Under the pieces are notes generated by a model. The model was not told the DNA's origin and ran no database searches. It was given only the letters and a program-made list of their open reading frames with translations. Made by a program: the position numbers and the translations under genes. A DNA stretch of 64,000 bases, from NCBI GenBank assembly GCA_018818925.1, contig JAHJQZ010000067.1:1-64000 (forward strand), read 5' to 3'. Source of the DNA: Alphaproteobacteria bacterium. GTDB taxonomy: Bacteria; Pseudomonadota; Alphaproteobacteria; Rhizobiales; Devosiaceae. Below are positions 1 through 64,000 of this stretch, piece after piece (position 1 is the first letter of the stretch; each line of letters starts with the position of its first letter).

Positions 1-2
1 AT

Positions 3-746
3 GCCCATGCCGAGGGCCCGACGCCGATCTCGGCGGTTCTGTCCGGCCTTTTGCTCAACGTCGCGCTCTACGCGGTGCTGCGCTTCAAGATCCTGTTCGC
101 CGCCAATCCCGGCGCCATCGGGCCGGGACCGCTGATGATGTCGATGGGCCTGTTGTCGCTGGTCTTTGCCGCCTTCATGCTCTACCGCCGGCGCGACATC
201 AAACGGCTCTTTGCCTATTCCTCGATCGAGCACATGGGCATCATCGTCTTCGCCTTCGGCCTTGGCGGACCCCTGGCCAATTTCGCCGGACTTTTGCACA
301 TGGTGATGCATTCGCTGACCAAGTCGGCGATCTTTTACGCCGTCGGCCATACGGCCCAGATCAAGGGCACCCAGAAGATCGCCGATATCCGCGGCTTGAC
401 CGAAACCCACCCGGCGCTCGGCTGGGGTCTGCTCGTCGGCGTGATCGCCATTGCCGGTCTGCCGCCATCCGGCATCTTCATGAGCGAGTTTCTCCTCGTC
501 AGTACCGCATTCGCATCGCAGCCGGCTCTGGCGGTGGTCCTGGTCTTCGGACTTCTCGTCGCCTTCGGTGCGCTGGTCCTGCGCGCAACCGACATCGTCT
601 TCGGTGCGCCGACCGGCAACATGGCGCCCGTCAAGGTCAACTATCTGCCACTCTACACCCATCTCGCGCTGGTGCTCGGGGCAGGCATCTTCCTTCCCGC
701 GCCGCTGGTCGGTTGGTTCCAGCACGTTGCCAACAGTCTCGGCTAG
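3..746 (+). CDS. hyfF: Hydrogenase-4 subunit F-like antiporter-type membrane subunit (partial, 5' end outside window)
   Basis: Only the C-terminal part is present. The frame is open from the first bases of the window and reads HAEGPTPISAVLSGLLLN, a motif of complex I-like antiporter subunits (proton-translocating Q_oxidoreductase family). Several hydrophobic segments follow, with an LFAYSSIEHMG stretch and Lys/His residues inside membrane helices, as expected for a proton or sodium channel subunit. The stop is 15 bases before the next start, so it is the upstream member of an operon with the hydrogenase-like large subunit and a NuoB-like subunit. The similarity is to HyfF of hydrogenase-4 and to NuoL/M/N. 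Other membrane subunits (HyfB, C, E) presumably lie upstream, which is inference. Confidence 0.88.
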   Translation, partial: AHAEGPTPISAVLSGLLLNVALYAVLRFKILFAANPGAIGPGPLMMSMGLLSLVFAAFMLYRRRDIKRLFAYSSIEHMGIIVFAFGLGGPLANFAGLLHMVMHSLTKSAIFYAVGHTAQIKGTQKIADIRGLTETHPALGWGLLVGVIAIAGLPPSGIFMSEFLLVSTAFASQPALAVVLVFGLLVAFGALVLRATDIVFGAPTGNMAPVKVNYLPLYTHLALVLGAGIFLPAPLVGWFQHVANSLG

Positions 747-761
747 CGGCGGGAGGTGCGC

Positions 762-2279
762 ATGACGGCATTCTGGTCCTTTATCACCAAGCGGCGCCGG
801 CCGGCGCGCGACGCGCATGGTTTTGCCGGCTATGTCGTCGACGCCGAGGAATGGCGCGCGCTGGCGACGGCGCTCAACGGCGAAAACGCGACGCTGCTCG
901 GGCTCTGGGGCGACGGCGAAAGCATCCGCCTGGCGGCGCTCGACGCCGTGACAAATGCCATTGCCGTTTTTTCCCTTGCCTGTCCGGAGGGACGCTATCC
1001 TTCCGTCGGGCGTGTTCACGCGCCGGCCCAGCGACCCGAACGGGCCGTGCGCGACCTCACGGGTCTTGTCGCGGACGGTGCGCCGGACAGCCGAGCCTGG
1101 CTCGATCATGGACGCTGGGGCCTCCGCCACCCGCTCGGCAGCGCAAGATCGGCCGCCCCGAAAGCCAAGCCCTATGCATTTCTTGCCGCCGAAGGCGAGG
1201 GCCTGCATGAAATTCCGGTCGGGCCGGTGCATGCCGGCATCATCGAACCGGGACATTTCCGCTTCACCGCCAATGGCGAAACGATCGTCCGGCTCGAAGA
1301 ACGGCTCGGCTTTGTCCACAAGGGAACCAACAAGCTGATCGAAGGCGCCCCCCTCGATGTGGCGGCGCGGTTGGCCGCGCGAATCTCAGGGGACAGTTCA
1401 ATCGCCTATTCCTTCGCGTTCGCGCGCGCGGCGGAGGCGGCGCTCGGCATTGATCCGCCCGACCGCGCCATTTGGCTGTGTGCCCTTATGGCCGAACTCG
1501 AGCGGCTGGCCAACCATCTCGGCGACATCGGCGCCGTGTGCAACGATGCCGCCTTTGCGCTGATGCCGGCGCATTGCGCCGTCTTGCGCGAGCAGGTCCT
1601 GCGTGCCGCCGCCAAGGCCTTCGGACACCGGCTGATGTTCGACCGCATCGTGCCCGGCGGCGTCGCGACCGACCTGTCGGCAGAGGGCGCCGCCGCCATA
1701 AGCGCCATGACCGATCATGTCCGCAAGCGCTTCCCCGCTATTGTCGAACTCTATGACGACACACCCTCGCTGCAGGACCGCACGGTCAAGACCGGCTTTC
1801 TGTCCGCAGAGCTCGCGGCGGCGTTCGGGGCCGGCGGCTTTGTCGGCCGGGCTTCCGGGCGTCTTTTCGACGCGCGCAAGGCGCTGGCCTACGCCCCCTA
1901 TGACGATCTGGCATTCGACGTGCCGGTCCGCGTGGATGGCGATGTCAATGCCCGCGTCTGGATTCGCATAGGCGAGGTCGAGCAAAGCCTCGATCTGGTC
2001 GACCGGATTCTTGCCCGGCTACCCGAGGGACCGATCCTTTGCGCGCCGACAGCGCCTTATGCAAAAGCCGAGGGCCTGGCCCTTGTCGAAGGCTTCCGCG
2101 GCGACGTGCTGGTCTGGTTGCGGATCGGGACGGACGGGCTGGTGGAGCGGTGCCATCTGCGCGATCCGTCCTGGTTCCAGTGGCCGCTGCTCGAAGCGGT
2201 CGTCGAGAATAATATCGTTGCCGACTTCCCCCTGTGCAACAAGTCGTTCAACTGCTCCTATTCGGGGCACGACCTCTAG
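762..2279 (+). CDS. hyfG: Hydrogenase-4 component G-like large subunit lacking canonical Ni ligands
   Basis: A 505-residue fusion of a NuoC-like (30 kDa) N-terminal part and a NuoD/[NiFe]-hydrogenase large-subunit-like part. GPVHAG and EPGHFRF (about residues 156-168) and LGFVHKGTNKL (182-192) are typical. Where energy-converting hydrogenases have RICGIC, this protein has RISGDS (207-212), so both N-terminal nickel cysteines are Ser. The C-terminus ends PLCNKSFNC plus seven residues (Cys492 and Cys498) instead of DPCxxC. It should therefore not be a classical hydrogenase; it resembles the group called energy-converting hydrogenase-related (Ehr) complexes. The ATG at 762 is preferred because GGGAGG lies 5 bases upstream; a GTG at 756 overlaps that site. 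Confidence 0.87.
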   Translation: MTAFWSFITKRRRPARDAHGFAGYVVDAEEWRALATALNGENATLLGLWGDGESIRLAALDAVTNAIAVFSLACPEGRYPSVGRVHAPAQRPERAVRDLTGLVADGAPDSRAWLDHGRWGLRHPLGSARSAAPKAKPYAFLAAEGEGLHEIPVGPVHAGIIEPGHFRFTANGETIVRLEERLGFVHKGTNKLIEGAPLDVAARLAARISGDSSIAYSFAFARAAEAALGIDPPDRAIWLCALMAELERLANHLGDIGAVCNDAAFALMPAHCAVLREQVLRAAAKAFGHRLMFDRIVPGGVATDLSAEGAAAISAMTDHVRKRFPAIVELYDDTPSLQDRTVKTGFLSAELAAAFGAGGFVGRASGRLFDARKALAYAPYDDLAFDVPVRVDGDVNARVWIRIGEVEQSLDLVDRILARLPEGPILCAPTAPYAKAEGLALVEGFRGDVLVWLRIGTDGLVERCHLRDPSWFQWPLLEAVVENNIVADFPLCNKSFNCSYSGHDL

Positions 2280-2286
2280 GCGGGCC

Positions 2287-2847
2287 ATGCGCAAGCTCTT
2301 GTTCGAAAGCCTTTTCAGGCGCCCGCTGACCGAATCGGCTCCGGCCGAAGACCAAGCGGCGATCGAGGAACTGACGAAGGCGCTCGCCAATTCGGCGCGC
2401 CGACGGCTGGGACGAAGCCTTTCGATCCGCGAGGTCGATGCCGGCTCGTGCAATGGCTGCGAACTCGAAATCCATGCCCTCAACAATGCCTATTTCGACA
2501 TCGAGCGCTTCGGATTGAAATTCGTCGCCTCGCCGCGCCATGCCGACATGCTGCTCGTGACCGGGCCGGTCACGAAGAACATGGCCGAGGCGCTGAAGCG
2601 AACCTATGATGCGACGCCGGCGCCGAAATGGGTCGTCGCCGTCGGCGATTGCGCCCGCGACGGCGGGTGCTTTGCGGGAAGTTACGCCGTGCTTGGCGGC
2701 GTTTCCGCCGTCATTCCGGTCGATCTTCACATTCCGGGCTGCCCGCCCGACCCGACATCGCTCTTGCGCGGATTGCTGGCATTGCTGGGCGAGACGGCTG
2801 GCGATCCCAGCCGGCCGCCGCATGTGCTCAAGCAGCGTCCGGACTGA
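2287..2847 (+). CDS. hyfI: Hydrogenase-4 component I-like / NuoB-like iron-sulfur subunit
   Basis: A 186-residue protein of the complex I 20 kDa (NuoB/HyfI) family. It keeps all four ligands of the N2-type [4Fe-4S] cluster: Cys55 and Cys58 (CNGCE), Cys122 (GDCA) and Cys152 (PGCPPDP). The start lies 7 bases after the stop of the large subunit, so the two are co-translated. In complex I and energy-converting hydrogenases this subunit passes electrons to or from the large-subunit site. Keeping the cluster intact while the large subunit lost its nickel site suggests a still working redox module with another acceptor or donor. It appears to be the last gene of the operon, since a tRNA on the other strand follows. 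Confidence 0.9.
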   Translation: MRKLLFESLFRRPLTESAPAEDQAAIEELTKALANSARRRLGRSLSIREVDAGSCNGCELEIHALNNAYFDIERFGLKFVASPRHADMLLVTGPVTKNMAEALKRTYDATPAPKWVVAVGDCARDGGCFAGSYAVLGGVSAVIPVDLHIPGCPPDPTSLLRGLLALLGETAGDPSRPPHVLKQRPD

Positions 2848-3083
2848 CGCGAGCCTGGAGCATGGGGCACCAGAAGAGCGCGGAAGCAATGGTGCCAGTG
2901 GTGGAATTCCAATTTCCCCAAACCATGCGGTTTGATTGGCTTTGGGCAAACGGGAATACCCAAGACCGGTCTCGGAACTGGCCTTCGCCGATTGTTTGCA
3001 ATGGTGCCCTGAAACAGGTTTCCGAATCCAAAACCACCTTGCCATTCAAGGTGTTAGGAGAAGCGATACGTCCGTTCGAGGAA

Positions 3084-3174
3084 TGGCGGAGAGGAAGGGA
3101 TTCGAACCCTCGATACGCTTTTGGCGTATGCGCCCTTAGCAGGGGCGTGCCTTCGACCACTCGGCCACCTCTCC
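3084..3174 (-). tRNA. tRNA-Ser(GCU)
   Basis: Read on the minus strand, the 7-base acceptor arms GGAGAGG (3168-3174) and CCTCTCC (3088-3094) pair, followed by discriminator G and an encoded CCA (3084-3086). The anticodon loop is CTGCTAA between CGCCC and GGGCG, giving anticodon GCT. A long variable arm (CATACGC/GCGTATC) and a GGTTCGAAT T-loop are present, all as expected for class II serine tRNA. About 236 bases lie between this gene and hyfI and about 158 between it and the DUF2147 gene; I see no further gene in either gap. Confidence 0.96.
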
Positions 3175-3332
3175 GCCGCCGCTTAAAGCCGTTTTGGCGA
3201 CAACAATCAAGCCTTGTGTCGACGCGCGTCCAGTGCCATTCCACTGAGGCGGCGGCGCAAGGTTTGCTTGTGCCGTCGACCGGGCGTTAAGACTTGCCCG
3301 GCACTCTGGCGGCCGGTGACGAGGAGGCAGGC

Positions 3333-3845
3333 ATGCGGCGGGTCTTGGCGGGTCTTGGCATTCTGGCGATGGCGGCGGCTGCGACACCCGGCCTCGCCCA
3401 GGAAGACGATCCGATTCTCGGCATCTGGACGACCGAAGAGCAGGCCGAGATCACCGTTGCCTATTGTCCGCAAGGCCTGTGCGGCTACCTGTCGCGCATC
3501 GTCATTCCCGAGGAATACGCCGATTCCCAGGACAAGATCGACGCGATCGGCATCGAGAACATCACCGACGTGAAAAACAAGGACCCGGCGCTGCGGACCC
3601 GTCCGCTGCTCGGCATGCCGCTGCTGACGCTGGGCAGACAATTGTCGGCGACCGCCTTTGAAGGGGAAATCTACAACCCCGAGGACGGCAACACCTATTA
3701 CGGCAAGCTGCAGCTGGTCGATTTGCAGCGCATCAAGCTGACCGGCTGCGCCCTGATCGTTCTGTGCCAGGATATCGAGTGGTACCGCGTGCCCTCGGAC
3801 AGCCCGCCGCCCTACCCGGCCGCCGCGACGAGCCGACCGAGCTGA
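3333..3845 (+). CDS. Secreted DUF2147 family protein
   Basis: A 170-residue exported protein. Residues 1-22 form a signal peptide (MRRVLAGLGILAMAAAATPGLA) with a likely cut after GLA. The mature part begins with the DUF2147 pattern GIWTTEE...VAYCPQGLCGYL and ends with GCALIVLCQDIEWYR. Two cysteine pairs (YCPQGLC and GCALIVLC) match positions of the second DUF2147 protein in this window (57150-57551) and could form disulfides in the periplasm. The ATG at 3333 was chosen because GAGGAGG lies just upstream and it begins the signal peptide; an upstream TTG is less likely. The function of DUF2147 is not established. Confidence 0.85.
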   Translation: MRRVLAGLGILAMAAAATPGLAQEDDPILGIWTTEEQAEITVAYCPQGLCGYLSRIVIPEEYADSQDKIDAIGIENITDVKNKDPALRTRPLLGMPLLTLGRQLSATAFEGEIYNPEDGNTYYGKLQLVDLQRIKLTGCALIVLCQDIEWYRVPSDSPPPYPAAATSRPS

Positions 3846-3880
3846 AGCGTTTCATATCTTGATGGAAGCGGATGCCTCTT

Positions 3881-4015
3881 TCGCCTCTCCTTTTGGGGGA
3901 GAGGTCGACGCGAAGCGGCGGGTGAGGGGGCCTTGCGGCAAACGCTGAGCAAAGGCCCCCTCACCCGGACCTTCGCCTTGCTACGGTCCGACCTCTCCCC
4001 CAAAGGGAGAGGTGA
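3881..4015. repeat. Palindromic intergenic repeat, family A (copy 1)
   Basis: A long imperfect inverted repeat in the gap between the DUF2147 gene and parC. Outer arms are CCTCTCC-TTTT-GGGGGAGAGG and ACCTCTCCC-CAAA-GGGAGAGGT; inner arms are GGTGAGGGGGCCTT and AAGGCCCCCTCACC. Related copies occur at 7226-7373 and, shortened, at 62630-62656. It lies between two convergent genes, so the transcript could fold into a terminator-like structure for either. This type of element is common between genes in Hyphomicrobiales. Confidence 0.85.
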
Positions 4016-4056
4016 CAGGTGCCAAGCCGCCTGTTTTCGTTAAAACGTGAAATTGT

Positions 4057-6297
4057 CTAACCGGAAAACCTGTTGTTGCGCGGAAAGCCCGACATCGGCT
4101 GGCGGCCGGGCTGGGCGCGGTCGCCGATCCAGTCGGCGAGGTCGGCCATCGACTTCACGAAGGTGCGGCCGGAGGAATCGGTCCAGCTGAGGCCCTCCCC
4201 GGCGACAAAGACTTGCGCGTCGGAAATGCCGCCGTCGCGGTATTTCTGCAGGCGAACGCCCTTGCCGCGCGCCATTTCCGGCACCTGGTCGCGCGGAAAG
4301 ACCAGCAGCTTGCGATTAAGGCCGATGGTTGCGACCATGTCGCCCTCCGCCGGCACGCAGAGCCGGGCCTCGACCTCGCCCACCACGTTGAGCACCTGCC
4401 GGCCCTTGCGCGTGTTGGCGATCAGTTCGTCCTCGGCAACGATGAAACCGTTGCCGACGGTGGAGACGAGCAGGCGCTTCTTGCCCGGCCGGTAGACGAA
4501 CAGGGCAACGGTATCGTGGCCTTCGCCGAAATCGACCATGATCCTGACCGGCTCGCCGAAGCCGCGGCCGCCCGGCAGCTTGTCGGCGGCAAGCGTGAAC
4601 ACCTTGCCGTCGGTGGTCAGCAGCAGGAGCTTGTCGGTCGTCTCGCATCTGAGCGCCTGCTTGAGGGCGTCGCCGGACTTGAAGCCGTTGACCTCGGTCT
4701 CGGCATGGCCCTTGATGGCGCGGATCCAGCCCTTTTCGGAAAGGATCACGGTGATCGGCTCGCGCTCGATCAGGGCAGTGTCGAGATCGACATCGCCGGC
4801 GGCAGGCGCGTCGGCAAAACTGCTGCGGCGCTTGCCCAGCGCCGTGTTTGCGCCATAGGCCTTTTTCAGTTCGCCGATCTCGGTGGTGATGACGCCCCAG
4901 AGCCGGCGGCTCGACTCGAGCAGGGTCCGAAGATGCTCCTGTTCATCGGTCAGCGCCTTGTGCTCGGTGCGGATCTCGATCTCCTCGAGCTTTCTTAGGG
5001 CACGCAACCGCATGTTGAGAATGGCCTCGACCTGCACGTCGCTGAGATCCCAGCGCGCCATCATCACCGCCTTGGGCTCGTCCTCCTCGCGGATGATGCG
5101 GATGACTTCGTCGAGGTTGAGATAGGCGATGAGATAGCCGCCCAGCACCTCGAGCCGGTGCGCGATCTGGTCGAGCCGGTGGCGCGAGCGCCGGACGAGC
5201 ACGTCCTTGCGATGCTGCAGCCAGGCGCCGAGCGCCTCGGCAAGGCTCATGACCTTGGGCACCGTGCCCCTGTCGAGGACGTTGAGGTTGAGCGGCACGC
5301 GCGTTTCGAGCTCAGTGGTACGGAACAGCGATTCCATCAACAGGACCGGATCGACGGTGCGGCTCCTGGGTTCGAGCACCAGCCGCACATCCTCGGCGCT
5401 TTCGTCGCGCACGTCCTTGAGGAGCGGCAGTTTCCGGGCCAGCAGGAGCTCGGCGATCTTTTCGACCAGCCGCGATTTCTGCACGCCGTAGGGGATCTCG
5501 GTGACGACGATCAGATAGGTGCCGCGGCCGCCATCCTCGGTGGTCCAGCGGGCGCGGACGCGGAAGGCGCCCCTGCCCGTCTCGTAGGCCGAAACGATGC
5601 TCTCGCGCGGCTCGACGATGATGCCGCCGGTCGGAAAGTCCGGGCCGGGCACGAACTGGACGAGATCGGTCGAGGTCGCGTCCGGATGGTGGATCATATG
5701 CAGCGCCGCGTCGCACAGTTCGGCGACATTGTGCGGCGGGATCGACGTCGCCATGCCGACGGCGATCCCGGACGAACCATTGGCCAGAAGGTTGGGGAAG
5801 TTGGACGGAAGCACCACGGGCTCCTCGTCCTCGCCGTCATAGGTGTCGCGGAAATCGACGGCGTTCTCGGTGATGCCTTCCATAAGCCGCGCCGCGACAT
5901 CGGTCATCCGGCTCTCGGTGTAGCGCATGGCGGCGGCGCTATCGCCGTCGATATTGCCGAAATTGCCCTGGCCGTCGACGAGCGGATACCGCAAGGCGAA
6001 ATCCTGGGCGAGACGAACCAGGGCATCGTAGATCGACTGCTCGCCATGCGGATGGAATTTGCCGATGACATCGCCGACGACGCGGGCCGATTTCTTGTAG
6101 CCCTGGCCGGGGTCGAGATGCAAAAGGCGCATGGCATGCAGGATGCGCCGATGCACCGGCTTCAACCCGTCGCGGGCATCGGGCAGCGCCCGCTGGGTGA
6201 TGGTGGAAAGGGCATAGCTTAAATAGCGCTCCTCGAGCGCCTGCCTGAGGTCGACGATGCGCTGGCCGTCGGCCTCCGGTATCAACAGATCGGCCAT
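4057..6297 (-). CDS. parC: DNA topoisomerase IV subunit A
   Basis: A 746-residue type IIA topoisomerase A subunit that cuts and passes duplex DNA, decatenating daughter chromosomes with ParE. The N-terminal breakage-reunion domain shows [30 protein letters not shown] (82-93) and the catalytic tyrosine Tyr126 in AMRYTESR. The C-terminal third carries beta-propeller-like repeats. It is ParC rather than GyrA because it sits last in the rnc-era-recO-parC order typical of rhizobia and lacks a GyrA box that I can see. The position equivalent to E. coli ParC Ser80 is Gln87. The start is the first Met and gives the usual family length. Confidence 0.93.
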
Positions 6298-6312
6298 CGG
6301 GCCTCCTTACCA

Positions 6313-6414
6313 GCATCGTGCGAAAAAGTGGACGCCGGCTTTTTCGCGACGACGATGCGACCACTGGAGCATGTTCCTCGAAAAGTGGTTCCCACTTTTC
6401 CGGTTCGAACATGC
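6313..6414. repeat. Palindromic intergenic repeat, family C (two adjoining hairpins)
   Basis: Two hairpins fill the parC-recO gap. The first pairs GCATCGT with ACGATGC and GCGAAAAAG with CTTTTTCGC (about 6313-6358). The second pairs GCATGTTC (6369-6376) with GAACATGC (6407-6414) and GAAAAGTGG (6380-6388) with CCACTTTTC (6392-6400). A closely similar copy of the second hairpin is at 31724-31779 and a looser relative at 10345-10432. Confidence 0.8.
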
Positions 6415-6466
6415 GACCACCAAGAACCAGGCATGCGATCCGCACGCCCTTTCGAATCAGCGGCGA

Positions 6467-7183
6467 TTATAGTCCGCTGAGCGCAGCAATCAGTGTCTCG
6501 CGCGTCGATGGTGGGGCGATCTGGCGCGGTCCCCACACATGTTCGTTGAGGAAATGGCCGGTCAGGCGAAAGGCGGCGGCGATATCGGCCGCCGACGCCC
6601 TATCGTCGCCGACGAAAAACCCTGGCAGCGCCAGCAGCCGGTCGGCGTAAATGCCCGCCCCTTCGCGCGTCACGGCCCGGCCCGAACGCGGCGAGACATA
6701 GGCAAGCCCGTCGCTGTCGCCGGTCACGGCACAGGCGGCCAGATCGAGGCCGAAACCGAGATCGTCGAGCAGGTGCATCTCGAGCCGCGCCAGGGCAGTG
6801 CCGAGCACGATCGGGTCGGCATCGCCGTCGATCAGGGCAAGGATTTCGCCCAAGCGCTCATTGTGCGGGTCGCGCTCGGGCAGGAGGCGCAGATGGTCGG
6901 CGGCGAGCTGGAACGCATAGAGCTTCGTGCGATCCTCGATCAGGCGGGCGGCGCGGGCGGTGATGAGATCGACGGCGAACAGGCCGAGATGGTCCTCGAG
7001 CCGCGCCCGCCAGGTCAGCGCCACGGTATTCCCCGGCTGCAGCACCGCCGCCTGCCGCCGCGAGCGCCCACCACGCACGAGGCCAAGGCAGCGACCGTGA
7101 TCGACGACCATGGCCTCGAGGATGACGGAAGTTTCGCCGTGACGGCGGACGCCGATGATCAGGCCGTCAGCGCTCCATTGCAT
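6467..7183 (-). CDS. recO: DNA repair protein RecO
   Basis: A 238-residue RecO family protein: N-terminal OB-fold (MQWSADGLIIGVRRHGETS, then GLVRGGRSRR) followed by the helical RecO C-terminal domain containing LEMHLLDDLGFGLDLAACAVTG. RecO acts with RecR to load RecA on SSB-coated single-stranded DNA in gap repair. In the C-terminal domain only one Cys (in AACAVTG) is obvious, so a full zinc finger is not expected. The ATG at 7183 fits the family; an earlier Met at 7210 would add nine residues. It belongs to the lepB-rnc-era-recO group, but is separated from era here by an orphan antitoxin gene and a repeat. Confidence 0.93.
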   Translation of the reverse strand: MQWSADGLIIGVRRHGETSVILEAMVVDHGRCLGLVRGGRSRRQAAVLQPGNTVALTWRARLEDHLGLFAVDLITARAARLIEDRTKLYAFQLAADHLRLLPERDPHNERLGEILALIDGDADPIVLGTALARLEMHLLDDLGFGLDLAACAVTGDSDGLAYVSPRSGRAVTREGAGIYADRLLALPGFFVGDDRASAADIAAAFRLTGHFLNEHVWGPRQIAPPSTRETLIAALSGL

Positions 7184-7225
7184 GCGATTCAGCCACTCCT
7201 TCCGACCCAAATAGCGCCGGTTTTT

Positions 7226-7373
7226 CCCTCTCCCTTGTGGGGAGGGTGAGTCGAACAGGACTTAGCCCTTGCTAAGTCCGTCGTGAGACCGGGTGGGGGT
7301 CATGCGCCGGCGCTTGTGGCCCCGCCCCACCCGACCCGGCTCCGCCGGGCCACCCTCCCCATCAAGGGGAGGG
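7226..7373. repeat. Palindromic intergenic repeat, family A (copy 2)
   Basis: Outer arms CCCTCTCCCTTGTGGGGAGGG and CCCTCCCCATCAAGGGGAGGG enclose two further perfect hairpins: GGACTTAG (7258-7265) with CTAAGTCC (7272-7279), and CCCGGCTCCGCCGGG near 7335-7349. It fills the space between higA and recO and belongs to the same family as 3881-4015. Confidence 0.83.
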
Positions 7374-7383
7374 AGACGAAGAA

Positions 7384-7683
7384 CTATCCAGCCTCGCGTT
7401 CCGGAATGGCCGCAATCTCGTCCGCCTTGGCGCGACGCTCCACGGCCAGATCGTAAGCCATCTGCATGTTGAGCCAGAGATTCGGTGTCGTGCCGAAATG
7501 CTTGCCCAGCCGCAATGCCGTGTCCGGCTTGATACCGGTCTGCTCGGCGGCGATGCGCTCAATGCGCGTGCGCGGCACGTTGAGCAGGCGCGCCAGCGCG
7601 CCGGCACTGACGCCGCAGGGCTTCAGATATTCCTCACGGAGGATTTCGCCGGGATGGATGGGAGGGTCGAAGGTCAAGATCAT
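7384..7683 (-). CDS. higA: HigA-family antitoxin-like XRE regulator, no adjacent HigB
   Basis: A 99-residue protein with the HigA/VapI signature: HPGEILREEYL at the start, then a helix-turn-helix (GALARLLNVPRTRIERIAAEQTGIKPDTALRLGK; split here as two motifs GALARLLNVPRTRIERI and GIKPDTALRLGKHFG) and the closing PNLWLNMQMAYDL. In higBA systems a toxin of about 90 residues normally precedes higA. The 225 bases upstream, up to era, hold no frame resembling HigB, and downstream lies a palindromic repeat. It may be a lone regulator or the survivor of a decayed toxin-antitoxin pair. It interrupts the usual era-recO adjacency, which suggests insertion. Confidence 0.87.
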   Translation of the reverse strand: MILTFDPPIHPGEILREEYLKPCGVSAGALARLLNVPRTRIERIAAEQTGIKPDTALRLGKHFGTTPNLWLNMQMAYDLAVERRAKADEIAAIPEREAG

Positions 7684-7908
7684 AGTGTCTCCTGCCCGAC
7701 CCCTTCAGGGAAACTTGATGACACAAGCAATTCGATGCCAGACAAGGAACTCCTGGGCCTTCGACCATTCGGGTTGCAGAAGGTCTGGCTCGTGCTCGTG
7801 GCTCAATTGACCATTCGCCTTTCTGAATGCATTCCCGGATCGAGCTTTGGGCTCAGCGTCGCCTTATGACACAGAAATGCAACCAGTCCGAGTCGTCGCG
7901 CGACACAT

Positions 7909-8817
7909 CTACTTCGCCGGGAACTCCAGTCCCATTTCCTCGTAGTGCTCGGGCTTGTCGGTCCAGTTCTCGCGCACCTTGACGAACAGGAACAGGTGCA
8001 CCGGCACGCCGAACATCTCGGAAAGGTCCTTGCGGGCCTCCATGCCGATGGCCTTGATGGTCTGGCCACTCTTGCCGAGGATGATCTTCTTGTGGCTGGC
8101 GCGGGCGACATAGACCACCTGGTCGATGCGGAACGAGCCGTCCTTCTGGACCTGGAAGCGCTCGGTCTCGACCGTGGTGTTGTAGGGGATCTCGTCATGT
8201 ACCCGCATGAACAGCTTTTCGCGCGTCGCCTCGGCCGCCGTCAGCGCCTGGGTCAGGTCGGACAGCTGGTCCTCGGGGAAGTGCCAGGGGCCGGGCGGCG
8301 CCATGTCGTGACAGGTCTTGATGAAATCGGCGACGCCCTCGCCGCTCTGGGCGCAGACCATGAAAGTATGGGCGAAGTCCATGCGCTTGTTGAGCGCCTC
8401 GGTCAGCGCCAGCAGGTCCTGCGGCTGCTTGCGGTCGATCTTGTTGATGATGAGGATTTTCGGGCCGCGCAAATTCTCGAGGCCCTTGATGGCCGCTTCG
8501 TTGTCGGGGTTGAGGCCCCTGACCGCGTCGATGACCAGCGCCACGATGTCGGCGCCGGCGGCGGCGCTCCATGCCGCCTCGACCATGGCACGATCGAGCC
8601 GGCGGCTGGCGGTGAAGATGCCCGGCGTGTCGATGAAGATCAACTGGCTCGAGCCGGTGGTAACGACACCGCGAATCTGGGAGCGGGTCGTCTGCGCCTT
8701 GTGGGTGACGATCGACACCTTGGCGCCGACCAGGGTGTTTAAAAGCGTCGACTTGCCGGCATTGGGCGCGCCAACCAGCGCGACAAATCCGCAATGAGTG
8801 CTCGGGTCGTCGGTCAT
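7909..8817 (-). CDS. era: GTPase Era
   Basis: A 302-residue Era GTPase that binds 16S rRNA and assists 30S maturation. G1 is GAPNAGKST (16-24), G3 DTPG, G4 NKID. The C-terminal KH domain contains ASHKKIILGKSGQTIKAIG. The start codon overlaps the rnc stop (TGATG at 8815-8819), so rnc and era are translationally coupled, as is usual in this order. The length is that of the family. Confidence 0.97.
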   Translation of the reverse strand: MTDDPSTHCGFVALVGAPNAGKSTLLNTLVGAKVSIVTHKAQTTRSQIRGVVTTGSSQLIFIDTPGIFTASRRLDRAMVEAAWSAAAGADIVALVIDAVRGLNPDNEAAIKGLENLRGPKILIINKIDRKQPQDLLALTEALNKRMDFAHTFMVCAQSGEGVADFIKTCHDMAPPGPWHFPEDQLSDLTQALTAAEATREKLFMRVHDEIPYNTTVETERFQVQKDGSFRIDQVVYVARASHKKIILGKSGQTIKAIGMEARKDLSEMFGVPVHLFLFVKVRENWTDKPEHYEEMGLEFPAK

Positions 8818-9521
8818 CAGCCGCGCCTCCAGATGCTTTCACGCCGCAAGAAGGCCTCTGCGGCCTGGTGTTCGGCAAGCTTTTTCGATGGTCCTTCCGC
8901 CGTGGCCGCTTCGAATCCGGCGACGGAGACTGCGATTACGAATACCGGGGCGTGGTCGGGTCCGCTGCGCGTCACTTCGTCATAGGAGGGCGGTTCGAGC
9001 CCGCGCGCCTGGGCCCATTCCTGCAGGGCGGTCTTGGCATCGGCGCGCCGCGAGGTCGCCGGGTCCATGCGCGCCCCGAATTCGCGGGTGACGAAGCCCG
9101 CGGCCGCCTCCAGCCCTGCATCGAGATAGATGGCGCCGATCAGGGCCTCGGCGACGTCGGCGAGAATGGCGCTCTTGTCGGCGCCGCCGGTGCGCGCCTC
9201 GGCTTCCCCGAGGCGCACGAAGGCGCCGATATCGAGGTCGCGCGCCACCTCGGCGCAGGTCTCGCGCCGGACAAGGGCATTGAGGGCGCGGGACAGTTCG
9301 CCTTCATTGGCGTCGGGCATTTCGCGGTTGAGAAGGTCGGCAACGACCAGGCCAAGCACGCGATCGCCGAGAAATTCGAGGCGCTGATAGGACTGAGCGG
9401 TGCGCTTGGTGGGCGCGACGGCGCTCGAATGCGTCACCGCCTGAGCGAGCAGGTCCTGGGACCCGAAACGGTATCCAATCCGTTCCTCGAGCCCACTCAG
9501 CGGCTTGATGCGGCGACTCAT
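8817..9521 (-). CDS. rnc: Ribonuclease III
   Basis: A 234-residue RNase III that cuts double-stranded RNA, including rRNA precursors. The catalytic signature RLEFLGDRVLGL and the second acidic patch DVAEALIGAIYLDAG are present, followed by a C-terminal double-stranded RNA-binding domain (DAKTALQEWAQARG to KLAEHQAAEAFL). The ATG at 9521 is chosen: it overlaps the lepB stop as ATGA and gives the family length, while a Met at 9584 would add 21 atypical residues lying inside lepB. Confidence 0.96.
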   Translation of the reverse strand: MSRRIKPLSGLEERIGYRFGSQDLLAQAVTHSSAVAPTKRTAQSYQRLEFLGDRVLGLVVADLLNREMPDANEGELSRALNALVRRETCAEVARDLDIGAFVRLGEAEARTGGADKSAILADVAEALIGAIYLDAGLEAAAGFVTREFGARMDPATSRRADAKTALQEWAQARGLEPPSYDEVTRSGPDHAPVFVIAVSVAGFEAATAEGPSKKLAEHQAAEAFLRRESIWRRG

Positions 9522-10276
9522 GGGTAGACGGACTGGAACATCCGATCGAGGCGGAGATTGCCGGGCCAGCGCCAGATCTGCCATGGCGGAATGTCGTCGG
9601 TCATCGAGAAGAAGCGCGCCTCGGCCTTGCCGATCAGATTGGTGACGGGCACGAAGCCGACGACCGACAGCACCCGGCTGTCCTGGGAGCGGTCGCGATT
9701 GTCGCCCATCATGAAATAATGGCCCTCGGGCACGTTGTAGACGCCGGTATTGTCGAGCGGTCCGTTGTCGGCGATTTCCTGGATCTTGTGGGTGACCCCG
9801 TTGGGCAGCGTCTCCTCATAGACCGTTACCGGCACGACATGCCCGGTCGAATCCTTGTCCCGGTCCGGGCCGATCATCTCGCGCTTGACCGGGGTGCCGT
9901 TGATGTTGAGCACGCCCTCGATCATCTGGATCGAATCGCCGGGCAGGCCGATGACGCGCTTGACATATTCCTCGCCGGTCGGGGCGTTGTAGAACACGGC
10001 GATGTCGCCGCGCGCCGGCAGGCCGCCGAATACGCGCCCGGTCATCGGCACGATGCCGAAGGGGAAGGAATAGCGCCCGTAGCCCCAGGCGAACTTGGAC
10101 GCGAGGAAATAATCGCCGATCAGCATCGACTGCTGCATCGAGGCGGTCGGGATGGAAAAGGGCTGATAAATGAAGGTGCGAAAAACCAGGGCGATCAGCA
10201 ACGCCTCGACGACGACCACGATTGTCTCGCGCAGTTCGCCGCCCGCCGTTTTCTGTTTTGCGACCTTCTCAGCCAT
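9518..10276 (-). CDS. lepB: Signal peptidase I
   Basis: A 252-residue type I signal peptidase that removes signal peptides at the outer face of the inner membrane. One N-terminal membrane helix (ETIVVVVEALLIALVFRTF) precedes the catalytic Ser46 in IPTASM and Lys106 in YVKRVIGLPGD; the GDNRDRSQDSR box is near the end. The start at 10276 follows a purine-rich stretch and gives MAEKVAKQKT; an upstream Met would lengthen it by 20 residues with no family support. It heads the lepB-rnc-era run with a 4-base overlap to rnc. Confidence 0.95.
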   Translation of the reverse strand: MAEKVAKQKTAGGELRETIVVVVEALLIALVFRTFIYQPFSIPTASMQQSMLIGDYFLASKFAWGYGRYSFPFGIVPMTGRVFGGLPARGDIAVFYNAPTGEEYVKRVIGLPGDSIQMIEGVLNINGTPVKREMIGPDRDKDSTGHVVPVTVYEETLPNGVTHKIQEIADNGPLDNTGVYNVPEGHYFMMGDNRDRSQDSRVLSVVGFVPVTNLIGKAEARFFSMTDDIPPWQIWRWPGNLRLDRMFQSVYP

Positions 10277-10344
10277 GATGGATTTCCGCCTGTTCGGGAA
10301 CTGGTTGTGGTTACGCGCGCGCGCCGTACCGGTCAACCGCTAAG

Positions 10345-10432
10345 AGCGTGTCCGGGAGGTGAGCGGAACCGAAAACGATGTGGTAGATGGTTTTCCCGCG
10401 CAACGGCTGCCGGTTTCCGGTCCGAACACGCG
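10345..10432. repeat. Palindromic intergenic repeat, family C-like
   Basis: The lepB-acpS gap contains GAGCGTGTCC and, inverted, GGTCCGAACACGC, with GAAAACGA and GGTTTTCC between them. The layout (outer arm ending in a GCGTGTtc-type end, inner AAAAC/GTTTT) resembles the repeats at 6313-6414 and 31724-31779, though with lower identity. Confidence 0.5.
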
Positions 10433-10467
10433 ATCACTCAAAAAACCGGAAACATCCACAGTCGAAT

Positions 10468-10881
10468 TCAGGACTCCGCCTGTCCCACCGGCAGCGCCTC
10501 GATTATGACGATGGCCTGGGCCAGGCCGCCCTCGTCGGTCAGAGTGACGTGGATATGGGGTTCGTGGCCTTGCGGCACAAGTGCGGCCAGCCGCCTTGCG
10601 GCACCGCCGGTCAGCTTCATGGTCGGCTTGCCGGAGGGCAGGTTGACCACCCCCATGTCGCGCCAGAAGACGCCGTGCGACAGGCCGGTGCCGAGCGCCT
10701 TGGCACAGGCTTCCTTGGCCGAGAAGCGCTTGGCATAGGAGGCGGCGCGCTGGACGCGGCGGTCGGACTTCATGCGCTCGATATCGGTGAAGCAGCGCGA
10801 CAGGAAGCGCTCGCCGTGCCGGTCCAGCACCTTTTCGACGCGGGCGATGTCGCACAGGTCGTTGCCGAGGCCGATGATCAT
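10468..10881 (-). CDS. acpS: Holo-[acyl-carrier-protein] synthase
   Basis: A 137-residue AcpS-type phosphopantetheinyl transferase. It moves 4'-phosphopantetheine from CoA to Ser of acyl carrier protein, activating AcpP encoded at 53387-53626. Family marks are [18 protein letters not shown] at the start, with the metal-binding Asp, and [15 protein letters not shown] with the Mg-binding Glu, then GKPTMKLTG. The ATG at 10881 gives the classical MIIGLGND start. It lies upstream of lepB as in other rhizobia. Confidence 0.95.
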
Positions 10882-10927
10882 GCTACTGACCCTTTCCGAG
10901 CCGAACACAGACTTCCAACGCCACCCC

Positions 10928-11031
10928 CGTCATTGCGAGCGCCCCATGGGCGCGCGGCAATCCAGAAGGCCAAGGGCACCTGCGCCTGCTGCCTTCTGGA
11001 TTGCCGCGTCGCTCCGCTCCTCGCAATGACG
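10928..11031. repeat. Palindromic intergenic repeat, family B (copy 1)
   Basis: Inverted arms CGTCATTGCGAG (10928-10939) and CTCGCAATGACG (11020-11031) enclose a second pair, GGCAATCCAGAAGGC (10956-10970) and GCCTTCTGGATTGCC (10991-11005). A second copy with the same outer arms lies at 57015-57118. It sits between pyrE and acpS, both on the minus strand. Confidence 0.9.
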
Positions 11032-11060
11032 ATGGGGTTGGGGCGAACGCATATCTGCCC

Positions 11061-11654
11061 TCACGACAACCCCCTGCTTCCCGGCTTGACCGGCGGGATG
11101 GCGGCGAGTTCGGGCGGCAATTGATCGGCGGGATAGGCCGGCACCTTGTATTCGGTCAAGGCGATCAGCGGCACGCCGATATCGGCTTCGCCACCCGAAC
11201 GGTCGACGAGACAGGCGGCGGCCACCACCTCGGCACCAAGGGCCTTTATGCAGGCGATGCATTCGCGGATGGAAAGCCCGGTCGAGACGATATCCTCGAC
11301 CACGACCACCTTCTCGCCCGGCGCAACCTTGAACCCGCGCCGCAAGGCGAAGACGCCGTCGACGCGTTCGGTGTAGATCGCCGGTTTTCCAAGATGCCGG
11401 GCCGTCTCGTAGCCGGGAATGATGCCGCCGATGGCCGGCGAAACCACCTGGGTAAAGTCGAGCCCGGCGGCGCGGATCTTTTCCGCCAGCGCCCGGCACA
11501 GGATTTCCGACTTGTCCGGCTGCGCGAACACCAGGGTCTTTTGCAGAAAGACCGGCGACCTGAGGCCCGAACTCAGGATGAAATGGCCTTCGAGAAGGGC
11601 GCCGCAGGAGCGGAAGATGTCGAGCACCTCGTTCTGGCTCATCTCGGAGGTCAT
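11061..11654 (-). CDS. pyrE: Orotate phosphoribosyltransferase
   Basis: A 197-residue PRPP-dependent transferase that converts orotate to orotidine monophosphate in pyrimidine synthesis. The PRPP-binding motif [13 protein letters not shown] is clear, and [12 protein letters not shown] near the N-terminus and [15 protein letters not shown] are typical of the family. Its start codon overlaps the rsh stop as ATGA (11651-11654), so expression is coupled to rsh. Confidence 0.95.
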
Positions 11655-13933
11655 GGGCGGTTTTCCTCGCGTTCGGGCATGGCGAAATCGACGCGCGACA
11701 GGGCCGAGGCCTCGGAGATCGACGCCCGCCGGATTTCGCTGAGGCCGGGAATATCCTTGAGGGCGGCCAGCACTTCCGAGACATGGGGCAGGTCGCGCAC
11801 CTCGATGAGAAAGATCATGCGATGGTATTCGGGCGAGTCCATGCGCATGAACAGGTTGACCACATTGGCATCGAACCGGGCGATGGTGCCGGCTATGGCC
11901 GCCAGCGAGCCGGGCCTGTTGGGCGACAGCATGGAGATGGCGAGCGTGTAGGACGCCTCGTAATGGCTGCTCAAATCCCAGCGCACGTCGATCCAGGCGA
12001 CGTCGGACTGGTGCAGGCTGGTCAGCGCGTCCGAATGCACCGGATAGACGGTCAACACGCCGTCCGGGGTCAGGATGGCGATGATGCGGTCGCCCGGCAC
12101 GACGCCCTCGGGCGAAATCCTCACTTCGGTGTCGAAGCCGAGCTTGGCCAGCGCCTTGTGACCCTGCTCGCCGACGGTCTGGCCGCCGGGCACGCGGAAG
12201 CGGAAAAAGTCCGATTTCCTAAGGCCGAACCAGCCGTCGGCCGTGTCGGCGACGGGCAGGTTGATGTCGCGGCGCTTGCGGCGGCGCGGCACGCCCTTGA
12301 TCTTGGAGATTTCCTCGACCAGGGCGTCTGGATCCACCTTGTTTTCGCCGACGGCGGTGACGAAGTCCTTGCGCGATTCGTAGCCGAACCAGCCGACCAG
12401 CACCGCGAACTCGGCATCGTCCAGTCGCGTACCCTCGCCCTGCAGCACCGCCGACAGGATGTATTCGCCATGGGCATGGGCGCGCTTTTGCACCGACGCC
12501 CGGACGGCACGGCGGATGGCGGCCCTGGCCTTGCCGGTCGCGGCGATCGATTCCCAATTGGCCGGCGGCACATGATTGGCGTCGGTCATGATCTGCACCT
12601 CGTCGCCGGCGCGCAGCTGGGTGACGAGCGGCATGATGGTGCCGTTGATCTTGGCGCCGACGCAGGTGTCGCCGAGTTCGGTATGGACGGCATAGGCGAA
12701 ATCGATCGGCGTGGCGCCGCGCGGCAGGGCGATCAGGCGCCCGCGCGGGGTGAAGCAGAAGACCTGGTCCTGGAAGAGCTCGAGCTTGGTGTCCTCGAGG
12801 AAGTCCTCGGGCGCCGAGCCGGAGGTCAGCGTGTCGATGGTCGATCGGAGCCAGACATAGGCCTGGCTCTCCTGCTTGAGCCGCTCGATATTGTGTCTCA
12901 GGTCATCCTTGTAGAGCGCATGGGCGGCGATGCCGTATTCGGCGACCTGGTGCATGGTACGCGTGCGGATCTGCAACTCGACGCGCTGGCGCTCCGGGCC
13001 GACCACGGTGGTGTGGATCGAGCGGTAGTCGTTGTATTTGGGGACCGAGATATAGTCCTTGAACCGGCCCGGCACGATCTTGAAGGCGCGGTGGATGACG
13101 CCGAGGGTGCGGTAGCAGTCCTCCTCGGTCTCGACGATGACGCGGAAGCCGATGATGTCGGACAGCTGTTCGAGAGCGATGTGCTGGCGCTGGATCTTGG
13201 AAAAGATCGACCACGGCGACTTGAGCCGGCCGGACACCTCCGCCGGGATGCCGGCCTCGGCAATGCGCCGGCGCAGGTCGGCGGAAATCGACTGCACCAT
13301 CTCGGCATTGCGGGTGCGCATGGCGGCGAGGCGCGCTTCGAGGGCGGCGTATTTTTCCGGTTCCAGCGCCCGGAACGACAGATCCTCGAGCTCGGAACGG
13401 ATTTCCTGCATGCCCATGCGTCCGGCCAGCGGCGCGTAGATGTCCATGGTCTCGTGGGCGATGCGCTGACGCTTTTCGGGCGGCACGAAGTCGAGCGTGC
13501 GCATGTTGTGCAGCCGGTCGGCGAGCTTGACGATCAGCACCCGCACGTCCTCGGCGATGGCGAGCAGCAGTTTTCTCAGATTTTCGGCCTGGGCTTCTTC
13601 GCGCGAGGCGAGATTGAGCCGGTCGATCTTGGTCAGCCCATCGACGATGGCGCCGATTTCCGGGCCGAAGACCTGGTCGATCTCGGCGCGGGTGGCGTCG
13701 GTATCCTCGATTGTGTCGTGCAAGAGTCCGACCGCGACGGTGGCATCGTCGAGCTTCAGGCTGGTCAGGATGGCCGCCACTTCCAGCGGATGGGCGAAAT
13801 ACGGATCGCCCGAGGCGCGCTTCTGGCTGCCATGCTTTTGCATGGCATAGACATAGGCCTTGTTCAAAAGCGCTTCGTCGGCATCGGGGTTGTAGGCCAG
13901 GACGCGTTCGACGAGTTCGAACTGGCGCATCAT
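11651..13933 (-). CDS. rsh: Bifunctional (p)ppGpp synthetase/hydrolase
   Basis: A 760-residue RelA/SpoT homologue, the sole stringent-response enzyme in most alphaproteobacteria. Order of domains: HD hydrolase ([28 protein letters not shown] at 71-78), synthetase ([15 protein letters not shown] and [11 protein letters not shown]), TGS ([18 protein letters not shown]), and a C-terminal ACT domain ([20 protein letters not shown]). The intact HD motif supports hydrolase activity. The ATG at 13933 ([11 protein letters not shown]) is preferred; an earlier Met at 14038 adds 35 low-complexity residues. The neighbouring omega-subunit gene fits the stringent-response context. Confidence 0.95.
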
Positions 13934-14098
13934 TGCGGGAGATGCCTCCCCGGCCTGCGTCTGAGCCCGCCGCTTTTCAAACTGAACCCCTGTTTGAACG
14001 GCCCGCCCCGCCGCGCGCCATTCTCTTTTTGCAAACAAACAGGGCGCCGAAGCGGATTCGGCGCCCGGAACGGTATTATAGGCTCAGCGGAGCCGGGA

Positions 14099-14470
14099 TC
14101 AATCGTCCCGGCGCTCAGGCGGCGCAAGGCTTTCGATGGCCCTGAGCAACTCGTCTTCGCTCATCGTGTCGAAGGTGACAGAATCGTCGTCGCCGGTGAT
14201 CTCGCCGACGATGGGCGCGGCGTGTTCCTCGGGTTCGTCCACCTCGACATATTTCTGCAGCGAGTGGATCAGGTCTTCCTTGAGGTCCTCGGGCGAAATC
14301 GTGCCGTCGCCGATTTCCCTCAGCGCAACGACGGGATTCTTGTCGTTGTCGCGGCCGACGGTGATCTGCGCTCCGGACGAAATCATCCGGGCCCGATGGG
14401 CGGCCAGCAGGACCAGATCGAAGCGATTGTCGACCTTTTCAATGCAGTCTTCGACAGTGACGCGCGCCAC
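14099..14470 (-). CDS. rpoZ: RNA polymerase omega subunit
   Basis: A 123-residue omega subunit that helps RNA polymerase assembly and contributes to ppGpp binding. The sequence [19 protein letters not shown] then [11 protein letters not shown] is diagnostic, followed by [10 protein letters not shown]. The start is a GTG at 14470, giving the standard [10 protein letters not shown]-terminus, with GGAG a few bases upstream; the open frame extends further upstream but has no family support. The acidic C-terminal tail is longer than in E. coli, as usual in rhizobia. Confidence 0.95.
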
Positions 14471-14812
14471 GGCAAACTCCGGACATTGACGGGAAGGAAC
14501 GCGCTCCTTACACCAGCACCGCCCGATTGACAAGCAGCGCGCCCGGTCGTGCGCGGCGCTTTGCCGCTGCAGCGGCGCGATGTGTGTGGACAACCGGCAG
14601 TATCCATAAAAAAAACTTGCTTTGCAGTCGGACTTTTGACCGCTAGATTGGCGACACGCATACCGACCAAAGCCGCCAAGAAGCTTGACGTCCGGTTCAA
14701 GCGTATTGATCTATGCCGCGTACGAATTAGGAAGGCAGAGGGGCTGGCTTCCCGTTTTCGGCAGATAAGCGCCGCCCCATGGGCGGCGCGCAGTGTTTGG
14801 AGTGGTAATTTG
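14471..14812. other. Intergenic region between divergent rpoZ and the NYN-domain gene
   Basis: This 342-base gap should carry promoters for both directions. I see an A-run (AAAAAAAA near 14609-14616), then a possible plus-strand promoter with TTGCAG (-35) and TAGATT (-10) 16 bases apart near 14625-14650. A GC-rich palindrome (GCGCCGCCCCATGGGCGGCGC) lies near 14770-14790, shortly before the NYN start. No small gene is convincing here. Confidence 0.4.
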
Positions 14813-15367
14813 ATGATTGATCCACGCGAGAAGGTGGCGCTTTTTATCGACGGCGCCAACCTCTATGCCGCGTCGAAGGCGCTCGGAATCGACATCGACT
14901 ATCGCCGCTTGCTTAACGAATTCCAGAGCAAGTCCTATCTGGTTCGAGCTTACTACTATACGGCGCTGATCGAAGACCAGGAATATTCTTCGATCCGGCC
15001 GCTGATCGACTGGCTCGACTACAACGGCTATCGCGTCGTTACCAAGCCGGCCAAGGAATTCACCGACTCCACCGGACGGCGCAAGATCAAGGGCAACATG
15101 GATATCGAACTGACGGTCGATGCCCTCGAGATGGCGCCCCATTTCGATCACATGTTCTTGTTCTCCGGCGACGGCGACTTCACCGCCCTGGTCGCCGCCA
15201 TGCAGCGACGCGGCAAGAAAGTCACCGTGGTTTCGACGCTGGCCAGTCAGACGCCGATGATTTCCGACGACCTCAGGCGCCAGGCCGACTATTTCGTCGA
15301 TGTCATCGACCTCGCCAAGAGCGTCGGTCGTGCGCCGATCGAGCGGGCCGAAGCTCCGACGAAATAG
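14813..15367 (+). CDS. NYN-domain (LabA/DUF88-like) putative ribonuclease
   Basis: A 184-residue protein of the NYN (PIN-like) nuclease fold. The acidic residues expected at the metal site are seen in FIDGANLY (Asp13), in NMDIELTVDAL and in FSGDGDFTAL. Proteins of this LabA/DUF88 group are thought to act as RNases, but the substrate is not known. The ATG at 14813 has GGAG 10 bases upstream. The gene runs divergently from rpoZ and 24 bases upstream of a uracil-DNA glycosylase gene on the same strand, so the two may be co-transcribed. Confidence 0.85.
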   Translation: MIDPREKVALFIDGANLYAASKALGIDIDYRRLLNEFQSKSYLVRAYYYTALIEDQEYSSIRPLIDWLDYNGYRVVTKPAKEFTDSTGRRKIKGNMDIELTVDALEMAPHFDHMFLFSGDGDFTALVAAMQRRGKKVTVVSTLASQTPMISDDLRRQADYFVDVIDLAKSVGRAPIERAEAPTK

Positions 15368-15391
15368 GGCGCGGGGCTCGACGGAACCGGG

Positions 15392-16030
15392 ATGACGCCG
15401 ATCGAACCAGGCCGCGACTGTGCGCTGTGCCCGCGGCTTGCGGCATTTCGCGCCGACAATCGTCGCGCCTATCCCGATTTCTTCAACGCGCCGGTGCCGG
15501 TGTGGGAAGGCAGAGAAACGCGGCTGGTGATCGTCGGGCTGGCGCCCGGCCTCAAAGGCGCCAACCGCACCGGGCGGCCGTTCACCGGCGACTATGCCGG
15601 CGACCTGCTCTACGCGACGTTGAAGAAAGCCGGCCTGGCCGAAGGCGTTTTCGCGGCGCGGGCCGATGACGGTCTGACCCTTAGCGGCGCCACCATCGTG
15701 AATGCCGTCAGGTGCGTGCCGCCGGAGAACAAGCCGGTCGGCGCCGAGATCGCCATGTGCCGGCAATTTCTCAAGCCGGTGATCGACCAGCACCACCAGG
15801 CGGTCTTCCTCGCCCTCGGTCGCATCGCCCACGATTCCTTCCTCAGCGCCGTCGGCGCCCGCCGCGCCGGTTTCCCCTTCGGCCACGGCGCCCGCCATGC
15901 CCTGGCCGGTGGCACCGTGCTCTACGACAGTTTCCACTGCTCGCGCTACAACACCAATACCGGCCGGCTGACGACGGAGATGTTCGAGGACGTGGTGCTG
16001 AGGGCGGCAGCAGAGGCAAAGAGGGCATAG
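15392..16030 (+). CDS. Family 5 (UDGb-type) uracil-DNA glycosylase
   Basis: A 212-residue iron-sulfur uracil-DNA glycosylase that removes uracil (and in family members other deaminated bases) from DNA. Four cysteines suited to a [4Fe-4S] cluster are at 10, 13, 108 and 123. Motif A is GLAPGLKGANRTGRPFTGD (49-67), the family 5 form rather than the GEAPG of family 4. The late motif is SFHCSRYNTNTGRLT, in which a Cys takes the place of the Pro usual after His in HPS. It follows the NYN gene by 24 bases. Confidence 0.9.
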   Translation: MTPIEPGRDCALCPRLAAFRADNRRAYPDFFNAPVPVWEGRETRLVIVGLAPGLKGANRTGRPFTGDYAGDLLYATLKKAGLAEGVFAARADDGLTLSGATIVNAVRCVPPENKPVGAEIAMCRQFLKPVIDQHHQAVFLALGRIAHDSFLSAVGARRAGFPFGHGARHALAGGTVLYDSFHCSRYNTNTGRLTTEMFEDVVLRAAAEAKRA

Positions 16031-16080
16031 CGCCGCTCCTCAGGTTTATACGTATCGACTCTTGCCGCGCGAGACCGAAC

Positions 16081-16101
16081 ACTCCCTGTTTTTCGGGGAG
16101 T
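16081..16101 (+). promoter_or_regulatory. Hairpin enclosing the ribosome-binding site of the lipoprotein gene
   Basis: ACTCCC (16081-16086) pairs with GGGAGT (16096-16101) around a TGTTTTTCG loop. The right arm contains the only good Shine-Dalgarno sequence (GGGGAG) for the ATG at 16106. It could hide the ribosome site, or act as a terminator for the upstream glycosylase gene. Confidence 0.5.
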
Positions 16102-16105
16102 TATC

Positions 16106-16474
16106 ATGTGGAAGATTGCTTTTGCCTGCGCCGTGTCGTGTATTGTTCTCACCTCTTGCGCCAAACCGCCCAAGGATATCTCGGCGAGCTATGTCGACCC
16201 AGCGGCGTATCGCAACATGAGCTGCGATCAGCTACAGGCCGAAGCCATTGTTCTGGCCAACCAGGCTCGTATGGCCGTCGGGCAGCAGCAGAGCAAGGCA
16301 GACATGGACGCCACAATGGTCGGTGTCGGCATTATCGTCGCTTGGCCGGCACTGCTGTTCACCAGCAGGGATACGACCGGAGAGGCCACGATCGCCAACC
16401 TGCGCGGACACATGAATGCCATTGAACTGGCGTCCTCGCAGAAGAGCTGTGGCTTCATCATCGAAAAGGTGTAG
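16106..16474 (+). CDS. Small putative lipoprotein, function unknown
   Basis: A 122-residue protein with a lipoprotein signal peptide: a hydrophobic stretch IAFACAVSCIVL ending in the lipobox LTSC with Cys18 as the lipidated residue. The mature part has YVDPAAYRNMSCDQLQAEA, a hydrophobic GVGIIVAWPALLF segment that could be a second membrane-associated helix, and a final KSCGFII. I recognise this as an uncharacterised lipoprotein type common in Hyphomicrobiales; I cannot assign a role. The following gene is on the opposite strand, so the gene is probably monocistronic. Confidence 0.75.
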   Translation: MWKIAFACAVSCIVLTSCAKPPKDISASYVDPAAYRNMSCDQLQAEAIVLANQARMAVGQQQSKADMDATMVGVGIIVAWPALLFTSRDTTGEATIANLRGHMNAIELASSQKSCGFIIEKV

Positions 16475-16491
16475 TGCGGAGCGAATGACGA

Positions 16492-16513
16492 CTTTTGGCT
16501 TGAGAGCCAAAAG
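16492..16513 (+). terminator. Hairpin between convergent lipoprotein gene and smpB
   Basis: CTTTTGGCT (16492-16500), loop TGAG, AGCCAAAAG (16505-16513): a perfect 9-bp stem between two convergent stop codons. There is no clear T-run on either side, so termination activity is uncertain. Confidence 0.5.
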
Positions 16514-16551
16514 GACGAAGCTCTATTCGCCACGCACCATTCGCTATTCGC

Positions 16552-17031
16552 CTAAAAACTCTTCAATATCCGCGCCTTCTCGCGCTGCCAGTCGCGTTCG
16601 CGGCTGGTCTCGCGCTTGTCGGCGGCATTCTTGCCCTTGGCCAGGCCGATGAGCAGCTTGGCCATGCCGCGCTCGTTGAAATAGAGCTTTAGGGGCACGA
16701 TGGTGTTGCCCTTGCGGGCGACGTCATTGCTCAGCCGCGCCAGTTCTTTCTTCGAGACCAGCAGTTTGCGCGGGCGTCGCTCCTCGTGATTGAAGCGGTT
16801 GGCCTTGAGATATTCCGGAATATGGGCGTTGATCAGCCAGAGTTCGCCCCTTTCGGGCGAGACATAGGCCTCGGCGATCTGGGCCTTGCCGGTCCTCAAC
16901 GACTTGACCTCGGTGCCGTGCAGCACGACGCCCGCCTCGAGCGTGTCGAGAATCTCATAGTCGAAACGGGCCCGGCGATTGTCCGCCACCAGGCCCGTAT
17001 TCACACCCGCTTTTTTGCTTGTGGCGGCCAT
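16552..17031 (-). CDS. smpB: SsrA-binding protein
   Basis: A 159-residue SmpB, the tmRNA partner in rescue of stalled ribosomes. Typical features are [32 protein letters not shown], the HIPEY motif and the basic C-terminal tail [18 protein letters not shown] that occupies the mRNA channel. The start is 7 bases after the dapA stop, an order (dapA-smpB) common in rhizobia. No tmRNA gene was recognised in this window. Confidence 0.96.
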
Positions 17032-17038
17032 TGCGCGC

Positions 17039-17914
17039 CTAGACGAGCCCGGCGTGTTCCATCGCCGCGTCGATGGACTTGGCCGTCGCCTCGGACACCG
17101 GAACGAGCGGCAGCCTCAACTCGTAGGCGCAACGCCCGAGTTTGGCGGCGGCATATTTAACGCCGGCCGGGCTCGGCTCGATGAACAGCGCCTGGTGCAG
17201 CGGCGCCAGCTTGTCCTGATAGGCGAGCGCCGTGGCGAAATCGCCCTTGGCCATAGCCGCCTGGAACTCGGACAGGAGTTTGGGCGCGACATTGGCCGTG
17301 ACCGAGATGCAGCCCACACCGCCATGGGCGTTGAAGCCGAGGGCGGAAATGTCCTCGCCGGACAAAAGGACAAAATCCGGGCCGAGCACTTCGCGCTGCC
17401 GGGAGGCGCGGGCGACGCTGGCCGTGGCGTCCTTGACGCCGACGATGTTGGGGCAGGTCTCGCGCATGCGCTTCATCGTTTCGGGCAGAATGTCGACGAT
17501 CGAGCGGCCCGGGATGTTGTAGAGATATACCGGCAGTTTCGTTGCCCTGGCGATGGTGGTGAAGTGCTGGAACAGCCCCTCCTGATTGGGCTTGTTGTAA
17601 TAGGGCGCGACCGAAAGGATGCCATCGGCGCCGACCTTTTCGGCATGCCGCGTCATCTCGACCGCTTCTTCGGTCGAGTTGGAGCCGGCGCCGGCCATGA
17701 TCGGCACGCGCCCGGCGGCGGTCTTGATGCACAGTTCGACGACTTCGCCATGCTCCACATGAGAAAGCGTGGGCGATTCGCCGGTCGTGCCGACCGGAAC
17801 CAGGCCGTTGGTGCCCGATTTGATCTGCCAGTCCACCAGCTCCTCAAAGGCCTTTTTATCGACGGCACCGTTCCGGAAGGGCGTGATGAGAGCGGTGATC
17901 GATCCTTTGAACAT
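17039..17914 (-). CDS. dapA: 4-hydroxy-tetrahydrodipicolinate synthase
   Basis: A 291-residue aldolase-type enzyme condensing pyruvate with aspartate semialdehyde, the first step of the lysine and diaminopimelate branch. Lys161 in GVKDAT is the Schiff-base lysine; Tyr132 in YNIPGR and Thr43-Thr44 in GTTGESPTL complete the catalytic triad. The ATG at 17914 has AAAGGGGA upstream and gives the standard [13 protein letters not shown] start, so the 32 upstream in-frame codons are excluded. It is followed closely by smpB. Confidence 0.96.
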
Positions 17915-18127
17915 GTGGATTCCCCTTTGGAATGATGCCGGCATTTCCATACCCGGCCTGCCGGTCGTCTTGGCATGCGACCGCCCCGCCTCCGGGACGG
18001 AGGCCGGCATTTAGCCTTTTTGGCCGCGCATTGGCAACGCGTTCTACACTCTAGCGCCATAAAGTCGGGTTGTTGTCCGAAAGCGGCCATGAAGCCGTGG
18101 CTATGTGTCGCAAATCAAGAGGTGGTC

Positions 18128-20152
18128 ATGGCGACGGCATTTGTTTCATGGCGGGGCGCACTGTGCGCCATCGCCTTTTTGGCTTCCGGACCGGCGGCCC
18201 TGGCGCAACAGCCGGTCGATCCGGTCGTCACCACTGCGGTCCAGCCAGCGCCGCCGATCGCCCGCGCCGGCATGGGCAGTCCGGCATTCGCCGCCGCGCT
18301 CGGCCAGTTGCTCGCTGGAGACGCCCCGGGCGCCTACGCGGCGGCGCGTGGCCTTGCCGATAGTGTCGAACGCCGGACGATCCAGTGGGCCGCCATCCGC
18401 TTCGGCGAGGGCGTCGACGCCGAAACAGTCCTTGATTTTGCCGCCGAGGCGCCGGACTACGATTTTTCCTCGACCTACCGTTCGCGTCTCGAAGTCGTGA
18501 TCGATCTCGAAACCGCCGATAAGGACACGATCATCCGCCTGCTCGGCGGCCAGATGCCGCGCAGTCTTGACGCGCAGATCGCCCTGGCCGAAGCCTATCT
18601 CGCCGACGGCCAGACGGAGCGCGCCGCGCGCATCGCCCGCGCCATCTGGGTCGAGGACTTCCTCAGCGACGACGGCGAGAAAAAAGTCGAGGCCCGGCTC
18701 GGCGCCCTTTTGACGCAGCAGGACTACTGGGACCGGGCGGTGCATTTGTTGATGCATGACCGCGCCGCAGGCGCCGAACGGATTTTCGGACACCTGACGC
18801 CGGCCCAGCAATCGCTCGCCCGGGCGCGCATCGCCGTGTCGCGCCAGAGCGCCGGGGCAGCGGCGCTCATCGATGGCGTCGATCCCGCGCTTGGCGGGCA
18901 CCCGCTGTTTTTCTTCACAAAGGCGCAATGGCGGCGCGACGCCGGTGATCTCGAGGGCGCGGTCGCGGCGCTCGACCAGGTGACATCGGGCAACGTGCCC
19001 GATGCCGCCGAATTCTGGTACGAGCGGCGGCTGATCGTCCGGCGGGCCCTCGCCGAGGGCAAGCCCGATCTCGCCTATCGTGCCGCCGCCCATTATATCG
19101 CCGGCCCGGAAGGGCGGCTGGTCGAGGCGCGGTTCCATGCCGGCTGGGTGGCGCTCGCCTATTTGAACGACGCAAGTCTCGCGGCACCGCATTTCGCGGC
19201 GATGGCCGGGCTGTCGACCCTGCCCGATTCGATCACCCAGGCGCGCTACTGGCTCGGCCGCGCCGAAGAGGCGCGCGGCGATATGGCGGCGGCGAAGTTG
19301 AGCTTCGAGATCGCGGCGCGCTACAACCATCTCTATTACGGGCAATTGGCGCGCGAGGCGCTGGGGCAGAACGCCGTCTCCGTGCATCCCCTGCCCGACT
19401 GGCGCGGCCGCGAGACGATCTTCGACAGGATGGAGCTGGTGCGCGCCGTGCGGCTTCTGTCGGCCAACGGCCAGAACGCCATGGCTGAACCGCTGGTGCG
19501 CCGTCTCGGCTACGTGGTTTCCGAACCGGGCGATTTCGTCCTGGCGGCGCGGCTGGCACAGGAGATCAATGCCCACAACATCGCCATCCTCATCGCCGAC
19601 CGGGCCGACCAGCTCGGGCACACGCTTGATCTTTTCCACTTCCCCAAGGACGGTATTCCCGACGGCACCCAGCTGGCCCTCAGCGATGCGGCGGCGGTCT
19701 ATGCCGTGGCCCGGCAGGAGAGCAATTTCGACGTGGACGCCGTTTCGGCTTCGGGCGCGCGCGGGCTGATGCAGCTCATGCCCTCGACAGCCGAGGACGT
19801 GGCACGCCAGCTCGGGCTCGCCTATTCGTCCGAAAGGCTGACCAGCGATGCCGCCTACAATCTCCTGCTCGGCTCGAGCTATCTCGGAACGCAGCTCAAG
19901 CGGTTCGACAATTCGCTGGTGCTGGCGGCGGCGGCCTATAATGGCGGCGGCGGCAATGTCATCACTTGGCTCGAGCTTTACGGCGACCCGCGCCGCGCCG
20001 ATGTCGACGCGGTGAGCTGGGTCGAGACCATCCCCTTCATCGAAACGCGCCGCTACGTGCAAAAGGTCATGGCCAATTATCTGATCTACCGGGCAAGGCT
20101 CGGCTATGCCGAACTCGGCATGCAGGAGGCGCTCAAACGGCTCCCCGGCTGA
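18128..20152 (+). CDS. Soluble lytic murein transglycosylase (Slt family)
   Basis: A 674-residue periplasmic lytic transglycosylase that cleaves peptidoglycan to 1,6-anhydro-muropeptides. A signal peptide (residues 1-26, ending PAALAQ) is followed by a long helical superhelix region like Slt70, and a C-terminal SLT domain with the catalytic Glu531 in ARQESNFD, then GARGLMQLMPSTA and AAAAYNGG. The ATG at 18128 has AAGAGGTGG upstream and begins the signal peptide. It diverges from dapA, which supplies diaminopimelate for the same wall, though this link is only by neighbourhood. Confidence 0.92.
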   Translation: MATAFVSWRGALCAIAFLASGPAALAQQPVDPVVTTAVQPAPPIARAGMGSPAFAAALGQLLAGDAPGAYAAARGLADSVERRTIQWAAIRFGEGVDAETVLDFAAEAPDYDFSSTYRSRLEVVIDLETADKDTIIRLLGGQMPRSLDAQIALAEAYLADGQTERAARIARAIWVEDFLSDDGEKKVEARLGALLTQQDYWDRAVHLLMHDRAAGAERIFGHLTPAQQSLARARIAVSRQSAGAAALIDGVDPALGGHPLFFFTKAQWRRDAGDLEGAVAALDQVTSGNVPDAAEFWYERRLIVRRALAEGKPDLAYRAAAHYIAGPEGRLVEARFHAGWVALAYLNDASLAAPHFAAMAGLSTLPDSITQARYWLGRAEEARGDMAAAKLSFEIAARYNHLYYGQLAREALGQNAVSVHPLPDWRGRETIFDRMELVRAVRLLSANGQNAMAEPLVRRLGYVVSEPGDFVLAARLAQEINAHNIAILIADRADQLGHTLDLFHFPKDGIPDGTQLALSDAAAVYAVARQESNFDVDAVSASGARGLMQLMPSTAEDVARQLGLAYSSERLTSDAAYNLLLGSSYLGTQLKRFDNSLVLAAAAYNGGGGNVITWLELYGDPRRADVDAVSWVETIPFIETRRYVQKVMANYLIYRARLGYAELGMQEALKRLPG

Positions 20153-20252
20153 TCCGTTCCGGGAAACGGCAGGCAGTTTCCGGGAAGGACATGGGAAAAC
20201 AATGATGTAGAGTGCGGCGATGAATCATAGGCCGCTCTTGTAGTTCCAACCC

Positions 20253-21179
20253 ATGCCGAAACGGTCCGCCATACCGCCCGATCTGCCGGTTTTCGCCGGC
20301 CTGCCGGTCAGTTTCGTTCATCGCGGCGGCGGCGCCAGCGCCGCGGTGCATGTCGGCGGACGCCTCGGCTTCGGCCGCCTGCCGGTCGTCTGTGTGCCCG
20401 GCCATGTGCGCAACATGTCCGATTTCATGACCTTCGCCACGGCCATGCGAAACCTGCTCGGCATGGACTGGCCGCATGTGCTGATCGACCTGCCGGGACG
20501 CGGACGCGCCGGCTGGCGCGCGGACAAGACGCAGTATACCTCGCCGCAGGACGCCGAGATGCTGGCGACGGTGCTCAAGGCACTGGCCATCGACCGGGCG
20601 ATCCTTGTCGGGCTCGGACAGGGCGGCCAGGTGATCATGGCGCTCGGCGCCATCCGTCCATCGACCATCGCCGCAGCCATCCTGATCGATGCCGGACCGC
20701 TGACCGACCCGCGCGGCCTGGTGCGGCAACGCACCAATCTCGGCCATGTGCTGTCATCGCGCAGCGAGGTCCAGGCCGTAGGGGCGTTGCGGCGGATTCT
20801 TGCCACCGACTATCCCGGACGCGACGCGGCGGCGCTCGACAAGCTGGCCGCGCGCCTGTTCGTCACCGCCGGACGGTCGCGGCCGCTGCCCCTGTTCGAT
20901 CCGGCTCTGGTCGAACGTCTCAAGGGGTTTTCCGCCGACGACGAGTTCGTGCCGCAATGGCCCTTGTTCAACACGCTCGCTACAGCGTCGCTCATGCTTT
21001 TGCGCACCCAGTTGACCGACCGGCTGCGCAAGGAAGTGTTCGAGGAAATGGCGCGCCGGCGTCCCGATGCCGTCACCTTCACCATTTCCGACCAGGGCTC
21101 CCCCGCCCTGCTCGACGGCGCCGACGAGACCGGCGCCATCGCCGATTTCATCACCTATGTGCAAAAGTTGAAGGGGTAA
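20253..21179 (+). CDS. Alpha/beta-hydrolase-fold protein with Gly at the nucleophile position
   Basis: A 308-residue protein with the layout of an alpha/beta hydrolase: VVCVPGH (oxyanion-loop region, 45-51), LIDLPGRGRAG (78-87), the nucleophile elbow ILVGLGQGGQV (117-127), then ILIDAGPL. In active members the elbow is GxSxG or similar; here it reads G-L-G-Q-G, with Gly122 (codon GGA) where Ser, Asp or Cys is needed. It is thus probably not a hydrolase, or uses another mechanism. The frame is intact and codon use is ordinary, so it is not an obvious pseudogene. A compact set of palindromes follows directly after the stop. Confidence 0.75.
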   Translation: MPKRSAIPPDLPVFAGLPVSFVHRGGGASAAVHVGGRLGFGRLPVVCVPGHVRNMSDFMTFATAMRNLLGMDWPHVLIDLPGRGRAGWRADKTQYTSPQDAEMLATVLKALAIDRAILVGLGQGGQVIMALGAIRPSTIAAAILIDAGPLTDPRGLVRQRTNLGHVLSSRSEVQAVGALRRILATDYPGRDAAALDKLAARLFVTAGRSRPLPLFDPALVERLKGFSADDEFVPQWPLFNTLATASLMLLRTQLTDRLRKEVFEEMARRRPDAVTFTISDQGSPALLDGADETGAIADFITYVQKLKG

Positions 21180-21236
21180 GAAAGCGATTGGCGCGCTGCG
21201 CCAATCCAACGCGCCGGTGGCGCGTTGGAAGCTTTC
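21180..21236. repeat. Three-way-junction palindrome (two hairpins inside an outer stem)
   Basis: GAAAGC (21180-21185) pairs with GCTTTC (21231-21236) and encloses two perfect hairpins: GATTGGCGC / GCGCCAATC (21186-21206, loop GCT) and CAACGCGCC / GGCGCGTTG (21207-21227, loop GGT). It begins one base after the stop of the upstream gene. It resembles a REP-type doublet and could end transcription or protect the mRNA 3' end. Confidence 0.8.
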
Positions 21237-21343
21237 GAACGCGAGGGCGGATGCCGAAGGCATCGGGCGCCCCGCCGGGCGGACGACGCCCCGCAATTCC
21301 GGCCCCGTTCCAGACAGACGCCCTCCGCCCCTCACATTTCCTC

Positions 21344-21383
21344 TTGCGTTCCCGTTTTAGTGTGTTATGTTACTAGCACACTA
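21344..21383 (+). promoter_or_regulatory. Promoter with overlapping palindromic operator of the GntR-ABC operon
   Basis: TTGCGT (21344-21349) and TATGTT (21366-21371), 16 bases apart, make a plausible -35/-10 pair. The inverted repeat TAGTGTG (21358-21364), 12 bases, CACACTA (21377-21383) overlaps the -10 box and ends 14 bases before the regulator's ATG at 21398. Autoregulation by the GntR/YtrA-type protein is the natural inference. Confidence 0.6.
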
Positions 21384-21397
21384 ACAAGGTAGATCAC

Positions 21398-21754
21398 ATG
21401 ATCGAATGGAACGAAAGCCAGCCGATCTTCTTGCAGATCCGGCAAAGACTGGTGGAGATGATCCTCAAGAGCCAGGTCAAGCCGGGCGAGGCGCTGCCCT
21501 CGATCCGGCAGGCTTCGGCCGATCTGGCCGTCAATCCGCTGACCGTAACCAAGGCCTATCAGTCGCTTGTCGACCAGGGCGTCGTGGAGAAAAAAAGAGG
21601 CATGGGAATGTATGTGAGCGAGGGCGCGCATGCCGTCCTTCTGGAGCAGGAACGCGAGGCCTTCCTCAAGGAGGTCTGGCCGCGCATCCGCGCGCAGATC
21701 GAGGCGCTCGGTCTTGATCTCAAGACACTGATGCAAACGGAGGCCGACAAATGA
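21398..21754 (+). CDS. GntR family regulator, YtrA subfamily
   Basis: A 118-residue regulator: an N-terminal winged helix-turn-helix (FLQIRQRLVEMI, LPSIRQASADLAVNP, KAYQSLVDQGVVEKKRG) and a short C-terminal helical part of about 45 residues, the size typical of the YtrA subfamily, which usually controls an adjacent ABC transporter. Its stop overlaps the ABC ATPase start as ATGA (21751-21754), and a palindrome overlaps its own promoter. The ligand or trigger is not known; YtrA relatives in other bacteria respond to cell-wall stress. Confidence 0.9.
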   Translation: MIEWNESQPIFLQIRQRLVEMILKSQVKPGEALPSIRQASADLAVNPLTVTKAYQSLVDQGVVEKKRGMGMYVSEGAHAVLLEQEREAFLKEVWPRIRAQIEALGLDLKTLMQTEADK

Positions 21755-22629
21755 GCGCCGACGCCATCATCACCGCGCGCAACCTCAAGAAGCGCTTCGG
21801 CAAGAACGAAGTCCTCAAGGGCCTCAATTTCGCCATACCCGCCGGCCGCATCTATGGCCTTGTCGGCCATAACGGCGCCGGCAAGACCACGACGCTCAAC
21901 GCCCTTTTGGGCCTGACCGACTATGAAGGCGAGCTGACCGTGTTCGGCCGCAATCCCTTCGCCGAGCGCCACAAGCTCATGCAGGACGTGGCCTTCATCT
22001 CCGATGTCGCCAGCCTGCCGCGTTTTCTCAAAGTGCGGGAATTGTTCGACCTGATCGAGGACATCCATCCGCATTTCTCGCGCGACAAGGCGCAGGTCTT
22101 CCTGCAGGGCACCGACCTCAAGCCGGACCTCAAGCTCAAGACCCTGTCCAAGGGCATGCTGGCCCAGCTCCACCTCGCCGTGGTCATGGCCATCGAGGCC
22201 AAGCTCCTGGTGCTCGACGAGCCGACGCTCGGCCTCGACATCACCTATCGCAAGCGCTTCTACCGAAGGCTGATCGAGGACTACATGACCGAGGAAAGGA
22301 CGCTGATCATCACCACCCACCAGGTGGACGAGATCGCCTCGATCCTGACTGACATCATGTTCATCCGTGACGGCGAGATCGTGCTCGACATGGAAACCGA
22401 GGCTCTCGGCACGGTCTATACCCAGCTCGTGTGCGGCAGCGACAAGGCCGACGAGGCGGCAAAACTCGGCCCGGTCTTTTCCGAAACCCGCTTCGGCCAG
22501 TCCGTCATGGTGTTCGAGAACGTTGGCCGCGACAAGCTCGCGGCACTGGGCGAGGCCGCGACCCCGACCCTGTCCGACCTGTTCGTGGCGTTGATGCAGC
22601 GCCAGTCCGCCATTCCGGGAGACAAGTGA
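21751..22629 (+). CDS. ABC transporter ATP-binding protein (YtrB-like)
   Basis: A 292-residue ABC ATPase. Walker A is GHNGAGKTT (39-47), the signature is LSKGM, and Walker B with D-loop is LLVLDEPTLGLD, followed by the switch His in TTHQVDE. It is translationally coupled on both sides: ATGA overlap with the regulator upstream and TGATG overlap with the permease downstream. The set regulator-ATPase-permease resembles the simpler YtrA-type operons. The substrate is unknown. Confidence 0.93.
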   Translation: MSADAIITARNLKKRFGKNEVLKGLNFAIPAGRIYGLVGHNGAGKTTTLNALLGLTDYEGELTVFGRNPFAERHKLMQDVAFISDVASLPRFLKVRELFDLIEDIHPHFSRDKAQVFLQGTDLKPDLKLKTLSKGMLAQLHLAVVMAIEAKLLVLDEPTLGLDITYRKRFYRRLIEDYMTEERTLIITTHQVDEIASILTDIMFIRDGEIVLDMETEALGTVYTQLVCGSDKADEAAKLGPVFSETRFGQSVMVFENVGRDKLAALGEAATPTLSDLFVALMQRQSAIPGDK

Positions 22630-23513
22630 TGAAAGCCATGACCGCCCTGTTGCGGCGCGAATTTCTCGAACACCGCGGCGCGTTCCTTTACGCCCCGGCC
22701 GTGCTGATCGCCGCGCTGCTCGTCCTGATCACGGCCGGCATCATTTTCGGCGACACGCCTTCCATCGGGGCACACAATCGCGACATGACGCCCCTGGTGC
22801 TTTTGCAGATCGCCTTCGGTGGCGTCGGCGCCATGTGGAGCGCCTATCTGATCGTCGCGCTCTATTTCTACTATGCCGATGCCTTTTCGGCCGACCAGCG
22901 CAACAATTCCATGCTGTTCTGGAAATCGATGCCGCAATCGGACCTGACGATCCTGACCTCCAAGGCCATTGCCGGCCTCACCATCCTGCCGGCCCTCATT
23001 CTCGGCTTCGCCCTCATCAACATGGTGCTCGTCTATTTGCTGAGCTTCCCGCTGGCGGCGCGGCTGCCCTTCATTCCGATCGCCAACCCGATCGACATGC
23101 TCGCCGCCCTGTTCGGCATGGGCATCGGCGTTGCGGTGTTCCTGGTGCTGAGCGTGATCTGGTACGCGCCGTTCCTCGCGCTCGTTGCCGGGTTGTCCGT
23201 GCTGGTCAAGCGCTGGGCCATTCCGGCGGCGATCCTGCTCATCGGCGCGGTCGTCATCACCGAGACGGTACTGACCTTCGGGCGGACCGTGGCGCATCCG
23301 ATCCGCGAATACATCGCCTACCGCGCCGATGGTTTCGCCGGCGACATCGATCCGATGCCGATCATCACCAAGGGCGGCTATATGGCGCCGTTCGACCTGA
23401 TCGGGACGATGCTCTCCAATGTCGACTGGCTGCAGATGGCCCTCGGCGTGGCGATTGCCGTCGCCGTGGTCTACGGCTCGAGTGAATACCGGCGCCGGCG
23501 CCTCGACAGCTGA
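22629..23513 (+). CDS. ABC transporter permease
   Basis: A 294-residue membrane protein with about six hydrophobic segments, starting MTALLRREFLEHRGAFLYAPAVLIAALL-type, followed by a YFYYADAFSADQRNNSMLFWKSMP loop typical of ABC-2 type permeases (split here: ADAFSADQRNNSMLFWKSMP). The start at 22629 overlaps the ATPase stop (TGATG). It pairs with the preceding ATPase, probably as an exporter. A GC-rich hairpin follows at 23529-23557 before the next gene. Confidence 0.88.
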   Translation: MKAMTALLRREFLEHRGAFLYAPAVLIAALLVLITAGIIFGDTPSIGAHNRDMTPLVLLQIAFGGVGAMWSAYLIVALYFYYADAFSADQRNNSMLFWKSMPQSDLTILTSKAIAGLTILPALILGFALINMVLVYLLSFPLAARLPFIPIANPIDMLAALFGMGIGVAVFLVLSVIWYAPFLALVAGLSVLVKRWAIPAAILLIGAVVITETVLTFGRTVAHPIREYIAYRADGFAGDIDPMPIITKGGYMAPFDLIGTMLSNVDWLQMALGVAIAVAVVYGSSEYRRRRLDS

Positions 23514-23528
23514 GACCGGACCGACAGC

Positions 23529-23557
23529 GGAAGGGCGCGCCAGGCGTGCGCCCTTCC
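23529..23557 (+). terminator. GC-rich hairpin after the ABC permease
   Basis: GGAAGGGCGC (23529-23538) pairs with GCGCCCTTCC (23548-23557), a perfect 10-bp stem, followed by CCCAAAAACCCTTTT rather than a T-run. It may separate the ABC operon from the DUF2306 gene. Confidence 0.5.
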
Positions 23558-23589
23558 CCAAAAACCCTTTTCAACACGGGAGATATCCG

Positions 23590-24255
23590 ATGACGACCAC
23601 GTTCCAGCAGGACGGGTTTCCGGCCGCGCTCGGCCTCATTGCCCTCAGCCTCGTGCCCGCCATTGCCGGCATGGTGCGCCTGGGCGAACTCACTGGCGGC
23701 GCAGTCACCCCCGAAAGCATCCGCTTTTTCGCCGATCCCCTGCCGGTCGTCACCCATATCCTCTGCTCGCTGGTTTTCGCCTTGGCCGGCGCGCTGCAAT
23801 TCGCCCCCTTCATGCGTCGCCGCTGGCCGACATGGCATCGCCATGCCGGCCGCGTCCTGGTCATTGCCGGCTTGCTCTCGGCCGAGACCGGGCTGCACAT
23901 GACCCTGGTCTATGATCTTCCCGCGACCGATGGCGAAGCGCTCAACGTGATCCGCGTCTTCGTCGGGGTGGCGATGATGATCTCGCTGGTCATCGGCATC
24001 GCCGCCGCGCGCCAAGGCGACATCGTCACCCACCGCGCCTACATGATCCGGGCCTATGCCATCGCCCTCGGCGCCGGCACGCAGGTCCTGACCCACCTGC
24101 CCTACCTGCTTTTGATCGGCACCCCCGACGAAACCATGCGCACCGTGCTGATGGGCGCTGGCTGGGCGATCAACATGGTCTATGCCGAATGGCTCATCCG
24201 CAGGACCGTCCGCCGCCGCGCCTTCGTGGCGGGCGCCTATCTGCCGGCGGCATGA
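23590..24255 (+). CDS. DUF2306 membrane protein
   Basis: A 221-residue integral membrane protein with roughly six hydrophobic segments. The pattern LVFALAGALQFAPFMRRRWPTWHRHAGRVLV (here shortened to HRHAGRVLVIAGLLSAETG) with its conserved His, and the later RQGDIVTHRAYMIRAYAIALG, is typical of DUF2306. The function is unknown; His residues within helices have led to speculation on heme or metal binding, which I cannot test. GGGAG lies 11 bases upstream of the ATG. It follows the ABC operon on the same strand after a hairpin. Confidence 0.85.
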   Translation: MTTTFQQDGFPAALGLIALSLVPAIAGMVRLGELTGGAVTPESIRFFADPLPVVTHILCSLVFALAGALQFAPFMRRRWPTWHRHAGRVLVIAGLLSAETGLHMTLVYDLPATDGEALNVIRVFVGVAMMISLVIGIAAARQGDIVTHRAYMIRAYAIALGAGTQVLTHLPYLLLIGTPDETMRTVLMGAGWAINMVYAEWLIRRTVRRRAFVAGAYLPAA

Positions 24256-24257
24256 AA

Positions 24258-24290
24258 AAGGCGCGGGAGCATGCCCCCGCGCCTTCCCTT
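24258..24290 (+). terminator. Terminator after the DUF2306 gene
   Basis: AAGGCGCGGG (24258-24267), loop AGCATGCC, CCCGCGCCTT (24276-24285), followed by a pyrimidine run CCCTTGTT. It begins 3 bases after the stop codon and stands between convergent genes. Confidence 0.7.
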
Positions 24291-24311
24291 GTTCCTGCCC
24301 GCCGATCCGCA

Positions 24312-25022
24312 TCATGCCGCAAGCGGCTGGGCGACACCGCCGCGCAGGCCCCTGGCCAGAAGCCAGAGCGCGAACCAGGCCTCGGCGACCATCGGGATGA
24401 CGTAGAAGTAGGAGACCGCTTCCGCAAAGTCCTGCGCGAAGAATGCCGCGGTGGAGCCGGCGAAATAAACGAGGCCGGACGCGGCGACGACATAGCCGAG
24501 CACGGACGGCGCCAAGTCCGATCTCACGATCAGCCGGCCGAGCACGAGGCAGGCGATGGCGAAAAAGAACAGGCCGAGATCGTAGCCGGCGCCATGCAGT
24601 TCGATGAAGAACAGGGCAAGTGCGTTCGACTGTTCCGTGCTGAACCCGGCAAGCCCTGCCGGATGCATGACGAGCGCCGCGCCGGCGAACAGGTTCAAAA
24701 GATTGACCGCGAGAACGGCCGACTGGGTCAGGCGGAAGCCGGCGGCGACCATGGCGAGGGTCTTGGAAACCGGTCGGAAGATGACGAAGAGCAGCAGCGC
24801 CAGCGCCACGTCGGAAAGCACCATGACGAGGTCGGCGGCAACGCTCAGATAAAAGGCTCCGTTCGACGCAAGAATGTTTGCAGCGGTCGCTTCGGGGTCG
24901 CCGGAAACGATGGCGGGCGACCTTAGAAACACTTCGCTGACGATGCCGAAAACGAAAACGAGAAGGTAGAGAAGACCGGCCCAGCGGAAGGTCGCGGCGG
25001 AAGCACGGGTTGCGTTGGTCAT
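24312..25022 (-). CDS. DUF4386 family membrane protein (copy 1)
   Basis: A 236-residue membrane protein with about six hydrophobic segments. The N-terminal FRWAGLLYLLVFVFGI and the central VFRP-type loop (LLLFVIFRPVSKTLAMVAA) with FRLTQSAVLAVNLLNL fit the DUF4386 pattern. It has exactly the same length as its downstream-oriented neighbour at 25137-25847, with which it shares topology, so the two look like an old tandem duplication. The function is unknown. An AAAGGA-type site lies just upstream of the ATG. Confidence 0.82.
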   Translation of the reverse strand: MTNATRASAATFRWAGLLYLLVFVFGIVSEVFLRSPAIVSGDPEATAANILASNGAFYLSVAADLVMVLSDVALALLLFVIFRPVSKTLAMVAAGFRLTQSAVLAVNLLNLFAGAALVMHPAGLAGFSTEQSNALALFFIELHGAGYDLGLFFFAIACLVLGRLIVRSDLAPSVLGYVVAASGLVYFAGSTAAFFAQDFAEAVSYFYVIPMVAEAWFALWLLARGLRGGVAQPLAA

Positions 25023-25057
25023 TTGTCTTTCCTTTCAAAAGGCAGAGTTCGACGGGT

Positions 25058-25073
25058 CCCGCCGCGCGGCGGG
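25058..25073. repeat. 16-base perfect palindrome between the DUF4386 genes
   Basis: CCCGCCGCGCGGCGGG reads the same on both strands. It lies 36 bases upstream of the start of DUF4386 copy 1, so it could be an operator or part of a stem. Confidence 0.5.
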
Positions 25074-25102
25074 CTGGTTGGGATGGTTGTTATCGAGAGG
25101 GT

Positions 25103-25127
25103 GTGCCGGGCAGATGCCGCCCGGCAC
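25103..25127 (-). terminator. Hairpin after DUF4386 copy 2
   Basis: GTGCCGGGC (25103-25111) pairs with GCCCGGCAC (25119-25127), 10 bases beyond the stop of the minus-strand gene at 25137. No T-run follows, so it may slow or stabilise rather than terminate. Confidence 0.45.
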
Positions 25128-25136
25128 GGTTCGGGA

Positions 25137-25847
25137 TCAGGCGGTTATTGCCGCATAGGCCTTTTCGTCGAGGCCGCGGATCAGCAGGTAGAAGGTGAAG
25201 CCGATCTCGCCCACCATCGACACACCAAGGAAAACCATGGCGACCAAGCCGACGATGTCGTTGCCCGGCAGCACCAGCGTCGCGAGGCTGTCGAACAGAT
25301 AGCCGAGGCTGCCAAGAGCGATGGCCGCGCCGAGGATTTTCGACAGATAGCCCGAGGCGAAGACCAGCGACCCGAGAATGGCGAGGTGCATGGCGAAAAA
25401 CAGGCCCCACAGGTCGACGCCGGTATCGCGCAGCCTGAGCAGCAGATCGGTGGTCTCAGCGACGTCAGCCGGGCTCGTGGCGGCGCCGATCAGGTTGAGC
25501 GCCAGGCCCGACAGGGCAATGTTGACGCCCTGGATGGCGACCATGAGCAGGCGCGACCACGCCGCGGTGCGCGCCCAGAACGCGCTGACCGGGGTCAGCA
25601 GCTCGTAGAGGATGGCCGTGAGGCCGATCTCGGCGAGCAGCACCATGATTTCTGCGAAGATGCCGAGCCGAGCCAGCTCCATGTTGTCGGCAATTGTTAG
25701 GGCCGTGGCGACAGCGTCGCCTGGTACCGACAGGATCGTCGGCAGGTAGCCGATGGCGAAACCGCCGGCGACGGCAATCAGCAAGTAGAGAGCGCCGCCG
25801 GTACGGGCGAGGGTCAAGGGAGTGGCGAGCCTGGCGGTGTGGGTCAT
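25137..25847 (-). CDS. DUF4386 family membrane protein (copy 2)
   Basis: A 236-residue membrane protein with about six hydrophobic segments, related in topology and length to the neighbouring gene. TGGALYLLIAVAGGFAIGYLP at the start and LYELLTPVSAFWARTAAWSRL (given here as two parts, LYELLTPVSAF and WARTAAWSRLL) match the DUF4386 style. GDAVATALTIADN corresponds to GDPEATAANILAS of copy 1. The ATG at 25847 is chosen over a Met 11 codons upstream because GGAGGACTTTCGAC-type spacing leads into it. It lies 37 bases downstream of the dehydrogenase gene and is probably co-transcribed with it. Confidence 0.82.
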   Translation of the reverse strand: MTHTARLATPLTLARTGGALYLLIAVAGGFAIGYLPTILSVPGDAVATALTIADNMELARLGIFAEIMVLLAEIGLTAILYELLTPVSAFWARTAAWSRLLMVAIQGVNIALSGLALNLIGAATSPADVAETTDLLLRLRDTGVDLWGLFFAMHLAILGSLVFASGYLSKILGAAIALGSLGYLFDSLATLVLPGNDIVGLVAMVFLGVSMVGEIGFTFYLLIRGLDEKAYAAITA

Positions 25848-25884
25848 GTCGAAAGTCCTCCGGGAAATGTGTTGCAGCATCGGA

Positions 25885-26883
25885 TCAGGCGGCGACGCGG
25901 GTCCTCGCGCGGCCGGCGATGTCGATGATCACCGAGCCGGTCTTGTGGCGGGTTTCGACGCGAGCATAGGCGTTGGCGATGTCGGCGAGCGGATAGGTAC
26001 CGTCGATAACCGGCCGAATCTCGCCGCGGCGCAGCATGGCGGCGACGGTTTCGAGGTCCTGCTTGCTGTCGCCATTGACGTGGACGGCGATGCGCTTGCC
26101 GCCAAACATGTTGGTGATCATGCCGATCAGCGAGTCGGAGATGGAGATCTCGAGCGGCAGGAACAGACCCTTTGGTTTCAGCATCTTTTTGGCGCGGGCG
26201 AAACGCATGGTACCGGCGGTGTCGAAGACGACATCGTGGATTTCCCCGAGATCGGCGGCGTTTTCCCTCGTGTAGTCGATGACGCGGTCAGCGCCGAGGG
26301 CGCGCAGCAGCTCGGTATTGCGGCTGCTGGCGACGGCGGTGACTTCGGCACCGAGCGCCTTGGCGATCTGCACGGCGAAGACACCGACGCCGCCGGACGC
26401 GCCGCCGATCAGCACCTTGTTGCCCTTCTGGACCCCGGCGAAGTCGCGAAGGAATACCAGGGCGCAGACCGCGCCGAACGGCAGAGCCGCCGCCTCGGCA
26501 TGATCGAACCCGTCGGGCATGTGGGTAATCGAGCCGGCCTGGTCGACGGCGATGTATTCGGCATGGGCGCCAAAAGCCCCGGAGAAGCCGAAGACGTCGT
26601 CGCCAAGCTTGAACGCGCTGACCCCTGAACCGACGGAGACGACGCGGCCGGCGAACTCCGTGCCGAGAATCGGCTTTTTGGGACGGAAGAGCCCGGCCAT
26701 CAGCCGCCCGGGCAGCCACAAAAGGCCTGGAAAGGCGGAAGCGAGAAAGCGCCAGTCGGCCGTGGTGATGCTCGAGGCATGAACCTGAACCAGCACCTGG
26801 TCCTCGGCGATTTGCGGGCGCGGCACGTCGCGGATTTCGACGACGTCGGGGGAACCGTATTTTTCGTAGATGGCGGCTTTCAT
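25885..26883 (-). CDS. Medium-chain dehydrogenase/quinone oxidoreductase-like enzyme, NAD(P)-dependent
   Basis: A 332-residue MDR superfamily enzyme. MKAAIYEKYGSPDVVEIRDV is the usual N-terminus (first 20 residues), LGTEFAGRVVSVGSGV and DDVFGF follow, and the nucleotide-binding motif is GGASGGVGVFAVQIAKALGA. The catalytic zinc motif of true alcohol dehydrogenases (GHE) is not present, which favours a zinc-free quinone oxidoreductase-like or enone reductase activity. The ATG at 26883 gives the standard start. It diverges from a LysR-type gene 86 bases away, its probable regulator. Confidence 0.88.
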   Translation of the reverse strand: MKAAIYEKYGSPDVVEIRDVPRPQIAEDQVLVQVHASSITTADWRFLASAFPGLLWLPGRLMAGLFRPKKPILGTEFAGRVVSVGSGVSAFKLGDDVFGFSGAFGAHAEYIAVDQAGSITHMPDGFDHAEAAALPFGAVCALVFLRDFAGVQKGNKVLIGGASGGVGVFAVQIAKALGAEVTAVASSRNTELLRALGADRVIDYTRENAADLGEIHDVVFDTAGTMRFARAKKMLKPKGLFLPLEISISDSLIGMITNMFGGKRIAVHVNGDSKQDLETVAAMLRRGEIRPVIDGTYPLADIANAYARVETRHKTGSVIIDIAGRARTRVAA

Positions 26884-26942
26884 CGGGGCATTCCTTGGCT
26901 GTGTTTTGCGATACCCCTGTGTACCCATGCGTCTTTCAGCGA

Positions 26943-26959
26943 GGAATTGACTGAATTCC
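26943..26959. promoter_or_regulatory. Palindrome in the divergent LysR/dehydrogenase promoter region
   Basis: GGAATT (26943-26948), GACTG, AATTCC (26954-26959) is a perfect 6-bp inverted repeat in the 86-base gap between the divergent starts. LysR-type regulators commonly bind such interrupted palindromes upstream of a divergently read target. Confidence 0.45.
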
Positions 26960-26969
26960 CACTTCTGAT

Positions 26970-27881
26970 ATGCGTTTTCGCATGGATTGGCGGCGGGTGA
27001 AATTCGACTGGAACCGGGCAAGGGCCTTTCTCGTCACGGCCGAGGAAGGATCGCTCTCGGCGGCGGCGCGGGCGCTGGGCATGACGCAGCCGACACTCGG
27101 CCGGCAGGTCGATGGCCTGGAGGAGGAGCTCGGCGTCATCCTGTTCGAGCGGGCCGGGCGCGGGCTGGTGCTGACGCCGTCAGGGCTCGAACTGCTCGAT
27201 CACGTTCGGGAGATGGGCGAGGCGGCGGGCCGCATGTCGCTGGCCGCCTCGGGTCAGGCGCACCAGATCGAAGGCAAGATCGCCATTACCGCGAGCGAGA
27301 TGTATTCCGCCTACTACCTGCCGCCGGCCATCGCCCGCTTGCGGCGCGAGGCGCCGGGCATCGACATCGAGATCGTCGCCTCGAACGACACCAAGGATTT
27401 GCGGCGGCGGGAAGCCGATATCGCCGTCCGCAGCTTCCGGCCGGAACAGCCCGAGCTGATCGCGCGCAAGATTGCCGACGATCGCGGCCGGCTCTACGGC
27501 TCAAGGGCCTATCTCGAAAGCATCGGATCGCCCCGGTCGGTCGCGGCGCTCGCCAACGCGACCGTGATCGGTTTCGACGAGACCGCACTGCTCATCCAGG
27601 GCCTCGGGCACTACGGCTTTGCCTTCGAGATGGCCAATATGCGGGTGATCTCCTCGAGCCACCTCGTCCAGCTCGAGCTGGTGCGCGCCGGCATCGGCCT
27701 TGGCGTGTTTCCCACCCGCATCGCGGCCCGCGATCCCGATCTTGTCGCCGTGCTTCCCGATCTCACCCAGCCGCTCGACATCCCGATCTGGCTGACCACG
27801 CATCGCGAGGTCCATACCAGCCGCAGGGTGCGGCTGGTTTTCGACCTCCTCGTCGAGGAACTAGGCAAGCTGGCCGGCTAG
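26970..27881 (+). CDS. LysR-type transcriptional regulator
   Basis: A 303-residue regulator with an N-terminal helix-turn-helix (FLVTAEEGSLSAAARALGMT, then PTLGRQVDGLEEELG and LFERAGRGLVLTPSG) and a C-terminal substrate-binding domain (ITASEMYSAYYLPPAIARL onward). A second Met at 26982 (MDWRRVKFDWN) would shorten it by four residues and may be the real start. It is divergent from the dehydrogenase gene. Its stop codon shares the bases CTAG (27878-27881) with the stop of the convergent glyoxalase-domain gene. Confidence 0.92.
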   Translation: MRFRMDWRRVKFDWNRARAFLVTAEEGSLSAAARALGMTQPTLGRQVDGLEEELGVILFERAGRGLVLTPSGLELLDHVREMGEAAGRMSLAASGQAHQIEGKIAITASEMYSAYYLPPAIARLRREAPGIDIEIVASNDTKDLRRREADIAVRSFRPEQPELIARKIADDRGRLYGSRAYLESIGSPRSVAALANATVIGFDETALLIQGLGHYGFAFEMANMRVISSSHLVQLELVRAGIGLGVFPTRIAARDPDLVAVLPDLTQPLDIPIWLTTHREVHTSRRVRLVFDLLVEELGKLAG

Positions 27882-28345
27882 CGCCTGTCCTTGCGCTTGT
27901 CCGCCCGCTTCGGGTCGAGCCGCATATGCGGTTCGCCGTCGCTGGTGTGGGCCGGCGACACGCCATAGGCGTCGACGGTCGCCGTCACCCGCTGGCGGAA
28001 GGCCGAGAAGCTGTCGAAAGTCACGACGTCGACCGGTTCGTCGAACTTGATCGTCACCTTGTAGAGCTGTTCTCCCGCAAGGATCGCGGTGGCGATGACG
28101 CGGCCGGCGAAGCGCTGCTTGAGATAGGTGCCGGAAACCCTGTCGCCGAGGGCGACGGGACAGGTCATCGGCACCGGCAAGGCCGCAACGGCGGTGTTCC
28201 AGTCGCGATAGCCATGTGCTTTCGCGGTGCGTTCGAGGGCTTCGGAATGGGAAATCGTTTCGCCGGAGCTGGCGCATTCCTCGCGCAGGACGCGCGCCTC
28301 GACCTTGAGGATTTCGGGGCTTAGGGCAGAGAGCGAATAGGGCAT
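27878..28345 (-). CDS. Glyoxalase-related (Glyoxalase_8-type) domain protein
   Basis: A 155-residue cytoplasmic protein. The N-terminus (LKVEARVLREECASSGETIS, then HSEALERTAKAHGYRDWNTA) matches a small helical domain labelled glyoxalase-related in several databases, despite lacking the VOC fold marks I would expect. The middle (LGDRVSGTYLKQRFAGRV, then LYKVTIKFDEPVDVVTFDSF) is beta-rich. The tail is strongly basic (RLDPKRADKRKDRR). The function is unknown. The ATG at 28345 follows AATGACCTC-rich sequence; the frame is open further up but with no support. Confidence 0.72.
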   Translation of the reverse strand: MPYSLSALSPEILKVEARVLREECASSGETISHSEALERTAKAHGYRDWNTAVAALPVPMTCPVALGDRVSGTYLKQRFAGRVIATAILAGEQLYKVTIKFDEPVDVVTFDSFSAFRQRVTATVDAYGVSPAHTSDGEPHMRLDPKRADKRKDRR

Positions 28346-28628
28346 AATGACCTCAAACGGGTTCAAGGCGACAGATGCACGGGGTCCGCATTGCCATGCC
28401 GCGCCTCCATCCGGATGAGCGTACATGCTGTGATCGCTTCAAGGATACTTCACCAACGGAAACCTTCCGGCGGACGGCAGGCGTATCCCGGCCCGGCGCT
28501 GCACATAGGCGCGGCACCAGGTTTCGTCAAGACGTGCCATCAGCGCCGGGCGTGATTTCGATTGCCAAAAAGAATTGGACCGGATTGCGCAAAGCCATGA
28601 TGTTCCGCCCGCAATTGGGGACCAGGCG

Positions 28629-29384
28629 ATGGAAATCCTTATGCTTTTCGTTGCGGGCGTGATCGGTGGCGCGATGAATTCGCTCGCTGGAGGCGGCTCG
28701 TTTGTTACCTTTCCAGCTCTCTTGCTGGCCGGGGTGCCGCCGGTCGCCGCCAACGCCACCAATACCTTTGCCTCCCTGCCCGGCTATATCAGCGGCGCCA
28801 TCGCCTTCTGGCCGGCCATCAGCCGCCATCGCAGCCGGTTGATCGGCTATGCGCTGATGGCCGTGCTCGGCGGCTGGCTCGGCGCCGAACTGCTGCTGAC
28901 CCAGTCCGACGCCCAATTCGAGCGGGTCGTTCCCTGGCTGATGCTGATCGCGGTGCTGCTGTTCGTCTTCGGTGGACGGCTCAACGCCATGCTGAGGACG
29001 CATGCCGGCGGCTTCGGCCGGCTCGGCCTCGTGCTTGCGGCCGCGCTGCTGTTCGCCGTGTGCGTCTATGGCGGCTTTTTCAACGCCGGGCTCGGCATCC
29101 TGCTGCTCGCCGTGTTCGCCCTCAACGGGCTGAGCGACCTCAGCGCCATGAACGGGCTGAAGCTGTGCGTCTCGTCCTTGGTGGCGCTCGTCGCCATCGT
29201 CCGTTTCGGCCTTGGCGACACCATCGCCTGGTTCCAGGGCGGCGCGGCCTTTGCCGGCACGCTGATCGGCGGCTATGTGGCGGCGCGGCTGGCCCACCTG
29301 ATCCCGGTCGCGGTATTGCGCATCGGCATCATCCTGCTCGGCGTCTTTCTGACGGTGATCTTCTTTTTCAAGGCCTATGCCTGA
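28629..29384 (+). CDS. TSUP/TauE-SafE family anion exporter
   Basis: A 251-residue membrane protein of the TauE/SafE (TSUP) family, which moves sulfite, sulfoacetate or related anions across the inner membrane. The N-terminal signature is GVIGGAMNSLAGGGSFVTFP, and a second related repeat is CVYGGFFNAGLGILLL, with about eight hydrophobic segments and NATNTFASLPG after the first. The ATG at 28629 starts the first membrane helix. Substrate cannot be read from sequence. The 283 bases upstream hold no gene that I recognise. Confidence 0.9.
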   Translation: MEILMLFVAGVIGGAMNSLAGGGSFVTFPALLLAGVPPVAANATNTFASLPGYISGAIAFWPAISRHRSRLIGYALMAVLGGWLGAELLLTQSDAQFERVVPWLMLIAVLLFVFGGRLNAMLRTHAGGFGRLGLVLAAALLFAVCVYGGFFNAGLGILLLAVFALNGLSDLSAMNGLKLCVSSLVALVAIVRFGLGDTIAWFQGGAAFAGTLIGGYVAARLAHLIPVAVLRIGIILLGVFLTVIFFFKAYA

Positions 29385-29390
29385 CGCGCC

Positions 29391-31478
29391 TCAGCCCGCC
29401 ACTTTCTCGATCCACACCGCGACGTCGTGGAAGGCGGCGCCGCCGAAGGGCATGACCGGAGCCGATGAGGTCAGGGCGTTGATGCCGCCGCCGCCTCGAT
29501 GCGCCTTGTTGGGAAACAGGCCTTCGGCAATGACGATTCCGGGCAGCACGCCGCCGAACAGGCGCGCCGTCAATTCGACTTCGCCGCGATAATTGCCGAT
29601 GCGGACCGCGTCGCCCTCCCCGACCCCGAGGTTCGCGGCATCGTCCGGATGGATCATCAGGCTGGGGGCGCCTTCGCGCTTTTGGCTCCCCGGCGTTTCG
29701 GCAAAGCTCGAGTTGAGAAAGCTGCGGGCCGGGCTGGTCGCGAGCTTGAAGGGGTGCTTGGCGTCGGGCTTTTCGTTGCTGTCCCAGAAATCGACCAGCC
29801 TGGGCAATACCGCGGGATCGCCGACGAAATCGTAGCCCTTGAGTGCGGCGACGGCGGGCCAGTCGGGCCGGAAACGGTAGCGCCCGTCCGGCCAGGCGAA
29901 GCCGTTGCGGAAATGGGCCGCATCATCGGGGCGGGCGCGGTCGACAAAGCCGCGCCTCTCGATTTCGGCGATGTCGCCGAAGCCGGAGCGCGCAAAGGTT
30001 TCGGCCATGATCTGGCGGTCGGACAGCCCGTCGGCCGGTTGCGGCGCCGAGTCCAGACGCTGCAAAAGCGCGTTGATGACGAAAAGGTTCGGCCGGGCTT
30101 CGCCCGGCGCCTCGATCAGCTTGGGGCCGAGGACGATCCGGTTGTGGCCGCCGCGGGTATAGAAGTCGGAATGCTCGAGGAACATGGTCGCCGGCAGGAC
30201 GATATCGGCCAGTTCCGCCGTTTCGGTCATGAACTGCTCATGGACCACGGTGAACAGGTCTTCTCGCATGAAGCCCTTGCGCACCTTTTGCTGTTCGGGC
30301 GCGACATTGACCGGATTGGTGTTCTGGACGAGCAGCGCCCTGACCGGACCGCCGTGCTTTAGCGCCTTGTCGTCGCCGCAAAGGATCGGGCCGATCTCGG
30401 ACATGTCGAGGCGGCGGACCGATGCGTCTTCGGCACCCTCGATCAGCGACTTGTCGAGACCCCAGGTGCCGGAATTGGACAGGAACGCGCCGCCGCCGCG
30501 ATGGCGCCAGGCGCCGGTCACGGCCGGTACGGAAAGGGCCGCGTGCATGTTGGTGACGCCATTGCGCTGGCGGGCGAAGCCATAGCCGAGGCGGAAATAG
30601 CTCGCCTTGTGCGTGCCGACGAGCCGGGCGAAGGCTTCGATCCTTTCGGTGCCCAGCCCGGTGATCGCGGCGGCGCGCTCCGGCGTCCAGCCCATCAGAT
30701 GCGCTTCGATTTCCGCGTCGAAATCGGTGAAATCCTCGAGAAATTCCCGATCGGCCAAACCGTCGCGCAGCAGCACATGCATTGTGGCGCAGGCGAGCGC
30801 CCCGTCGCTGCCGGGCCTGAGGACGAGGCCGAGATCGGCCTGCTGCATCGTGGCGTTTTCATAGATGTCGATGACGACGAGCGGGGCGCCGCGCTTCTTG
30901 GCGCGCATGGCATGGGTCATGACGTTGACCTGGGTATGCACCGCATTGGTCCCCCAGACGATCACGGCGTCCGAATGGGCCATCTCGACCGGATCGACGC
31001 CGGCGAGCAGGCCGGTGCCGGCGATGTAGCCGGGCCAGGACGACATGATGCAGATGGTGCCGAACTGGCGCGAATAGAAGCGCGCGTTGCGCAGGCGATC
31101 GAGGCTGTCGCGCTGCACATGGCCCATCGTGCCGGCGTAATTGTAGGGCCAGATCGCCTCGGGCCCGTGTTCGATTTCGATGGCGCGGAAGCGCGTGGCG
31201 ATCTCGTCGAGAGCCGCGTCCCAGGAAAGGCGTTGCCACCTGCCTTCGCCCTTGCCGCCGGCGCGTTTCAGCGGATAGAGCAGCCGGTCGGGATGATGGA
31301 CGCGCTCGGCATAACGGGCGACTTTTTCGCAGATGACGCCAGCGGTATAGGGATCGTCCCGGGCGCCGCGCACCCGCCCGATCGTGCGGTCGTCGAGGAT
31401 TTCGACGTCGAGGGCGCAGGCCGAGGGGCAGTCGTGCGGGCAGGCTGAACGGGCAATGCGCTGGACGGGTTTGTTCAT
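29391..31478 (-). CDS. Molybdopterin oxidoreductase, DMSO reductase superfamily
   Basis: A 695-residue bis-MGD enzyme. A [4Fe-4S] cluster motif is at Cys13, Cys17, Cys21 (CPHDCPSAC) and Cys50 (ICEKV). The molybdopterin-binding core follows (WGTNAVHTQVN, FRLGYGFARQRNG, VQNTNPVNVAP, HEQFMTETAELADIVLP) and the C-terminal dinucleotide-binding domain has LMIHPDDAANLGVGEGDAVRI. No twin-arginine signal is seen, so it is probably cytoplasmic. No electron-transfer or membrane partner gene lies next to it. The substrate is unknown; similar soluble enzymes are annotated loosely as nitrate, formate or biotin-sulfoxide types. Confidence 0.9.
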   Translation of the reverse strand: MNKPVQRIARSACPHDCPSACALDVEILDDRTIGRVRGARDDPYTAGVICEKVARYAERVHHPDRLLYPLKRAGGKGEGRWQRLSWDAALDEIATRFRAIEIEHGPEAIWPYNYAGTMGHVQRDSLDRLRNARFYSRQFGTICIMSSWPGYIAGTGLLAGVDPVEMAHSDAVIVWGTNAVHTQVNVMTHAMRAKKRGAPLVVIDIYENATMQQADLGLVLRPGSDGALACATMHVLLRDGLADREFLEDFTDFDAEIEAHLMGWTPERAAAITGLGTERIEAFARLVGTHKASYFRLGYGFARQRNGVTNMHAALSVPAVTGAWRHRGGGAFLSNSGTWGLDKSLIEGAEDASVRRLDMSEIGPILCGDDKALKHGGPVRALLVQNTNPVNVAPEQQKVRKGFMREDLFTVVHEQFMTETAELADIVLPATMFLEHSDFYTRGGHNRIVLGPKLIEAPGEARPNLFVINALLQRLDSAPQPADGLSDRQIMAETFARSGFGDIAEIERRGFVDRARPDDAAHFRNGFAWPDGRYRFRPDWPAVAALKGYDFVGDPAVLPRLVDFWDSNEKPDAKHPFKLATSPARSFLNSSFAETPGSQKREGAPSLMIHPDDAANLGVGEGDAVRIGNYRGEVELTARLFGGVLPGIVIAEGLFPNKAHRGGGGINALTSSAPVMPFGGAAFHDVAVWIEKVAG

Positions 31479-31825
31479 GGCGTGTCGGAGCTCGGAGCCA
31501 AAAGTGGAGCATAGCGGGAAGACATTGTGATGTCAGCCGGAAGGCGTGCGGTGAGCCTTTTCACAAGAAGGAATGCCGTTCCCTCGCCTCCGTTGCTCCG
31601 TCATCGCCCCCGCCGCCGGCATGCGGGTTCTCACCGGCAAGGGTCGAAAAATCGGCGGCGCTCATCCCAGCTATGGCCGCCACATGCTGAAAGGCGGGCG
31701 CCGCGCGGCCCGAGCGCCGGCCAGAGCCTGTTCCTCGAAAACTGGACACCACTTTTCCGGTTCGACCATGCGACCACTCAATGGCTTAGGTCATGTGTTT
31801 TAGGTCCATCAAAACGTGACATGAC
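31479..31825. other. Intergenic region between the molybdoenzyme and tautomerase genes
   Basis: This 347-base gap holds no convincing gene. It contains a family C repeat copy (31724-31779) and the left arm of a perfect palindrome (31787-31796) that pairs with the end of the tautomerase gene. The rest (31500-31720) is GC-rich with short frames lacking similarity or ribosome sites. Confidence 0.6.
31724..31779. repeat. Dispersed repeat, family C (copy 3)
   Basis: The stretch beginning GAGCCTGTTCCTCGAAAACTGG and ending GGTTCGACCATGCGACCACT (see 31724-31745 and 31760-31779) matches 6367-6421 at most positions, including the AAAA/TTTT stem and the GCGACCAC end. A few changes break the outer stem seen in the other copy. 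Confidence 0.78.
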
Positions 31826-31828
31826 CTA
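31787..31828 (-). terminator. Perfect palindrome overlapping the tautomerase stop codon
   Basis: TAGGTCATGT (31787-31796) pairs with ACATGACCTA (31819-31828); GTTTT and AAAAC inside extend the stem. On the minus strand the stop TAG of the tautomerase gene is the first triplet of the hairpin. Confidence 0.6.
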
Positions 31829-32023
31829 GCGCTGGCGCAACTCGGAAACCGACGTGCCCTTGAAGCCCCAGTTGTCGGTCGGCACTTCATCGATGACCAC
31901 GAAGGTCGAGTCTGGGCTTTTGTCGAGGACGCGGACGAGGAGATCGGTAATGCCGGCGATGACCTCGCGCTTTTGCTCGGCGGTGACGTTTCCTTCGGTG
32001 ATGCGGACATTGACGTAAGGCAT
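31826..32023 (-). CDS. 4-oxalocrotonate tautomerase-like protein
   Basis: A 65-residue tautomerase-fold protein. The residue after Met is Pro (MPYVNVRITEG), the catalytic base of the family once Met is removed. TAEQKREVIAGITDLLVRVL and VVIDEVPTDNWGF follow the 4-OT pattern, although typical members end soon after and this one carries an extra SVSELRQR. The physiological substrate is unknown. A GGAGC site precedes the ATG at 32023. Confidence 0.88.
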   Translation of the reverse strand: MPYVNVRITEGNVTAEQKREVIAGITDLLVRVLDKSPDSTFVVIDEVPTDNWGFKGTSVSELRQR

Positions 32024-32084
32024 GTTTTGCTCCTGGTTTAGCTGGCGCGGGAAGGCTCTCACGACGGTACGGATCAGGCAAAAA

Positions 32085-32252
32085 CTAGTCGGTTTTGACA
32101 GAAACCCCGTCTTCGCCGATCGAAATGCTCCCGTTCGGGAGTTCGACGGTGATGGCCGCTGGCCGGCTCGATTCCTGATACCAGGCGAAACTGAGAACGG
32201 CGACGGCGACCACGAGGATGGCGATCACGGCGTAAAGAGCGCGCTGGCTCAT
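32085..32252 (-). CDS. Small single-helix membrane protein (MSQR pair, member 1)
   Basis: A 55-residue protein: MSQRALYAVIAILVVAVAVL is a single membrane helix, then FAWYQESSRPAAITVELPN and a short acidic tail. Positions 1-4, Leu6-Tyr7 and the WYQxSSxPAA segment match the neighbouring gene at 32387-32578, so the two are paralogues. The N-terminal helix without a cleavage site suggests an inner-membrane protein with a periplasmic tail. The function is unknown. ATG at 32252 has AGAATACC upstream, a weak ribosome site; the paralogue supports this start. Confidence 0.7.
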   Translation of the reverse strand: MSQRALYAVIAILVVAVAVLSFAWYQESSRPAAITVELPNGSISIGEDGVSVKTD

Positions 32253-32329
32253 CGGTATTCTCCACAAGAGATCGGCGGCTCGCTGGCGCGGGTCTGGCGG
32301 TTGCTTGTCACCGGCGCGCGCGCCCCTAA

Positions 32330-32360
32330 AACTGAAAGGCCGCCCGAAAGCGGCCTTGTC
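32330..32360 (-). terminator. Terminator after MSQR small protein 2
   Basis: On the minus strand AAGGCCGC (32350-32357) pairs with GCGGCCTT (32336-32343) around TTTCGG, followed by TCAGTTTTAGG. It ends the upstream member of the pair and separates the two small genes. Confidence 0.65.
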
Positions 32361-32386
32361 GTTTTCGAAAACGCTCTGGCGGACGA

Positions 32387-32578
32387 TCAGTCGGAACTGG
32401 TTTCGGCTGCGGCGTCCGCGGCTGGTGCGGCAGCGTCGGCAGCCGGGGCAGCGCTCGCCGGCGCTTCAGTCGTCACGGTGGCAGCCGGCTGGCTGGATTG
32501 CTGGTACCAGTAATAACCGCCGCCAAGAACGACAACCACGATCACGGCGATGATGATGTAGAGATTTCTTTGGCTCAT
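32387..32578 (-). CDS. Small single-helix membrane protein (MSQR pair, member 2)
   Basis: A 63-residue protein: MSQRNLYIIIAVIVVVVLGG is an N-terminal membrane helix, followed by YYWYQQSSQPAATVTTEAP and an Ala/Pro/Asp/Glu-rich low-complexity tail. It shares the MSQRxLY start and WYQxSSxPAA region with its downstream neighbour but differs in the tail. Its own hairpin terminator follows. The function is unknown; the acidic, Ala-Pro-rich tail could reach into the periplasm. Confidence 0.72.
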   Translation of the reverse strand: MSQRNLYIIIAVIVVVVLGGGYYWYQQSSQPAATVTTEAPASAAPAADAAAPAADAAAETSSD

Positions 32579-32669
32579 CTGATGCTTCTCCCGAATGCAC
32601 AGGGCGGCATGGCGCCGCGTGCTCTTTTATCAGCTTTGGCACCTGCCGCGCCGCGACAGCATGACGCTA

Positions 32670-33092
32670 TCAACCGACGATTTCAACATCCGCAAAAAAG
32701 TACCCGATCTCCTGCGCCGCTGTCTCCGGCGCGTCGGAACCATGCACCGAGTTCTCGGTGAAGGACACGGCGAATTCCTTGCGGATCGTTCCGGGATCGG
32801 CCTTTGCCGGATTGGTGGCGCCCATGATCTCGCGATTCTTCAGAATGGCGTTCTCGCCCTCGAGAACCTGCACGACGACCGGGCCGGAAGTCATGAACTC
32901 GACCAGTTCGTCGAAAAAGGGCTTGCCCTTGTGGACGGCATAAAAGCCCTCGGCCATGGCCTTGGTCATGTGGATGCGCTTTGACGCGACGACGCGCAGG
33001 CCGTTCTCCTCGAACTTGGCGATGATCTTGCCGGTGAGGTTGCGGCGGGTGGCGTCGGGTTTGATGATCGAAAAGGTGCGCTCGAGGGCCAT
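32670..33092 (-). CDS. ndk: Nucleoside diphosphate kinase
   Basis: A 140-residue NDK that transfers the gamma-phosphate between nucleoside triphosphates and diphosphates through a phospho-histidine. The active His117 is in [26 protein letters not shown] and [17 protein letters not shown] are family signatures. The ATG at 33092 gives the usual start. It is a single gene with the FMN reductase gene upstream on the same strand, 148 bases away. Confidence 0.97.
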
Positions 33093-33240
33093 TGTTCTGT
33101 CCGGGGTTGTCGGATGGGTTGAAACTGGCGCGCTTTTAGCCGTGATGGATGACGGGGGCAAGTCGCGCCAGCTTCGGAACCCGGACAAATGGCCTCAGCC
33201 GGGGCGCGCAGTGGCGCCCCGAACCGCCAAAGCGCATGGA

Positions 33241-33828
33241 TCAGGCCGCGGCCTTGTGCTCGGCGTCGCGCGCCGATTTCAGCGCCAACGTCCACCAGGC
33301 GAGCTGGTCGAGCATTTTGCCGGCGTCCTTTTCGTGACGGGGGAAGTCTTCGATCTTCTTGCCTTCCATCCACATCGGCATGATGTCGATCTGTACGGCG
33401 CGACGGACTGTGGCCATCTGCAGTTCGGCCGCGATGTTCCGCAGTTGCTCGATGGCGCGGGTGCCACCGGCACTGCCATAGCCGACGAAGCCGGCGGCCT
33501 TGCGGTTCCACTCGTAATAGGCCCAGTCGATGGCGTTTTTCAGGACACCGGTCGGCGCGCGATTGTATTCGGCGGTGACAAAGACATAGCCGTCCATCTC
33601 GGCGAGCTTGTTGCGCCAGCGCTGGCCTTCGGCGTTCGCGGCCGGCTGGCCCATGCCGGGAGGCGCCGCCTCATCGAACATCGGCAGCTTGTAGTCCTTG
33701 AGATCGAGCACTTCGAACTCGAGGTCGGTGCGGGCCCTCGCGATGGGCTCGAACCAGGTGAGCGCGGCGTCGGCGAACCGGCCCTCGCGCACGCTTCCGA
33801 CGATAATGCCGATCCTTGGCTTGGTCAT
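33241..33828 (-). CDS. NADPH-dependent FMN reductase family protein
   Basis: A 195-residue flavodoxin-fold reductase. The N-terminal RIGIIVGSVREGRFADAAL holds the FMN phosphate-binding loop, and FVTAEYNRAPTGVLKNAIDW is the family signature around the flavin ring. Such enzymes reduce quinones, azo dyes or chromate in vitro; the natural substrate cannot be told. The ATG at 33828 has AAAGGAGA upstream. A promoter with an overlapping palindrome is visible about 40 bases further up. Confidence 0.9.
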   Translation of the reverse strand: MTKPRIGIIVGSVREGRFADAALTWFEPIARARTDLEFEVLDLKDYKLPMFDEAAPPGMGQPAANAEGQRWRNKLAEMDGYVFVTAEYNRAPTGVLKNAIDWAYYEWNRKAAGFVGYGSAGGTRAIEQLRNIAAELQMATVRRAVQIDIMPMWMEGKKIEDFPRHEKDAGKMLDQLAWWTLALKSARDAEHKAAA

Positions 33829-33853
33829 GTTGTGTCTCCTTTGGTGACCATCG

Positions 33854-33894
33854 TAAATCGACGATCTATTTGGAGCACGCCAAGCTATTGACAA
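33854..33894 (-). promoter_or_regulatory. Promoter and palindrome upstream of the FMN reductase gene
   Basis: On the minus strand TTGTCA (33889-33894) and AAATAG (33866-33871) are 17 bases apart. The sequence TAGATCGTCGATTTA (33854-33868, minus strand) is an imperfect palindrome overlapping the -10 region and could bind a repressor. Confidence 0.45.
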
Positions 33895-34124
33895 GAAGGC
33901 ACATTCCCGTGTTGTGGTCACACACTTCTTCGCCGGTTTCAGCGGGGATACCGGCGCACAGTCGAGTGACGCTCCGAAAATCCGGGGCCGGGCGCGCACC
34001 CGGTTGAACAGAATGGGCCGAGTGCGCTATTGGCAGGGCCGGGCGCGGCGGTGCGCGCCCGACACATTGTTCACCGATGGCGAACACCAAAACGCCATTC
34101 CCGCCCCTTTTGCCGGTCCGCAAA

Positions 34125-36029
34125 ATGCTCACCATTTCCGATCTCGTCTACAAGATCGACAACCGCGTTCTGCTGGACAAGGCGAGCGTGGTGGTGCCGG
34201 CCGGCTCGAAGACCGGGTTCGTCGGCCGCAACGGCTCGGGCAAGACGACGCTGTTCCGGCTGATCATGCACGAGATGCTGCCCGATGATGGCGACATCGA
34301 GGTTCATCCCAGGGCGCGGATCGGCACCGTGGCGCAGGAAGCTCCGGCGACCCGCGACAGCGTGCTCGACATGGTCATGAAGGCCGATACCGAGCGCGCC
34401 GCGCTCATGCGCGAAGCCGAAGACATCGAGGACGGCCACCGCATCGCCGAAATCCATGCTCGGCTCGTCGATATCGACGCCCATTCGGCCGAAGCGCGGG
34501 CCTCGAGCATTCTTCGCGGGCTCGGTTTCGCCCACGAGCGCCAGAAAGGGTCGTGTTCGGAACTCTCGGGCGGATGGCGCATGCGCGTGTCGCTTGCCGG
34601 CGTTCTGTTCTCGCGGCCGGACCTGCTGCTCCTCGACGAGCCGACGAACTATCTCGACCTCGAGGGCACTTTGTGGCTCGAGAATTATCTCGCCAGCTAC
34701 CCGTACACGGTCATAATGATCAGCCATGATCGCAATCTTCTCAACAAGGCGGCGACCTCGATCGTGCATCTCGACCGTGGCAAGCTGACCTTTTATCGCG
34801 GCAATTACGACACGTTCGAAACGACGCGCCGCATGCAGATGGAACTGGCGGGCAAGACGCGCGAGCGGACGCTGGAACGCGTCGCCCACATGCAGTCCTT
34901 CGTCGACCGCTTTCGCTACAAGGCGTCCAAGGCCAAGCAGGCGCAGGCGCGCATCAAGATGATCGAGAAGATGCGGCCGCCCGAGGCGCTGCTCGAGGAA
35001 GGCACCCTGCCCTTTTCCTTTCCCAATCCGAAACGGGCCATGGCCTCGCCCATGCTCGATTTCGAGAACGTCGCGGTCGGCTATACCGACGTGCCGGTGC
35101 TCAGAAAGCTCAATTTGAGGATCGAGCCGGACGACCGCATCGCCCTGGTCGGGGTCAACGGCAACGGCAAGTCGACCTTCGCCAAGCTCATCGCCGGCGA
35201 ATTGAAGCCGATGGACGGCAAGATCAGACGCGGGCGCGGCTTCGAGACCGCCTATTTCGCCCAGCACCAGCTCGACCTCCTCAAGCCGAAAAAGAGCGCC
35301 CTCGAACATGTCGACGCGCTGATGTGGGAATCGACCGAGGCGCAGCGGCGGGCGCGCGTCGCCCAGATCGGCCTGTCGACCCAGAAGATGGACACGCCGG
35401 CCGAGAACCTTTCGGGCGGCGAGAAGGCGCGCCTTCTGATGGGTCTGATCACCTTCACCGGTCCGTCGATGATGATCCTCGACGAACCGACCAACCATCT
35501 CGATATCGACAGCCGCGACGCGCTCACCATGGCACTCAACGACTACCGGGGCGCCGTCCTGATCATCAGCCACGACCGCCACCTGATCGAGGCGACGGTC
35601 GACCAGATCTGGATCGCCGAGAACGGCACGATACGGGTGTTCGACGGCGACATGGCCGACTACGAAAGGATTCTGCTCGCCGGCACGCAGAGTTCGGGCG
35701 GCGTCCAGAAGCAGACCGCCGGCTCGACCTTCGACCGCCGGTCGCAAAGGCAGGAGGCGGCCGAGCGTCGCGCCCGCTTGGCGCCGCTCCGCAAGCAGAT
35801 CAAGCTGATCGAGGACAAGACGGCACGCCTGCGAACCGAACTCGCCAAGCTCGAGAACCGGCTGGCCGACCCCAGGCTCTATGAAGGCGCGCCCGACGAG
35901 GCGATAAGCCTGGGCAAGGACAAGGCGCGCTTCGAGGCGGGCATTGCCGAGCTGGAGGAAGCCTGGCTCGCAAGGAGTGCCGAGCTGGAAGATGCCGAGG
36001 CGGCGCAACTGGTGGATGGAGACCAATGA
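34125..36029 (+). CDS. ABC-F family ATPase
   Basis: A 634-residue protein with two ABC domains and no membrane segments. Walker A motifs are GRNGSGKTT (35-43) and GVNGNGKST; signatures LSGGWR and LSGGEKARL; Walker B regions LLLDEPTNYLDLE and MILDEPTNHLDID. A linker rich in charged residues lies between, and a coiled-coil-like tail (ERRARLAPLRKQIKLIEDK) is at the end, as in Uup-type members. ABC-F proteins act on ribosomes. The start MLTISDLVYKI at 34125 is typical; an in-frame ATG at 34077 would add 16 residues. Its stop overlaps the cupin start (ATGA). Confidence 0.92.
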   Translation: MLTISDLVYKIDNRVLLDKASVVVPAGSKTGFVGRNGSGKTTLFRLIMHEMLPDDGDIEVHPRARIGTVAQEAPATRDSVLDMVMKADTERAALMREAEDIEDGHRIAEIHARLVDIDAHSAEARASSILRGLGFAHERQKGSCSELSGGWRMRVSLAGVLFSRPDLLLLDEPTNYLDLEGTLWLENYLASYPYTVIMISHDRNLLNKAATSIVHLDRGKLTFYRGNYDTFETTRRMQMELAGKTRERTLERVAHMQSFVDRFRYKASKAKQAQARIKMIEKMRPPEALLEEGTLPFSFPNPKRAMASPMLDFENVAVGYTDVPVLRKLNLRIEPDDRIALVGVNGNGKSTFAKLIAGELKPMDGKIRRGRGFETAYFAQHQLDLLKPKKSALEHVDALMWESTEAQRRARVAQIGLSTQKMDTPAENLSGGEKARLLMGLITFTGPSMMILDEPTNHLDIDSRDALTMALNDYRGAVLIISHDRHLIEATVDQIWIAENGTIRVFDGDMADYERILLAGTQSSGGVQKQTAGSTFDRRSQRQEAAERRARLAPLRKQIKLIEDKTARLRTELAKLENRLADPRLYEGAPDEAISLGKDKARFEAGIAELEEAWLARSAELEDAEAAQLVDGDQ

Positions 36030-36457
36030 TGGATGCCAGGGACCTGATTGCGCGGCTCGACATGCAGCGCCATCCGGAGGGCGGCTGGTTCAGGCAAACC
36101 TTCCGCGATGCCGACGCGGTCGACAGACGGGCCGTGTCGACGGCGATCTATTATCTGCTGGAAAAGGGCGACCGCTCGCACTGGCATCGCGTCGATGCCA
36201 CCGAGATCTGGCATTTTTATGCCGGCGGGCCGCTGCAACTCAGCCTGTCGCCCGACGGGACGTGGCGCGAGATGCTGGTGCTCGGCAACGACGTCACCGG
36301 CGGCGAGCGGCCGCAGATCGTCGTGCCCAAAGGGCATTGGCAGTCCGCCGCGCCGCTCGGTGCCTGGACCCTCGTCGGCTGCACGGTGGCTCCGGGCTTC
36401 CGGTTCGAAGGTTTCGAGATGGCACCGCCCGGATGGGAGCCGGGACAGAGGGCATGA
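36026..36457 (+). CDS. Cupin superfamily protein, DUF985
   Basis: A 143-residue single-domain cupin of the DUF985 (YML079W-like) type. HPEGGWFRQTFRD, AIYYLLEKGDRSHWHRVDATEIWHFYAG (here the key part is HWHRVDATEIWHF) and VVPKGHWQSA are family signatures, with His residues that could bind a metal. Enzymatic role is not established. It overlaps the ABC-F stop by four bases, so it is translated from the same message. Confidence 0.9.
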   Translation: MMDARDLIARLDMQRHPEGGWFRQTFRDADAVDRRAVSTAIYYLLEKGDRSHWHRVDATEIWHFYAGGPLQLSLSPDGTWREMLVLGNDVTGGERPQIVVPKGHWQSAAPLGAWTLVGCTVAPGFRFEGFEMAPPGWEPGQRA

Positions 36458-36544
36458 CGCGCATGTAAAAAATCGGCTGTACCGCTCCGCAAATTCCCGG
36501 CACTCTCATCGTCCCACACGATACCCGCTTTCGAGAACCATTTC

Positions 36545-36940
36545 ATGAAAAAACCCAGTGCCTTCGGGCTGTTTGCCTTGGCCGCTATCGCCCTCGCCGC
36601 GCCGGCAGCCTTTGCCGACGAGTGCGAGCTCTCGACGTTTCCCTCGCCGCAAAGCGAGGATCAGACCAGGATCGGCTTTTACAATTCGACCCAGTACGCA
36701 GTTCAGCTCTATTGGGCCGATTTCGACGGGTTTCTTGCCGATTACGGCCTGTTGCAGCCGGAAGAGGAAGTCGTGTTCGATACCTATATCGGGCATCAAT
36801 GGTATGTGGAGGTGCTGACCGAGGAAGCGCCGTTCTGCGCTGGCCCGATCGCGCCCTTCGATTATGAGCCGTGCAATGTCCGCATCTGGTACGATGGCGA
36901 GCCAGGCTTCGATGCGGATCTGTGCAATTACATGGGCTAG
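36545..36940 (+). CDS. Secreted protein with a VHL beta-domain-like region
   Basis: A 131-residue exported protein. Residues 1-24 are a signal peptide ending FAD or AFA. Residues 43-89 (IGFYNSTQYAVQLYWADFDG, then YGLLQPEEEV, TYIGHQWYV) follow the order of the beta-domain of von Hippel-Lindau protein: asparagine, LYW-DFDG, Tyr, Leu-x-Pro, then Thr, Gly-His-x-Trp. Cysteines at 27, 98 and near the end (EPCNV, DLCNY) could form disulfides. Bacterial proteins with this domain are known, without clear function. It stands alone between the cupin gene and a convergent membrane protein gene, just before two secreted metallopeptidases. Confidence 0.75.
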   Translation: MKKPSAFGLFALAAIALAAPAAFADECELSTFPSPQSEDQTRIGFYNSTQYAVQLYWADFDGFLADYGLLQPEEEVVFDTYIGHQWYVEVLTEEAPFCAGPIAPFDYEPCNVRIWYDGEPGFDADLCNYMG

Positions 36941-36946
36941 CGTCTG

Positions 36947-37390
36947 CTAGAACGGCTTGAACACCACCAGCAATGGAATGGCGATGGCGCAGGCGAGCAC
37001 CAGCCAGGCCGAATGCGCCGTCAGGAACAGGCGGCGCTCGGCCGCAAGCCCCCTGGCGCGCTTGCGCAACACCGCCGTCTGGCTGCCGTGAAGGCTCGAC
37101 AGGACGGATACCAAGACCAGCTTGGCGAGCAGCCAGCCGTCCGGGATGCCGACGCTGAAATACCAGCCACCACTAACGATCAGCCAGATGCCGAAAACCC
37201 AGGCCAGCGCTTGCGCCGAATTGGACACAAAAAGGTCCCACCGGCGCAGCCGCCGCACGGCCGGCAGCGCCAATGCATCCGCCGTCGACGCCAGCACGCC
37301 AAGCACCACGCCGTTCATCAGCACGCCGCCGAACCAGACCAGAACGGATGCGATATGCAGGGTCTTCAAAAGCTCGTAGGGCAAGCCCAT
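36947..37390 (-). CDS. CopD/HemJ-like small membrane protein
   Basis: A 147-residue membrane protein with four hydrophobic segments. The opening LLKTLHIASVLVWFGGVLMN with its His in the first helix, and the final LFLTAHSAWLVLACAIAIPL, resemble the CopD domain and HemJ-type proteins, in which such His residues bind heme. The length fits either group. The ATG at 37390 is preferred to a Met 30 codons upstream that gives a basic, non-family extension. The exact role is not established. Confidence 0.7.
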   Translation of the reverse strand: MGLPYELLKTLHIASVLVWFGGVLMNGVVLGVLASTADALALPAVRRLRRWDLFVSNSAQALAWVFGIWLIVSGGWYFSVGIPDGWLLAKLVLVSVLSSLHGSQTAVLRKRARGLAAERRLFLTAHSAWLVLACAIAIPLLVVFKPF

Positions 37391-37515
37391 CCCTTTCCTG
37401 ATCGATTTTTTCAAGTTTGCCTGCGTTTTGCGCCGGGCGCCAGATGCCGAAACATGCGCGTGAAGGGACTTGCGCGCCAAGGCAAAGCTGGCATTCTGAT
37501 TAGCGCAGAAAGGCG

Positions 37516-38325
37516 ATGCCGATGCGGAACCAACTGGCGGGACTGATCGCGCTTGTGGCGGGCCTTGCCGCCGGCCCCATGGATGCGATCGCGCAGGACC
37601 TGACGCGCGAACAGGTGCACGCCGCCGACGAATTCGCCGTCAACAATACCTGGTTCGTGCTCTATCACGAGCTCGGGCACATGCTTGTCGACCAGCTCGG
37701 CCTGCCGGTTCTCGGCCGCGAGGAAGATGCGGTCGACAATATCGCCACCTTTGCCCTGCTGGCGCTCGGCAGCGACACGTCAGATCAGGCGCTGATCGAT
37801 GCGAGCCATGGCTGGATGTTGTCGGACGCGCGCTACGATTCCTTTTACATGTCCGACTTCTACGACGAGCACAGCCTCGACCTACAGCGCGCCTTCGCCA
37901 TCACCTGCCTCATGGTCGGCAACGACCGCAAGAAGTTCCGCGACGCCGCCGACCACATGGAGATGGATACCGGCCGCCAGCGCAGCTGCGCCGACGACTA
38001 TGCCCAGGTGGAGACGAGCCTTGTCGCCCTGCTAAGCCCCTATATCGGCGAGGGCGCGCCGATCGAGGTGGTCTACGAGGACGGCGGCGCCGATTTCGGC
38101 TGGGCCGAACGCATCCTCAAGCGCTCGAAAATACTTGAAAAGACGGCCGAAGACATCGGCTCCAGCTTTGCCCTGCCGGCGCCGATCACCATACGCGCCA
38201 CCCTGTGCGACGAAGCCAATGCCTTTTACGATTCGGAGACCAGGGAAGTTCTGGTCTGCTACGAGCTTATCGGCGACTATTTCGACATGCTGGTCGCCGA
38301 CATGCGGTCGGAGGAGTCCGACTGA
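37516..38325 (+). CDS. Secreted DUF4344 metallopeptidase (copy 1)
   Basis: A 269-residue exported protein with a signal peptide (about residues 1-26, ending AIA) and an HExxH zinc motif, His51-Glu52-Leu-Gly-His55, in NTWFVLYHELGHMLVDQ. GREEDAVDNIATFALL and SDFYDEHSLDLQRAFAITC follow, the latter holding candidate third zinc ligands. Cysteines after it could form disulfides. The family (DUF4344) is annotated as putative metallopeptidase; no substrate is known. A close paralogue follows after about 100 bases in the same direction. Confidence 0.85.
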   Translation: MPMRNQLAGLIALVAGLAAGPMDAIAQDLTREQVHAADEFAVNNTWFVLYHELGHMLVDQLGLPVLGREEDAVDNIATFALLALGSDTSDQALIDASHGWMLSDARYDSFYMSDFYDEHSLDLQRAFAITCLMVGNDRKKFRDAADHMEMDTGRQRSCADDYAQVETSLVALLSPYIGEGAPIEVVYEDGGADFGWAERILKRSKILEKTAEDIGSSFALPAPITIRATLCDEANAFYDSETREVLVCYELIGDYFDMLVADMRSEESD

Positions 38326-38424
38326 ACGAGCAGCGGGGCCAGTCTCGACTTGTTCCAATGCAATATCAGCTTGCGCTACTGCAAAAATCCGGCATTCTCC
38401 AGCCTCCCTTTTGGAGAAAGCTTC

Positions 38425-39237
38425 ATGCGGAGACTGTCTATCATCGTTGCCCTGGCGGGCCTGGCCGCCGCGCTGACCGGAGCGCAGGCGCAGCAACTGA
38501 CGGAAGAGCAGACGCTCTCGGCCGACGAATTCGCCGTCAACAACACCTGGTTCGTGCTCTATCACGAGCTCGGACATATGCTGATCCATCAGTTCGGCAT
38601 CCCGGTGCTCGGCAAGGAAGAGGACGCGGTCGACAACATCGCCACCTATTCCCTGCTCGCCCAGCAGAGCCCGGAGGCCGATCAGGCGCTGACCGACGCG
38701 ATCTACGGCTGGGAACTGGCGGATTCCCAGGTCGAGGAATTCGAGGTCTCCGACTTCTACGACGAGCACAGCCTCGACCTGCAGCGCGCCTACGGCATCA
38801 CCTGCCTGCTCGTGGGCAGCGATCCCGACGGCTTCGCCGACGCCGCCAACTACATGGAAATGGATCCGGACCGGCAGGAAAGCTGCGGCTTCGATTTCGC
38901 CCAGGTCGAAGCGAGCATTTCCGCCCTTCTGCAACCCTATCTGGGGACGGACCAGCCGATTTCCGTGGTCTATGAGGATGGTGGCGAAGTCTATGGCTGG
39001 GCCGAGGAGGCGCTCAAGGCGTCAGGCGTTCTCGAACTGGCGGCGACCGACATTTCCGCGAGCTTCGCCCTGCCGCGCCCGATCACCATCCGCGCCACGC
39101 AATGCGGCGAGCCCAACGCCTTCTACGATCCGGAAACCGAGGAAGTGTCGATCTGCTACGAACTGGTCGATATGTATTTCGGCATGATCGCCGAGGACAT
39201 GCTGATGAGCGACGAGGAAGATGCGCCGCAGGGCTAG
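38425..39237 (+). CDS. Secreted DUF4344 metallopeptidase (copy 2)
   Basis: A 270-residue paralogue of the preceding gene. The signal peptide is residues 1-22 (ending AQA). The zinc motif is His47-Glu48-Leu-Gly-His51 in the same setting (DEFAVNNTWFVLYHELGHML). EEDAVDNIAT and SDFYDEHSLDLQRAYGITC are shared nearly unchanged, as are YEDGG and the SFALPxPITIRAT segment, while the regions between differ. The start at 38425 has GGAGAAAG upstream. The tail is acidic (MSDEEDAPQG). The pair must come from a tandem duplication. Confidence 0.86.
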   Translation: MRRLSIIVALAGLAAALTGAQAQQLTEEQTLSADEFAVNNTWFVLYHELGHMLIHQFGIPVLGKEEDAVDNIATYSLLAQQSPEADQALTDAIYGWELADSQVEEFEVSDFYDEHSLDLQRAYGITCLLVGSDPDGFADAANYMEMDPDRQESCGFDFAQVEASISALLQPYLGTDQPISVVYEDGGEVYGWAEEALKASGVLELAATDISASFALPRPITIRATQCGEPNAFYDPETEEVSICYELVDMYFGMIAEDMLMSDEEDAPQG

Positions 39238-39242
39238 CGCTT

Positions 39243-39695
39243 TCAGGCCCCTGCCTTTTTCTCCCAGCGTCCGTTGGCGTCCTGCTGCCAATAGGTGAGG
39301 TCGTTTCCGTCGCGCAGCGCCTTCCAGGCGGCGCGCGCCTCGGCGATGGCGTCGGGATCGTGGCCGTCGAACAAAAAGACGATGCGTTGATAGCCATCGA
39401 CGGATTCAGGCACGGCGCGGTCGACGTAAAAACGGATGTCGGCCCGATTGGCATTGCCGGGTTCGGTGGTCAGCAGCACCGGCTGGTCCGCCTCGCCCGG
39501 GCCTCCCGCCACCCCGTGCGGCAGAAACGAGTCGTCGCGATAGGTCCACAGCGTCTCGTCGAGCCTTTGCAGGCGTTCGGTACTGCCCGTCTCGACCACC
39601 ACGCGCCAGCCACGGCCGAGGCTCTTCTCGATGAGGACCGGCAGGACCCGTTCGAGCGGATGGCGTTCGAGGTGGTAGAATAATATCTCGGTCAT
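39243..39695 (-). CDS. holC: DNA polymerase III chi subunit
   Basis: A 150-residue HolC family protein, the clamp-loader accessory that contacts single-strand DNA-binding protein. EILFYHLERHPLERVLPVLI at the start and ETLWTYRDDSFLPHG, QPVLLTTE and RIVFLFDGHDPDAI are characteristic. The ATG at 39695 gives the usual MTEILFYHL start. It ends 5 bases past the convergent metallopeptidase gene and lies downstream of pepA with a 76-base gap, the usual pepA-holC order. Confidence 0.93.
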   Translation of the reverse strand: MTEILFYHLERHPLERVLPVLIEKSLGRGWRVVVETGSTERLQRLDETLWTYRDDSFLPHGVAGGPGEADQPVLLTTEPGNANRADIRFYVDRAVPESVDGYQRIVFLFDGHDPDAIAEARAAWKALRDGNDLTYWQQDANGRWEKKAGA

Positions 39696-39771
39696 CTCTT
39701 GCCTCACGCGCCGACCCGCGTCCGCCACGACGCTGGTCGCCGTGACGGACGCTGTTCATGCCCGTTCGACA

Positions 39772-41280
39772 CTAGCCCTCGTAATGGTCGCGGACCAGAC
39801 GATCGAGCAGGGCAACGCCGAAGCCGGTGCCCCAGGACGAGTTGATTTCGCCCGCCGGGCTGCCGAAGGCGGTGCCGGCGATGTCGAGATGGGCCCAGGG
39901 CGTGTCGGTGATGAAACGCTTGAGGAATTGTGCCGCGCTGATCGAACCGCCAAAGCGGCCGCCCGAGTTCTTCATGTCGGCGAAGCGGGACTCGATGAGC
40001 TTGTCATAGGCTGGCCCCATCGGCAGGCGCCAGAGCTTGTCACCGGACGCCGCGCCGGCCTCGGCAAGTCGCCCCGCCAGTGCATCGTCATTGGAGAACA
40101 GGCCGGCATGGTCCTGCCCGAGCGCCACGAGAATGGCGCCGGTCAGGGTGGCGAGGTCGATCACCGCGCTCGGTTTGAAGCGGTCCTGAGCGTACCAAAG
40201 CGCGTCGGCGAGCACGAGCCGGCCCTCGGCGTCGGTGTTGACGATTTCGATGGTCTGACCTGACATGGAGGTGACGATGTCGCCGGGCCGGTAGGCATTG
40301 CCGTCCGGCATGTTTTCGACGAAGCCGCAAATGCCGACGACATTGGCCTTGGCCTTCCTGAGGGCCAGCGCCTTGATGGTGCCGAGCACGGCGGCCGCGC
40401 CGCCCATGTCGCCCTTCATGTCCTCCATCGACGCGGCGGGCTTGATGGAGATGCCGCCGGTGTCGAAGACGACGCCCTTGCCGACCAACGCCAGCGGCGC
40501 CTCGCCCGTCTTGCCGCCATTCCAGGACAGGACCGCCATCCGGGCCGGCCGGGCCGAGCCGCGCGCAACGGCGAGCAACGCCCCCATGCCGAGCTTTTCC
40601 ATCCGGGCATGGTCGAGGATGTCGACATCGACGCCAAGTCCCGCAAGGTCTGTTGCGGCATCGGCCAGTTCCTCGGGTCCGAGAATGTTAGGCGGCGTGT
40701 TGACGAGATCGCGGGCGAAGACCACGCCCTCGGCGACCGCCAGGGCGCGCTTCATCGCCTTGTCGGTAGCCTTGGGATCCGCGACGACCAGAGTGATTGC
40801 GAGCGTGTCGGGTTCGGCGGCGTCGTCCTCGGGCTTGCGGCGCGTCTTGTAACGATCGAACCGGTAGTGCTTGAGCTTGAGCCCAGCGGCGAGTTCGGCG
40901 ACGGCCTCCGGCGTATGGTCGGCGCCATCGCAGACGATCACGACTTTTTCGGTGCGGCTTGCCATGATGCGGGCCATCAGGGCACCGCCCTGTTCGCGCC
41001 GCGCCGCGAGCGGGGGCGCCGCGCCATCGCTGCCGGCCGGCGCGCCGGAAATCCATAGCCGGTCGACATCAAGACCGGCCGGCGCGATCAGTTCGAGCAA
41101 TTGGCCCGGCTTGCCGGCGAAGCGGATGGCGGCGGCCAGCCGGTCGAGCGCCTGCCCGGTCCTCGACCAGTGCGCGGTGGCGGTTTGCCCGAGGGCAAGC
41201 TCGGGACCGCAGAACAGGATCGTGACGCCTTCGGGCGCGGCGGCGAGCTCCGCCGTCGTGAGCAAGAGTTCTTGGGACAT
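39772..41280 (-). CDS. pepA: Leucyl aminopeptidase (M17 family)
   Basis: A 502-residue cytosolic aminopeptidase with two metal ions. Metal and catalytic motifs are VFDTGGISIKPAASMEDMKG and NTDAEGRLVLADAL, the latter being the M17 signature. The N-terminal 180 residues form the less conserved regulatory domain. The ATG at 41280 follows the usual pattern; the frame remains open upstream into the promoter region. It diverges from lptF with 148 bases between the starts, an arrangement seen widely in proteobacteria. Confidence 0.96.
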   Translation of the reverse strand: MSQELLLTTAELAAAPEGVTILFCGPELALGQTATAHWSRTGQALDRLAAAIRFAGKPGQLLELIAPAGLDVDRLWISGAPAGSDGAAPPLAARREQGGALMARIMASRTEKVVIVCDGADHTPEAVAELAAGLKLKHYRFDRYKTRRKPEDDAAEPDTLAITLVVADPKATDKAMKRALAVAEGVVFARDLVNTPPNILGPEELADAATDLAGLGVDVDILDHARMEKLGMGALLAVARGSARPARMAVLSWNGGKTGEAPLALVGKGVVFDTGGISIKPAASMEDMKGDMGGAAAVLGTIKALALRKAKANVVGICGFVENMPDGNAYRPGDIVTSMSGQTIEIVNTDAEGRLVLADALWYAQDRFKPSAVIDLATLTGAILVALGQDHAGLFSNDDALAGRLAEAGAASGDKLWRLPMGPAYDKLIESRFADMKNSGGRFGGSISAAQFLKRFITDTPWAHLDIAGTAFGSPAGEINSSWGTGFGVALLDRLVRDHYEG

Positions 41281-41428
41281 CGGAAAGCCTTTTATGTTTG
41301 CCACAGCAATAGCGCGTATGCCGGCGCGGTCAATGCCCGCAGAGGCAATCGGGCATATCGCTGCGCAGTTGACCACGGGAGCCAAAGCTGGTGAGGCTTG
41401 CCGGGGCAAGAGCGGAAACGGAAACGGC

Positions 41429-42511
41429 ATGGGCCGATTGTCAGTCTATCTCAGCCGGCAATATTTCGCCCAGGGCCTGTTCCTGTTCGGGGCGGTGGTG
41501 TTTCTCGTATGGACCACCCAGATGCTGCGGCTGTTCGATCTCGTCACCGCCAAGGGGCAGTCGCTCTTCACCCTGTTCGGCCAGTCGCTTCTGACGAGCG
41601 CGCCGCTGACGCGGGCCATGCTGCACATCTGCATCGGCATCGGCATCGTGCGCACGCTCGAGGCCATGCAGACATCGCGCGAGCTGCACACCATCCACGC
41701 GACGCGGCGCATCGGCGCGCTGTGGCAATCGATCTTGTTCACCGCGACGGTGTCGGCGCTGGCCGTAAGCCTTTTGGCGCACTGGCTCGAACCGCTGTCG
41801 TACCGGCTCAATGGCGAATGGGCTGAGCAGATCGCCGCCGATCTCGTCGGGCGAGCGCTCGAGCCGCATCAGTTCCGCGAGGTGACGCCCGGCTTCATCG
41901 TCAAGATCGGCGGGCGGCTCGGCGACGGCACCATCACCGATTTCTTCGCCGACGACTCGCGCGACCCCGAGACGCGCCGCACCTACGAGGCGCGCCGCGC
42001 CAAAATCAATTCCGACGACCAGGGGCTTTACCTCTCCCTCGAGGACGGTCGCATCCAGTACCAGGCACCCGACAGGTCGTTCACCGAAATCGCCTTCGCC
42101 AATTATCAGCTCGGCCTCGAGTCGATCGCGCAGGACGCGCCGCATCGCAGCCTGGTTGACGAAACGACGACGCCGGAATTCATGGCGATCGCCGCGCAAA
42201 GACCGCTCGCCCCCTATGAGCGCTGGAACGTACAGGGACGCTGGATGGAGATGCCCCTTATGTTCGCCATGTGCCTGGTCGCGATCGCGCTGGCCGGATC
42301 GCCTCGGGGCACAAGGCGCGGCCCGGGCGTGCCGCACGAGATCACCATCGTCGTTCTCGCCCTGTTCGACAGGGTCATTTCCGATCAGGTGTTGCTGTTC
42401 GACCTAAATGGCCTGTCCGGAGTGCTGTTCCTGACGCTGATCGGCGCCGGAATGATGGCCTGGGGCGCCATTGCCCGGCTTATGCCGGGACCGGGACGGG
42501 CCGCGGCATGA
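41429..42511 (+). CDS. lptF: LPS export ABC transporter permease LptF
   Basis: A 360-residue permease of the LptBFG complex that lifts lipopolysaccharide from the inner membrane. Three N-terminal membrane segments (first one YLSRQYFAQGLFLFGAVVFL), a periplasmic jelly-roll part (about 125-265) and three C-terminal helices fit the YjgP/YjgQ family. The ATG at 41429 (MGRLSVYLSRQY) is preferred; the frame is open far upstream over pepA's promoter. It overlaps lptG by ATGA at 42508-42511. Confidence 0.93.
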   Translation: MGRLSVYLSRQYFAQGLFLFGAVVFLVWTTQMLRLFDLVTAKGQSLFTLFGQSLLTSAPLTRAMLHICIGIGIVRTLEAMQTSRELHTIHATRRIGALWQSILFTATVSALAVSLLAHWLEPLSYRLNGEWAEQIAADLVGRALEPHQFREVTPGFIVKIGGRLGDGTITDFFADDSRDPETRRTYEARRAKINSDDQGLYLSLEDGRIQYQAPDRSFTEIAFANYQLGLESIAQDAPHRSLVDETTTPEFMAIAAQRPLAPYERWNVQGRWMEMPLMFAMCLVAIALAGSPRGTRRGPGVPHEITIVVLALFDRVISDQVLLFDLNGLSGVLFLTLIGAGMMAWGAIARLMPGPGRAAA

Positions 42512-43578
42512 GGCGGATCGACCGGTTCATCGCGCTCAATATCGTTGGCACCATGTCCGGCGTGGTCTTTGTTTTCTTCTGCCTGATTGCCCTCGGAGAA
42601 TCGCTCGACAGCTGGCGACTGTCCGAACTGGCGAAGGAGCGCGGAACCGAAATCGCCGTCCTGTCGGTCATCGCCAATTCGGCGCGCTGGAGCATCCGTA
42701 CCCTGCCCGTCACCGTCATGATCGGCGGCATCGTCGCCCTGATCAATCTCAAACGGCACGGCGCGCTCGTCGTGATGAGCGCCTCGGGCCTGTCGATCTG
42801 GCAGATCCTGCGCGGGCCGGTCGTCGCCATAGCCATCGCCGGCACGCTCATCGCGCTCGTCGCCGACACGGAAATCACCCGGCTGTCACGCTTCATCGAA
42901 CCGGCGCCGCAGGTCGCCGGCGCCAGCGTCGGCGCCAGCAACGAAATCTGGCTCGAACAGCGCTCCGACAGCGGCCGGTTCGTCGTAACGGCGGGGCGCG
43001 CCCTTGCCGGTGCGACGTCGCTGGCCGATGTGACCGTGTTTTTGGGCCGCGATTTCGACCTGAGGCGGATCGTCGCCGAACAGGCTGAATTGCGGAGCGG
43101 GCTGTGGGTATTTTCCAAGGCCAGGCTGATCACGGCCAATGGCAAGGGCGAGGTCCTCGACCACTTTTTCCTCGAGACCGACGCCACCATCGCCGATCTC
43201 AGGCTGCGCCTCACCTCGGCCAGCGACCTGACGGTTTTCGAGCTCGGCGAGGCGCTCGGCACCGGGCTGACCGATCCGGCTCTGCTCGCCGCGGCGGCCA
43301 CCCGCTTTTCGCGTCTGGCGGCGCTGCCGCTGATGCTCGTTGGCACTTTGTTAATTGCGTTTGCGTTTACGGCCGGTTATCGAAGAACCGGTTCATACGG
43401 CGGTACCGTTATTTATGGTATCGTTTTGGGATTCGTGATGTTTGTCGTCAATGAAATGGCTGAACAGGCAGGTTCGGCCGGCGTACTGGCGCCAGACATC
43501 GCGGCGTGGGGACCAGCCGTCGTCACGGTCGTCATCGGCCTGACGGTGCTGTTGTACAGGGAAGACGGCCGAGCATGA
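42508..43578 (+). CDS. lptG: LPS export ABC transporter permease LptG
   Basis: A 356-residue YjgP/YjgQ family permease, partner of LptF. IDRFIALNIVGTMSGVVFVFF is the first membrane helix, GALVVMSASGLSIWQILR a cytoplasmic coupling region, and three helices close the protein. Start and stop both overlap neighbours (ATGA with lptF and with lptD), so lptF-lptG-lptD form one translation unit. The last part (about 43341-43460) is noticeably AT-richer than the rest. Confidence 0.93.
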   Translation: MRRIDRFIALNIVGTMSGVVFVFFCLIALGESLDSWRLSELAKERGTEIAVLSVIANSARWSIRTLPVTVMIGGIVALINLKRHGALVVMSASGLSIWQILRGPVVAIAIAGTLIALVADTEITRLSRFIEPAPQVAGASVGASNEIWLEQRSDSGRFVVTAGRALAGATSLADVTVFLGRDFDLRRIVAEQAELRSGLWVFSKARLITANGKGEVLDHFFLETDATIADLRLRLTSASDLTVFELGEALGTGLTDPALLAAAATRFSRLAALPLMLVGTLLIAFAFTAGYRRTGSYGGTVIYGIVLGFVMFVVNEMAEQAGSAGVLAPDIAAWGPAVVTVVIGLTVLLYREDGRA

Positions 43579-45875
43579 CGTCTCGACGCTTCAGGAGTGG
43601 CATTGCCGGCGCGCTGCGGATTTGCGGTGTGGTTGTTGGTCTTGCCGCCCTCGCGCTGGCCGGACCCGCCCTTGCCGCCCAGCTGCTGCCCGAGAATTTC
43701 TTCGATCAGATTCCGGCGACCAATGCCGGGCAGGCCGGCGTCGAGGCCGACGAGCTTCACTACGATTCCGATCTCGGCATCATCACGGCATCCGGCAATG
43801 TCGGACTGAGCTATATCGGCTATTTCGCCACCGCCGACCGCATGGTCTTCAACCAGAAGACGCGCGAGCTGCTGCTCGAGGGCAATGTCCATATCGTCGA
43901 TCCGGGCGGGATCGAATACACGGCCGACACGGCGACGATCACCGACGAATTCAAGGACGCTGTTCTTAGCGCCATGGTCATGGTGACGCCGGACGGCGCC
44001 ATGGTCACCGGCAGCGAGACCCGCAAGGTCCGCGGCGAAACGACCGAAATCGACGACGGCGTCTACGCGCCGTGCGGCACCTGCATCGACGCCAAGGGCC
44101 GCAGGATCGGCTGGCGGGTGCGCACGCACAAGATGGTGCAGAATACCAAGGAGGGCTACACCGAGCTCGAACAGCCGATCCTCGAGATTCTCGGCCTGCC
44201 CGTGGCCTGGCTGCCCTGGCTCCGGATGCCCGACCTCACCGTCAGTGTCGAAACCGGTTTCAGCACGCCGACCTACACATATACGGAGACCATCGGCCAC
44301 AAGGTCGCGACAACCTACACTCTGCCGCTCGATGCCGGAAAGTCCCTGGTGTTCATGCCGGCGCTCGTCAGCGAACAGGGTCTTCTGATGGGCGCCAGCT
44401 TTTTGCATGATATCGCCGGCTTCGGCGCCTACAGCGTGACCGGCCATGGCATCTACCAGCTAGATCCGTCAAAGTTCGCCCCTGGATTCGGCAACGAAGC
44501 CTGGCGCGGCGCCCTGCAAACAAGCGGCGCGTTCACCCCCATCGAAAAATGGTCTGCCGGCTGGTCCTATACCACCTTCACCGATCCGGCATTCCTTACC
44601 GACTACCTGATTTCGACGCCGAACCCGACGACGAACGAGGTCTATGCGCGGTATCTGACTGCCGAAACCTATTTCGATGCACGCGCGCAGGAATTCCGGC
44701 TGCTCGGCGACGTCTCACAGGCGACGCAGGACCAGCAGGCGGCGCTGTTGCCCAAAATCACGGCCGATCATGTCGTCGACCTGGGGACGAACGGGACGGT
44801 GACGATGAGCGGCGATCTCGTCGGGGTCGCGCGCAATGCCGACCATGTGGCGTCAAATGCCATTCCCTACCGTCTCGGCACCAAGGGCTTCAAGACCCAC
44901 GCTACGGCCGAGGTCGACTGGAGCCGGCAGTTCCTGTTCGGTCCGGCCGTCGTCACGCCGATGGCGGGGCTGCGGCTCGACTACGCCAGCTATGACGGCG
45001 CCAGCACGCTGCAGCCGACGGCGGCGACGCTGTTCTCGGCCACCCCGATCGCCGCGATCGACATGCGCGTGCCGTTCGTGGCCTATGACGGGGGAAACAC
45101 CCAGCTGATCGAGCCGGTGGCGCAGGCCTATTACCGCGGCGGGCCGGCGGAGCCGGGCATTACCAACGACAACGCCCAGAGCTTCGTTTTCGACGAAAGC
45201 AACCTGTTCACCTACAACAAGTTCTCCGGCACCGACCGGCAGGATACCGGCTTGAGGGCGAATGTCGGCGTGCATTATCTCGCCAATTTCGCCGACGGCA
45301 GCTATCTCGACGCCGTTCTCGGCCAGACCTTCCAACTGGCCGGCGCCAATTCGCTGGCAACGCCGGATGCGGTCAACGCTGGCACCGGCGCCGGGCTCGA
45401 CCGGGCATCCTCCGACCTCGTCGCGGGACTGCGTCTCGGTATGGGACCGGTCTCGCTTTCGGGCAAGGCGCGGCTCGATCCGACCCAGCAGGGCATCGTG
45501 GCGGCAGGTTCGATAAATGCGACCTACACCGCTTCGGACTGGAGCGTCGGCCTCGACTATTCCTACATGGCGCCGGACCCGGCCCGCGGTTTCAGCGGCA
45601 TCCAGCAGGACATCGGCGGATCCTTAAGCATCGCCCTGGCGGACTACTGGAGCGCCAATGCCGCCCTCGCCTGGGACATCACCGCTGGCAAGATGATCAG
45701 CTACAGCGCCGGCATCGGCTATGACGATGGCTATGTCGAGGGGCGCGCCTCTATCACTTCCAGCGGGCCGCTGATCTACGATCCGCAGACCTTCGTCTAC
45801 AAGGTAGGCTTCTTCCTGAAAGGACCGGGCGGTGTCAGGCTCGGCTATGAGGGAATGCCCTTCGAATTGAAGTGA
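43575..45875 (+). CDS. lptD: LPS-assembly protein LptD
   Basis: A 766-residue outer-membrane protein that inserts lipopolysaccharide into the outer leaflet. A signal peptide (residues 1-35, ending ALAA) leads to the periplasmic OstA domain (VEADELHYDSDLGIITASGN, then REL LLEGNVHIVD) and the C-terminal beta-barrel rich in alternating aromatic strands. The CGTCIDAKGRRIGWRVR region is typical of alphaproteobacterial LptD. The protein ends EGMPFELK rather than with a terminal Phe. It is coupled to lptG by ATGA. Confidence 0.94.
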   Translation: MTSRRFRSGIAGALRICGVVVGLAALALAGPALAAQLLPENFFDQIPATNAGQAGVEADELHYDSDLGIITASGNVGLSYIGYFATADRMVFNQKTRELLLEGNVHIVDPGGIEYTADTATITDEFKDAVLSAMVMVTPDGAMVTGSETRKVRGETTEIDDGVYAPCGTCIDAKGRRIGWRVRTHKMVQNTKEGYTELEQPILEILGLPVAWLPWLRMPDLTVSVETGFSTPTYTYTETIGHKVATTYTLPLDAGKSLVFMPALVSEQGLLMGASFLHDIAGFGAYSVTGHGIYQLDPSKFAPGFGNEAWRGALQTSGAFTPIEKWSAGWSYTTFTDPAFLTDYLISTPNPTTNEVYARYLTAETYFDARAQEFRLLGDVSQATQDQQAALLPKITADHVVDLGTNGTVTMSGDLVGVARNADHVASNAIPYRLGTKGFKTHATAEVDWSRQFLFGPAVVTPMAGLRLDYASYDGASTLQPTAATLFSATPIAAIDMRVPFVAYDGGNTQLIEPVAQAYYRGGPAEPGITNDNAQSFVFDESNLFTYNKFSGTDRQDTGLRANVGVHYLANFADGSYLDAVLGQTFQLAGANSLATPDAVNAGTGAGLDRASSDLVAGLRLGMGPVSLSGKARLDPTQQGIVAAGSINATYTASDWSVGLDYSYMAPDPARGFSGIQQDIGGSLSIALADYWSANAALAWDITAGKMISYSAGIGYDDGYVEGRASITSSGPLIYDPQTFVYKVGFFLKGPGGVRLGYEGMPFELK

Positions 45876-45933
45876 GTCTGAAATTCTGCCGCATTCGCCG
45901 GGCAGAACGGCGCAAAGCTATCGGAAAGTTGAA

Positions 45934-46845
45934 ATGATGCGCACGTTACGCCTATTGGCTGCTGCCCTCGCCCTTTTCGTCGTGACCACGCTCGGCGCCG
46001 AGGCAGCCGCGATCAAGGTGAGCGTCAACGCCGCCGAAATCACCGACCTGCAGATTTCGGCGCGGGCGGGTCTGATGCAGCTCGAGCGGCGCGGCACGTC
46101 GAACTCCAACCGCTTGCAGATGGCGATGGACGAGCTGATCAACGAGGCGCTGATGCTGGAGGAAGCCAAGCGTGTCGGCGTCGTCGTTTCGACCGCCGAA
46201 ATCGACGCCGCCTTCCTGACCATCGCCCGCAATACCAACCTGAGCGCCGACAAACTGGAGGCGTTTCTCGTCGACCGGGGCGTCAATCCGCAAACGCTCA
46301 AGGACCGGCTGAAAGCCAATATCGCCTGGCAGGGCGTGGCGCAGCGGGTCGTGGCGCCGCGCGTCACCGTCTCCGACCTCGAACTGGAACAAAAGGCGCA
46401 GGAGCAGATGAAGGAATCCCTGAGCTACGACTACATCCTCAAGGAAGTCCGTTTCATCGTGCCGCAGGGCTCCAAGACCACCGCGTCGACCCGCACGGCG
46501 CAGGCCAACCAGTATCGCAAGTCCTTCCAGGGCTGCGACAGCGCCGTCGACCTGTCCTTGTCCTATATCGATGTCGCCGTGCTCGACCTCGGTCGCCGGC
46601 ACGCCACCGAGCTTCCCGAGGCGCTGGCCGAGGAACTGGCCGGGCTCAATGTCGGCGGCATCACCAAGCCGCGCGTCGCCGATGGCGGCGTATCGATGCT
46701 GGCGGTGTGCGCCAAAGCCTCGGCGCGCGATACGACCTTCGTCAAGGACGAGCTCAGGCAGGAAGTGGGCGGCTCCGACTACGAGAAGAAGGCGGGCGAG
46801 CATCTCGAGTTGCTGCGCAGCCGCGCGACCATCATCTACAGGTAG
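45934..46845 (+). CDS. SurA-like periplasmic chaperone
   Basis: A 303-residue exported protein with a signal peptide (residues 1-22, ending AEA) and the SurA N-terminal domain (MDELINEALMLEEAKRVGV, NPQTLKDRLKANIAWQGV). The C-terminal half corresponds to the PPIase region but has weak parvulin marks, so isomerase activity is doubtful. SurA escorts outer-membrane proteins such as LptD. It lies between lptD and pdxA, as in many gram-negative bacteria. A small hairpin (TTCTGCC/GGCAGAA, 45884-45907) lies just upstream. Confidence 0.88.
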   Translation: MMRTLRLLAAALALFVVTTLGAEAAAIKVSVNAAEITDLQISARAGLMQLERRGTSNSNRLQMAMDELINEALMLEEAKRVGVVVSTAEIDAAFLTIARNTNLSADKLEAFLVDRGVNPQTLKDRLKANIAWQGVAQRVVAPRVTVSDLELEQKAQEQMKESLSYDYILKEVRFIVPQGSKTTASTRTAQANQYRKSFQGCDSAVDLSLSYIDVAVLDLGRRHATELPEALAEELAGLNVGGITKPRVADGGVSMLAVCAKASARDTTFVKDELRQEVGGSDYEKKAGEHLELLRSRATIIYR

Positions 46846-46849
46846 TCCC

Positions 46850-47863
46850 ATGCCGGATGCATCCATGATGCCCCTCGCGGTGAGCATGGGCGAACCGCAG
46901 GGCGTGGGGCCGGACATCATCCTGACGCTGTTCGCCCGACGGCAGGCGCTCGACCTGCCCGCTTTCGCCGTGTTTGGCGATCCTTCCCTGTTCGACGCCC
47001 GGGCCCGGCGGCTGGGACTCGATCTCGCCATCGCCGCATGCGGCCCGGCCGAGGCGCCGGCGCGTTTCCGCGAGGCGCTGCCGGTCGTTCCGGTCGGCCC
47101 GGCGCTCGTCGACCATCCCGGCACGCCCGACCCGAAGGACGGACAAAGCGTCATTGCCGCCATCGAGGCCGCCGTCGCCTCGGTGCGGCAGGGGCGGTGC
47201 CGCGCCATTGTGACGGCGCCGTTGGCCAAGGCCGTGCTCTACGATGCCGGCTTCGCCCATCCCGGCCACACCGAATTCCTCGCCGCTCTGGCCGCGACGA
47301 ACGGCAGGGTGCCGCGCCCGGTGATGATGCTGGCGCACGAGAACTACCGGACCGTGCCGGCGACCATCCACATCCCGCTCAAGGACGTGCCGCGGGCGGT
47401 CACGCAGGAGCTGATCGTCGAAACGGTCGAGATCGTCGCCCGCGACCTCGCCGGCCGCTTCGGCATCGCATCGCCGCGCATCGCCGTGGCCGGTCTTAAT
47501 CCGCATGCCGGCGAAGACGGCAAGATCGGCACGGAAGACGAAGCCGTGACCCGACCGGCCGTCGCGGCGCTTCGGGCTGCGGGGATCGACGCCATCGGGC
47601 CGTTGCCGGCCGACACGCTGTTCTTTCCGGCGCATTGGGTTCAATACGACTGCGTCGTCGCCATGTATCACGACCAGGCGCTGATCCCGATCAAGACGCT
47701 GGCCTTCGATGCCGGGGTCAATGTCACGCTCGGCCTGCCGTTCGTCAGGACCTCGCCCGATCACGGCACTGCCTTCGCGCTGGCCGGCACCGGAAGGGCC
47801 TCGGACGCCTCCATGCTGGCGGCCCTGCGCCTCGCCGACCGGATGAGCCGCGCCACGACATGA
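46850..47863 (+). CDS. pdxA: 4-hydroxythreonine-4-phosphate dehydrogenase
   Basis: A 337-residue enzyme of pyridoxal phosphate synthesis that oxidises 4-phosphohydroxy-threonine with [18 protein letters not shown] at the start, the metal-binding His residues in GHTEFLAAL and [10 protein letters not shown], and [15 protein letters not shown] near the end are family signatures. It begins 5 bases after the surA-like stop and overlaps rsmA (ATGA at 47860-47863), the conserved surA-pdxA-ksgA order. Confidence 0.96.
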
Positions 47864-48717
47864 GCAGGGTGGACGATCTGCCGCCGTTGCGCGAGGTCAT
47901 CGCCCGGCACGGGCTCAATGCCAAAAAGGAACTGGGGCAGAATTTCCTGTTCGACCTCAACCTGACCGGGCGCATCGCCCGCGCCGCCGGCGATCTGTCG
48001 GACGTAACCGTCATCGAGATCGGCCCCGGCCCCGGCGGCCTGACGCGAGCTTTGCTTTCGGCCGGCGCCAAAAGGGTCGTCGCCATCGAGCGCGACGAGC
48101 GGGCGCTGCCGGCTCTCGCCGAACTCGCCGCGGTGGCGGACGGGCGGCTGGGCGTGCTGTCGGCCGACGCGCTCGACGCCGATTATGCCGCCCTGGCGCA
48201 AGGGCGGGTCAAGATCGTCGCCAACCTGCCCTACAACATCGCGACGCCTCTTTTGACCGGCTGGCTGGCGGCGCCCTGGCCACCGTTTTACGAAAGCCTG
48301 ACGCTGATGTTCCAAAAGGAAGTGGCCGAACGCATCTGCGCGGCGCCGGGCTCAAAGACCTATGGAAGGCTCGGCGTGCTCGCCGGCTGGCGCAGCGCGG
48401 CAAGGCTCTTGTTCGCCATTTCCCGCTCGGCCTTCACGCCGCCGCCCAACGTGACGTCGGCCATCGTCCATCTCGTGCCAAAGCCGCGGGCGACCGAGGT
48501 CGCGGTAGCAACGCTCGAGGCGGTGACCCGCGCCGCTTTCGGCCAGCGCCGCAAGATGATCCGGCAAAGCCTCAAGGGCCTGCCGGTTTCGGCCGAAGAG
48601 CTTATCGAAGCGGCCGGGCTCAAGGGAACGGAACGGGCGGAGGAGCTGCCGGTCGCGAGCTTTCTGGAAATGGCGCGCCGCATCGAGGCGTGCCAGCAAG
48701 GCCCGCATCTTCGCTGA
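47860..48717 (+). CDS. rsmA: 16S rRNA dimethyladenosine transferase
   Basis: A 285-residue KsgA/RsmA methyltransferase that dimethylates two adjacent adenosines near the 3' end of 16S r[16 protein letters not shown], the SAM-binding [15 protein letters not shown] and the catalytic [11 protein letters not shown] motif are all present. [15 protein letters not shown] marks the C-terminal domain. It is coupled to pdxA through ATGA and ends the cluster. Confidence 0.97.
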
Positions 48718-48789
48718 ACGGCGTCGCCGCGCCTGGAATTCCGGATGCACCCGCGACGGAATGGGTGTTCGCCCTGGTCCGTTTCGCCA

Positions 48790-49167
48790 TCACGCGCGCG
48801 TTTGCAGCAGGCAGAAGCCGTTGCCCCATGGATCGGCGCAGAAGGCCGTCGGATAGCCATCCATTTCGAACCGTTGTTCGCAGACGCCCCCGGCGGCGGC
48901 GAGACGCTCGAGCGTCGCGTCGAAGTCGTCAACCTCGATATCCATATGCACCGGCGTCCAGTGCCGCGCGTAATGGCGCCGGTCCTCGGTGCCGGGCGCG
49001 GGCTGCGAGCCTTCGGGTTTTTCCATGATCCCGAGCCTGACCTCGCCCGACGCGAGCAGCGCGAAGACCGCAAAGGGGCGCGCGATTTCGGCGAGGCCGA
49101 AAACCTCTGCATAGAAGGCGACGCCCGCGTCAAGACTTGGCACGTCGATGGTGACTTTGTACTTCAT
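48790..49167 (-). CDS. VOC (glyoxalase/bleomycin-resistance) family protein
   Basis: A 125-residue single VOC domain. VTIDVPSLDAGVAFYAEVFG opens the fold, HMDIEVDDFDATLERL and the closing AFCADPWGNGFCLLQ (family form DPWGN) give the second half. Metal ligands may be the His at HMDIEV and a Glu, but the function (lyase, dioxygenase or binding protein) cannot be told. It is convergent with rsmA and sits just downstream of gmk, 18 bases after its stop, on the same strand. Confidence 0.9.
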   Translation of the reverse strand: MKYKVTIDVPSLDAGVAFYAEVFGLAEIARPFAVFALLASGEVRLGIMEKPEGSQPAPGTEDRRHYARHWTPVHMDIEVDDFDATLERLAAAGGVCEQRFEMDGYPTAFCADPWGNGFCLLQTRA

Positions 49168-49185
49168 CGGATCAGCATTTCGCGA

Positions 49186-49824
49186 CTAGAGGGTGTCGAT
49201 CTCGTACTGCAGCCGCTCGACGAAACCGGCGAGGTCGATCTGGCGCTCGCGGCTGAGACGGGCGGCGGCGAGGATGGAGCGGACGCGCTGCACCGAGAGT
49301 TCGAGGTCCTCGTTGATAAGGACGAAGTCGTATTCCGAGTAGTGATCCATTTCCTTGCGGGCATTCCTGAGACGCATTTCGATGGTTCCCGAGGAATCCT
49401 GCGCCCGGCGTTCGAGACGGGACTTCAACTCGCCTATGGACGGCGGCAGGATGAAGACGGTCACCATGTCGTCGCGGCAGTTCTCATAGAGCTGCAAGGT
49501 GCCCTGATAATCGATGTCGAACAGGATGTCGTTGCCCGATGCCAGCTCCTGTTCGACCCTGGCGCGCGGCGTGCCGTAGAAATTGCCATGAACATGGGCG
49601 GATTCGAGCAGTTCGCCAGCGTCACGCATGCGCTCGAAGGTCGGCACGTCGATGAAGACGTAATGCACGCCGTCCTTTTCGTCGGTGCGGCGGGCGCGCG
49701 TCGTCACCGAGACCGACAGGCGGATATTGGGATCGGAGGCGAACAGCGCCCGGGAAATCGAGGATTTGCCGGCGCCCGAAGGCGACGCGATGACCATCAT
49801 GACGCCGCGGCGCTGAAACTGCAT
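49186..49824 (-). CDS. gmk: Guanylate kinase
   Basis: A 212-residue kinase converting GMP to GDP. The P-loop is ASPSGAGKSS; SVSVTTRARRTDEKDGVHY is the GMP-binding signature and FDIDYQGTLQL the Walker B-like part. The ATG at 49824 gives the normal start (MQFQRRGVMMVIASPS); an earlier Met 22 codons upstream lies in the gap to yicC. It closes the fab-mltG-yicC-gmk row. Confidence 0.96.
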   Translation of the reverse strand: MQFQRRGVMMVIASPSGAGKSSISRALFASDPNIRLSVSVTTRARRTDEKDGVHYVFIDVPTFERMRDAGELLESAHVHGNFYGTPRARVEQELASGNDILFDIDYQGTLQLYENCRDDMVTVFILPPSIGELKSRLERRAQDSSGTIEMRLRNARKEMDHYSEYDFVLINEDLELSVQRVRSILAAARLSRERQIDLAGFVERLQYEIDTL

Positions 49825-49886
49825 GTTGCCCTCACCCCTGTTGTGCCGGCGCGCCCCGGACGGACTGGCTTGCGCCCGGCCGCCCG

Positions 49887-50813
49887 TCACTCGATGTTCT
49901 GCACCTGCTCGCGCAACTGGTCGATCGCGGCTTTCAGCTCGAGGCCGATAGCCGTCAGGTCGACGGCATTGGATTTCGAACAGAGCGTATTCGCCTCCCG
50001 GTTGAATTCCTGTGACAGGAAATCGAGGCGGCGACCGATCGGGCCGCCTTCGGCGAGCATTTGCCGCCCGGACGCGACATGCGCCGCCAGCCGGTCGAGT
50101 TCTTCGCGGATATCGGCCTTGGTGGCCAATAGCATCGCTTCCTGATGCAGGCGCTCCTCGCTGAGCCCGTTGCCGGCGGCGGTCAGCTCGGCCACCTGTT
50201 CGGCGAGGCGGGCACGGATGATCTCGGCATTGCGAGCCGGGTGCGCCTCGGCGCGCCGCATCATGTCCTCGATCTCGTCGAGCCGGTCGCCGAGAACTGC
50301 GCGGATGCGGGCGCCCTCGTCTTCGCGGGCCGCGACCAATCCGTCGAGCGCCCTATCGATCGCACTGAGGAAGGCCGCGCGGAACGCCTCCTCGGCCTGC
50401 GGCGACAGCCGGGTCTCCCGGGTTTCGAGCACGCCCTTGAGCGCCAGAATGCCGTCAAGGCGCGGCCGGTCGGCGTCGATGCGGCCCTGCAACGCCGCAA
50501 GCGCGTCGAGCACGGCGCCGAGCGCCGCCTGGTTGATGACGACGTCGCCGCTGCCGGCTTCGTGCTGGAGGCCGGCGGAAAGGGTCACCGATCCGCGCGT
50601 CAGGCGAGCGGTCAGGCGCTGGCGTATGTCCGGCTCGAACGCCTCCAGGCCCGGCGGCAGCCTGAGGCGCAGGTCGAGCCCGCGACCGTTGACCGACTTG
50701 AGTTCGATCTCGAAGTCCCTGCCTTCGGCACCACCGCCGGCACGGGCATAGCCCGTCATCGACCTCAGGGGACTGGTTCTGGCTTTCATCGCGTCGTCCG
50801 TCTTTTTTGTCAT
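49887..50813 (-). CDS. yicC: YicC family endoribonuclease-like protein
   Basis: A 308-residue YicC/YloC family protein. RSMTGYARAGG at the start, then EIELKSVNGRGLDLRLRLP, and a C-terminal block (GRRLDFLSQEFNREANTLCSK without the last three: FLSQEFNREANTLCSKS) with DLTAIGLELKAAIDQLREQ are diagnostic. E. coli YicC has been reported to be an RNase affecting small RNA turnover. Start could be 50813, 50789 or 50759 (MTGYAR); the first is kept because the next Met codons are also in frame and cannot be ranked without data. Confidence 0.92.
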   Translation of the reverse strand: MTKKTDDAMKARTSPLRSMTGYARAGGGAEGRDFEIELKSVNGRGLDLRLRLPPGLEAFEPDIRQRLTARLTRGSVTLSAGLQHEAGSGDVVINQAALGAVLDALAALQGRIDADRPRLDGILALKGVLETRETRLSPQAEEAFRAAFLSAIDRALDGLVAAREDEGARIRAVLGDRLDEIEDMMRRAEAHPARNAEIIRARLAEQVAELTAAGNGLSEERLHQEAMLLATKADIREELDRLAAHVASGRQMLAEGGPIGRRLDFLSQEFNREANTLCSKSNAVDLTAIGLELKAAIDQLREQVQNIE

Positions 50814-50845
50814 TTCGCTTGCCGTGCCCCCTGCCCGGCCGGGTG

Positions 50846-51952
50846 TCAGTTTCCCGCGTCCGCCGCCTCGGCCTCCTGTTGCTCCAGCGCCTCGCGGGTC
50901 AGTTCGGCCTCATTTGCCGCCTCGGCCGCCGCCTCGCGCTCGACGGCGCGCCATTGGGCGACGTTCTTGCGGTGGTCGGCGTAATTGGTCGCGAACAGGT
51001 GGCCGTCCGACGGCGTGGCGCCGGCGGCGACGAAATAGAGATACGCGGTCTTGTCCGGATTGGCCGTCGCCTGGAGGGCGGCCAGACCGGGATTGGCGAT
51101 CGGTCCGGCTGGCAAGCCGTCGATCTGATAGGTGTTGTAGTCGGTCCGGGCCTCGAGCTCAGATTTGCGCAGGCCGCGCCCGAGCGTGCCGACGCCCTTG
51201 GTGATGCCGTAGATCGTGGTCGGGTCGGACTGAAGCCGCATGTTGCGTTTCAGCCGGTTGACAAAGACCGAGGCCACCTGCGGACGTTCGCCGTCGACGC
51301 CGGTTTCCTTCTCGACGATGGAGGCGAGGATCACCAGCTGTTCGGGCGTATCCAGGGGCAGGTTTGGATCGCGCTCGGCCCAGATTTCGGCCAGTGCCTC
51401 GTCATGTGCCGCGATCATGCGGTCGAGGACCGACTGGCGCGTGGCGCCGCGCTCATAGACATAGGTATCGGGCAGGAGCGTGCCCTCTTCGGGCAAGGTC
51501 TCGATATTGCCTTCGAGCAGCGGCGCCTCGTTGAGCCGCTCGACGATCTGCCAGGAGGTATAGCCCTCGGGGAAGGTCACCGAATAGGTGATCGGCGTGC
51601 CTTCGCTCAGCTCGGTCAGGATGTCCGCCATCGAGGCGCCGGCCGTCAGCTTGTACTCGCCGTGCTTGAGCGCCCGCTCCTTTTTCTCGGCCATGGCCCC
51701 GCCGATGAAAATCCAGCGGTTCGAGATCAGCCCCGCATCCTCGAGCCGCTGCGCCACGGTCGACAACCCGTTGCCGCGCTCGACGATAAAGACCGTGTCC
51801 TGGCTGGACTGGCCCTCGGCGTAGAACTGGCTGATGCCCCAGACGACGATGCCGACCAGCACGATGATGGCCAGCACCAGAATCGACAGGAAGCCGTTGA
51901 GAATGTCGACAACGGCATTGCGCGTGCGGCGGCTTTTGGGCTTTCCGAACAT
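50846..51952 (-). CDS. mltG: Endolytic transglycosylase MltG
   Basis: A 368-residue inner-membrane lytic transglycosylase thought to end glycan-strand growth. One N-terminal membrane helix (FLSILVLAIIVLVGIVVWGI) is followed by a LysM-like part and the YceG domain: FPEGYTSWQIVERL, GTLLPDTYVYERG, ASIVEKETGVDGERP with the catalytic Glu, and SDPTTIYG. The tail is Ala/Glu-rich. The ATG at 51952 begins MFGKPKSRRTRN. It follows fabF as usual in alphaproteobacteria. Confidence 0.95.
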   Translation of the reverse strand: MFGKPKSRRTRNAVVDILNGFLSILVLAIIVLVGIVVWGISQFYAEGQSSQDTVFIVERGNGLSTVAQRLEDAGLISNRWIFIGGAMAEKKERALKHGEYKLTAGASMADILTELSEGTPITYSVTFPEGYTSWQIVERLNEAPLLEGNIETLPEEGTLLPDTYVYERGATRQSVLDRMIAAHDEALAEIWAERDPNLPLDTPEQLVILASIVEKETGVDGERPQVASVFVNRLKRNMRLQSDPTTIYGITKGVGTLGRGLRKSELEARTDYNTYQIDGLPAGPIANPGLAALQATANPDKTAYLYFVAAGATPSDGHLFATNYADHRKNVAQWRAVEREAAAEAANEAELTREALEQQEAEAADAGN

Positions 51953-52105
51953 GACAAATCCTTCGAACGGCCCCGGCATTGTTGTGACAAATCAGGCGAA
52001 AACAAGTGATTCCGCCTGGCGGACACAGGTTTTGCGTGCACCCGCTCGCCTCAAGGCCCTCGGCGTCGCGATGGCATCGGAACGCCTTGCCGCGGCGCGG
52101 GAGCT

Positions 52106-53374
52106 CTAGCCGAGCTTGCGCATGATCAGGGTGGCATTGGTGCCGCCGAAGCCGAAGGAATTGGACAGGGCGGTGGTGATCTCGCGCTCGACCGGAACCT
52201 TCGGGGCCAGATTGATCGGCGTCTCGACGGACGGGTTGTCGAGATTGATCGTTGCCGGTGCGATGCCGTCGCGCATGGCCAGCAGGCAGAAGATCGCTTC
52301 GACCGCGCCCGCCGCGCCGAGCAGATGGCCGATTGAGGACTTGGTCGAGGACATGACCACGCCGGAGGCGGCATCGCCGAGCACGCGCGCCACCGCGCCG
52401 AGTTCGATCTCGTCGCCAAGCAGGGTCGAGGTGCCATGGGCGTTGATGTAGTCGATCTCGGACGGATCGATCCCCGCCCGGGCGATGGCGGCCTTCATGG
52501 CGCGCTGGGCGCCGTTGCCGTCGGGGGTCGGGGCAGTGATGTGATGGGCGTCGCCGGAAAGGCCGTAGCCGATGATCTCCCCGTAGATATTGGCACCGCG
52601 CGCCCTGGCATGCGCGAGCTCCTCGAGCACGACAATACCGGCCCCCTCGCCCATGACGAAGCCGTCGCGGTCTCTGTCCCAGGGGCGCGAGGCTTGTTCC
52701 GGGCGGTCGTTGAAGCCGGTGGACAGGGCGCGGCTGGCGCAGAAGCCGGCGAGCGACAGCCGGTCGAGCGGCGATTCCGTGCCGCCGGCGACCATGACAT
52801 CGGCATCGCCGAGGGCGATGAGCCGCGCGGCGTCGCCAATGGCGTGCGTGCCGGTCGAGCAGGCCGTCACGACCGAATGATTCGGTCCCTTGAGCTTGTG
52901 GCGGATCGAGGCTTGCCCCGAGGCGAGGTTGATGAGGCGCCCGGGGATGAAGAAAGGCGAAATGCGCCGCGGCCCTTTTTGCTCGAGCGTCAGCGCCGCC
53001 TCGTAGATGCCGCCGATACCGCCAATGCCCGAACCGATGAGCACGCCGGCGCGCTCCTGGTCCTCGTCACGCGTCAGGTCGAGGCCGGAATCGGCCATCG
53101 CCTGGTCCGTCGCGGCCAGGGCATAGACGATGAACGGATCGACCTTGCGCTGGTCCTTGGGCTCGACCCATTCGTCGGGATCGAACAGGCCCTCGGCCTT
53201 GGGCCCCAAGGGAATCGGGCAGGCAATCTGGCAGGGCAGATCGTCTACCTTGAATTCGGTGATGCGCCGCGCCATGCTCCGGCCCGACAGCAGGCGCCGC
53301 CAGCTGGGTTCGACACCGCAGCCGAGCGGGCTGACGAGGCCGAGCCCCGTGATAACGACGCGCCGCAACTCCAT
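52106..53374 (-). CDS. fabF: Beta-ketoacyl-ACP synthase II
   Basis: A 422-residue condensing enzyme that extends acyl-ACP with malonyl-ACP. The catalytic triad is Cys in TACSTGTHAIG, His in NAHGTSTLLGD and His in SSIGHLLGAAG. RRVVITGLGLVSPLG and GFGGTNATLIMRK bracket the protein. It starts 12 bases after the acpP stop, so the two are co-transcribed. Confidence 0.97.
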   Translation of the reverse strand: MELRRVVITGLGLVSPLGCGVEPSWRRLLSGRSMARRITEFKVDDLPCQIACPIPLGPKAEGLFDPDEWVEPKDQRKVDPFIVYALAATDQAMADSGLDLTRDEDQERAGVLIGSGIGGIGGIYEAALTLEQKGPRRISPFFIPGRLINLASGQASIRHKLKGPNHSVVTACSTGTHAIGDAARLIALGDADVMVAGGTESPLDRLSLAGFCASRALSTGFNDRPEQASRPWDRDRDGFVMGEGAGIVVLEELAHARARGANIYGEIIGYGLSGDAHHITAPTPDGNGAQRAMKAAIARAGIDPSEIDYINAHGTSTLLGDEIELGAVARVLGDAASGVVMSSTKSSIGHLLGAAGAVEAIFCLLAMRDGIAPATINLDNPSVETPINLAPKVPVEREITTALSNSFGFGGTNATLIMRKLG

Positions 53375-53386
53375 CGGGTGGAACCG

Positions 53387-53626
53387 CTACTCGCCCTTGG
53401 CCTTCTTGAGAAAGGTAACGGCATCGCCGAAGGTCTGGATCTGCTCGGCCGCATCATCCGGAATTTCGACCTCGAATTCCTCCTCGAAGGCCATCACGAG
53501 CTCAACCTGATCGAGCGAGTCGGCGCCCAGATCGTCGATGAAGCCGGCCTTGTCGGTAACCTTGTCGGCGTCGACGTTCAAATGTTCGACCACGATCTTG
53601 CGCACGCGATCTTCGATGTCGCTCAT
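53387..53626 (-). CDS. acpP: Acyl carrier protein
   Basis: A 79-residue acyl carrier protein. The phosphopantetheine is attached to Ser in [10 protein letters not shown], and helix II continues [20 protein letters not shown]. The protein is strongly acidic. It is modified by AcpS (10468-10881) and used by the neighbouring Fab enzymes. The 208 bases upstream, before fabG, are long for an operon and probably include a separate promoter for this highly expressed gene. Confidence 0.98.
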
Positions 53627-53834
53627 GTCTTGCTAGTCCTTCTTACAAACCATTGTTGTCGTTGGTGGGCCGCACAGCGCTGATCGCCGTCAACTGACTG
53701 GTGCAAACCGCCGTTTTTTGCGGGTTTTAGGCGGTTTCGGCGCCAGTCCGCTCCGCTTTGACGGGCGGCATTATCATACTTTTTCTGCCTTGACCATATG
53801 GGCAGGCCCGGCCGCCATACAAGCCCACAAAAGC

Positions 53835-54572
53835 CTAGAGCATCAGCATGCCGCCATTGATGTTGAGGGTATGGCCGGTTATGTAGCCCGCTTCCTCGCT
53901 GGCGAGGAACAGAACGGCCGCCGCAACCTCGCTGGCTTTGCCGAGCCGACCGGCCGGAATCCTGGCCAGCATGGCTTCGGACTGTTTTTCGAACATCTCA
54001 TCGGTCATAGCGGAACTGACAAAGCCGGGCGCCACGGAATTGACCGTAATGTTGCGCGAGGCGACCTCCTGGGCGAGCGACTTGTTCATGCCGATCAGGC
54101 CGGCCTTGGTGGCGGCGTAATTGGCCTGCCCGCCATTGCCGGCGACGCCGACGACCGAGGATATGCCGACGATGCGGCCGTAACGCCGCTTCATCATGCC
54201 CCTGAGGACGGCGCGCGTGATGTGGAAGGCGGCGGTCAGGTTGACGGCGAGCACGTCGTCCCAGTCCTCGTCCTTCATGCGCATGAACAGCCCGTCGCGC
54301 GTCATGCCGGCATTGTTGACGAGAATGTCGATGCCGCCGAGCGCCGCCTCGGCGTCGGGCACCAGCCTGTCCACCTCGGCCAGCGAGGCGAGATTGCACG
54401 GCAGGATGGCGGCCTCGGTCGCAAGGCCGGCGGCGACTGCTTCGAGCTTGTCGACGCGCGTGCCGCTGAGCGCGACGGCAGCGCCGGCCTCGCTGAGCAC
54501 GCGGGCGATCTCGGAACCGATGCCGCCGCTGGCACCCGTCACGAGGGCACGTTTTCCGGTCAGATCGAACAT
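53835..54572 (-). CDS. fabG: 3-oxoacyl-ACP reductase
   Basis: A 245-residue short-chain dehydrogenase reducing 3-oxoacyl-ACP with NADPH. The cofactor motif is TGASGGIG (12-19), NNAGMTRDGLFMRMKDEDWD is the FabG-type central motif and the catalytic Ser-Tyr-Lys lie in ISSVVGVAGNGGQANYAATK. Its place between fabD and acpP supports the FabG call over a generic reductase. About 270 bases separate it from fabD; that gap holds a short T6A6 tract but no gene. Confidence 0.96.
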   Translation of the reverse strand: MFDLTGKRALVTGASGGIGSEIARVLSEAGAAVALSGTRVDKLEAVAAGLATEAAILPCNLASLAEVDRLVPDAEAALGGIDILVNNAGMTRDGLFMRMKDEDWDDVLAVNLTAAFHITRAVLRGMMKRRYGRIVGISSVVGVAGNGGQANYAATKAGLIGMNKSLAQEVASRNITVNSVAPGFVSSAMTDEMFEKQSEAMLARIPAGRLGKASEVAAAVLFLASEEAGYITGHTLNINGGMLML

Positions 54573-54842
54573 GGGTCAGTTCCCCTCGGCTTTGTTGTAC
54601 GCTTTCCAGCGGGCGCGGCAAAGCCCGGCAAGCGCCTGCATGCTGGCGTCAAGGCCGGCGGCGCTGATCGCCCGTCCTGAAACCCGAACGCCGTATTGGC
54701 AAGTCTCGCGCGCCGCGCCAAGGGCATTTTTTAAAAAACCTCGCTCGGTTTCGGTATCGGCGGCGATCTACGAACAGGCCGGCCAGCTCGCCCGCGACCG
54801 GCGAAATCCGCCGAGCGCAACGTGTCGATGCCGCAACGGGCA

Positions 54843-55793
54843 TCATCCGTTCCAGTCGGCGAGACAGGCCTTTATGTCCTCGGCCGAGCCGAGCGCCCTT
54901 GCCGCGGCGGCGGGCGCGATGCGCTTGGCGAGGCCGGTCAGGACCTTGCCGGTGCCGAGCTCGAAGAAGGAATCGACGCCGCCTTCGCCGGCCAGCCAGG
55001 TGATGCTTTCGGTCCAGCGGACCATGCCGGTGACCTGCTCGATCAGGTGGCGGCGGATGCGTTCGGGATCGGTCACCGGACGCGCCGTCACATTGGCGAC
55101 GAGCGGCACGGCGGGGGCGTGCATGGTCACCTCGGTCAGCGCCTCGGCCATGCCGATGGCCGCCGGCGCCATGAGCGAGCAGTGGAAGGGCGCGCTGACC
55201 GGCAGCGGCACGGCCCGCTTGGCGCCCCTGGCCTTGGCGATCTCGATGGCGCGTTCGACGGCGGCGCGGGTGCCGGACACGACGACCTGGCCGGGCGCAT
55301 TGTCGTTGGCGACATCGCACACGGCGCCGTCGGCCGCTTCGGCGGCAAGGGCCCGGACCGCATCGAGATCAAGGCCGAGAATGGCGGCCATCGCCCCTTT
55401 GCCCACCGGCACCGCCGCCTGCATGGCGCGGCCGCGGATGTCGAGGAGCCTGGCGGTATCGGCGAGCGCAAAGGTCCCGGCGGCACAAAGGGCCGAATAC
55501 TCGCCGAGCGAATGGCCGGCGACATAGGACACATCGTCGCCGACGCGCACGCCATGCGTCTCGAGTACGCGAATCACCGCCATCGACACCGCCATGAGGG
55601 CGGGCTGGGCGTTCTCGGTCAGCCGCAGCACGTCGTCGGGCCCCTCGAACATGATGGTCGACAGGTTGCGCCCGAGCGCGCTATCGACTTCCTCGTAGAC
55701 TGCCCGCGCCTCGGCGAAGGACTCGCCGAGCGCCTTGCCCATTTCGACGACCTGGCTGCCCTGGCCGGGAAAGGTGAATGCACGTTTTGCCAT
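54843..55793 (-). CDS. fabD: Malonyl-CoA-ACP transacylase
   Basis: A 316-residue transacylase loading malonyl groups on ACP. The nucleophile is Ser95 in GHSLGEYSAL; His in APFHCSLM is its partner, and TFPGQGSQ opens the protein. The ATG at 55793 gives the standard MAKRAFTFPGQGSQ. It is the first gene of the fab run and diverges from the RecD-like helicase gene 89 bases away. Confidence 0.97.
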   Translation of the reverse strand: MAKRAFTFPGQGSQVVEMGKALGESFAEARAVYEEVDSALGRNLSTIMFEGPDDVLRLTENAQPALMAVSMAVIRVLETHGVRVGDDVSYVAGHSLGEYSALCAAGTFALADTARLLDIRGRAMQAAVPVGKGAMAAILGLDLDAVRALAAEAADGAVCDVANDNAPGQVVVSGTRAAVERAIEIAKARGAKRAVPLPVSAPFHCSLMAPAAIGMAEALTEVTMHAPAVPLVANVTARPVTDPERIRRHLIEQVTGMVRWTESITWLAGEGGVDSFFELGTGKVLTGLAKRIAPAAAARALGSAEDIKACLADWNG

Positions 55794-55882
55794 TTTTTTC
55801 CGCGCGTGTTTGTCTCGCTTAAACCGTCCGGCTCTAATTATGGGCGCCACGGCCCCGTGGCAAGCGATCCGAGAAACGTTCA

Positions 55883-56980
55883 ATGGTCAAATGGTCACCC
55901 CAGCAGGACGCGGCCCTCAGCGCCGTCTCCTCCTGGCTCAAGGATGAAGGCGGCGACCAGGTCTTTCGCCTGTTCGGATGGGCCGGGACCGGCAAGACCA
56001 CGCTCGCCCGGCATCTTGCCGCCGGGCTCAACGCCGTTAAATACGCCGCCTTCACCGGCAAGGCGGCGTTGGCCATGCGCAAGCGCGGCTGCCGGGGCGC
56101 CTCGACGATCCACAGCCTCATCTACACGCTCGTTTCCGAAACCGAGGGCGAGCCGCGCTTCGTGCTCGACAGGGAATCGCCGGCGGCGAGCGCCGATCTC
56201 GTCGTCATCGACGAGGTGTCGATGGTCGACGAGGCGCTGGCGGCGGACCTCCTGTCCTTCGGCACCAAGGTGCTGGTGCTCGGCGATCCGTTCCAGTTGC
56301 CGCCGGTCCAGGGCACCGGCTATTTCATTTCCGAGGCGCCGGACATCATGCTGACCGAAATCCACCGGCAGGCGGCGGAAAACCCGATCGTGCAACTCTC
56401 GCTCGACATCAGGAACGGCGGCCATCTCCAGCGCGGCGCCTATGGCGACAGCAAGGTCATCTCGCGCGACGAGGTCGACCAGCAGGAGGTGCTCGACGCC
56501 GACCAGGTGCTGGTCGGGCGCAACCGGACGCGGATCGACTACAATAACCGGCTCAGGGAGCTGAAGGGCCTGCCGCATGGCGCGCCGGTCCTCGGCGACA
56601 AGATCGTCTGCCTGAGAAACAATCCGCGCAAGAAGCTTCTCAACGGCCAGATTTTCGTCGTGCTCGAGGTCAAGCGCAAGAATGCCGGCAAGCTCGAAAT
56701 GCTGCTCTTGCCGGAAGACGCGGACGCGGCCACCGCCGAGGTCAAGGTCGAGACCCATCTCGACTTCTTCACCGGCACCGAGGACCAGATGCCCTGGGCC
56801 GTGCGCCGGCGCTTCGACGAGTTCACCTTCGGCTACTCCCTGACCGTCCACAAGGCCCAGGGCAGCCAGTGGGACCATGTCTACCTGTTCGACGAAAGCT
56901 TCGCCTTCCGCGAGGACGGAAGGCGCTGGCTCTATACCGGCGTGACGCGGGCGGTCGAGAAGATCACGGTGGTGAGCTGA
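55883..56980 (+). CDS. RecD-like superfamily 1 DNA helicase
   Basis: A 365-residue small SF1B-type helicase. Walker A is GWAGTGKTTLA (32-42), motif Ia AAFTGKAALAMRKRG, Walker B VVIDEVSMVDE, motif III LGDPFQLPPVQG, and motifs V/VI TVHKAQGSQWDHV and YTGVTRAVEK at the C-terminus (UvrD_C_2-like). It lacks the long N-terminal part of RecD2 and has no RecB/RecC partners nearby. Similar short proteins are found in phages (Dda-like) and in many alphaproteobacteria. The biological role is not known. Confidence 0.85.
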   Translation: MVKWSPQQDAALSAVSSWLKDEGGDQVFRLFGWAGTGKTTLARHLAAGLNAVKYAAFTGKAALAMRKRGCRGASTIHSLIYTLVSETEGEPRFVLDRESPAASADLVVIDEVSMVDEALAADLLSFGTKVLVLGDPFQLPPVQGTGYFISEAPDIMLTEIHRQAAENPIVQLSLDIRNGGHLQRGAYGDSKVISRDEVDQQEVLDADQVLVGRNRTRIDYNNRLRELKGLPHGAPVLGDKIVCLRNNPRKKLLNGQIFVVLEVKRKNAGKLEMLLLPEDADAATAEVKVETHLDFFTGTEDQMPWAVRRRFDEFTFGYSLTVHKAQGSQWDHVYLFDESFAFREDGRRWLYTGVTRAVEKITVVS

Positions 56981-57014
56981 GGGCGGCGGCAGCAAAGATA
57001 CTGCTGCGGCACCT

Positions 57015-57118
57015 CGTCATTGCGAGGAGCGAAGCGACGCGGCAACCCAGAAGGATGCACGCGTCGACGTTTCGGGCTTCCTGGATTGCCGCGCGCCCTG
57101 CGGGCGCTCGCAATGACG
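57015..57118. repeat. Palindromic intergenic repeat, family B (copy 2)
   Basis: CGTCATTGCGAG (57015-57026) and CTCGCAATGACG (57107-57118) are identical outer arms to those of the element at 10928-11031. The inner part (GGCAACCCAGAAGG and CCTGGATTGCC) is a decayed version of the inner stem there. It lies between convergent genes. Confidence 0.9.
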
Positions 57119-57149
57119 ATGGAAGCGTTTGGGTCGAATCCCGACGCGC

Positions 57150-57551
57150 CTAGATGCGCTCGAATTCCATGGTCTGGCAGAAGATGACCTGACACCCCCT
57201 GACCATCAGGCTGTCGTCGTCGATCAGGATCAGGCGGCCGGGGATTTCCTCGCCGTCATAGCTGACGGTGCCGGACCATTTGTTGGCGCCGGTCTGGCGG
57301 GCGTTCTTGACGACAAAGGTGTTGAGATGGTCGAGGTTTTCCGGGGTGCGGGCGTCGGACCTGAGCCAGGTCAGGCGGGCACACAGATTCGTGCCGCCGC
57401 AATAGCTGACCTCGTAGCGGCTTTCGCCGGTCGTGGTCTGCCAGCGGCCGACGGGAGATTGCGTGTCGGCGGCACCGGCGGGAAGCGGCGCGATCGACAG
57501 GATGGCAAGGGCGGCAAAGGCAGTGGCGGCGTAGTGGCGTGCGCGTGTCAT
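57150..57551 (-). CDS. Secreted DUF2147 family protein (second copy)
   Basis: A 133-residue exported protein with a signal peptide (residues 1-27, ending GAA). The mature part shows GRWQTTTGESRYEVSYC, then NLCARLTWLRSDARTPENLD and a closing GCQVIFCQTMEFER, the DUF2147 arrangement. Two Cys pairs (YCGGTNLC and GCQVIFC) mirror those in the protein at 3333-3845, though the two share little else, so they are distant paralogues. The ATG at 57551 begins the signal peptide. Confidence 0.85.
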   Translation of the reverse strand: MTRARHYAATAFAALAILSIAPLPAGAADTQSPVGRWQTTTGESRYEVSYCGGTNLCARLTWLRSDARTPENLDHLNTFVVKNARQTGANKWSGTVSYDGEEIPGRLILIDDDSLMVRGCQVIFCQTMEFERI

Positions 57552-58060
57552 GTCTTGTCTTGTTCCTTGGGAGCAGGGCCGTTGACCTTCTAAGTATGGC
57601 GGCAATAGGGCCGTGCCGCTTAACCGGTTGCGAACGGCGCGTTCAGGGCCGGTTCATCCGGGCGCGAAAGCCCATGCCAAAAGGGGGGAAACGCACCAGC
57701 CGGCTTGCGGTTCGATCCGCCTGGATTTTCGAGAATTGCGGCGTTGCGCAATCGCTCGGCGACGACATCGCCGCGCGCGGCGCCGCGGTGAAGACCTTGT
57801 CGGGCCAGAAGCTGTCGAGCTGGAGACGGGCCGAGACCGGCCAAGAAATCCTTGCCATCCGGTAGCTGAGGCCGTATGTACCGCGCGCATTCGTTTGGCC
57901 GGGGGCTGAACGGAGGGGTCCGGTTTTGCCGGATGGTGCCAAAAGGACATGCACCGCCTCCCGTGTTCCCGCTCTTTAGAAGACTGCTTTGACGCCTTTT
58001 CCGGCTTCAAGGAGGCTCCGCGCCGAACGGGCAGAAGTTGAACCGAAAGGAAAGGCGCTC
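57552..58060. other. Intergenic region upstream of rpsF
   Basis: This 509-base gap should contain the promoter and leader of the ribosomal protein operon. Short frames in it have no family likeness and no good ribosome sites, so I call no gene. GGTGC and GCACC (around 57935-57955) can form a stem with CCGG/CCGG just before it. CCGAAC near 58022 resembles the core seen in S6:S18-binding leaders, but the surrounding fold was not established. Confidence 0.4.
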
Positions 58061-58465
58061 ATGGCCCTTTACGAGCATATCTATCTGGCGCGGCAGGACG
58101 TTTCCGCCCAGCAGGTCGAAGACCTGACCAATCAGTATTCCGCCATCATCTCGTCCGGCGGCGGTCAGGTCACCAAGTCCGAGTACTGGGGCCTCAAGTC
58201 CTTGAGCTATAAGATCAAGAAGAACCGCAAGGCCCATTACACGCTTTTGAACATCGACGCGCCGCATGACGCCGTCGCCGAAATGGAGCGCCAGATGGGT
58301 CTTTCCGAAGACATCCTCAGGTTCATGACCATCCGCGTCGATGCCCTCGAGGTCGGCCCTTCTATCATGTTGCAGAAGCGCGACCGCGACGATCGTGGCG
58401 ACCGCGGCGACCGTGGTGATCGCGGTGATCGCGGCGACCGCGGCGACCGCCCGCGCCGTTTCTGA
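58061..58465 (+). CDS. rpsF: 30S ribosomal protein S6
   Basis: A 134-residue S6. [19 protein letters not shown] and [19 protein letters not shown] are conserved S6 regions; [17 protein letters not shown] follows. The C-terminal tail is unusual: six consecutive Arg-Gly-Asp triplets (residues 112-129) and RPRRF, encoded by near-identical 9-base units. The ATG at 58061 has GAAAGGAAAGG upstream; an in-frame Met 24 codons earlier is not needed. It is followed by rpsR, its ribosomal partner. Confidence 0.96.
58394..58447 (+). repeat. RGD-coding microrepeat in the rpsF tail
   Basis: Six tandem 9-base units of the form CGn-GGn-GAn encode Arg-Gly-Asp six times. Only third positions vary (CGT/CGC, GGC/GGT, GAC/GAT), so slippage could change the number. 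Confidence 0.9.
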
Positions 58466-58488
58466 CAGGCGAGTAAGGAGACAAAGAC

Positions 58489-58743
58489 ATGGCCATTCGT
58501 GACCTGACCACCACCCATACCCGCCGGCCGTTCCAGCGCCGCCGCAAGACCTGCCCGTTCTCGGGCGCCGACGCCCAAAAGATCGACTTCAAGGACGTGC
58601 GCCTGATGCAGCGCTACATTTCCGAGCGCGGCAAGATCGTGCCGAGCCGTATCACCGCCGTCAGCGCCAAGAAGCAGCGCGAACTCGCCCGCGCGATCAA
58701 GCGCGCCCGCTTCATCGGCCTGCTGCCCTTCTCGGTCAGCTAA
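58489..58743 (+). CDS. rpsR: 30S ribosomal protein S18
   Basis: An 84-residue S18. [20 protein letters not shown] and [20 protein letters not shown] are the standard S18 sequences, ending [13 protein letters not shown]. It pairs with S6 on the 30S platform. AAGGAGAC lies upstream of the ATG and the gene is 23 bases after rpsF. No membrane protein gene (DUF2232) follows, although many relatives have one here. Confidence 0.98.
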
Positions 58744-58752
58744 ACGCATCTG

Positions 58753-58829
58753 GTTGCGGCTCCCGATCGGGGCCGCAGGCTGGGGCGGTGGAATGGTCCG
58801 CCGCTCCTAACCGATTGCCAACGGGCAAT
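58753..58829 (+). promoter_or_regulatory. Two hairpins in the rpsR-rplI spacer
   Basis: GCGGCTCCCGATCGGGGCCGC (58753-58773, given in two arms GCGGC and GCCGC around CCCGATCGGG) and GATTGCC / GGGCAATC (about 58812-58829) can fold. They may tune the ratio of RplI to the S6/S18 pair or mark an end point. Confidence 0.4.
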
Positions 58830-58851
58830 CCGGGACAGCATTGGAGAAAAA

Positions 58852-59433
58852 ATGCGCGTCATTCTTTTGGAGCGTGTCGGCCGCCACGGCGGCATCGGCG
58901 ATGAATGCACCGTCAAGCCGGGCTACGCCCGCAATTATCTGTTGCCGCAGGGAAAGGCCTTGCGTGCCACCGAGGCCAACCGCAAGAAGTTCGAGGCCGA
59001 ACGCACCGTCATCGAGAAGCGCAACGAAGAGCGCCGCAGCGCGGCGGCCGGCATCGCCGCCGGGCTCAACGGCCACACCGTCGTCATGATCCGCCAGGCC
59101 GGCGAGAACGGCCAGCTCTACGGCTCGGTCTCGACCCGCGACATTTCCGATGCCCTGGCCGCCGACGGCTACACGGTTCTGAAGTCGCAGATCGACCTCG
59201 CCAACCCGATCAAGACCGTCGGCCTGCACACCGTGGCGCTCAACCTGCATCCGGAAGTCGAGGTATCGGTCCTGGTCAATGTCTCCCGTTCCGAGGACGA
59301 AGCGGCGCGCCAGTCCAAGGGCGAGGACATGACCGTCGCCGGCTACCAGGACGAGGACGAGGCGCCAGCCCCGGCCGCCGAGGACTCAGCCGAAGCCGCC
59401 GAGGCGACCGACGCCGAGGAACCCGAGGCCTGA
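58852..59433 (+). CDS. rplI: 50S ribosomal protein L9
   Basis: A 193-residue L9. MRVILLERVGRHGGIGDECT and VKPGYARNYLLPQGKAL form the N-terminal rRNA-binding domain, joined by a long helix (RKKFEAERTVIEKRNEERR) to the C-terminal domain (LYGSVSTRDISDAL). The protein ends in an acidic, Ala/Glu-rich tail of about 40 residues, longer than in E. coli but usual in rhizobia. TTGGAGAAAAA precedes the ATG. A strong terminator follows. Confidence 0.97.
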   Translation: MRVILLERVGRHGGIGDECTVKPGYARNYLLPQGKALRATEANRKKFEAERTVIEKRNEERRSAAAGIAAGLNGHTVVMIRQAGENGQLYGSVSTRDISDALAADGYTVLKSQIDLANPIKTVGLHTVALNLHPEVEVSVLVNVSRSEDEAARQSKGEDMTVAGYQDEDEAPAPAAEDSAEAAEATDAEEPEA

Positions 59434-59453
59434 TTCTCCGGCTCACCACACGC

Positions 59454-59484
59454 AAAAGGGCCGGGTTCTCCCGGCCTTTTTTTT
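59454..59484 (+). terminator. Intrinsic terminator of the rpsF-rpsR-rplI operon
   Basis: GGCCGGG (59459-59465), loop TTCT, CCCGGCC (59470-59476), then eight T (59477-59484), with AAAA before the stem. This is the clearest intrinsic terminator in the window. Confidence 0.93.
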
Positions 59485-59600
59485 ATTTGAGCATGGCGTT
59501 ATCCCCGCTGTTCACCGACGAGAATATGACGCGTTCGTGGTGGCTATGGCGGCAGACAGGATTGCATTAACACCAAGGTTTACCAAAGAGCGAGGCAAGC

Positions 59601-61085
59601 ATGGCCGAGGTGCGGCGACTTCATGCCGACGACGAGCGAGGCTACCGGCAGGCACCGCATAACATCGAGGCCGAGCAGGCGCTGCTCGGCGCCATTCTGG
59701 TCAACAACGAGGCGTTCTACCGCGTTTCCGACTTCCTCGAACCCGTGCATTTCTACGAAGGCATCCACCGCCAGATATTCGAGGTCGCGGCAAAGATCAT
59801 CCGCTCCGGCAAGAAGGCCGACCCGATCACCATCAAGACGCATCTGCCCACGGAACTGATCGAGGGCGTCTCGATGCAGCAATACCTGGCGCGGCTGGCG
59901 GCCGAGGCGACCACGGTGATCAACGCCTACGATTTCGGCTCCGCCGTCTACGACCTGGCCATCAGGCGCAATCTCATCCTGATCGGCGAGGAAATGACCG
60001 AGACCGCCTATGTGGCGGATGTCGACCAGACGCCGGAGCGCCAGATCGAGGACGCCGAGAAACGGCTGTTCGAACTGGCCGAGCGCGGTCGCTACGACGG
60101 CGGCTTCCAGACCTTCACCACCGCCCTCGCCGCCTCCATTGACATGGCGAGCGAAGCCTACAAGCGCGACGGTTCCCTGTCTGGCATCGCCACCGGCCTG
60201 AGCGACCTCGACCGGTTGATGGGCGGGTTGCAGCGTTCCGACCTCATCATCCTCGCGGCGCGACCGGCCATGGGCAAGTCGTCGCTCGCCACCAACATCG
60301 CTGTCAATGTCGCCAAGACCTTCCGCGAGGAACCGACGCCGGAAGGCAACATGAAGACCGTCAATGGCGGCCGCGTCGGCTTTTTCTCGCTCGAAATGAG
60401 CGCCGAGCAGCTGGCGACGCGCATCCTTTCGGACGAGGCGCGCATTTCGTCCTCGGACATCAGGCGCGGCAATATCCACGACAGCCAGTATGCGGCGCTG
60501 GTCGAGACATCCCAGTTGATCGGCACGCTGCCGCTGTTCATCGACGATACGGGCGGCTTGTCGATCGCCCAGCTGATGGCGCGGGCCCGCCGGCTCAAGC
60601 GGCAAAAAGGGCTCGATCTCATCATCATCGACTATGTGCAGCTGCTGACCGGCTCGTCGCGGCGGGCCAACGAGAACCGCGTGCAGGAGCTGACCGAGAT
60701 CACCACGTCCCTCAAGGCACTGGCCAAGGAACTGGAAGTGCCGATCATCGCTTTGGCGCAGCTGTCGCGCCAGGTCGAGAACCGCGACGACAAGCGGCCA
60801 CAGCTCGCGGATTTGAGGGAATCGGGGTCGCTCGAGCAGGACGCCGATGTGGTCTTGTTTATTTATCGCGACGAGTATTACCTGAAGAACAAGGAACCGC
60901 GGGAAGGCACGCCCGATCACCTGGCGTGGCAGGGGGAAATGGAAAAAGTCTACGGCTTGGCCGACATCATCATCGGCAAGCAGCGCCACGGTCCAACCGG
61001 GACGGTGCAGCTCAGCTTCGAGGCCAATTTCACGCGCTTTTCCAATCTTGCGCGGAATGCCTACGTGCAGGACCGAATCGACTAG
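59601..61085 (+). CDS. dnaB: Replicative DNA helicase
   Basis: A 494-residue DnaB. The N-terminal domain begins at PHNIEAEQALLGAILVNNEA; the RecA-like C-terminal domain has Walker A ARPAMGKSSLATN, GFFSLEMSAEQLATRIL and LDLIIIDYVQLLTGS, and ends with RHGPTGTVQLSFEANFTRFS. No intein interrupts the conserved motifs. It is the ring helicase at the replication fork. It follows the L9 terminator and so has its own promoter; alr follows after 12 bases. Confidence 0.97.
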   Translation: MAEVRRLHADDERGYRQAPHNIEAEQALLGAILVNNEAFYRVSDFLEPVHFYEGIHRQIFEVAAKIIRSGKKADPITIKTHLPTELIEGVSMQQYLARLAAEATTVINAYDFGSAVYDLAIRRNLILIGEEMTETAYVADVDQTPERQIEDAEKRLFELAERGRYDGGFQTFTTALAASIDMASEAYKRDGSLSGIATGLSDLDRLMGGLQRSDLIILAARPAMGKSSLATNIAVNVAKTFREEPTPEGNMKTVNGGRVGFFSLEMSAEQLATRILSDEARISSSDIRRGNIHDSQYAALVETSQLIGTLPLFIDDTGGLSIAQLMARARRLKRQKGLDLIIIDYVQLLTGSSRRANENRVQELTEITTSLKALAKELEVPIIALAQLSRQVENRDDKRPQLADLRESGSLEQDADVVLFIYRDEYYLKNKEPREGTPDHLAWQGEMEKVYGLADIIIGKQRHGPTGTVQLSFEANFTRFSNLARNAYVQDRID

Positions 61086-61097
61086 GCTTTCCAGCAT

Positions 61098-62249
61098 ATG
61101 TCCAACGCCCCGGCGCACCCCCAAGGCCTTGCCGGCCGCCTGACCGTCGATCTCGGCGCCATCGTCAAGAACTGGCGGGCGCTCGGCCGGGTATCGCCAG
61201 GCGCCTTGACCGCGGCCGTCGTCAAGGCCGACGCCTATGGCACCGGGCTCGCACCAACGGCCACGGCGCTTGCCGAGGCCGGGGCGCAGTTCTTCTTCGT
61301 CGCGACGCCGGACGAGGGCCTGAGGCTCAGGCAGGTGCTGCCGGACGTGCATGTATTCGTGCTCAACGGGCTTTATCCCGGGGCGACCGATTTCTACCTC
61401 GCCCACAAGCTGATGCCGGTCTTGAGTTCGGTGCCCATGCTCGAGGAGTGGATGGACGTCTGCGTCGCCCACAACGAGGCGTTTCCGGCGGCGCTGCATT
61501 TCGACACCGGCATGAACCGGCTCGGCTTCCGGCTGTCCGACACGGCGCTGGTGCGCGACCGGCTGAGCGAATTCGGTTATCTGCCGCAGATGGTGATGAG
61601 CCACCTCGCCTGCGCCGACCAGCCGAGCCACGAGAAAAGCCGCACCCAGCTTGCCCTGTTCCAGACGGTTCTGGCGCAGTTCCCCGGCATTCCGGCCTCG
61701 CTGGCCAATTCGGCCGGGCTGATGTCGAACCGCGACTTCCACTTCCAGATGGTCCGGCCGGGCATAGCGGTCTATGGCGGGCGGGCCATCGGCGGTCGGC
61801 CCAACCCGATGGCCCATGCCATAACGCTCGAAGTGCCGGTGCTGCAGGTCCGCTCGGCCCGCACGGGCGAGACGGTCGGCTACGGCGCGACGCATTCGGT
61901 CGACAAGGAAAGCCGTATCGCCACCATCGCGCTGGGCTATGCCGACGGTTTTTTCCGCCATCTCGGCGCCTCCTCGACCAAGACGGGCGGCAGGATCGCC
62001 TTTGGCGGCCGGGTGCTGCCGGTAATGGGGCGGATCTCGATGGATCTGGTCACCGTCGATGTCACCGAACTCGGCGACGCGCTGCCCAGGCCGGGCGACT
62101 TCATGGAAGTGCTCGGGCCGCATATTTCGGTCGACGAGCAGGCGGACGCCGCCGGCACGATCGGCTACGAGGTCCTGACCTCGCTCAAGCAGGGCCGCTA
62201 CGAGCGCGTCTATCTGGATCCCGCCGAACACGGCCATGCCGAGGGCTGA
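61098..62249 (+). CDS. alr: Alanine racemase
   Basis: A 383-residue PLP enzyme that makes D-alanine for peptidoglycan. Lys43 in AVVKADAYGTG carries the cofactor; HFDTGMNRLGFR and VGYGATHSVDKESRIA, with the second catalytic Tyr, and GRISMDLVTVDVT are family signatures. The start is 12 bases after the dnaB stop. The dnaB-alr-radA order is typical for rhizobia. Confidence 0.97.
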   Translation: MSNAPAHPQGLAGRLTVDLGAIVKNWRALGRVSPGALTAAVVKADAYGTGLAPTATALAEAGAQFFFVATPDEGLRLRQVLPDVHVFVLNGLYPGATDFYLAHKLMPVLSSVPMLEEWMDVCVAHNEAFPAALHFDTGMNRLGFRLSDTALVRDRLSEFGYLPQMVMSHLACADQPSHEKSRTQLALFQTVLAQFPGIPASLANSAGLMSNRDFHFQMVRPGIAVYGGRAIGGRPNPMAHAITLEVPVLQVRSARTGETVGYGATHSVDKESRIATIALGYADGFFRHLGASSTKTGGRIAFGGRVLPVMGRISMDLVTVDVTELGDALPRPGDFMEVLGPHISVDEQADAAGTIGYEVLTSLKQGRYERVYLDPAEHGHAEG

Positions 62250-62255
62250 ACGCGC

Positions 62256-62612
62256 ATGCGCCTGACCGACACCCAGATGCTCTTCGCGATCAGGCTCGTC
62301 CACACCATCATCTATGTCGTCAACGGCACCGCCTGCTTCATCCTGCTCTATGCCGGCATCACCGGACGGACCGGCGCGTGGCTGTGGGTCGCCCTCGTCC
62401 TGGTTGCCATCGAAACCGCCGTCATGCTGGCGAACGGGGTCAAATGCCCGATCTCGCCGATCGCGGACAGATACGGCGCGCGCAAGGACGGGTTCGTCTA
62501 CGACGTATTCATTCCGACCTTTTTGTCCCGCTACACCTTCGAATTTTTCACCGTCGTCGTATTGCTTGCCGGCGCCTTTGCCGGGCTCAGGTGGATCGGG
62601 CTGATCGGGTAG
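62256..62612 (+). CDS. Small polytopic membrane protein, function unknown
   Basis: A 118-residue protein with three to four hydrophobic segments (LFAIRLVHTIIYVVNGTACF, LWVALVLVAIETAVMLANG, FTVVVLLAGAFAGLRWIGL). Between segments two and three is a polar loop with NGVKCPISPIADRYGARKDG. I recognise no characterised family. It begins 6 bases after alr and is probably in its transcript; a short family A palindrome follows before radA. Confidence 0.72.
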   Translation: MRLTDTQMLFAIRLVHTIIYVVNGTACFILLYAGITGRTGAWLWVALVLVAIETAVMLANGVKCPISPIADRYGARKDGFVYDVFIPTFLSRYTFEFFTVVVLLAGAFAGLRWIGLIG

Positions 62613-62629
62613 AGCCCTGCGGCGGCGTT

Positions 62630-62656
62630 CTCACCCTCCCTTGTGGGCGGGGTGAG
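62630..62656. repeat. Short palindrome related to repeat family A
   Basis: CTCACCC and GGGGTGAG around TCCCTTGTGGGC make a hairpin whose sequence matches one outer end of the element at 7226-7373. It lies between a membrane protein gene and radA. Confidence 0.65.
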
Positions 62657-62727
62657 ATTGCCAAGCACTTGGCAAATTCATTTGTTCCCTATACGTTCCT
62701 ATCCCATCTGACCGAAACGGGCGTGTC

Positions 62728-64000
<1,273 letters not shown>

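Follow-up and report, generated by a model that had tools for sequence, protein, structure and literature searches.

The window considered here is a stretch of 64,000 nucleotides from a genome of the family Devosiaceae. It begins at the start of contig C54 and contains the last part of a gene set that starts on contig C24, whose end carries a small HTH gene, hyfB, hyfC, hyfE and the 5' part of hyfF. The following features are relevant (coordinates refer to the window, except in the second line):

3..746, + strand: 3' part of a hyfF-like antiporter subunit gene (EhrD-like by our own assignment), from NCBIfam, PF00361 and gene order
End of contig C24 (L048:3-725), - strand: 5' part of hyfF, from PF00361
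762..2279, + strand: hyfG-like large subunit gene (EhrL-like), 505 aa, without nickel ligands, from the ORF, Pfam and alignments
1245..1247, + strand: Glu162, aligned with E21 of MbhL, gapless there with 6cfw_L
1380..1397, + strand: RISGDS (residues 207-212), replacing RxCGxC, from ORF reading and alignments
2211..2276, + strand: C-terminal signature NIVADFPLCNKSFNCSYSGHDL (residues 484-505), with Ser499 and Gly502 at ligand positions and no tail beyond, from alignments
2287..2847, + strand: hyfI-like small subunit gene (EhrS-like), with the [4Fe-4S] cysteines in CxxC, GDC and PGC; PF01058, E 2.3e-33

Taken over both contigs, the gene set is hyfB-C-E-F-G-I, preceded by the small HTH gene. The PF00361 domain of hyfF is split: the last part of C24 covers profile positions 1-111, and the first part of C54 covers 108-290. 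In NCBIfam, the fragment at 3..746 is most like hydrogenase 4 subunit F, a match that begins at position 237 of the profile and stays below the cut-off because the gene is partial. An intact set is found on pRL11 of Rhizobium johnstonii 3841, where the HTH gene is followed by hyfB, a NuoH-type gene, hyfE, hyfF, the hyfG-like gene RL_RS31235, a NuoB-type gene and, then, DUF4365. As judged from crude ORF calls, most members of two further sets of loci share these genes and their order, one set being 20 alphaproteobacterial loci and the other 20 loci from a phylum sample, two of which are alphaproteobacterial. Two related genomes (L174 and L175) carry a hyfI-like gene upstream of hyfB on the opposite strand. 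Past the operon, the window contains a tRNA-Ser (gct) gene at 3084-3174 on the - strand; the long ORFs that overlap it are probably spurious.

The charged columns shared by antiporter-type subunits matter for ion transfer. Most of these residues are kept here: E187, K291, K372 and K423 (alignment numbering) are found in hyfB and, where covered, in hyfF, and the one lysine column that is hydrophobic in hyfB is hydrophobic in HyfB of E. coli as well.

The predicted product of 762-2279 is a large subunit of the HycE/HyfG type in which all four nickel-ligand positions are changed. Pfam recognizes Complex1_49kDa (E 3.6e-41) and Complex1_30kDa (E 2.5e-5) in this protein, and a phmmer search against the sequences of solved structures yields E. 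coli HycE as the best match (7z0s_E, E 1.4e-52, residues 77-502), followed by Pyrococcus MbhL (6cfw_L, E 3e-35) and then by the 49 kDa subunits of complex I. A Foldseek search with the AF2 model also has HycE on top and E. coli NuoCD chains next, with MbhL absent among the best 50 matches listed; the model is weak at the pocket, with pLDDT below 50 at residues 133-170 and 485-498.

The hallmarks of group 4 [NiFe] hydrogenases, namely RxCGxC, DPCxxC and a C-terminal maturation tail, are all absent. In the phmmer alignment, the HycE motif RVCGIC falls on RISGDS and SLDPCYSC falls on SFNCSYSG, in both cases without gaps, and a MAFFT alignment gives the same ligand map and extends it to the end of the protein; hence, the nickel positions correspond to S209, S212, S499 and G502. 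The first-pass annotation of this DNA had read residues 207-212 as RISGDS, with both N-terminal ligand cysteines lost, and the ORF and the HycE alignment agree on this point. Since RISGDS itself occupies the position of the HycE motif, an RxCGxC elsewhere in the protein was rejected. The C-terminus reads FPLCNKSFNCSYSGHDL and does contain two cysteines, Cys492 and Cys498, as the same annotation had noted; however, they are not the counterparts of the DPCxxC pair, because that pair maps to Ser499 and Gly502, with Cys498 falling on the proline of DPC and Cys492 on an isoleucine.

Among 111 rows of the family, the window's residue is found in all at S209, D211 and G502 and in 110 at both S212 and S499, which indicates that the loss of the ligands is due neither to chance nor to a sequencing error. 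In a wider set of 141 nickel-less rows, made distinct by their last 350 residues, the corresponding counts are 139 (S209), 141 (D211), 133 (S212), 137 (S499) and 141 (G502). The four ligand columns read SSSG in 130 of these rows, SASG in four, SCSG in two, and SSTG, ASNG, SMSG, SAAG and CSAG in one each; a row with more than one cysteine at these positions does not occur (0/141), and cysteine fills all four columns in each of 12 Hyc-type rows. The pair at 492/498 varies more widely: CC in 111 rows, NC in nine, IL in seven, CG and VC in five each, and IA, IC, CA and LP in one each, so that Cys492 is replaced by I, N, V or L in 24 rows and Cys498 by L, G, A or P in 15. Both cysteines are missing in nine of the 141 rows and also in a further relative (L173), which has S, T, S and G at the ligand positions. 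A replacement metal site made of Cys492 and Cys498 was considered and rejected, as was the earlier suggestion that the complex might use these cysteines: they lie outside the ligand positions, vary, and can both be absent.

The emptied pocket appears to have been rebuilt. Near-fixed columns (counts out of 141, Hyc residue in brackets) are D211 in 141 (Ile), K494 in 140 (Gly), N493 in 139 (Ile), N497 in 141 (Asp), D255 in 141 (Asn) and D262 in 140 (Phe); in all 12 Hyc-type rows, the rebuilt-pocket columns differ from those of the nickel-less family. Eighty of the rows were gathered with peptide patterns that included H289 and D468, so that these two columns are biased, whereas D211, K494, N493 and N497 are not. 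Glu162 is Glu in 140 of the 141 rows. The quinone-site histidine and tyrosine of NuoD from the same genome, which we take to be H38 and Y87 of the published numbering, align with Ile161 and Gly210 of the large subunit; both are thus missing, which argues against a copy of the complex I quinone site.

The large subunit stops one residue past D504 in 141 of 141 rows, whereas the Hyc-type rows run 32-33 residues further (12/12). In hydrogenases of this type, HycI, annotated as a maturation protease, cuts the C-terminal tail once nickel has been inserted. The maturation factor HypD is present in nine of 33 carrier genomes and had no match in the other 24; restricted to carriers of at least 90% completeness and at most 5% contamination, the count is nine of 27, and G126, a carrier assembled into one contig and 100% complete, gave no HypD match. 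The window's own genome does have HypD (C24:23972-25045) and, in addition, a NiFe hydrogenase large subunit of 480 aa with RLCGIC and DPCLSC (L166, C24 near 27043-28278); both share contig C24 with the 5' half of the Ehr operon.

The same genome contains a second NiFe-less complex (L006, G000:C71:1-9461), in which a single ORF of 993 aa that runs off the contig contains two antiporter domains, accompanied by NuoH-, NuoB-, NuoC- and NuoD-like genes and by a fusion of a NuoI-like domain with a GltD-like oxidoreductase (PRK13984, E 1.1e-256, under the cut-off). Its NuoD-like subunit, with RVCVPEPD and the end PPEIER, is reminiscent of Mbx/MBS.

In the small subunit, all four [4Fe-4S] cysteines are retained in 118 of 121 HyfI rows (120 of them distinct), the window's copy among them. 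One exception, L170, has C,C,C,A and an odd end, which a frameshift or an error may explain. The other two are metagenome-assembled genomes (MAGs). In L091 (Mesorhizobium MAG ACE_PRO30, hyfI at 10515-11036), the cluster positions read S,S,E,N, all four cysteines being gone; in L092 (Hyphomicrobiales MAG PRO1, hyfI ending at 11036), they read C,A,D,D, with three of four gone. Both ORFs are full length and 74-77% identical to each other; the HTH gene, hyfB, hyfC, hyfE, hyfF and the hyfG signature are intact, and the six hyf genes are 67-84% identical to their R. johnstonii counterparts. The L091 genome gave a single HyfI-like match, and the L092 genome gave one plus a 43% match that resembles NuoB. 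Among 347 genomes of the order to which L092 belongs, 43 matched; of the 30 loci that were read, 29 have CCCC and the remaining one is that of the L092 genome itself. Thus, the cluster-less variant is rare, seems to be common to two related lineages, and argues for some function of the complex there that needs no cofactor ligands. As the gene sets are otherwise intact, the complex may not be redox-active in these two MAGs; an assembly error is conceivable, although two different MAGs are involved.

The surroundings of the gene set were surveyed for an electron donor. With E. coli HyfA, HyfH and HyfJ as queries, tblastn at E 1e-4 found nothing in 105 loci, a number that includes short loci and some duplicates (L103 and L183, for instance, are the same contig); among the 20 phylum-sample loci, L233 alone has a HyfH-like ORF (31%), at a distance of several genes downstream. 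There is no conserved ferredoxin gene near the set, with one ORF carrying two CxxCxxCxxxC motifs in the 105 loci (L073). For locus comparison, 80 of 546 relatives were kept, and among the neighbour genes of 83 clustered loci no clear candidate for a donor partner emerged, with the proviso that ORF picking was crude and often chose antisense frames, so that real neighbours may be missed. The ORF cluster that contains the small HTH gene reaches 38 of the 83 loci, with a few members out of place; in five of 20 more distant loci, the gene ahead of hyfB is a longer HTH regulator, judged by eye to be cupin-like. The other neighbours occur only here and there: of the 83 loci, 16 have a methyltransferase-like ORF, whose side and strand vary, ten have ABC-type ATPase ORFs, ten have another ORF family and seven have DUF4365. 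SulP-like transporter genes (by eye) are seen in four of the 83 loci (L097, L116, L122 and L126), which come from MAGs of Competibacteraceae and from a proteobacterial MAG without further classification.

A quick tree of 62 rows, in which long branches are flagged, unites all 45 nickel-less rows in a single clade (SH-aLRT 100) next to seven Hyc-type rows, and groups the window's large subunit with that of Oricola (L052; 99). A copy from a MAG labelled Phycisphaerales (L125) is nested with proteobacterial ones in this tree, by transfer or mis-binning. Within the window's own family, a close relative was found only in two of 37 genomes, the window's own (G000) and G026, the other family-level matches scoring like NuoD; this distribution suggests transfer. 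Of 385 genomes sampled across the class, 32 have a match with an E value of 2.1e-149 or lower, and no cysteine occurs at the ligand positions in the 31 carriers where they could be read (G131, at a contig edge, was left out). Among plasmids, 240 records match, 102 of them with a place covering 80% of the query. The 40 plasmid copies listed carry the name NADH-quinone oxidoreductase subunit C in 20 cases, no name in 16, nickel-dependent hydrogenase large subunit in two and HypE in two. Aerobic CO dehydrogenase scores above the curated cut-off in 15 of the 385 genomes, one of which (G147) is among the 32 carriers, so that no link with the complex is apparent. CoxL-like matches that stay under this cut-off, with E values as good as 1e-200, occur in 19 of 32 carriers and in 66 of 353 other genomes (Fisher p 1.8e-6, a value that ignores genome size and kinship), and serve as a lead only.

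Among known systems, the closest likeness is to the energy-converting hydrogenase-related (Ehr) complexes. As described in PMC10284858, PMC6349859 and PMC4378227, these lack the CxxC motifs and the Ni/Fe residues and are of unknown function; in Sulfobacillus, six syntenic genes lie near each large subunit, with NuoH-, NuoL-, HyfE- and HyfB-like products and without the motifs (PMC4378227). Ehr described as being of unknown function is also carried by comammox Nitrospira (PMC10284858), an association with formate dehydrogenase (FDH-Ehr) has been raised as an idea (PMC6349859), and ehrABCDLS is named among systems that possibly serve pH homeostasis (PMC6688271). The window's complex has the same composition, a group 4-like large subunit without nickel motifs, a small subunit and NuoH-, HyfB- and HyfE/F-type genes in a set of six (its own set being split over C24 and C54), and no difference was found between the two in a comparison made at the level of these published descriptions. 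The grouping with Ehr given in the first-pass annotation is thereby supported. E. coli hydrogenase-4 and formate hydrogenlyase (HyfG, HycE) share with it the fold, the domain order, the homologues of hyfB, C, E, F, G and I and the equivalent of Glu162, but have C,C,C,C where the window's protein has S,S,S,G, as well as the tail and HyfA, HyfH and HyfJ. The MBS complex of Pyrococcus furiosus is another NiFe-less group 4 relative tied to ion pumping; as PMC7684303 describes it, the proximal cluster is catalytic and has one non-cysteine iron, two of the four nickel-ligand cysteines are kept, and the equivalent of MbhL E21, whose role is described there, is lost, whereas the window's protein keeps no ligand cysteine and has Glu162. 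Complex I (NuoD/NuoCD) resembles the window's protein in fold and in the loss of all four cysteines, but differs in its quinone-site His/Tyr, in the lack of Glu162 and in the NuoI-type gene, which is missing from the set in the 105 loci.

On balance, we tentatively regard 762-2279 as encoding the EhrL-like large subunit of an Ehr-type, six-subunit, nickel-free membrane complex that would be both redox-active and ion-translocating, a relative of formate hydrogenlyase-type hydrogenases and of complex I. The parts of this reading differ in strength. It is practically certain, to judge from the residues, that the complex is nickel-free, and very likely that it fits Ehr; it is probably ion-translocating, and a redox step at the HyfI cluster is favoured with some reserve, our confidence being lowered because two MAGs lack the cluster cysteines. 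The single HyfI cluster would be reduced directly, either by a soluble low-potential carrier of the ferredoxin or flavodoxin kind or by a partner encoded at an unlinked place; from HyfI, electrons would pass to a small acceptor lodged in the pocket that NiFe has vacated; and HyfC/E would couple this transfer to ion movement through HyfB and HyfF, although the direction may be reversed. By analogy with complex I, a quinone would be the likeliest acceptor, and Glu162 might then serve in its protonation. Quinone is the commonest precedent for an acceptor; as the actual partner here it is nevertheless rather doubtful. The MBS precedent shows that a NiFe-less pocket can do chemistry, albeit with a differently ligated cluster. 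For the window's copy, the ion-pumping redox complex envisaged in the first-pass annotation is still to be preferred; the cysteine loss in L091 and L092 speaks against its redox part. Further points against our reading are that no donor gene sits next to the set, that the quinone-site residues of complex I are missing and that one lysine column of hyfB is hydrophobic.

Several other readings have to be weighed against this one. The full-length HyfI proteins without four or three cluster cysteines, encoded within intact six-gene sets with their HTH gene, speak for a complex that serves chiefly to balance pH or salt, as an ion antiporter or a gradient device, with a structural or regulatory hydrophilic arm and no steady redox turnover. 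The lack of a donor module in the 105 loci and the mention of ehrABCDLS in the pH-homeostasis list of PMC6688271 point the same way; yet we consider such a device unlikely, since the exceptions are two MAGs, the cluster cysteines are kept in the great majority of rows and loci (118/121 and 29/30), and the pocket residues D211, K494 and N497 are practically fixed. The cluster-less variants also keep open a broader non-redox role, that of a complex I-descended machine without redox chemistry; a milder version would be a redox complex with a new metal-free site whose acceptor is neither proton, quinone nor sulfur. The chances of this appear slim. If the non-redox version were true, ion movement would be gated or driven by an ion or small polar molecule bound in the polar pocket (invariant Asp211 and near-invariant Lys494, Asn493, Asn497 and Glu162), leaving to the HyfI cluster, in copies that have one, no more than a tuning or sensing part.

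The absence of a HyfH/NuoI-type match would permit a soluble carrier to dock on HyfI, and, with antiporter-type subunits present, an ion gradient might drive electrons from quinol or another donor to low-potential ferredoxin or flavodoxin via the exposed cluster. This reverse running is a minor possibility: a ferredoxin gene is not conserved nearby, apart from the one candidate ORF, the direction is not readable from sequence, and the two MAGs without cluster cysteines count against it too. Reduction of a sulfur compound or disulfide by the HyfI cluster in the pocket, combined with ion pumping, could draw on MBS, a NiFe-less complex of solved structure whose proximal cluster is catalytic (PMC7684303), and on the missing quinone residues of complex I, but is improbable, as MBS has an iron without a cysteine ligand and no E21 equivalent, whereas here the four HyfI cysteines are usually kept and Glu162 is nearly invariant. 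Finally, the fold and Glu162 are as in hydrogenases, and residues outside the ligand positions, Cys492 and Cys498 for instance, might bind the metal; it is extremely improbable that the protein is still a hydrogenase, given that no row has more than one ligand-position cysteine, that some rows lack both extra cysteines, that the tail is missing and that most carriers have no HypD match.

Thus, while the Ehr kind as such was known, what is added here is a widespread, misnamed branch in soil and root-nodule bacteria, with two natural variants. Ehr complexes are intermediate between hydrogenases and complex I, and PMC10284858 and PMC4378227 describe the reaction they carry out as unknown; the current annotations of this widespread branch are misleading. 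Its carriage on rhizobial plasmids, such as pRL11 of R. johnstonii 3841, opens it to genetics, and the residue map, together with the two cluster-less natural variants, makes the question of whether Ehr performs redox chemistry directly testable.
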